IMG/VR virus record: IMGVR_UViG_3300010158_000352
Coordinates: 1-22,256 of that record
Strand: one strand, 5' to 3'
Length of the DNA: 22,256 nt
Source: a virus
The notes below the pieces were generated by a model. That model saw only the letters and a list, made by a program, of their open reading frames with translations, was not told the DNA's origin and did no database searches. Positions 1-22,256 of this stretch are shown here, in pieces (within the stretch, counting starts at the first letter, position 1; each line of letters begins with the position of its first letter). The position numbers and the translations under genes are program-made.

Positions 1-18
1 ACCGCAGGGGATGATACA

Positions 19-207
19 GTGATTACGACAACTAAAGGCGACATGGACGAGGCGCTGCTAGAAATGCGCGAAGGCCAGTTTGAAGACGATAATGAATTGA
101 CCAAATGGGTTGAATACTGGGACGGCGATGAAGTGGTCCACCGCTCAGTTCATGTCCATCTTAAAAAACCCATGATTTCCGTAACTGAAATTGGAGGCTT
201 CTCGTGA
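19..207 (+). CDS. Small conserved phage head-module protein
   Basis: A 62-residue acidic protein of unknown function. The residues TTKGDMDEALLEMREG near the N-terminus, followed by a WVEYWDGDEVVHRSVHV segment, resemble a small protein that I recall next to portal and capsid genes of podovirus-like phages. The GTG start at 19 has a purine-rich GCAGGGG about 8 bases upstream. However, the frame stays open to the window edge, so a longer product starting outside cannot be excluded. The stop overlaps the next GTG start (GTGA at 204-207), which implies translational coupling. There are no membrane segments or catalytic motifs. Placement before the capsid genes suggests a head assembly or structural role, but that is inference. 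Confidence 0.7.
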   Translation: MITTTKGDMDEALLEMREGQFEDDNELTKWVEYWDGDEVVHRSVHVHLKKPMISVTEIGGFS

Positions 208-659
208 GCAATACTCAGGCAATGTGTACGTCCTTTAAGGGCGAAATTCTGTCGGGAATTCATGCACTTGGCACGACTGTCGTGCGCGGTACGACTACGG
301 TTGACACCCTCAAGGCGGCTCTATATCTGGCCTCGGCCACAATTAGCGCGGCTACTACGGCCTATAGCGCAACTGGCGAAGTGTCTGGCGTGGGCTACTC
401 GGCGGGCGGCGTCACTGTCACCAATGCCACGGCCCCCACGACTAGCGGTACGACGGGCTATTGGACGCCTTCGGCCAGCCTGACTTACACGACTGTAACC
501 CTGACCACCGCCTTTGATTGCGTCCTGATCTACAATTCGACCCAGAGCAACAAGGCCATTTCGGCGCACACGTTTGGTTCGCAGACCGTAACCGCTGGGA
601 CGTTTACCTTGACCATGCCGACCAGTGACGCAACCAATGCCCTTATCCGCATTGCTTAA
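204..659 (+). CDS. Conserved phage structural-type protein, unknown function
   Basis: A 151-residue protein very rich in Thr, Ser, Ala and Gly, with alternating hydrophobic residues that predict mostly beta structure. The second half (YWTPSASLTYTTVTLTTAFD, then a run ending TNALIRIA) resembles a protein I recall from head regions of podovirus-like phages that lacks an assigned function. It starts with GTG at 204 behind a good ribosome binding site (GGAGG, 193-197) and overlaps the upstream stop by 4 bases. It has no signal peptide. Composition and position fit a virion surface or decoration-type protein, but no specific role can be shown. Confidence 0.75.
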   Translation: MSNTQAMCTSFKGEILSGIHALGTTVVRGTTTVDTLKAALYLASATISAATTAYSATGEVSGVGYSAGGVTVTNATAPTTSGTTGYWTPSASLTYTTVTLTTAFDCVLIYNSTQSNKAISAHTFGSQTVTAGTFTLTMPTSDATNALIRIA

Positions 660-664
660 TTCCT

Positions 665-1405
665 ATGGCGCAGGGTCCATGGGACACAGGCACATGGGAT
701 GATGCCCTCTGGGATAGCCTCCCAATTACAGGCAATGCTGCCACGGGTTCACCGGGCAGCGTTGGCGTAGGTGAGCGCACTGTTGCCATAACTGGCAATG
801 CTGGTACAGGCGCGGCTGGTACGGTCACCCCGTCTGAATCCGTGTCTGTAACGGGCGTACAGGCCACTGGGGCGGCAGGGAATGTAACAGACGCAGACAC
901 TACCCTGCTTGGGGCCAACGTTGCCACGGGGTCTGTTGGGACTGCTACGCCCGGTATTACCATTGCCCTGACAGGCGTACAGGCCACGGGCCAAGTCGGC
1001 ACGGTAGCCAATGGCGAAATATTCTTTGGGCTGAATGGGGTCCAAGCAACTGGCGCGGCTGGCACGGTATTTTACACCACGCCACCGATTATCATCACTG
1101 ATGACACCCACGACGGCGATTACCACAAAAAGCTAAAAGAGCTATTTGATAAGGAAAATCAAAGGGATAAGCGCAAGCGCGAGGATATCATTGCCGCGTA
1201 TGAGCGCATCGTTGAAGGTAAGCCAGAACTAGCCAAAGAATTGACGGCTGGGTTTGAAGTAAAGAGCAAGAGCAAGTATAATAAAGACCAAGTAATGACT
1301 CCCCGCATTGATTTTGATAAGTTTATCAAAGACTTAAACCGCGTTGAGCAACTTTGGAACCAATACTTAGAAATGGAAGATGAAGACTTAATGGTGCTGC
1401 TATGA
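665..1405 (+). CDS. Glycine-rich repeat protein with charged helical C-terminus
   Basis: A 246-residue two-part protein. Residues 1-20 carry a WDTGTWDDALWD segment. Residues 21 to about 137 are six copies of a 20-21 residue unit whose core is GVQATGAAGTV, expected to form short beta strands and turns. Residues from about 145 on are highly charged and helical (HKKLKELFDKENQRDKRKRE) and look like an oligomerisation or docking segment. Similar ATGAAGTV repeats occur in phage virion proteins of unknown role. It starts with ATG six bases after the upstream stop; I see no clear Shine-Dalgarno sequence, so coupling or re-initiation is likely. The stop overlaps the next ATG (ATGA, 1402-1405). It may be a virion appendage; this is inference. 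Confidence 0.7.
   Translation: MAQGPWDTGTWDDALWDSLPITGNAATGSPGSVGVGERTVAITGNAGTGAAGTVTPSESVSVTGVQATGAAGNVTDADTTLLGANVATGSVGTATPGITIALTGVQATGQVGTVANGEIFFGLNGVQATGAAGTVFYTTPPIIITDDTHDGDYHKKLKELFDKENQRDKRKREDIIAAYERIVEGKPELAKELTAGFEVKSKSKYNKDQVMTPRIDFDKFIKDLNRVEQLWNQYLEMEDEDLMVLL
725..1075 (+). repeat. Six degenerate 60-63 bp in-frame repeats
   Basis: Within the preceding gene, units begin near 725, 788, 848, 908, 968 and 1031. Each encodes a variant of ITGNAATG or LTGVQATG followed by GTV and a variable 6-8 residue linker. Copies 3, 5 and 6 share near-identical DNA around GGCGTACAGGCCAC or its variants, which points to internal duplication followed by divergence. Confidence 0.75.
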
Positions 1406-1746
1406 GCAAGTACAAAGCGATTTACGACAATAAAGGCAAAGTAGCCGAATACCATGACGGCGAATTGACTTGGTATCGTGAAGACTTCGCAGAGACTAGC
1501 GACAGTCCTCAGATTATGCTTGACATCAATCCCTATAAGAGCATGGTTGACGGAAGCATGATTACTTCGAGGTCCAAGCATAGGGAGCATCTGCGGCAAC
1601 ATAACTGCATCGAAATCGGCAACGAGAAGATGCACACGACGCCGCCACCCCCGAAAGACACCCGGCGTGAAATGTTACATAGACGTTTGGCTGACATGAG
1701 CGACAGACAGGCAAACCAAATCCTCAAACAACTACGGAGAAACTGA
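1402..1746 (+). CDS. Conserved phage head-module protein, unknown function
   Basis: A 114-residue basic protein. The central MVDGSMITSRSKHREHLRQH motif, followed by CIEIGNEK, is characteristic of a small conserved protein that I recall encoded just before the scaffold and capsid genes of many podovirus-like phages. Its biochemical role is unknown to me. A PPPP run (PPPPK) separates this motif from a helical basic C-terminus (RRLADMSDRQANQILKQL). It has a 4-base ATGA overlap with the upstream gene and sits directly before the TTG-started scaffold-like gene. The single Cys and His residues do not form an obvious metal site. Confidence 0.75.
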   Translation: MSKYKAIYDNKGKVAEYHDGELTWYREDFAETSDSPQIMLDINPYKSMVDGSMITSRSKHREHLRQHNCIEIGNEKMHTTPPPPKDTRREMLHRRLADMSDRQANQILKQLRRN

Positions 1747-1748
1747 AC

Positions 1749-2735
1749 TTGGACACCCAAGACCAGATCGTTCCAGAAGAAAATGACAAAGCAGTAGACC
1801 GCAAAGAGCTACTGTCCCAGCAGTTTGACGATATTGGGACTGAAGACGGTCCTGACGAACCCAGCGCGCCGCGCGCCTCAGACGGCAAGTTTGTAGCCGC
1901 TAAGGACGCCCCTGCCGCCGAACCGGACGCCGACGAACCCGTTTGGAAGCGCCCGCCGTCCTCTTGGAAGCGCGACTTCCACGAAGTCTGGCAGACCGCC
2001 GACCCCCGCTTGCAGGAATACGCATACAAGCGCGAAGAAGAAATGCGCGCTGGCATTGAGCCGCTGCGGTCCAAGGCCCAGTTTGCCGACCAGATGAATG
2101 AGGCCATCCAGCCTTATATCAACACCATTCAGGGCCTTGGCATTGACGCCCCCCGCGCCGTCAAGGCGCTCATGGAGGCCGACCACGCCCTTCGCTATAG
2201 CGCCCCAGACCAGAAGCGGGCTTACCTTGCCAATCTGGCGCGGTCCTATGGAATTGATTTGGGTGATATGGGCGGCGTCTCACATGGCGGCCCCGTTGAC
2301 CCGAATTATTATGCCCTGCAGAACGAACTTAATAGCGTTCGCGGGGAAATTAATGGTTTCAAACAGCAGCAGGAACAGGCTGAAAGCCAGTCCTTGCTGG
2401 GTGAAATCAATAACTTTGCCGGTAAGGCAGAGTACTTTGAAGAAGCGCGCCCGGTTATGATCCAACTCCTACAGAGTGGTGTAGCTGGCACGTTAGAAGA
2501 GGCCTATGACAAGGCTATTCGCCTTAACGATGACATTTTCACGCGCACGCAGCAAAGCTCACAGGCCGCCGCTGCAGCGCAAAAATCGTCATCGGCCAAT
2601 CGGGCTGCGAAAGCAGCTAAGGCGGCAGCGGTTAGCGTTAAAAGCTCCACACCCGGCGCTCAGACTAAGACCAACGCGCAAGATAGACGCTCTATGCTGA
2701 TCGAACAACTCGACAGTGTGAACGAGCGTTTTTAA
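1749..2735 (+). CDS. Scaffold-like head assembly protein
   Basis: A 328-residue acidic, hydrophilic, mostly helical protein directly before the major capsid gene, the usual place for a scaffolding protein. The N-terminus is Asp/Glu/Pro-rich and disordered-looking. A conserved-looking WKRDFHEVWQTADPRLQEYA segment follows near residues 73-92. Residues 195-215 include a Gln/Glu-rich helix, and residues 265-300 are an Ala/Ser/Lys-rich low-complexity tail. The start is TTG at 1749, supported by GGAGA at 1736-1740 with 8-base spacing; no ATG lies nearby in frame. Scaffold proteins direct procapsid assembly and then leave the shell. I see no protease domain, so self-cleavage is not indicated. Confidence 0.8.
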   Translation: MDTQDQIVPEENDKAVDRKELLSQQFDDIGTEDGPDEPSAPRASDGKFVAAKDAPAAEPDADEPVWKRPPSSWKRDFHEVWQTADPRLQEYAYKREEEMRAGIEPLRSKAQFADQMNEAIQPYINTIQGLGIDAPRAVKALMEADHALRYSAPDQKRAYLANLARSYGIDLGDMGGVSHGGPVDPNYYALQNELNSVRGEINGFKQQQEQAESQSLLGEINNFAGKAEYFEEARPVMIQLLQSGVAGTLEEAYDKAIRLNDDIFTRTQQSSQAAAAAQKSSSANRAAKAAKAAAVSVKSSTPGAQTKTNAQDRRSMLIEQLDSVNERF

Positions 2736-2758
2736 TCACACCTTGAAAGGACTACCCA

Positions 2759-3760
2759 ATGGCTTTCGCCAATAGTTCGATCAGTGACATCATTGCGACG
2801 AACATTCAGAGCCGCAGCGGTGAACTGGCCGACAACGTGACCAACAATAACGCGCTCCTTCGTCGTTTGAAGGATCGTGGCAACGTGAAGACCTTCAGCG
2901 GCGGTAACGTCATTCTGCAGGAAATCATGTACAATGACAGCACCACCAACAACACCAACTCGTACAGCGGTTACGAAGTGTTGAACGTGTCGCAGAACAG
3001 CCCCATTTCGGCTGCTCAGTTCAGCATCACTCAGTACGCCTCGGCGGTGACGATTTCCGGTCTGGAAATGATCCAGAACTCCGGCAAAGCGGCCATCATC
3101 GACCTGCTGGATGGTCGCATGAATGTTGCGGAAGCCCAGTTGGCTAACCGTATTTCGGGCGACATCTATCTGGACGGCACTGGCAACAGCGGCAAGAACA
3201 TCACCGGCCTCGGCGCTGCTGTTCCTGACGCGCCCTCCTCGGGAACGTATGGCGGCATCAACCGCGCTTCGTTCTCGTTCTGGCAGTCGGTTGCTTATTC
3301 CGGCGTGACCAATGGCGGCTCGGCTGTTACTGCCTCGAACATCCAGCAGTACATGGACGCTCTGGCCGTGCAGCTTATCCGTGGTACGGACAAGCCTGAC
3401 CTGATCGTTGCCGACAATAACTACTATCGCCTGTACTTGCAGTCGTTGCAGTCCATCCAGCGCATTTCGGACTCCGGTTCGTCGATGGCTGGCGCTGGCT
3501 TTGCCTCGCTGAAGTACTACGGCGCTGGTATGGCGTCGGATGTTGTGCTTGACGGTGGTATCGGCTCTGCCGCGACTGCCAATCATATGTGGTTTCTCAA
3601 TACATCCTATCTTATGTTCAGACCGCATGTGGATCGCAACTTCGTCCCGATTGGTGGCGAACGTCAGAGCGTCAATCAGGACGCCATCGTGAAGCTCATC
3701 GGCTGGGCTGGCAATTTGACCTGCGCGGGCGCGCAGTTTCAGGGGGTTTTGATAGCCTGA
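2759..3760 (+). CDS. Major capsid protein
   Basis: A 333-residue protein matching the length and pattern of an HK97-fold-type major capsid protein I recall from podovirus-like phages. The N-terminus is MAFANSSISDIIATNIQSRS, followed by NNALLRRLKDRG and the GGNVILQEIMYND stretch around residues 48-60. The middle, ISGLEMIQNSGKAAIIDLLD at residues 99-118, is typical of the family, and the C-terminal half holds DRNFVPIGGERQSVNQDA. It forms the icosahedral shell around the genome. Translation starts at ATG 2759 behind GAAAGGA at 2745-2751. The gene follows the scaffold-like gene by 23 bases and is followed by an inserted HNH endonuclease gene; its C-terminus appears intact. Confidence 0.92.
   Translation: MAFANSSISDIIATNIQSRSGELADNVTNNNALLRRLKDRGNVKTFSGGNVILQEIMYNDSTTNNTNSYSGYEVLNVSQNSPISAAQFSITQYASAVTISGLEMIQNSGKAAIIDLLDGRMNVAEAQLANRISGDIYLDGTGNSGKNITGLGAAVPDAPSSGTYGGINRASFSFWQSVAYSGVTNGGSAVTASNIQQYMDALAVQLIRGTDKPDLIVADNNYYRLYLQSLQSIQRISDSGSSMAGAGFASLKYYGAGMASDVVLDGGIGSAATANHMWFLNTSYLMFRPHVDRNFVPIGGERQSVNQDAIVKLIGWAGNLTCAGAQFQGVLIA
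3721..3736 (+). other. GC-rich hairpin at the capsid gene 3' end
   Basis: CTGCGC, loop GGGC, GCGCAG form a perfect 6-bp stem inside the last codons of the capsid gene, followed by TTTC and then a G run and TTTT. It could stabilise or partly terminate the abundant capsid mRNA ahead of the homing endonuclease gene. The tract after it is poor in U compared with a proper rho-independent terminator, so no terminator is called. Confidence 0.35.
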
Positions 3761-3774
3761 TTTCGCTTAACTGG

Positions 3775-3803
3775 TTGCTTACTTACTGGTGTTTATGTAT
3801 TAT
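3775..3803 (+). promoter_or_regulatory. Candidate promoter for the HNH endonuclease gene
   Basis: TTGCTT at 3775-3780 and TATTAT at 3798-3803 are separated by exactly 17 bases, a good match to a housekeeping sigma promoter with one mismatch in the -10 box. It lies in the only sizeable intergenic gap of the + strand operon (3761-3829), 26 bases before the HNH start codon. This is pattern-based only. Confidence 0.4.
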
Positions 3804-3829
3804 TCCCAGACATTCAGTGGGAGACACAA

Positions 3830-4285
3830 ATGCCAGTAGGTAGGCCACCAGTAGATGAAAAGAAAAGGTTTTTGGAAAAGGTTGTGCAAAGGGAATCTGG
3901 TTGTCACGAATGGGTATCGACGCTTCACCGGGATGGATATGGAAAGTTCTATTTTCGGTCCCGGCAAGAGCAGTCCCACCGCGTTGCTTACAAACTGTTT
4001 GTAGGCGATATTCCTTTAAAGCTTTGGGTTCTGCATAAATGCGACAATCGCAAATGTGTAAACCCGCAGCACCTATTCCTTGGTGATAGTGTAGCAAATA
4101 TTCGCGATATGGATACTAAACGCCGACGCGGTACGCGATGCACTTTAACTAGGGAGCAAGCTAATGGGGTTTTGGATCTTTTAGCCGAAGGGTATACGCA
4201 ACAAACCATTGCCAGTCGCCTTGGTATTCATCAAACAGCAGTCAGTCGTATCAAACTAGGAAAAACTATGCTATTTAAGGATTAA
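3830..4285 (+). CDS. HNH homing endonuclease with C-terminal HTH
   Basis: A 151-residue free-standing HNH endonuclease. Residues 49-52 (SHRV) begin the fold, and residues 69-84 (HKCDNRKCVNPQHLFLG) carry the HNH core: His69, Asn78 and His81, with Cys71 and Cys76. NIRDM follows at 90-94. Residues 105-143 form a helix-turn-helix-like DNA-binding tail (QQTIASRLGIHQTAVSRIKLG). Such enzymes make site-specific breaks and spread by copying into gaps beside conserved genes. Here it sits between the capsid gene and the next virion gene. The start has GGGAG at 3819-3823. Base composition is visibly more AT-rich than both neighbours, a sign of separate origin. The next gene's ribosome binding site (AAGGA, 4277-4281) lies inside its 3' end. 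Confidence 0.9.
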   Translation: MPVGRPPVDEKKRFLEKVVQRESGCHEWVSTLHRDGYGKFYFRSRQEQSHRVAYKLFVGDIPLKLWVLHKCDNRKCVNPQHLFLGDSVANIRDMDTKRRRGTRCTLTREQANGVLDLLAEGYTQQTIASRLGIHQTAVSRIKLGKTMLFKD

Positions 4286-4288
4286 AAC

Positions 4289-4825
4289 ATGGCTTATTCA
4301 TTTACGGAAAATCGCGCTGGTATGCTCCAGATTGCGAACACTGATGCCGGTGTTACGATGGCGAATGGCACCTCTGCCATTCCCACCCCGCCGGGAACGC
4401 TTGGGCAGGTTGTCCGCGCGTTTGATCCGACCTACGGCGAAGGTGAGTTCATTCTGCTTGTTGGCGTTGCCAGCACGGTAGTTGGCTCGCTGGTTACCTA
4501 CAACACCACGACCTATCAGACTGCCCTTTCGCCCAATACGGCGAACTTGGCGCAGCCTGTTGCCGTGGCGATGTCGGCCAACCTTGCCGCGTCTTTCGGC
4601 TGGTACCAGATTGGCGGCCTCGCGGTCATCAAGAAGACCGCCGTTGCAGTCAACGCTGGCGTGTCTGTTTTCCAGTCTGCTACCACGGGCCGCATTATGC
4701 CCACGGCAGCTTCTGGTAAGGCGGTTCTTGGCGCTAAGTCTGCTAACCTTGCCACTGTGGCTTCGGGTGTTTCGACTGTTATTGTGTCGATCAACCGTCC
4801 CCATCTTCAGGGTCAGGTGACGTAA
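4289..4825 (+). CDS. Small structural-type protein after the capsid gene
   Basis: A 178-residue Ala/Val/Thr/Gly-rich protein with predicted beta structure and no catalytic motif. It opens MAYSFTENRAGMLQIANTD and includes a proline-rich PTPPGTLGQVVRAFDPTYGE region. Position next to the capsid gene (apart from the inserted endonuclease) and composition suggest a capsid-associated, possibly decoration-type, virion protein. It starts at ATG 4289 behind AAGGA at 4277-4281. The stop codon overlaps the next start (TAATG, 4823-4827). I do not recognise a named domain, so the virion role is inferred from context. Confidence 0.7.
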   Translation: MAYSFTENRAGMLQIANTDAGVTMANGTSAIPTPPGTLGQVVRAFDPTYGEGEFILLVGVASTVVGSLVTYNTTTYQTALSPNTANLAQPVAVAMSANLAASFGWYQIGGLAVIKKTAVAVNAGVSVFQSATTGRIMPTAASGKAVLGAKSANLATVASGVSTVIVSINRPHLQGQVT

Positions 4826-6171
4826 TGATCCTATCGTCTAATTTAGACGAAACGATCCCTATCGTGTGCAACACGGAGGATCACGAGGTTTTCGGCAACG
4901 TAAGAAGTGCCGTAGCTCGTGATCTTCCGTGGCTGCAACTTGCAGACCCGCACGATGGTGTAGCTGTGATTGTGGGGGGCGGCCCTTCTATGAAGCCGCT
5001 GCTCCCCATGATTGCCGCTCATAAAGCCGCTGGGCAGACGATTTTTGCCGTAAACGGTACGGTTCCCATCCTTGCCAGCGTAGATGTGACGCCTGACTAC
5101 TTTGTGCTGCTTGACGCTAGGCTGGCTAATCAGGGCTTTGTCTATCCCAATAAGGCCACTAAGTACCTCATCGCGTCTCAGTGCCAGCCTAGGGTATTTG
5201 ATGCTTTGGGCTGTAATGACGTAACCGTCTGGCACCCGGCTTACCCCGGCATTCAGGAGTATATCGGGGACGAAGAATGCGCCCTGATCGGCGGAGGCAC
5301 CACCGTTGGCCTCCAAGCCATGAGCATCGCCTTCTGCCTTGGTTACAGGAATATCCACCTTTACGGCTTTGACTCCAGCTATTCGATGGCTGGCGAAGGC
5401 CATGCATACCCCCAAGCGGTCAATGATGGCGACGCCCACGAAAGCTACTGGGTCAGCGGCAAGGAATACATTTCCGCCCCGTGGATGGCCCGTCAGGCTA
5501 TGGAATTTCAGACAGCCGCCCAGCAGCTTGCTGAAGAAGACACGATTATACAGGTTCATGGCTACGGGCTGCTGCCCGCCATTGCCAAGGCCATGTCAGA
5601 ACCGCCGCCGCCTATGTCGGAAGTCGAGAAATATCAGGCCATGTGGCACACCCCGCTTTACCGGGAAGTTGCTCCCGGCGAGGCTTTCGCCAATGCTTTC
5701 ATAGACATAGCTGATCCCAAGCTAACTGATATTATTGTTGACTTTGGCTGTGGGACTGGTAGAGGCGCTAAAAAGATTGCCGAACTAACCCGCTGCGAGG
5801 TGCAACTTGTTGATTTTGCTGACAATTGCCGGGACGAAGGCAATAACATGCCGTTTACTGTGGCTGATCTGACCAAGCCAATAGGGATTAGCGGCAATAT
5901 CGGCTATTGTACTGACGTTTTGGAGCATATCCCGCCGGACGATGTGCCTGATGTTATTAAAAATATTATGGATTGTGTTGATAGTTGCTATTTCAAAATA
6001 GCCCTATTTGATGATACGATGGGTCAGTTGATCGGTCACCCGCTTCATCTGTCTGTATTCCCTAGCGAATGGTGGCAAGACAAATTCTCGGCCTACGACA
6101 TAAAGTATCAGCATTCTGACGAAGGCGATGCCTGTCCGTATGCCACGTTGTACGTTCAAAACCCTAAATAA
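4825..6171 (+). CDS. DUF115/MptE-like domain fused to a SAM methyltransferase
   Basis: A 448-residue two-domain protein. Residues about 45-250 look like the DUF115 / 6-hydroxymethylpterin diphosphokinase MptE-like fold: GGGPSM at 51-56, FAVNGT at 74-79, and GGGTTVGLQAMSIAFCLGYR at 156-175 leading into HLYGFDSSY. This superfamily also includes the Maf flagellin glycosylation factors. A Pro-rich linker (EPPPPMS) near 259-265 leads to a class I methyltransferase domain. VDFGCGTGRG at 305-314 is the SAM-binding motif I, Asp330 is the acidic motif II residue, and CTDVLEHIPPDD at 362-373 is the post-motif. The substrate is unknown. It lies inside the head operon, coupled by TAATG to the gene before it. 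A role in modifying a virion protein, glycan or nucleotide is possible but unproven. Confidence 0.8.
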   Translation: MILSSNLDETIPIVCNTEDHEVFGNVRSAVARDLPWLQLADPHDGVAVIVGGGPSMKPLLPMIAAHKAAGQTIFAVNGTVPILASVDVTPDYFVLLDARLANQGFVYPNKATKYLIASQCQPRVFDALGCNDVTVWHPAYPGIQEYIGDEECALIGGGTTVGLQAMSIAFCLGYRNIHLYGFDSSYSMAGEGHAYPQAVNDGDAHESYWVSGKEYISAPWMARQAMEFQTAAQQLAEEDTIIQVHGYGLLPAIAKAMSEPPPPMSEVEKYQAMWHTPLYREVAPGEAFANAFIDIADPKLTDIIVDFGCGTGRGAKKIAELTRCEVQLVDFADNCRDEGNNMPFTVADLTKPIGISGNIGYCTDVLEHIPPDDVPDVIKNIMDCVDSCYFKIALFDDTMGQLIGHPLHLSVFPSEWWQDKFSAYDIKYQHSDEGDACPYATLYVQNPK

Positions 6172-6182
6172 AGGATCAAATC

Positions 6183-6566
6183 ATGGCTATTCCCTCACGC
6201 GTTCTGGCCTCCGGCAATTCGCCGCTGGCGACCACTTCCATCTGCGGCGACGGCGCGACTGCCTTGGTTGCCGCTGGCTCCACACAGGCCACTGCCCTGC
6301 AGCTTTCGGCTGTTGTCAACGCTATCGGCACCACTGCCGCCAGCACTGGCGTCAAGCTGCCCCCGTGCGAAGCTGGTGCGCTGGTGTACGTCTATAATGG
6401 CGGCGCTTCGACCCTGCAGATTTACACCAACGAAACGTCTGGCGTGACCATGAATGCGGCGGTTGCCGGTTCGACCGGCGTTGCTCTTGGCACTACCAAG
6501 ACAGCGATCTGCATTGGCACTTCCGCCACCACTTGGGCCGTTACTGCGGCCCTTTCGTCAACGTAA
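6183..6566 (+). CDS. Small Ala/Thr/Gly-rich structural-type protein
   Basis: A 127-residue protein of short hydrophobic beta-like strands separated by Ala/Ser/Thr/Gly turns. The middle (LVYVYNGGASTLQIYTNETS) suggests a compact beta-sandwich or barrel. There is no signal peptide or known catalytic motif. It starts at ATG 6183 with AAAGGA 8 bases or so upstream, and ends 12 bases before the next gene. Two similar-sized, similarly composed proteins flank the DUF115-methyltransferase gene (this one and the product at 4289), and both could be virion decoration or cement proteins. That role is inferred from position and composition only. Confidence 0.7.
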   Translation: MAIPSRVLASGNSPLATTSICGDGATALVAAGSTQATALQLSAVVNAIGTTAASTGVKLPPCEAGALVYVYNGGASTLQIYTNETSGVTMNAAVAGSTGVALGTTKTAICIGTSATTWAVTAALSST

Positions 6567-6578
6567 AAGGAGTAATTT

Positions 6579-7151
6579 ATGCCGTTGGATAGTGACACCG
6601 CCAATGCCGATGCTCACCTGCATGTAGAATTTTACATGCACGATAAGGCTCCCTACAAGGATGTCCCGTTCGTTCGCATCATGGTACCCGGCGACAAAAC
6701 TAACATCATTGAGCAGCCCGTTCGCGAACATCACAAGGAACGGTTTATTCGTCAGTGGCTATATTTCCAGTCCCAGAATGATGACGGTCAGGTGATCGGC
6801 ACCAAACTGGATCAGTGGAACAAGGATTGCCCTGAAGATTTCAGTGACCATCAGATGGCAGAATTGCAGATTCTTAAGTTTCAGACCGTCGAGCAGGTTG
6901 CTACGGCCACGGATTCCCAGTTGCAGCGTATGGGCATGGGTGCCGCTGGTATGAGGGAACGTGCTAGGGCGTATCTGACGAGTAAGAACCGCACAGAAAG
7001 CGGAGCGGAACTGGCAAGAACGCGCAGCGAACTTGATGAGCTAAAGGCCCAGATGGCTACTCTCATGTCGCAGCGTAAACCGGGCAAGCCCAGAAAAGAT
7101 GATGTAGATGTCGAGTACGATGCTCCAGTTGGTGCAACAGGTCACCAATGA
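6579..7151 (+). CDS. Conserved phage head-module protein with helical C-terminus
   Basis: A 190-residue protein. Residues 30-60 (VPFVRIMVPGDKTNIIEQPV and the following KERFIRQW) and residues 94-133 (AELQILKFQTVEQVATATDS, then MGMGAAGMRERA) match a protein I recall from head modules of podovirus-like phages without an assigned role. The segment 100-133 looks like a helix-hairpin-helix element. Residues 140-165 form a short coiled coil, and the last 25 residues are charged and flexible. The start at 6579 has an excellent AAGGAG. The last 44 bases overlap the start of the adaptor gene in another frame, an unusually long overlap for this operon. Confidence 0.75.
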   Translation: MPLDSDTANADAHLHVEFYMHDKAPYKDVPFVRIMVPGDKTNIIEQPVREHHKERFIRQWLYFQSQNDDGQVIGTKLDQWNKDCPEDFSDHQMAELQILKFQTVEQVATATDSQLQRMGMGAAGMRERARAYLTSKNRTESGAELARTRSELDELKAQMATLMSQRKPGKPRKDDVDVEYDAPVGATGHQ

Positions 7152-8013
7152 ACTAGGCGTTCCCACACCCGTATCGGTTGCGGGTAATACGAACCAAGAC
7201 GTTATCCAGATTTTGGCGTTGATGAACGCTTCTGGATACGAATTGCTGCGTAAAGCCGACTGGCGCGAACTTACGACTGCATACAGCTTCTTCACTTCGT
7301 ACACGACTACGACGGGAACTTACACCACTTCCGCCCTGACCATCACTGGCATCCCGTCCACTGCCAGTCTGGACACGACTTACATGGTTGTCGGCACGGG
7401 CATCCCGAATGCCACATTCATTGCGAGCGTTGACTCTGCCACTCAGGTCACGCTTTCCAACTATTCAACCAGCAACGTGACCGCTGGGACGATCTACTTC
7501 CAGAAGGTTAAGTACGCCCTGCCGACTGACTACGACAGCATCGTGCCGCGTACACAGTGGGACAAGAGCAAGCATTGGGAAATGCTTGGCCCGGAGTCCG
7601 CCCAGCAGTGGGAATGGCTTCTCAGCGGCTTTATCAGCACTGGCCCGCGTATTCGCTGGCGGCTGCTAGGCGGCTATTTCCAGATTTGGCCGGGCTATTC
7701 GGCCAATGAGAACCTTGGCTTTGAGTACCGTAGCAAGGGCTGGGCGCTTTCGTCCGGCGGGACCGTGCAGAACAGCTTTACGGCTGACACGGATACCTGC
7801 ATCTATCCTGACCGCCTCATGGTCCTGTCCACCAAGCTGAAATACTTCCAAGCCAAGGGCTTCGACACCACGGCGCTGTACCGCGATTACCTGACTGAAT
7901 TCGAGACTTCTGTGGCTCAGGATACCTCGGCGGCCAACCTGTCGTTCGCCCCGCGTCCCGGTAGCGTATTGATCGGTTGGGACAATATCCCGGATAGCGG
8001 TTATGGGAATTAG
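7108..8013 (+). CDS. P22 gp4-like head-tail adaptor (connector) protein
   Basis: A 301-residue protein whose N-terminus (MLQLVQQVTNELGVPTP, then NTNQDVIQILALMNASGYEL) has the helical pattern of phage adaptor proteins that bind the portal ring. In these phages the family precedes the tail stabilisation gene, as here. Residues 60-130 form a Thr/Ser-rich beta region, and LPTDYDSIVPRTQWDKSKHW near residue 137 is typical of the family. It probably extends the portal channel to the tail tube. Two starts are possible: ATG at 7108 (used here) or ATG at 7120; neither has a strong ribosome binding site, so coupling to the upstream gene is likely. The 3' end overlaps the next gene by 11 bases. Confidence 0.75.
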   Translation: MSSTMLQLVQQVTNELGVPTPVSVAGNTNQDVIQILALMNASGYELLRKADWRELTTAYSFFTSYTTTTGTYTTSALTITGIPSTASLDTTYMVVGTGIPNATFIASVDSATQVTLSNYSTSNVTAGTIYFQKVKYALPTDYDSIVPRTQWDKSKHWEMLGPESAQQWEWLLSGFISTGPRIRWRLLGGYFQIWPGYSANENLGFEYRSKGWALSSGGTVQNSFTADTDTCIYPDRLMVLSTKLKYFQAKGFDTTALYRDYLTEFETSVAQDTSAANLSFAPRPGSVLIGWDNIPDSGYGN

Positions 8014-9577
8014 TCCCGGCTCCATGGTTCAGCGTAACGCGGCTCAGGTTGAGTCGCTGCCCGCACCGCTGGGCGGCTGGAACGCGCGTGATAGCTTTGC
8101 CAATATGGACCCTGCGGACGCGGTTACGCTTATCAACATGTTTCCGACTGTCAGCAATGTTACGCTGCGGGATGGCTATACCAAGTATGCCACTGGCCTT
8201 GATGGCAAAGTCCAGACCGTCATGGTCTACAACTATGGCAACAGTTCCAAGATGTTCGCCGCCACCAGCACGGGCAAGATTTATGACGTAACGGCAGGCG
8301 GCGTGGTTGGCGCTGCTGTTGTCAGCGGTAAGACAAATGGCATCTGGGAATATATCAATATCACCACGGCGGGCGGTAATTACCTGATGTGCGTCAACGG
8401 GGTTGATAAGCCACTGCTGTATGACGGCACGACTTGGACGCCTCTTGACGGCGCGTCTACGCCAGCCATTACAGGCGTCACGACCACAAGCCTTTGTAAT
8501 ATCACGCTATTTAAGAACCGCATCTGGTTCGTTGAGCAGTACACCCTGAAGGCGTGGTATCTGCCGACCCTCTCAATTGGCGGGGCTGCCCAGTACCTCG
8601 ACATGAGCGCGATCTGCAAGTTCGGCGGCCATCTAGTCGATCTGGACACTTGGACGCTTGATGCTGGCTACGGCGTGGACGACAACTTGGCGTTCATCAC
8701 CAGCGTTGGCGAAACTATCGTTTACCGTGGCACTGACCCGGCCAGCGCGGCCACATGGGCGTTGATCGGCGTCTGGAAGCTGGGCAGCCCAGTCGGCACT
8801 CGGCCAATGCTCAAATGGGCTGGCGACCTGCTGATCCTGACTTATGACGGCCTTATGCCGATGGCCGCGTCTCTGCAATCCAGCCGCCTCGACCCTCGTG
8901 TGGCCCTGTCAGACAAGATTCAGGGTGCCATCACCAATGCCACAACCCAATACGGCGGCAACCATGCGTCTGTAGGCTGGCAAATAACATACACGGCTAA
9001 GTACAATGCCGTCTGGATCAATATCCCCGTGGCTGATGGCCTGCAAGAACAGTATGTGATGAATACCATCACCAAGTCTTGGTGCCAGTTCACGGGCTGG
9101 GCGTCCTATTGCTGGGAAATCTATAATGATGACCCCTATTTTGGCTCAGATGGCTACGTCGGTAAGGCTTGGAGCAACAATTACACTGATGACATTAACA
9201 ACATCCAGACCACGACGCAGCAAGCGTTCAACTACTTTGGCGCTCGTGGTGTAAAGAAGTATTTTACCCGCGCTCGGCCAAGCATTTTTAGCAGCGGAAA
9301 CCCATCAATAAGTGTCGGCATGAATGTCGATTTTGACACTTCAGACACCACTGCTGCGGTTACATTTGCTAACGCTACTTATGGCCTTTGGGATTCCGCA
9401 ACTAGCAAATGGGACTCAGCAATTTGGGGGTCTGACCTGATGATCCAGAATACTTGGCTTGGCATCACCGGCCTTGGCTATTGCGGCGGATTACAGATGA
9501 AGACGGCAAGCAGCGGATTGCAGATACAGTGGGCGTCAACAGATGTGGTATATCAAAGCGGATGGGCAGGCGTATGA
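8003..9577 (+). CDS. P22 gp10-like tail stabilisation protein
   Basis: A 524-residue protein with the opening pattern of a podovirus tail hub protein: LPAPLGGWNARDSFANMDPA near residues 19-38, then AVTLINMFPTVSNVTLRDGY. The rest has repeated beta blades, such as SKMFAATSTGKIYDV and DLLILTYDGLMPM, consistent with a beta-propeller-like packaged-DNA stabilisation protein (P22 gp10 family) that sits below the adaptor and closes the tail. ATG 8003 overlaps the adaptor stop by 11 bases; ATG 8024 is an alternative start just before the conserved region. The product ends with a Trp-rich beta region and overlaps the next gene by ATGA at 9574-9577. Confidence 0.8.
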   Translation: MGISPGSMVQRNAAQVESLPAPLGGWNARDSFANMDPADAVTLINMFPTVSNVTLRDGYTKYATGLDGKVQTVMVYNYGNSSKMFAATSTGKIYDVTAGGVVGAAVVSGKTNGIWEYINITTAGGNYLMCVNGVDKPLLYDGTTWTPLDGASTPAITGVTTTSLCNITLFKNRIWFVEQYTLKAWYLPTLSIGGAAQYLDMSAICKFGGHLVDLDTWTLDAGYGVDDNLAFITSVGETIVYRGTDPASAATWALIGVWKLGSPVGTRPMLKWAGDLLILTYDGLMPMAASLQSSRLDPRVALSDKIQGAITNATTQYGGNHASVGWQITYTAKYNAVWINIPVADGLQEQYVMNTITKSWCQFTGWASYCWEIYNDDPYFGSDGYVGKAWSNNYTDDINNIQTTTQQAFNYFGARGVKKYFTRARPSIFSSGNPSISVGMNVDFDTSDTTAAVTFANATYGLWDSATSKWDSAIWGSDLMIQNTWLGITGLGYCGGLQMKTASSGLQIQWASTDVVYQSGWAGV

Positions 9578-10032
9578 GCAATCTGGCTGTAATAGATGAG
9601 GCGCTTCCCGTTGAAGCCAGCATGGAAAGCATCCTCAAGTTTGAGGCTGTGATTAAGACCATGCCTCAGTATGAGCCTGAAACCATTCATACATTCTTTG
9701 CCGGAATGTACTGCCGTGAGGCAAAGCTAAAGGCTAACCAGCTTGCTGTGGGCCGCGTCCATAAGAAAGAGCATCTGTTCTATATCGTGTCTGGGACGGT
9801 CAACATCACGACCCCAGACGGCATCCAAGTCATTACTGGGCCAGCCATGTTTAAGAGCAAGCCCGGCACCAAAAGGGCCTGCCACACGATTACAGACGCA
9901 CATTTTATGAACATCCACCTCGCTGAATCTACCAACGTTGAAGATGTTGAAAAAGAGCTAATCGAAGATGATCCGGACAGCATGTTTGCCCCCGGCAACA
10001 TCCTCAAAACTAATTTGATAGGGGCTAAATAA
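9574..10032 (+). CDS. Cupin-like protein in the tail operon
   Basis: A 152-residue single-domain protein with a cupin-like core. GRVHKKEHLFYIVSGTVNIT at residues 60-79 resembles cupin motif 1, with His63 and His67. IQVITGPAMFKSKPGTKRA at 84-102 and His104 (CHTITDAHFMNIH) fit motif 2. The usual HxH pair is spread out, so metal binding may be altered or lost. The frame is open further upstream, but the start was placed at ATG 9574 because it overlaps the preceding stop (ATGA), as elsewhere in this operon. The last residues (PDSMFAPGNIL) are acidic and extended. Its role between tail genes is unknown; a structural use of the fold is as likely as an enzyme. Confidence 0.7.
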   Translation: MSNLAVIDEALPVEASMESILKFEAVIKTMPQYEPETIHTFFAGMYCREAKLKANQLAVGRVHKKEHLFYIVSGTVNITTPDGIQVITGPAMFKSKPGTKRACHTITDAHFMNIHLAESTNVEDVEKELIEDDPDSMFAPGNILKTNLIGAK

Positions 10033-11546
10033 TGGGTGTTTTCGCTTCAGTTGCAATCGGCGCTGGTGTTCTAGGCGTTGCGAATGCCGTCCTTAACAAG
10101 CCCGCCGCTCCCCCCACGCCTGATTATGCAGGTGCGGCTCAAGCACAGGGTCAGGCTAACATTGACGCCGCGCGGCTTACGGCCAAGCTGAATAATCCGA
10201 ACATGGTTACGCCCTACGGCACACAGACCGTAACATGGGGCGGGACGCCTAGCTTTGACCAAGCTGGCTATGACGCGGCCGTGCAGCAATATAATAATTC
10301 CAGTTATCTGCCTATGTATGACGAGTGGGGCAATTTCCAAGGCGGTGGTCTGCAAGGCACAATGCCCACAAGGGAGCAGTATACAACTACGTCCAACTCA
10401 GACCAGCCGACGATTACGCAGACGCTCACACCTGCGGCTCAGCAGGCGCTGGACAATGCTCAGGCCGTTCAGGCTGGGATGTCCAAGCTCGGTTTGGGCG
10501 TTCTGAACAATGTTTCAGACACAGTGAGCAAGCCCTTCGCGTCTACGGCTCCGGGAATCCAAACTGGCATTGGCAATCAAGGCCCAATCAATTACGGGCC
10601 TGCCGCAGACCAGTATGGCTTGGCTGGAAGTATGAGCGCCGACCAGTATGGCTTGGCGCAAGGTTTTAGCGCAGACAAGTATGGCAATGCCCAAGGCACT
10701 CTTGACCTTTCTGGCGTAGCCAAAATGCCGGTTAACGCTGGTATGACGGGCCAGAACGCTATCATGGCCCGCCTGAACCCCCAGATACAGATGCAGAACG
10801 CCTCGCTCGCCCAGTCCCTAGCTAATCAGGGCGTTACGCCGGGGTCAGAAGCTTGGAAGACGGCTATGATGGCGCAGGGCCAGACGCAGAACGACCAATT
10901 AAGCCAAGCCGCATTGTACGGCCTTAATCTTGATATGTCCGCTAATCAGCAGGGTTACGGTCAGGCTTTAAGTTCGGCTGGATTGTATAATCAGGCTCTA
11001 GGGCAGAATTTTAATCAAGGGTTGCAAGCAAACCAAGCATCCAATGCCGCTATTGGCCAGAATTACGGTCAGGGCCTTGCGTCGCAGAATCAATATAACG
11101 CGGCTGTTGGCCAGAATTACAATCAGGGCCTTCAGAGCGCCGGTCTTTATAATCAAGCCCAAGCCCAACAGTATAATGAAGCACTTCAGTCTGCCCAGTT
11201 TGGCAATACGGCGTCCAATCAGCAATACCAGCGTGATATGTCGAATTACAATATGCCTATCAATACGTTGGCGGCCATAGAGAGTGGCGCTCAAATCCAG
11301 AACCCACAGTTTCAGTCATATACTGGCGGCGGCACCATCGCTGCTGCCCCGATTGCCAATGCCTACACACAGGCGGGCAACTATGCTCAGAACGCATATG
11401 GGCAGCAGGTGGCGTCAAATAATGCTACAACGCAAGGGTTGTTCAGTCTTGCGGGGTCTGCGGCGGGCGCGGCTGGTGGTCTGTTTGGTGGGGCCAAGGC
11501 TAGCACTCCAAATGGTGGCGGATACGGGCTTTCAGCAGGATACTAA
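10032..11546 (+). CDS. Gln/Asn-rich repeat virion protein, probable ejection protein
   Basis: A 504-residue protein opening with a hydrophobic Gly/Ala/Val segment (FASVAIGAGVLGVANAVL, residues 4-21) that could insert in a membrane, followed by PPTPDYAGAAQAQGQANIDA. Residues 55-75 hold NNPNMVTPYGTQTVTWGG, a pattern I recall from virion proteins of podovirus-like phages. Two repeat blocks follow: three 11-residue units near residue 192 and six 18-residue units from about residue 307. The C-terminus is Gly/Ala-rich (LAGSAAGAAGGLFGGAKAS). Position right after the tail genes and before two helical proteins fits the first of three internal virion proteins ejected with the DNA. The start overlaps the cupin stop (TAATG). 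The ejection role is inferred. Confidence 0.7.
   Translation: MGVFASVAIGAGVLGVANAVLNKPAAPPTPDYAGAAQAQGQANIDAARLTAKLNNPNMVTPYGTQTVTWGGTPSFDQAGYDAAVQQYNNSSYLPMYDEWGNFQGGGLQGTMPTREQYTTTSNSDQPTITQTLTPAAQQALDNAQAVQAGMSKLGLGVLNNVSDTVSKPFASTAPGIQTGIGNQGPINYGPAADQYGLAGSMSADQYGLAQGFSADKYGNAQGTLDLSGVAKMPVNAGMTGQNAIMARLNPQIQMQNASLAQSLANQGVTPGSEAWKTAMMAQGQTQNDQLSQAALYGLNLDMSANQQGYGQALSSAGLYNQALGQNFNQGLQANQASNAAIGQNYGQGLASQNQYNAAVGQNYNQGLQSAGLYNQAQAQQYNEALQSAQFGNTASNQQYQRDMSNYNMPINTLAAIESGAQIQNPQFQSYTGGGTIAAAPIANAYTQAGNYAQNAYGQQVASNNATTQGLFSLAGSAAGAAGGLFGGAKASTPNGGGYGLSAGY
10605..10703 (+). repeat. Three 33-bp in-frame repeats (11 residues)
   Basis: Units at 10605-10637, 10638-10670 and 10671-10703 encode ADQYGLAGSMS, ADQYGLAQGFS and ADKYGNAQGTL. 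The first two are close in DNA sequence, indicating recent tandem duplication inside the ejection-type gene. Confidence 0.75.
10950..11273 (+). repeat. Six 54-bp in-frame repeats (18 residues)
   Basis: Units begin at 10950, 11004, 11058, 11112, 11166 and 11220, exactly 54 bases apart. The consensus is roughly QNYNQGLQSAGLYNAAVG. Third and fourth copies share long nearly identical DNA (CAGAATTAC followed by a CAGGGCCTT). The last unit is diverged. Eighteen residues equal about five turns of alpha helix, so a regular helical rod is possible. Confidence 0.85.
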
Positions 11547-11577
11547 TGGCTACTTCTAATAATTTCGGAGAATCCCA

Positions 11578-12912
11578 ATGGCCGCACCGCAATACGTCAA
11601 TCTGACCCCATACGACGCCCAGCTTGCTGACATCCAGCGTCAGCAGAAGCTGGCCGAGTTGCTGTCCCAGCAGGGCGCTGAGCCTATTGATGTGCAGACC
11701 GTCAATGGCATTCCTACGCCTATTTCGCCCTTTCAGGGGCTTGCTAAGATGTTCCAGCAGGGCATGGGCGGGTATTTGGAAGGCAAGGCGACTAAGGATC
11801 AGGCGGCGCTTGATACGGTTCAAGGCCAGAAGTACGCGGACGCGCTGTCGCAAATGTATGACCCTCGTGTTGATACGAGCAATAAAAACGACGTTACGAT
11901 CACGGGCAAATTTGACCCGGCAACCGGCAAGCCCGGCGCTAACGTTGGAATGGTTGACACAAGCGGCATCTATAACCGCGACCCGACTAGCGCGGAACAG
12001 TCACAAGCCGCCCGTGGTCTAATAGGCACTAAGTATGCCGACCTCGTGCCGGGTATGCTTTCTGAGGCCCAGAGGACGGCGGCGGACGCCAAAGAAGCGC
12101 AGCGGTATGAGGTTGGTCAGAAAAGGCTGGACACGAACGAAGCCAATGCGTTGGCGCAGCAAGGCTTAACAAATACGAGAAATGCGAAAAACGATAAATT
12201 TAACCAAGCGGAAGCACTCCGCGATGATGCGCGGGCAGCGCAAGCCCATACAGATGCCATGCAAGCGCGGATTGATGCGCTACAGTCGGCGGCGGAAGTC
12301 CGGCGGATTGCTCGCCAGCAGCATTTGGATGATTTGGCGAACGCCCAGTTGCTGAAGCCAGAAAACCAATTCCAAGCTAATTCCGGCGGCTTTGCGGACC
12401 GCATGACGGTTGCAAATAAATATCTGGACGACCCGGATGTAGTTGCCGCCGCCCTAAACCCAGTAATTAGAGGGGCTGCACAACTGCCGGGTGGAAATTA
12501 CATAGTTCCGATGGCTAAGCAAAAACTAGATCAAGCGATTTTGTCGTTTACAAATGCAAAGCTGCGCCAAGAGTCAGGCGCTACAATTGGAGACTCCGAA
12601 TTCCAAAAAGCGGACCAAGAATATTTCCCGCAGCCCGGCAATCCCCCAGAAATTGTAGAGCAAAAACGCAGAGAGCGTGAAATCGTTACAAGGGGCATGG
12701 TTAGAAGCGCCGGGCCTAATTACCAACCGATGTTGGCCGACGAGAAAAAGCCGGATGCCGTTCCCAAGGCCGCCCCCAAGGCCGCCCCCGTGGACAACTC
12801 GGAAGCCGGTAAAAGAGCGCGGCTTGCGGCTGCAAAAGCAGCATTAGCGGCAGCAAATGCCGCAGCAAAACCCGCAGCAAAACCCGCAGCAAAACCACAG
12901 GGGGCGCCATAA
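11578..12912 (+). CDS. Probable internal virion (DNA ejection) protein, helical
   Basis: A 444-residue, largely helical protein. The N-terminus (MAAPQYVNLTPYDAQLADIQ) leads into QQKLAELLSQQG. Residues about 155-265 are an Ala/Gln/Arg/Glu-rich coiled-coil region. Residues 325-385 hold a conserved-looking LRQESGATIGDSEFQKADQE YFPQPGNPP pattern that I recall from phage internal virion or DNA transfer proteins. The last 60 residues are low complexity, with PKAAPKAAP and three KPAA units. The start at 11578 has GGAGA upstream (near 11567-11571). The stop overlaps the next start (TAATG at 12910-12914). Its order between two other large Ala-rich proteins is like the ejection protein trio of podoviruses. 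No lytic enzyme domain is visible. Confidence 0.75.
   Translation: MAAPQYVNLTPYDAQLADIQRQQKLAELLSQQGAEPIDVQTVNGIPTPISPFQGLAKMFQQGMGGYLEGKATKDQAALDTVQGQKYADALSQMYDPRVDTSNKNDVTITGKFDPATGKPGANVGMVDTSGIYNRDPTSAEQSQAARGLIGTKYADLVPGMLSEAQRTAADAKEAQRYEVGQKRLDTNEANALAQQGLTNTRNAKNDKFNQAEALRDDARAAQAHTDAMQARIDALQSAAEVRRIARQQHLDDLANAQLLKPENQFQANSGGFADRMTVANKYLDDPDVVAAALNPVIRGAAQLPGGNYIVPMAKQKLDQAILSFTNAKLRQESGATIGDSEFQKADQEYFPQPGNPPEIVEQKRREREIVTRGMVRSAGPNYQPMLADEKKPDAVPKAAPKAAPVDNSEAGKRARLAAAKAALAAANAAAKPAAKPAAKPQGAP
12862..12897 (+). repeat. Three 12-bp repeats encoding AAKP
   Basis: GCAGCAAAACCC occurs twice in perfect tandem (12862-12885), followed by a third copy ending in A (12886-12897), at the 3' end of the helical ejection-type gene. 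A second tandem, built on AAGGCCGCCCCC, lies about 90 bases upstream. Both encode Ala/Lys/Pro tails and are likely prone to length change by slippage. Confidence 0.8.
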
Positions 12913-14540
12913 TGGCTTGGACCGCACAAGACGAAGCAGAACTGCAAGCAGCAGAAGCTAAAGTTGCTCAACTTCCTAAAGCCCCAAACCCAGAACTTTC
13001 GCTGGGTGAGTCCGCAATGGCTGGCCTTAAGAAGCTGCCCGGTCAGGTTTATGATGTCGGCGCTGATGTTGTAAAAGCTGTCCCAGAGGTTGCCAAACAG
13101 GCTTATATAGCAAGTCCGCTTGGATCATTTGAAGACAAAATGAAGCAGCGCGATGAAATTGCCGGTGCAGTCGGCAACATCGCTTCCGGTGTTAAAAACG
13201 TTGGCATGGGATTGGGCCAGCAAGCCATTAACCAGTTGCCAGAAAACATGCGGTTTGGTAACGCCGATACATCGGCGGCGCAGGGGCTTGAGAAGGACGC
13301 TTATGACCGCTACGGCAACTGGCGCAACATTAAGAATACGCTTGCGACTGACCCGCTAGCGATAGTGTCAGACGTTGCCACTGTTGCGGGCCTAGCTGCA
13401 CCGGCTAAAGCCGTTCGCACAGCAAAGATTCTTACTGAAATCGGCGCTAAGGGAGCAATGGCCGCTCCGGGCGTTGTTGCGAAGGCGTCCCCCAGAGCAA
13501 TGGCAACTGCTTTGGCCGCCCGTGCTGCGGAACCTCTCTCGCTTGAGGAAGCCCAGTTAGTTGACAAATATGAAAAGATGGGCGGTCACTTGCGTCCGGG
13601 CCAATACAGCCCCAGCAATTTCATTCGGCAGGGAGACGCGGTTGCGGCTGACACTCCATTCCCCGGCCTTAGTGGGTTTAAGGAAGGCGATTTAACTAGA
13701 ATTAAACCGGAAGCGCAGCTTGACGAATTTGGCCGGTTTGTTTCCCAGACATTTGGTGAAGACTCGCCGCGTATTACTGAGAAAGTTTTGCAAAGCGCCG
13801 ATGACAGAATTGGCAAGGTTTATAAGGAAGTCTTGCCGCGCAACTCTGTAAGCATGGACCCCGATTTGGAAAGCGCAATGGGTGCAATCGATGACCGCGT
13901 ATCATCTTCACTTGCGGCCATGAAAAAGTCCGATGCCAATAGAATCAGTGCCGTTATGAACCAAATGCGGGGGTATTTGAGCGGTGATGGCTTGCCCGGA
14001 ACGCTTTACCAGACATACCGTGCGCGGGGAGGTTTGCTGGACGAAATGGCAGGATCAAAAAGCCCTGTTCTGCAAAGCGCCGCCCAAGACATGCGGACGG
14101 CCCTAGATGACGCCTTTGCCAGACAGGCGACAGGGCAAGACGGTGCAGACCTTATAAAGGCCCGGCAGCAATACCGCGCGCTGAGAACTGTCAAAACGCT
14201 TGCCGACAAGTCCCCGGCTGGAAGGATCAATCCCGGTCAGGTTTTGAGCGCAGTTATCAAGGAATATGGTGACGCCGGTAAGGCTGGGCAGCTTGGGACT
14301 CTGGGCCAAGTTGGTGCTGCATTTCTCAAGCAGATGCCTAACAGCGGGACGGCGGAGCGGTCCCTCTGGCGGTCTATAACCAACGCGCCTTTTTCTGAGG
14401 GCATACCCGCTGTCGGAAACGCTGTTTTCGGCCTTCCTGTTTCCGCCCTTGGGACCAGACAAGTAAACAAGATTATAAATTCGCCCGAAATGCGTGCTAA
14501 GTTGTTGGCAAGAGCGCTTAAAGCGGGCCAGACACCATGA
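12912..14540 (+). CDS. Probable internal virion (DNA ejection) protein
   Basis: A 542-residue Ala/Gly-rich protein. Residues 30-115 form amphipathic helices (LGESAMAGLKKLPGQVYDVG and a VKNVGMGLGQQAINQLPENM stretch). A mildly hydrophobic region, DVATVAGLAAPAKAVRTAKI, lies near residues 154-173. Residues 210-300 hold a conserved-looking block (GGHLRPGQYSPSNFIRQGDA). The C-terminal half is helical with QYRALRTVKTLADKSPAGRI. This layout resembles large podovirus proteins that leave the capsid with the DNA and cross the cell envelope. No transglycosylase Glu motif is recognisable, so cell-wall degradation is not claimed. It is coupled to the upstream gene by TAATG and ends 25 bases before the tail fibre gene. 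Confidence 0.72.
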   Translation: MAWTAQDEAELQAAEAKVAQLPKAPNPELSLGESAMAGLKKLPGQVYDVGADVVKAVPEVAKQAYIASPLGSFEDKMKQRDEIAGAVGNIASGVKNVGMGLGQQAINQLPENMRFGNADTSAAQGLEKDAYDRYGNWRNIKNTLATDPLAIVSDVATVAGLAAPAKAVRTAKILTEIGAKGAMAAPGVVAKASPRAMATALAARAAEPLSLEEAQLVDKYEKMGGHLRPGQYSPSNFIRQGDAVAADTPFPGLSGFKEGDLTRIKPEAQLDEFGRFVSQTFGEDSPRITEKVLQSADDRIGKVYKEVLPRNSVSMDPDLESAMGAIDDRVSSSLAAMKKSDANRISAVMNQMRGYLSGDGLPGTLYQTYRARGGLLDEMAGSKSPVLQSAAQDMRTALDDAFARQATGQDGADLIKARQQYRALRTVKTLADKSPAGRINPGQVLSAVIKEYGDAGKAGQLGTLGQVGAAFLKQMPNSGTAERSLWRSITNAPFSEGIPAVGNAVFGLPVSALGTRQVNKIINSPEMRAKLLARALKAGQTP

Positions 14541-14565
14541 TTAGCTACAAGAAGGAACAATAACA

Positions 14566-15819
14566 ATGAGCTACAACGGCAGCGGCACATTCCAGATCAA
14601 CAGCGCAGGCCAACCAGTCGTAACTGGCACGGTCATATCATCCACGGCGTTCAACGCGCTCACGGCGGACTTGGCTACGGGCCTGTCCACGGCGATCACG
14701 AAGGACGGGCAGACCACGACTACGGCGCGGATTACCTTCGCGCAGGGCGTATCGTCCACGCTGGTCACGGATGCAACGTCGGCCACGACTGGCTCGATTA
14801 TCACGGCTGGCGGTATATCCACGCAGAACGCTCTGTGGGTTGGCACGACTAGCCGCCTTGTGGGCAATGTACAGGCTGACGGGCTAGTACTCATCGGAGA
14901 AGCGTCCAGCACCCCAACAGCGGGCGGTACGCAGCGTCTTGGCATCGCCGGTAATATCAAATTTGACAGCGGCGGTATCATTGAATGGCCGACGGTTAGC
15001 GCAGCCGCATGGTATCAATACGATGTTAGCGGCGCACTTGTTTTCCAACGCGCCGCTACAGAAGCCGCCCGCTTCGGCACTAACGGCACATTTGCCATTG
15101 GAACATCCGATACAACCACATATGCAGTTCCGCTTGTAATTTATAGAGGTAGCGGTAGTACATTTGTATGTGGTGGCCTTGGTGGGCAGGGCATTGCCTT
15201 TTTTGTAAACACCGCTAATGCGAATGGTTATAATGCTGCGGCTACTGCTGCTGGCTACGGGTACGTTACGTCAACTGGTCGTTCAATAAATGCTGGTGGG
15301 ACCATTAACGCATCCGGCGCTGACTACGCCGAGTACATGACCAAGGCAGATGGCTGCGGGACTATCGTCAAGGGCGACATTGTGGGGGTTAATGACGATG
15401 GCAAGCTGACGGACAAATTTGTTGACGCCCACAGCTTTGTCATCAAGTCGACAAATCCGTCTTATGTTGGTGGTGATACATGGGGAACACATGAAAAACT
15501 GGGCCTTGAAAACCCGGAAGTTAAAGCAAAGCCGGATGATGAAACGGAAGATGCCTATCAAGCCCGCATAGCTGCATTTAAGGCGGCGCTGGAAGCAGAG
15601 CGCCAGAATGTTGACCGCATCGCCTTCAGCGGTCAGGTGCCTGTCAACGTGACTGGCGCAACGGTAGGCGATTACATCGTCCCTGTGGCTGGCCCTGATG
15701 GCAGCATTGCTGGCGAGGCCGTGACTAACCCCACATTTGACCAGTACCGCGCTGCCGTGGGCCGGGTGTGGAAAATCCTCGAAGATGGCCGCGCATTTGT
15801 TTCGGTGAAGGTGTCCTAA
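14566..15819 (+). CDS. Tail fibre protein with Peptidase_G2-like C-terminus
   Basis: A 417-residue receptor-binding-type protein. Residues 1-60 (MSYNGSGTFQINSAGQPVVT, then ISSTAFNALTADLATGLSTA) match the virion-anchoring start of podovirus tail fibres. Residues 60-245 are a Gly/Thr/Ser-rich beta region with paired repeats. Residues 250-300 (GADYAEYMTKADGCGTIVKG, then VNDDGKL and SFVIKSTNPSYVG) resemble the Peptidase_G2 / intramolecular chaperone domain that helps fibres trimerise and then cleaves itself off. An unusual charged helical insertion, rich in Glu, Lys and Ala, occupies about residues 308-350, before the domain resumes at DRIAFSGQVPVNV. The start has AAGGA just upstream. Whether cleavage happens cannot be told from sequence alone. 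Confidence 0.82.
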   Translation: MSYNGSGTFQINSAGQPVVTGTVISSTAFNALTADLATGLSTAITKDGQTTTTARITFAQGVSSTLVTDATSATTGSIITAGGISTQNALWVGTTSRLVGNVQADGLVLIGEASSTPTAGGTQRLGIAGNIKFDSGGIIEWPTVSAAAWYQYDVSGALVFQRAATEAARFGTNGTFAIGTSDTTTYAVPLVIYRGSGSTFVCGGLGGQGIAFFVNTANANGYNAAATAAGYGYVTSTGRSINAGGTINASGADYAEYMTKADGCGTIVKGDIVGVNDDGKLTDKFVDAHSFVIKSTNPSYVGGDTWGTHEKLGLENPEVKAKPDDETEDAYQARIAAFKAALEAERQNVDRIAFSGQVPVNVTGATVGDYIVPVAGPDGSIAGEAVTNPTFDQYRAAVGRVWKILEDGRAFVSVKVS

Positions 15820-16142
15820 TGACCAACACATACACATGGCTTGTCGAATACATGTCCTGCTACCCACAGGCTGAAGGCGAGACTGATGTCGTCTTCACCG
15901 TGGGCTGGCGCTGTAACGCCACGGACGGCACCTACAATGCCACCCAGTACGGCACCGTGAGCGTCCCTTACGTCGCGGGTGACCCCTACACCCCGTATGC
16001 CGATCTGACCGAAGTTCAGGTACAGGGCTGGGTCTGGGCCAACGGCGTCGATCAGGCTGCTGTTGAGGCGGCTCTTGACATTAACATTGCCAATCAGGTC
16101 AATCCCCCTGTCGTAACCCCACCCCTACCTTGGAGCGTTTAA
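15819..16142 (+). CDS. Conserved tail-fibre-linked phage protein (DUF7936-like)
   Basis: A 107-residue protein: MTNTYTWLVEYMSCYPQAEG, then VVFTVGWRCNATDGTYNATQ and a DPYTPYADLTEVQVQGWVW segment. This pattern (TV-WR-N-TDGTY-A, then PYADLT-QV-GWV, ending NPPVVTPPLPW) is one I recall in small proteins encoded just after phage tail fibres, probably the family called DUF7936. Its function is unknown; a fibre chaperone or minor virion protein is possible. The frame extends upstream, but ATG 15819 overlaps the fibre stop (TAATG) and restores the expected N-terminus, so that start was chosen. The stop overlaps the following small gene in the same way. Confidence 0.75.
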   Translation: MTNTYTWLVEYMSCYPQAEGETDVVFTVGWRCNATDGTYNATQYGTVSVPYVAGDPYTPYADLTEVQVQGWVWANGVDQAAVEAALDINIANQVNPPVVTPPLPWSV

Positions 16143-16288
16143 TGAACCTCGACCTTACCATCGACCAGATCAACGTCATCATGTCCGCGCTGGGCAATGC
16201 CCCGTTTATACAGGTTGAAGGCATCATCAACGAAATCCGCAAGCAGGTTCAGCCGCAGCTTGCCCCGCAAGAAGCTCCACCGACATGA
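16142..16288 (+). CDS. Small 48-residue conserved-type phage protein
   Basis: A short gene supported by coupling at both ends: TAATG with the upstream stop (16140-16144) and ATGA with the next start (16285-16288). The product begins MNLDLTIDQINVIMSALGNA and continues with a helical GIINEIRKQVQPQLAPQ. It resembles tiny proteins that I recall between the tail fibre and lysis genes of similar phages. It has no membrane segment. Function is unknown. Its codon use (GAC, ATC, CTC, GCC) matches the surrounding real genes, which argues against chance. Confidence 0.7.
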   Translation: MNLDLTIDQINVIMSALGNAPFIQVEGIINEIRKQVQPQLAPQEAPPT

Positions 16289-16467
16289 GCGAACCTTTGA
16301 CCGAGGCGGAAATGGACAGCATCGCAGAGCGCGCGGCTGACCGGGCCATCCGTAAGATGTACGAGCAGATTGGCAAGTCCGTCGCTCAGAAGGTATATTG
16401 GGGCATTGGCATTGTGGTTGTAGGCATGATTATGATGCTTGCCGGACATGGGATAACAAAGTCATGA
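16285..16467 (+). CDS. Small single-helix membrane protein, holin-region
   Basis: A 60-residue protein. Residues 1-36 are an amphipathic helix with alternating acidic and basic residues (MSEPLTEAEMDSIAERAADR). Residues 38-55 are a single membrane-spanning segment (VYWGIGIVVVGMIMMLAG), followed by a short polar tail. It could be an antiholin-like or membrane-anchored lysis regulator because it sits close to the lysis cassette, or simply a membrane-anchored virion accessory. It is coupled by ATGA on both sides (16285-16288 and 16464-16467). No named domain is recognised. Confidence 0.7.
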   Translation: MSEPLTEAEMDSIAERAADRAIRKMYEQIGKSVAQKVYWGIGIVVVGMIMMLAGHGITKS

Positions 16468-16817
16468 TTGAAGATTTCGTAGGGCGTGTATTCGCGCTCC
16501 GCAACGCCACCCACCTCGCCCATTGGGCGTCCAAGTCCTATGCAGAGCATAAGACGCTTGGCAAATTCTACGAGGCCCTAATCGACGGGGTGGACACGAT
16601 TGTGGAGGCGTATCAGGGCTATTATGGCCTGATTGGGGAGGTGCGGATTAGCATGATTCCCAAGTCGGACATTACGGGCAAAATCCATAGCGAACTTAGC
16701 TATATTGTCGCCAACCGGGACAAGATTTGCCAGAAGAACCCGATCATCTTGAACCTGCTGGACCAGTTTGCGTCCGAATACTCGAATACCCTGTATAAGC
16801 TGACCAACCTGAAATAG
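16464..16817 (+). CDS. DUF5856-like helical phage protein
   Basis: A 117-residue all-helical protein. IEDFVGRVFALRNATHLAHW near the N-terminus, then SYAEHKTLGKFYEALIDGVD and a terminal SNTLYKLTNLK, match a phage protein family of ferritin/Dps-like helical-bundle appearance that I recall as DUF5856. The His and Glu residues in AHW, YAEH and FYEALID are spaced as in a ferritin-like bundle, but iron binding is not established. The frame continues upstream, yet ATG 16464 is chosen because it overlaps the upstream stop (ATGA) and gives the family N-terminus. Its place before the holin candidate is typical of such phages. Confidence 0.75.
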   Translation: MIEDFVGRVFALRNATHLAHWASKSYAEHKTLGKFYEALIDGVDTIVEAYQGYYGLIGEVRISMIPKSDITGKIHSELSYIVANRDKICQKNPIILNLLDQFASEYSNTLYKLTNLK

Positions 16818-16826
16818 GAGACTGCA

Positions 16827-16982
16827 ATGCTTAAAGGCTATAAGACTTATATCACTGCCGTTGTTGCCGTTGTTGCCGCTGTCGCGGCCTATCTGGTGGG
16901 CGATGCCACTGTGGCCCAGACCGGCCAGTTGGTGTTTTCGGCCCTGTTTGCCGCGTTTATTCGTAACGGCATCGCTTCCTAG
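16827..16982 (+). CDS. Holin candidate, two membrane helices
   Basis: A 51-residue protein. MLKGYKTYIT is a basic N-terminus, followed by an Ala/Val membrane helix (residues 9-23, ITAVVAVVAAVAAYL). A polar turn with GDATVAQTG comes next, then a second hydrophobic helix (QLVFSALFAAFIRNG, residues 34-48). This size and topology fit a class II-type holin or related small lysis membrane protein, and the gene sits directly before the spanin and endolysin genes. Holins form holes that release the endolysin at a set time. A GGAG lies about 7 bases before ATG 16827. The stop TAG overlaps the GTG start of the i-spanin gene. Confidence 0.7.
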   Translation: MLKGYKTYITAVVAVVAAVAAYLVGDATVAQTGQLVFSALFAAFIRNGIAS

Positions 16983-17206
16983 TGTTGGCCTTCCTTGCCC
17001 CGTTCTTTCAGCTTCTCAGTGGCCTAATGGGCTATTTTAGGGATAAAAAGCTGACGGACGGGGCGGTGGCTGAATCTAGGGTTGTCTCTCTACAGGCGGA
17101 ATTACATGACATACAGAAGGCAAATCAGGCTCGGGACGCTGTTCGCGCTGCTGCTGCCGCTGATCCTAGTGTGTTGCGCGCCCCAGACCCAGATAGCCGC
17201 GACTGA
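16982..17206 (+). CDS. Rz: Rz-like inner-membrane spanin
   Basis: A 74-residue protein. Residues 1-18 (LAFLAPFFQLLSGLMGYF) are an N-terminal membrane anchor, and residues 25-60 form a helical coiled-coil-type stretch (VVSLQAELHDIQKANQARDA). This is the topology of an i-spanin, whose periplasmic helix contacts an outer-membrane lipoprotein to fuse the membranes in the last lysis step. It starts with GTG at 16982, overlapping the holin stop (TAGTG). An Rz1-like gene begins inside it in another frame at 17106, the classic nested arrangement. It is short for the family, so identification rests on topology and context more than sequence similarity. Confidence 0.7.
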   Translation: MLAFLAPFFQLLSGLMGYFRDKKLTDGAVAESRVVSLQAELHDIQKANQARDAVRAAAAADPSVLRAPDPDSRD

Positions 17207-17327
17207 CTTTTGTGCGGTTGCGAAGGTGATACCCTTCTCTCGGCTGCATGATACCCTAGAGACTATCGAAGCCGTGAAAGAGCATAACGCGGTCTACCAT
17301 TCCCTTTGCCCCACTAAGGCCCCCTAA
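17106..17327 (+). CDS. Rz1: Rz1-like outer-membrane spanin lipoprotein candidate
   Basis: A 73-residue protein. A basic N-terminus (MTYRRQIRLG) and hydrophobic segment (TLFALLLPLILV) end at Cys23-Cys24, followed by APQTQ. This is a lipoprotein-like signal, but the residue before the modified Cys is Val or Cys rather than the usual Gly/Ala/Ser. The body (DFCAVAKVIPFSRLHDTLET, then VKEHNAVYHSLC) matches small phage proteins that I recall following Rz. TTG at 17082 is an alternative start; ATG 17106 was chosen because it places the charged signal directly before the hydrophobic stretch. It is embedded over the 3' half of the Rz-like gene and coupled to the endolysin by TAATG. Confidence 0.7.
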   Translation: MTYRRQIRLGTLFALLLPLILVCCAPQTQIAATDFCAVAKVIPFSRLHDTLETIEAVKEHNAVYHSLCPTKAP

Positions 17328-17848
17328 TGACGCCTACATTCGATACCGCCATGCGGCTCCTGCTACGGCACGAGGGCGGCTACGTTAATCACCCAGAAGA
17401 CAATGGCGGAATGACCAATCTAGGCGTCACACAGGCCGTCTGGAGCGCCCACATTGGCAGGGAGGCGACTGAGGCTGACATGCGCGCCCTGACGCCGGAG
17501 GCCGTCACGCCCATCTACAGGGCGCGGTATTGGGATACCGTTCGGGCTGATTTACTGCCTAACGGGCTGGATTATTGCATATTTGATTGTGCGGTAAATT
17601 CCGGGCCGGGCCGGGCAATTAAGCTGCTTCAGTATGTGCTTTACACCAAGGTGGACGGCATCATGGGAAGAAACACCTTGGCATTGGCTGAGAAGTCTGA
17701 TTGTGTACAGCTCATTGAGGACTACAGCCAGAAACGGCTGGATTATCTGCGCTCTCTAAATGATTGGAAGACCTTCGGCGCTGGCTGGGGGACTCGCGTT
17801 GCAGACGTTGAAATAGACGCTAAACGTATTTGGAGTACCCATGGCTGA
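17327..17848 (+). CDS. GH108 endolysin (N-acetylmuramidase)
   Basis: A 173-residue peptidoglycan hydrolase of the glycoside hydrolase 108 type. RHEGGYVNHPEDNGGMTNLG at residues 14-33 contains the expected catalytic Glu16 and the DNGGMTN substrate-loop motif. YWDTVRADLLPNGLDYCIFD follows, and the FDCAVNSGPGRAIKLLQ stretch at 86-102 begins the C-terminal predicted peptidoglycan-binding domain. It cleaves the glycan backbone after the holin opens the inner membrane. No signal peptide is present, so export depends on the holin. Length is normal for a single-module GH108 phage lysin. The start overlaps the Rz1-like stop (TAATG) and the end overlaps the next gene by 8 bases. Confidence 0.92.
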   Translation: MTPTFDTAMRLLLRHEGGYVNHPEDNGGMTNLGVTQAVWSAHIGREATEADMRALTPEAVTPIYRARYWDTVRADLLPNGLDYCIFDCAVNSGPGRAIKLLQYVLYTKVDGIMGRNTLALAEKSDCVQLIEDYSQKRLDYLRSLNDWKTFGAGWGTRVADVEIDAKRIWSTHG

Positions 17849-19016
17849 ACCAACATTCTGCGTAGACGAACGTCTGAAAGAATGGGCAAGCCCGACACAA
17901 ATCAAATACATGGACGCCATCGCGCTCCACGGCGGGTGCCGCGCCGCCGCCAAGGCGCTGGGTAAGGACCACACAAGCCTGTTCAGGGCCATCGCCCGCC
18001 TAAAGAAACACGCCGCGCTGCACGGGTATAGCCCAGAACACGACATGACCAAGACGGTGCCGGACCCTTTCGTAGTCAAGGGAGTTTCGACCTATTACAA
18101 CGCTGACGGCGTGGCCGCCGGGCAGTGGGTCAAATCCAGCATTGATACGGTCAGACAGGCCGAAATGATGAAGGCTGCATCGGCTGCCATGGCGGAGGAA
18201 TTGCCCCGCCTGAAGGCCCTTAAAGCGCCTCTGACGACCAATGCCGATCTGTGCAACTTGTACACGTTTACGGATGTCCATATGGGCATGTTGGCATGGC
18301 ACAAAGAGTGCGGCGATGACTGGGACATCGCCATTGCTGAGAAGACGCTGATTGGCTGTTTCGAGCAGATGATTGCCGCGTCCCCGCCTGCCAAGGTCGG
18401 CATTGTAAACCAAGGCGGTGACTTCTTGCACTATGACGGCCTGACCGCCGTGACCCCGCTGCACGGCAACATCCTCGACGCCGATGGCCGGTTTAGCAAG
18501 ATGGTGGCCGCGTCCATTCGCACCCTGCGCCGCATTATCGACCTCGCCCTGCTGCGGCACGAGTATGTGCATGTCATCATGCAGGAGGGCAATCACGACA
18601 TGGCGTCATCTGTTTGGTTACGTCACATGTTCAAGGCCCTGTATGAGAACGAGCCGCGCATCACGGTAGATGCCAGCGAACTGCCGTATTACGTCTATCA
18701 GCACGGGCAGACTATGCTGGCCTTCCACCATAGCCACTTGAGCAAGAACGCCAGTCTGCCGCTTCTTTTTGCGGCCATGCACCCGGCCATTTGGGGCGCG
18801 ACTACAAAGCGTTACGCCCACACAGGCCATCGCCACCATGTCGAGGAGAAAGAGCATCCCGGCATGAAGGTCATCCAGCACCCTACACTATCGGCCAAGG
18901 ACGCCTACGCCGCCCGCGGCGGCTGGCTGTCAGAGCGTGAGGCTACCGCCATGACGTACCATATAAAGTACGGCTTGGTGGCCCGTAACACTGTAACACC
19001 GGAAATGATCACATAA
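17841..19016 (+). CDS. HTH plus metallophosphoesterase protein
   Basis: A 391-residue protein. Residues 15-55 form an HTH-like segment (ALHGGCRAAAKALGKDHTSL). From residue 138 on there is a calcineurin-like metallophosphoesterase: DVH at 145-147, GGD at 192-194, GNHD at 250-253, a His pair in FHHSH at 295-299, and GHRHH at 329-333. All five metal-ligand blocks of the fold are present, so it is probably active on a phosphodiester or phosphomonoester. The substrate could be nucleic acid, given the HTH, but this is inference. It follows the endolysin with an 8-base overlap and precedes small genes coupled by TAATG. Similar HTH-phosphoesterase proteins occur in phage late regions. Confidence 0.85.
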   Translation: MAEPTFCVDERLKEWASPTQIKYMDAIALHGGCRAAAKALGKDHTSLFRAIARLKKHAALHGYSPEHDMTKTVPDPFVVKGVSTYYNADGVAAGQWVKSSIDTVRQAEMMKAASAAMAEELPRLKALKAPLTTNADLCNLYTFTDVHMGMLAWHKECGDDWDIAIAEKTLIGCFEQMIAASPPAKVGIVNQGGDFLHYDGLTAVTPLHGNILDADGRFSKMVAASIRTLRRIIDLALLRHEYVHVIMQEGNHDMASSVWLRHMFKALYENEPRITVDASELPYYVYQHGQTMLAFHHSHLSKNASLPLLFAAMHPAIWGATTKRYAHTGHRHHVEEKEHPGMKVIQHPTLSAKDAYAARGGWLSEREATAMTYHIKYGLVARNTVTPEMIT

Positions 19017-19204
19017 TGGCAACGCGCTGGCCGGGGCAGAATGTAGAAGTTGGGCCATTCGTGGCGAAGATCAATTTTGATCCAGATACAGGCGCTGCCG
19101 TGAGCGTATTTATCATGGCGCGGTCTAAGTCCGGCTCGCATTTGGACGATTTCCTGTACGACCTGAGTACGCAGATTTCTAAGATTATGCAGCATAAGCC
19201 ATGA
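19016..19204 (+). CDS. Small TSCPD-like phage protein
   Basis: A 62-residue protein. AKINFDPDTGAAVSVFIMAR, then SKSGSHLDDFLYDLSTQISK, resembles the TSCPD domain found at the C-terminus of some ribonucleotide reductases and as a stand-alone small phage protein: a beta strand with VFI, a K-G/S turn, and a helix ending near IS-(x)2-Q. The role of the stand-alone form is unknown. The start overlaps the phosphoesterase stop (TAATG), and the stop overlaps the next start (ATGA at 19201-19204). Confidence 0.6.
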   Translation: MATRWPGQNVEVGPFVAKINFDPDTGAAVSVFIMARSKSGSHLDDFLYDLSTQISKIMQHKP

Positions 19205-19347
19205 GCGCGCTTCTGGTCGCCTTCGTATCAGTGATATACGCGGCTGTGGCTGTCTCCCAGATACGGCAGGGCCATTACGCAGATTCCGTCATTTGGTCCG
19301 GTTACGTCTTAGCCAATGTCGGGTTTGTCTGGAAATACCTGCAATGA
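19201..19347 (+). CDS. Small two-helix membrane protein
   Basis: A 48-residue gene coupled by ATGA on both sides (19201-19204 and 19344-19347). MSALLVAFVSVIYAAVAVSQ gives a first membrane helix, a polar loop with IRQGHYADS follows, and a second hydrophobic segment (VIWSGYVLANVGFVWKYL) closes the protein. It resembles tiny membrane proteins scattered in phage late and early regions. No function is recognised. It lies well after the endolysin, so a second holin-type role is possible but not favoured. Confidence 0.65.
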   Translation: MSALLVAFVSVIYAAVAVSQIRQGHYADSVIWSGYVLANVGFVWKYLQ

Positions 19348-19688
19348 CCCTCAAGCTGCACCCAGAAATGATTGCAGCGGGCTATGAATTTCTGCGCCAG
19401 ACAGAGCCATTCCAGCACATGAAGCTGCCTGAGGCCGAGGACATCGGCTTCCACGTTGTCCGCAGTCGCAAGATGTTTGCTGATTTTAGCGTCGAAAACG
19501 GGATACCGATCATCCGGGTTAGCACGGAGAAAAACGGCCATACTAACACATTATTGGCTACAATCGCACACGAAATGATCCATTTGCATCAAGAGCTTAC
19601 GGGCGATAGGGAGACGCACGGCCCCCGCTTTAAGCGTATGGCGGCCAAAGTGTGCCGGGCGCACGGGTTTGATCCGCTGACGTTCTAG
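19344..19688 (+). CDS. SprT-like zinc metalloprotease domain protein
   Basis: A 114-residue protein with the SprT-type zincin signature: HEMIH at 76-80 (His76, Glu77, His80) followed by QELTGDRETHGPRFKRMA, where His92 is the expected third zinc ligand. The N-terminal part is helical, with a beta strand before the active helix (GIPIIRVSTEKNGHTNTLLA). It is short compared with cellular SprT/Spartan, which carry a zinc ribbon, so it is a bare catalytic domain. Related host proteins remove DNA-bound proteins; a phage role is unproven. The frame is open upstream, but ATG 19344 is set by ATGA coupling. The stop overlaps the stop of the opposite-strand gene by 4 bases. Confidence 0.82.
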   Translation: MTLKLHPEMIAAGYEFLRQTEPFQHMKLPEAEDIGFHVVRSRKMFADFSVENGIPIIRVSTEKNGHTNTLLATIAHEMIHLHQELTGDRETHGPRFKRMAAKVCRAHGFDPLTF

Positions 19689-19840
19689 CTGTAGCTGCGT
19701 GTTTGCACGACCTTAACGGCGTCCGTGTCAACCTCTAAATCAAGCAATTCCTGCACGATTTCCATGGCCGCCTGAAACGCGCCCGGCTCTGTATCGTCGT
19801 ACAGAACGTCAAAGTCGATGGAGACGCGGATGGACTTCAT
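19685..19840 (-). CDS. Small 51-residue protein, last gene of the leftward operon
   Basis: A short gene running 19840 to 19685. The product begins MKSIRVSIDFDVLYDDTEPG and continues with a helical FQAAMEIVQELLDLEVDTDA, ending in KVVQTRSYS. It is acidic and probably a small alpha/beta fold. It is supported by an ATGA overlap with the stop of the RuvC-like gene (19837-19840). Its own stop codon overlaps the SprT-like gene's stop by 4 bases, tail to tail. I do not recognise a family. Confidence 0.65.
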   Translation of the reverse strand: MKSIRVSIDFDVLYDDTEPGAFQAAMEIVQELLDLEVDTDAVKVVQTRSYS

Positions 19841-20316
19841 TGGACCTTATCCTGACTAGCGCCGTATTTGGCGATTAGCGTTGCGTCACTTCTACCATCA
19901 TCCTTCTTGCGCTGGAATAGCTCCGCGCTGGCTGGGAATAGCTGCATGGCCCGCTCCCGGCTGCCGTCCTTGCCGTCCCTGACGCCCATAGCCCGCTGCC
20001 AAGCCTGTGGCGTGACCAGCGTGGTGGGAATGTCATAGGCCGCCAAGACGCCCTCTAGGATGCCCGTAGAGCGTCCAAAGCTGAATACGCTCGTGACCCC
20101 CTGCCCCGGCATGGCGTTGACGCGCTCCAAGAACGCCGCCTCGGCATGGCGCTTGATTACGATGGCCGCGACAAGCTGGGCGCTGACTTCGCGCTTCAGC
20201 TTATTGTTGCGCTTGACCTCGACTGTGGGCATGTCCACGACGTCTATGGTGTTGTCGCGGGTGTCCAAGAACGCCAGCGCGCCAGACAGGCCGGGATCTA
20301 TGCCTAGGATAATCAT
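19837..20316 (-). CDS. ruvC: RuvC-like Holliday junction resolvase
   Basis: A 159-residue RNase H-fold nuclease. GIDPGLSGALAF at residues 5-16 gives the first catalytic Asp7. AFLERVNAMPGQGVTSVFSF at 61-80 contains catalytic Glu64 and the Gly-rich loop. KKDDGRSDATLIAKYGA at 137-153 carries the last acidic residues (Asp139/140 and Asp144), and TPQAWQRAMG precedes it. It cuts branched DNA made during recombination or resolves concatemers before packaging. Length is close to bacterial RuvC. It sits between a PD-(D/E)XK-like nuclease gene and a small gene coupled by ATGA, so it is part of the DNA metabolism operon on the minus strand. Confidence 0.9.
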   Translation of the reverse strand: MIILGIDPGLSGALAFLDTRDNTIDVVDMPTVEVKRNNKLKREVSAQLVAAIVIKRHAEAAFLERVNAMPGQGVTSVFSFGRSTGILEGVLAAYDIPTTLVTPQAWQRAMGVRDGKDGSRERAMQLFPASAELFQRKKDDGRSDATLIAKYGASQDKVQ

Positions 20317-20317
20317 T

Positions 20318-20749
20318 TTATGGCTTTCCCTTGTCGGAAACTTCTCTAAATTCTTTGGCGGAGAAAAACACGCACGGTTCTATATCACCATTTTGTCCGC
20401 GAGAACTGCCCGCCAGTTCTGTGCGCAACACAGGGACAATACATAAATCGGCATAAATAATTGACTCATTAACGCCTATGAAAAGCAAAAATGGAATGCC
20501 AAAGCATTTTGCCAATCTAACGCCACGGTCATATTTCGACGCGCTCAGTAAATAATCCGGGTAGGCTCTGCCGCGATCTTTGAACTCACCCCAAGCCACT
20601 GGTATTTTGTTTTGTGAAAGACACCAATCAAGCCCATATAATGTTTCACTCAACTTAGTAATTTCATATCCCCAAGACGCCGAAATATATGCTTTAGCCA
20701 TTTCCTCTACAGCAAGATTTGATGCCGTTTCGTTTCTTGGCCGCCACAT
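20318..20749 (-). CDS. Putative PD-(D/E)XK-type nuclease-like protein
   Basis: A 143-residue protein (start ATG 20749; GTG at 20752 is possible but ATG has better spacing from GGAGG). LYGLDWCLSQ at 38-47 and VAWGEFKDRG at 51-60 place Asp41, Glu55 and Lys57 as a D...ExK active-site pattern, and an N-terminal helix holds Glu15/16. YPDYLLSASKYDRGVRLAKC and the FGIPFLLFIGVNE strand fit the rest of a small restriction-endonuclease fold that I recall in phage operons. It lies next to the RuvC-like gene, suggesting DNA processing. The region is visibly AT-richer than its neighbours, hinting at a different history. Function is inferred from motif layout. Confidence 0.65.
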   Translation of the reverse strand: MWRPRNETASNLAVEEMAKAYISASWGYEITKLSETLYGLDWCLSQNKIPVAWGEFKDRGRAYPDYLLSASKYDRGVRLAKCFGIPFLLFIGVNESIIYADLCIVPVLRTELAGSSRGQNGDIEPCVFFSAKEFREVSDKGKP

Positions 20750-20997
20750 CACTTCTCCTCCAGCGCGGCATCAATCATAGCCCACCACTCACACTCGATG
20801 ATGTCGTTCAGCATCGTGCCGCGCACATACCCGCCAGCCGGGTGTGCGCCTGATCCGGCGTCCAGCATGGCCGGAGTGCAGTCACGCATGGCGGCAATGG
20901 CGGCGCGGGCATAAACTTGGGCATGGTGTATGGAATACAGGCTTTCTGGGTCTTTGTCGTATATCGCAAGCGCCACCCGTTCGATCATGTCGTTCAT
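20749..20997 (-). CDS. Small phage protein, unknown function
   Basis: An 82-residue protein of a type common in phage early regions: a helical start (NDMIERVALAIYDKDPES), an Ala-rich helix (YARAAIAAMRDCTPAMLDAG), a Gly/His-containing turn and a closing CEWWAMIDAALEE helix. The pattern ARAAIAAMR-PT-AM-DAG then W-MIDAAL recurs in many phage hypothetical proteins without assigned function. It is coupled to the upstream gene by ATGA (20994-20997), and its stop shares a base with the ATG of the nuclease-like gene (TGATG). Confidence 0.7.
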   Translation of the reverse strand: MNDMIERVALAIYDKDPESLYSIHHAQVYARAAIAAMRDCTPAMLDAGSGAHPAGGYVRGTMLNDIIECEWWAMIDAALEEK

Positions 20998-21194
20998 TTA
21001 AACGCCTCTCCCCTAACTTTGAGTTCCTCGCGCCATTTCTGTAATTCGCACTTATATTCCATTTCAAGAAGATAAATCCAATCATTCAATAGGTCTAATT
21101 TAATCAATGGATATTCAACTTCCCACTCCGGCGGGCGTCGAATTCCGCCTTCCCCGCTGTCCCAATCTGCAAGCAATTTAATTACTTTGCTCAT
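20994..21194 (-). CDS. Small 66-residue phage protein, unknown function
   Basis: The start was placed at ATG 21194, which lies one base past the stop of the upstream gene; the frame continues further upstream without supporting signals. The product is MSKVIKLLADWDSGEGGIRR followed by a charged, Trp-rich, helical region (LNDWIYLLEMEYKCELQKWR). No domain is recognised. Base composition is AT-rich compared with the two genes upstream, similar to the nuclease-like gene. It is coupled by ATGA to the next gene. Confidence 0.6.
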   Translation of the reverse strand: MSKVIKLLADWDSGEGGIRRPPEWEVEYPLIKLDLLNDWIYLLEMEYKCELQKWREELKVRGEAFK

Positions 21195-21195
21195 T

Positions 21196-21555
21196 TCACC
21201 TGCACCCCATAAGCCGCGCCAGTGACGGCGGGCGGATAAACGGCTCTTCAGTCTGCACCTGCTCATGCTTAGGCTTCAATGCCTTCAATGGCAGCCCGTA
21301 GTTATTACGCGGCGGGACACGGCGGATAAGGCCCTGCACGGCTAGGTCTGACATGTCCTCGCCAATCAGCCCGACCGCGCAGGTCGCGCCCATGGCCGCA
21401 TGGACCTCAAACGGGCATACGCCATCGACCGCCTCTAGCAGGATCATGGTCATCTTCAACACGGCAGCCTCGCGCTCCTTGCGGTTTGCCATGCGCTGCG
21501 ACGCCTTACTCATTTCAGACCCGCGCGGCCCCAAAACACCCTTCTTGCGACCCAT
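21196..21555 (-). CDS. 119-residue phage protein, unknown function
   Basis: The start is ATG 21555, chosen because it overlaps the upstream stop (TAATG) and has a very strong ribosome binding site (GGGGAGGA) with 7-base spacing; the longer upstream frame lacks such support. The N-terminal 35 residues are very basic (MGRKKGVLGPRGSEMSKASQ, then RMANRKERE). A helical region with MTMILLEAVDGVCPFEVHAA follows. The DLAVQGLIRRVPPRNNYGLP segment resembles the recognition helix and wing of a winged-helix DNA-binding domain, but this is uncertain. No catalytic motif is visible. Confidence 0.65.
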   Translation of the reverse strand: MGRKKGVLGPRGSEMSKASQRMANRKEREAAVLKMTMILLEAVDGVCPFEVHAAMGATCAVGLIGEDMSDLAVQGLIRRVPPRNNYGLPLKALKPKHEQVQTEEPFIRPPSLARLMGCR

Positions 21556-21773
21556 TAGTGCGTCCTCCCCATTTGATGTCCCAGCACAAGGTTCAGCAGC
21601 CTGAACGGCCAGATTTTTTCCATAGCTGCCCGGCTCATGCCGCACTTGCGATTGTGCTTAATAAGTTCGACTGAATTAGCGTAATGGCTCAAATATCCAT
21701 CGTCATCATCGCGCTCCTGCACTTGCAGCATCCTAGCCGCTTCCCTTGACTCGCGTTCTTCTACTTTGCTCAT
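21555..21773 (-). CDS. Small charged 72-residue phage protein
   Basis: A highly charged protein: MSKVEERESREAARMLQVQE followed by an acidic RDDDDG stretch and a basic helical half (VELIKHNRKCGMSRAAMEKI, then WPFRLLNLVLGHQ). The start has an optimal GGAGGAAG just upstream (21776-21783 on the opposite strand). The stop overlaps the next start (TAATG). It could bind a nucleic acid or a host protein; nothing in the sequence identifies a family. Confidence 0.65.
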   Translation of the reverse strand: MSKVEERESREAARMLQVQERDDDDGYLSHYANSVELIKHNRKCGMSRAAMEKIWPFRLLNLVLGHQMGRTH

Positions 21774-21782
21774 TGCTTCCTC

Positions 21783-22256
21783 CTAAAACGGGATAATTTC
21801 GTCATCAACGATACGCTCGAAATTAGCCTCGGGCTTCTTGCGCTTCTTGCCCATGGCCTTGGATTTCGTGTGCGCCGGGCCGTTCTTGAACGTCTCGCCC
21901 GTGCCTTCGACAAAGTATTCGACGAAATGGTCGCCCGCGTCGATTGCCGTACCGGCCACAAGCGCCGGGATGAATATGTGGCTATCGCAGCCCGCGCGCT
22001 GGGCATCGGCTGACAGGTTTTTGCCATGCTCGTGGCAGAACCATTCGCCGTCTGCGCCGGGCGTGGAGTGTACGCATGTGCGGCAGTTAACCTCGGCTTG
22101 GTCTTTCTGGTGGCACAGCTTATACATGTCGCACATCTTGCACTGCCAGTTAGCCGGGTCTTCGCTGATCCTGTTTGGCGGCGTTGTGGCGTTCACGATA
22201 CGCTTGGCCCGCGCCAGGGCGTCAAGATACGCCTCTTTGTCCGCGTGGACCCATTC
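21783..22256 (-). CDS. C-terminal part of a putative Cas4/AddB-like nuclease, Cys-rich
   Basis: The frame is open from the right window edge to 21783, giving 157 visible C-terminal residues; the N-terminus is outside. GTG at 22196 could be read as a start, but the codons before it (EWVHADKEAYLDALARAKRI) fit a real protein, so this is treated as partial. Visible residues 39-48 hold CxxCx5C (CKMCDMYKLC), a pattern seen at the C-terminus of iron-sulfur PD-(D/E)XK nucleases such as Cas4 and AddB. A second Cys/His cluster follows (CRTCVH, WFCHEHG and GCDSH). It resembles phage proteins I recall as PD-(D/E)XK nucleases with this tail. The catalytic domain is not visible. The last 40 residues are Lys-rich with an acidic end (IVDDEIIPF). 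Confidence 0.7.
   Translation of the reverse strand, partial: EWVHADKEAYLDALARAKRIVNATTPPNRISEDPANWQCKMCDMYKLCHQKDQAEVNCRTCVHSTPGADGEWFCHEHGKNLSADAQRAGCDSHIFIPALVAGTAIDAGDHFVEYFVEGTGETFKNGPAHTKSKAMGKKRKKPEANFERIVDDEIIPF

Follow-up and report, generated by a model that had tools for sequence, protein, structure and literature searches.

A candidate virion-glycosylation module in a freshwater phage: a Maf/MptE-type domain fused to a methyltransferase among the head genes

Introduction

Why would a phage keep, among the genes that build its head, a single gene joining two recognisable enzymatic folds? The question is raised by IMG/VR virus record IMGVR_UViG_3300010158_000352, of which positions 1 to 22,256, here called the window, were analysed. 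In a preliminary description of this stretch, the gene had been read as a DUF115/MptE-like domain connected through a Pro-rich linker to a SAM methyltransferase, placed in the head operon between two small structural-type genes and coupled to one of them. The product was suggested to modify a virion glycoprotein, a surface sugar or a nucleotide.

Two bodies of work bear on this question. Maf enzymes O-glycosylate Ser/Thr residues with CMP-activated nonulosonates, the Clostridium botulinum Maf also accepts CMP-Kdo, and the pfam01973 domain resembles Cst-II (PMC11339370). In mycobacteriophages, Corndog carries an O-methyltransferase and glycosyltransferases between its portal and protease genes, which have been proposed as capsid modifiers (PMC4351075), and glycosylation of capsids and tails by phage glycosyltransferases is established according to Freeman 2023, as cited in PMC12619734 and PMC12363180. 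A search of the open-licence literature on DUF115 or MptE in phage returned no paper on any such phage protein, the fusion included. The UniProt names in BFVD show that phage MptE-like proteins have already been seen, named by Pfam only.

Results

The fusion gene follows a capsid gene and is coupled to a virion gene

The features of the locus are collected in Table 1. The placement in the head operon was correct, as the gene is preceded by genes matching the PHROGs for a major head protein and a virion structural protein. The coupling held up as well, since its ATG overlaps the TAA stop of the virion structural gene as TAATG (sequence ...GTGACGTAATGATC). Of the two neighbours described as structural-type, only the upstream one has support for that label, because the downstream protein, g127, has no family match in Pfam or PHROGs. 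Tail-type genes come after g127 and the 190-aa gene that follows it. The capsid protein is 49-52% identical to those of phages Mx8, Mx9, BUCT555 and ppBjS10J-1, and the cultured phages of this capsid type have Proteobacteria, Myxococcus or Microcystis as hosts. The order of scaffold, capsid, 178-aa gene, fusion and downstream genes is kept even in contigs whose capsid identity has fallen to 35-38% (L051-L054).

Table 1. Features of the window and of the fusion protein.
Feature	Position	Strand	Evidence or remark
Major capsid protein, Mx8-like	2759..3760	+	phrog_9953 major head protein, E 3e-102
Free-standing HNH endonuclease with HTH	3830..4285	+	PF13392 HNH_3, E 1.3e-9; outside the proposed module
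178-aa virion structural (decoration-type) protein	4289..4825	+	phrog_29386, E 8e-26; proposed acceptor
Fusion gene (MptE-like/Maf-type domain and class I SAM methyltransferase)	4825..6171	+	ATG start, 448 aa
N-terminal domain (residues 1-258)	4825..5598	+	Maf/MptE/sialyltransferase fold; proposed glycosyltransferase
Linker SEPPPPMSEVE (residues 258-268)	5596..5628	+	sequence; short, proline-containing
C-terminal class I SAM methyltransferase (residues ~264-448)	5614..6168	+	motif I DFGCGTGRG at residues 306-314
127-aa protein g127	6183..6566	+	Ser/Thr-rich (27%); downstream neighbour of the fusion gene
190-aa conserved downstream gene	6579..7151	+	phrog_20268, E 1e-12, and synteny; right-hand border of the variable slot
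Glycoside hydrolase 108 endolysin	17327-17848		
SprT-like metalloprotease	19293-19688		
RuvC-like protein	19837-20316		weak match

Three other genes of the window deserve a comment. The HNH gene, which sits between the capsid and 178-aa genes, is missing there in most relatives (it is found in contig L097) and is therefore probably a recently arrived homing-type element. Further along, the gene at 8003-9577 matches PHROG 5107 'amidase' (lysis). The annotation of its relatives differs, being head closure in Mx9 and phage stabilization protein in ctMlz233, and the lysis name is apparently an error that was passed on from Mx8. After it, the 192-aa protein encoded at 9454-10032 matches short tail fibre and tail fibre adhesin PHROGs (phrog_12032, E 3e-29) and occupies the place that a GNAT acetyltransferase gene holds after the 8003-9577 homologue in Mx8, ctMlz233, RHph_I3_18 and others.

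The N-terminal domain is closest to Maf

Residues 47-187 of the fusion protein match PF01973 (MptE-like/DUF115) with an E-value of 2.5e-20 (73.4 bits against a cut-off of 34.6), and its relatives match too. In the structure matches of the full-length model, methyltransferases filled the list and CstII was absent from the top matches, and for this reason the N-terminal half was also folded alone (pLDDT 82, pTM 0.85). The resulting model resembles the Maf flagellin glycosyltransferase 5mu5 most (Z 22.1, 224 residues, 2.9 A), followed by archaeal MptE 8sd5 (Z 15.8 over 194 residues), SteA (Z 11) and the GT29/GT42 sialyltransferases (Z 8.2-9.7; CstII Z 9.4). Sequence profiles give the same order, with E-values of 1.8e-15 for Maf 5mu5, 0.025 for MptE and 0.47 for the CstII sialyltransferase, the last being a weak match that aligns only the GxGPS loop (GGGPS, residues 51-55, in the fusion protein) and a GY-x-x-x-x-L-x-G-x-D segment. 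The NCBIfam flagellin modification protein PseD also matches this half (E 4e-13), at 46.9 bits against the NF050051 (Maf/PseD) cut-off of 670 and over profile positions 229-386 of 640 only. Relatives of the fusion protein give weak matches to the PHROG 'alpha-2,3-sialyltransferase'. The DUF115/MptE fold ascribed earlier to this half is thus borne out and is correct as the family, and, with Maf first by fold and by profile and PseD named by NCBIfam, Maf is its nearest characterised member. The fold alone leaves the chemistry of the domain unfixed, since an archaeal pterin pyrophosphokinase uses it too.

The C-terminal half is a class I methyltransferase

The halves are connected by a short stretch with a mild excess of prolines, SEPPPPMSE (residues 258-266), in agreement with the linker first described. 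Beyond it, Pfam methyltransferase models match residues ~301-385 slightly below their cut-offs (PF13649, E 1.5e-5), and PHROG 24759 'methyltransferase' matches residues 275-423 (E 1.7e-8). In an AlphaFold2 model of the whole protein (alignment of 31 sequences, mean pLDDT 84), the C-terminal half resembles many SAM methyltransferases with Z-scores of 15.5-17.8. Judged by this model and the structure comparison, it is a class I SAM methyltransferase, and with its invariant SAM motifs this confirms the enzyme recognised at the outset. The top matches include AtmM, RebM, NodS, METTL6 and UbiG; with rows within 1 Z treated as tied, they span sugar, tRNA and small-molecule enzymes, and hence give no substrate and fail to separate methylation of a sugar from that of a protein or a small molecule.

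Both halves are under purifying selection

The fusion is present in numerous aquatic phage contigs of IMG/VR; a scan with a diverse alignment detected 296 relatives, of which the best 80 were kept. Both halves persist in ~30 non-redundant (<93% identity) full-length members that are 36-86% identical, and dN/dS is 0.05-0.17 in each half, indicating purifying selection. The fusion is therefore more than a chance joining, given its ~30 relatives down to 36% identity and the low dN/dS; conservation in related phages, a check proposed with the preliminary description, came out in its favour. Among 31 sequences, the invariant residues of the N-terminal half include G51, G53, P54, S55, N77, D97, V161, G162, D183, H193, Q224 and G248, and those of the C-terminal half include D306-F-G-C-G, D330, D348, D364, E367, H368, H408, W416 and W417. 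The SAM-binding and acidic residues, whose loss would have spoken against the original reading, are retained: G308, G310 and G312 of motif I, the acidic D330 after beta-2, D348 and D364 do not vary in the 31 sequences. The loop predicted to form the active site hardly varies in the window's clade, where G51, G53, P54 and S55 are constant in 32 sequences; it is altered in some relatives occupying the same slot (e.g. L206).

Searches by tblastn with the fusion protein and with its N-terminal half against 50,697 phage records gave no N-domain match, and the sole methyltransferase match was phage ctUtU524. A single scan of genome contigs found four loci only: L108, a virus-like Rhodobacteraceae MAG contig, has the fusion, and L109-L111 hold methyltransferase-only or weak matches. 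Among these four, no bacterial fusion gene was found in a telling context.

The methyltransferase is an optional partner of the MptE-like domain

Is the fusion itself the unit? A capsid-based scan, unbiased towards the fusion, gave 57 contigs with enough sequence for the slot to be surveyed. Only 5 of the 57 carry the fusion, 34 encode an MptE-like protein without the window's methyltransferase and 18 have neither. The fusion described earlier is therefore conserved, as stated above, but is not the core unit: in the slot the MptE-like domain is found more often alone, and the methyltransferase is an optional accessory that can be gained and lost. Its departure can be seen in two contigs (L091, 8001-8846; L085, 4697-5542), where a natural in-frame deletion has removed the methyltransferase and left the MptE-like domain, joining residue ~273, just past the linker, to the last ~8 residues.

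Other partners take its place. In L208 and L283 the MptE-like domain is fused to a glycosyltransferase (phrog_1962); L164 combines a glycosyltransferase, an MptE-like domain and Methyltransf_24; L173 has an MptE-like gene, a glycosyltransferase-4-like gene and a Methyltransf_23 gene, a layout repeated with partial family matches in L184, L180 and L218. A second head lineage, of siphophages, shows a related arrangement. Phage ctUtU524 (MW202621.1) and four IMG/VR contigs (L159-L162) have a Gp13-like capsid gene, unrelated to the window's, followed directly by two coupled genes, a homologous methyltransferase (43% identity) and then an MptE/sialyltransferase-like gene. The resemblance to the window lies in these two proteins and their place right behind the capsid gene; the differences are that they are separate genes in the reverse order behind another type of capsid gene, and that the GGGPS loop is altered in some members (L161, L162). 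From the slot partners and this second lineage together, it follows that glycosyltransferases and methyltransferases of several Pfam types have joined the MptE-like domain behind capsid genes.

Contigs L056-L058, considered as a distant form of the fusion, were set aside: they carry a heptosyltransferase-family (GT9) domain with a methyltransferase and have no MptE-like domain. This unrelated fusion (L056, 7080-8408), from IMG/VR contigs of up to 494 kb, is another glycosyltransferase/methyltransferase pairing.

The MptE-like gene is inherited with the upstream virion gene

The 178-aa protein is the ortholog of Mx8 gp49, a 'virion structural protein'. Its assignment as a putative decoration protein rests on this orthology, on the PHROG 'virion structural' and on the position of its gene after the capsid gene. 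The linkage set comprised 57 IMG/VR contigs whose slot is complete and whose capsid protein shares 84-97% identity with that of the window. Of these, 36 carry a member of this gene family together with the MptE-like gene, 21 lack the two, and no contig has one without the other. In the examples inspected (L178, L185, L186), both are replaced by an unrelated 98-aa protein. The latter (L178, 7016-7312; L186, 7014-7310) has no PHROG match, and the capsids concerned are near-identical.

Two trees, one built on the downstream gene g301 and one on the capsid protein, place at least 10-11 changes of state in the history of the MptE-like gene. Supported branches provide 7 (g301 tree) and 6 (capsid tree) independent contrasts. 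The decoration gene followed the MptE-like gene in 6.6 of the former and 5.7 of the latter (p 0.016 and 0.031), and in none did it switch in the opposite direction. For g127, on the other side of the fusion, the figure is 2.0 contrasts only (p 0.5), and this gene is not linked. Joint switching of two adjacent genes could partly reflect physical linkage; adjacency alone is insufficient, because it would link both neighbours and g127 is unlinked. The co-inheritance makes the 178-aa protein the leading candidate acceptor; g127, with 27% Ser/Thr in 127 aa, was considered for the same role and ranks lower, as its inheritance does not follow that of the MptE-like gene. A comparison of Ser/Thr columns in decoration proteins with and without the enzyme, the latter being two control sequences only, points to T33, S142, T156, S159 and S162 as candidate sites, which should be taken as a lead only.

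A distant homologue of the decoration protein is present in Mx8, Mx9 and ctMlz233, where the MptE-like gene is absent. The link between enzyme and decoration protein hence belongs to the window's lineage, and the modification would not be a general requirement of the decoration protein.

Discussion

Our results lead us to favour, with moderate confidence, a reading of the fusion as a virion-glycosylation module that would place a host-made activated sugar on the decoration protein, with the methyltransferase capping the glycan. The N-terminal domain, as a putative glycosyltransferase, would draw its activated donor from the host; the most likely donor is an acidic sugar activated with CMP, such as CMP-Kdo or a CMP-nonulosonate. 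CMP-Kdo is the ordinary CMP-sugar of Gram-negative bacteria. A host origin of the donor is the most likely one because no CMP-sugar synthetase was found in 19 related phage records, several of which are fragments. The sugar would go onto Ser/Thr residues of the freshly made 178-aa protein, encoded upstream and translationally coupled, and the fused methyltransferase may then add a methyl group, as a cap, to the attached sugar or to the decoration protein itself. In sister phages, other glycosyltransferases and methyltransferases could extend or cap the glycan, or the first sugar might stay bare. A shell decorated in this way may alter the adhesion of the particle or the way in which it is recognised. 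Of the targets first envisaged, a virion or host-surface one still fits, and among virion glycoprotein, surface sugar and nucleotide, the slot partners and the co-inheritance with the decoration gene favour the virion.

The enzyme might instead act on the host, transferring a methylated sugar to LPS, flagellin or another surface polymer and thereby blocking superinfection or altering host recognition. Phage glycosyltransferases that alter the host surface are common, the nearest solved relative (5mu5) modifies flagellin, the PseD model matches, and PHROG labels the partner glycosyltransferases 'moron'. We nevertheless consider this unlikely, as the gene is always found among the head morphogenesis genes, after the capsid gene and before the head-tail genes, and is coupled to and co-inherited with a virion gene, not with its other neighbour.

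A somewhat less likely alternative is that the MptE-like domain is non-catalytic and docks the decoration protein, so that the C-terminal domain can methylate its Lys, Gln or N-terminus. Lysine-methylated flagellins do occur in Maf-dependent bacteria (PMC9290775), some slot relatives as well as L161 and L162 have a changed GGGPS loop, and the methyltransferase motifs are invariant. Against this, most slot relatives have the MptE-like domain without a fused methyltransferase of the window's kind, and in these the N-terminal domain must act alone; moreover, the loop is close to constant in the window's clade, and glycosyltransferases recur as partners in the slot. Finally, pterin or nucleotide chemistry, in which the domain would pyrophosphorylate a pterin, a nucleoside or a similar compound and the methyltransferase would modify the product for cofactor or nucleotide supply, has the Pfam name and the structural match to MptE in its favour but is very improbable, since the profile is far nearer to Maf and since the late virion-gene position, the decoration linkage and the glycosyltransferase partners fit no pterin pathway.

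Comparison with known systems shows what the putative glycosylation module shares with them and where it departs. Maf/PseD, represented by the Magnetospirillum Maf 5mu5, has the PF01973 domain, the same fold and the clearest sequence match, and it transfers an acidic sugar intracellularly to a self-assembling surface protein; we propose an equivalent job for the phage enzyme. Importantly, there are clear differences. Maf proteins are ~630-670 aa long, carry two further domains, a Rossmann-like one at the N-terminus and a helical one at the C-terminus, and belong to flagellar loci, whereas the phage protein consists of the central domain only, with a true SAM methyltransferase added, and lies beside capsid genes. 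MptE, the archaeal 6-hydroxymethyl-7,8-dihydropterin pyrophosphokinase, gives the Pfam family its name and shares the fold, but its sequence match is weak and the phages show no pterin context. The GT42/GT29 sialyltransferases (Campylobacter CstI/CstII, mammalian ST3Gal and ST8Sia) are the next structural neighbours; they are remote, and any shared catalytic residues are putative. The mycobacteriophages Corndog (gp35-gp38), Che8 and Myrna resemble the window in having an O-methyltransferase and glycosyltransferases among their head genes that act on virion proteins (PMC4351075; Freeman 2023, as cited in PMC12363180). They differ in their enzyme families and their Actinobacterial hosts, and the accounts cited describe no MptE/Maf-type enzyme or single-chain fusion. 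Relatives of the window likewise have glycosyltransferase and modifying genes in the head gene run; in the window itself, the glycosyltransferase would be the MptE-like domain.

In conclusion, phage virion glycosylation is known, and what would be new here is a cassette-borne virion-glycosylation module of the Maf/sialyltransferase type in aquatic phages. More tentatively, and as a possibility that we hold well short of probable, aquatic phages in their hundreds may have an enzyme of the Maf/sialyltransferase type that serves a single decoration protein and would put host-derived acidic sugars (Kdo or nonulosonic acids) on the shell, methyl-capped in the window's clade. This would amount to a widespread sialylation-like coat on the capsids of phages of Gram-negative hosts, carried by a cassette that is swapped together with the decoration protein. 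While a few mycobacteriophages are established cases of virion glycosylation, the present analysis bears on whether sugar-coated heads are common in phages of Gram-negative bacteria. For a lineage common in lakes and rivers, it singles out one enzyme family, one candidate acceptor protein and a donor that the host could supply, and it predicts measurable mass shifts. A further suggestion is that the name '6-hydroxymethylpterin diphosphokinase MptE-like' may be wrong for many of the phage genes that bear it and that may in fact encode glycosyltransferases.
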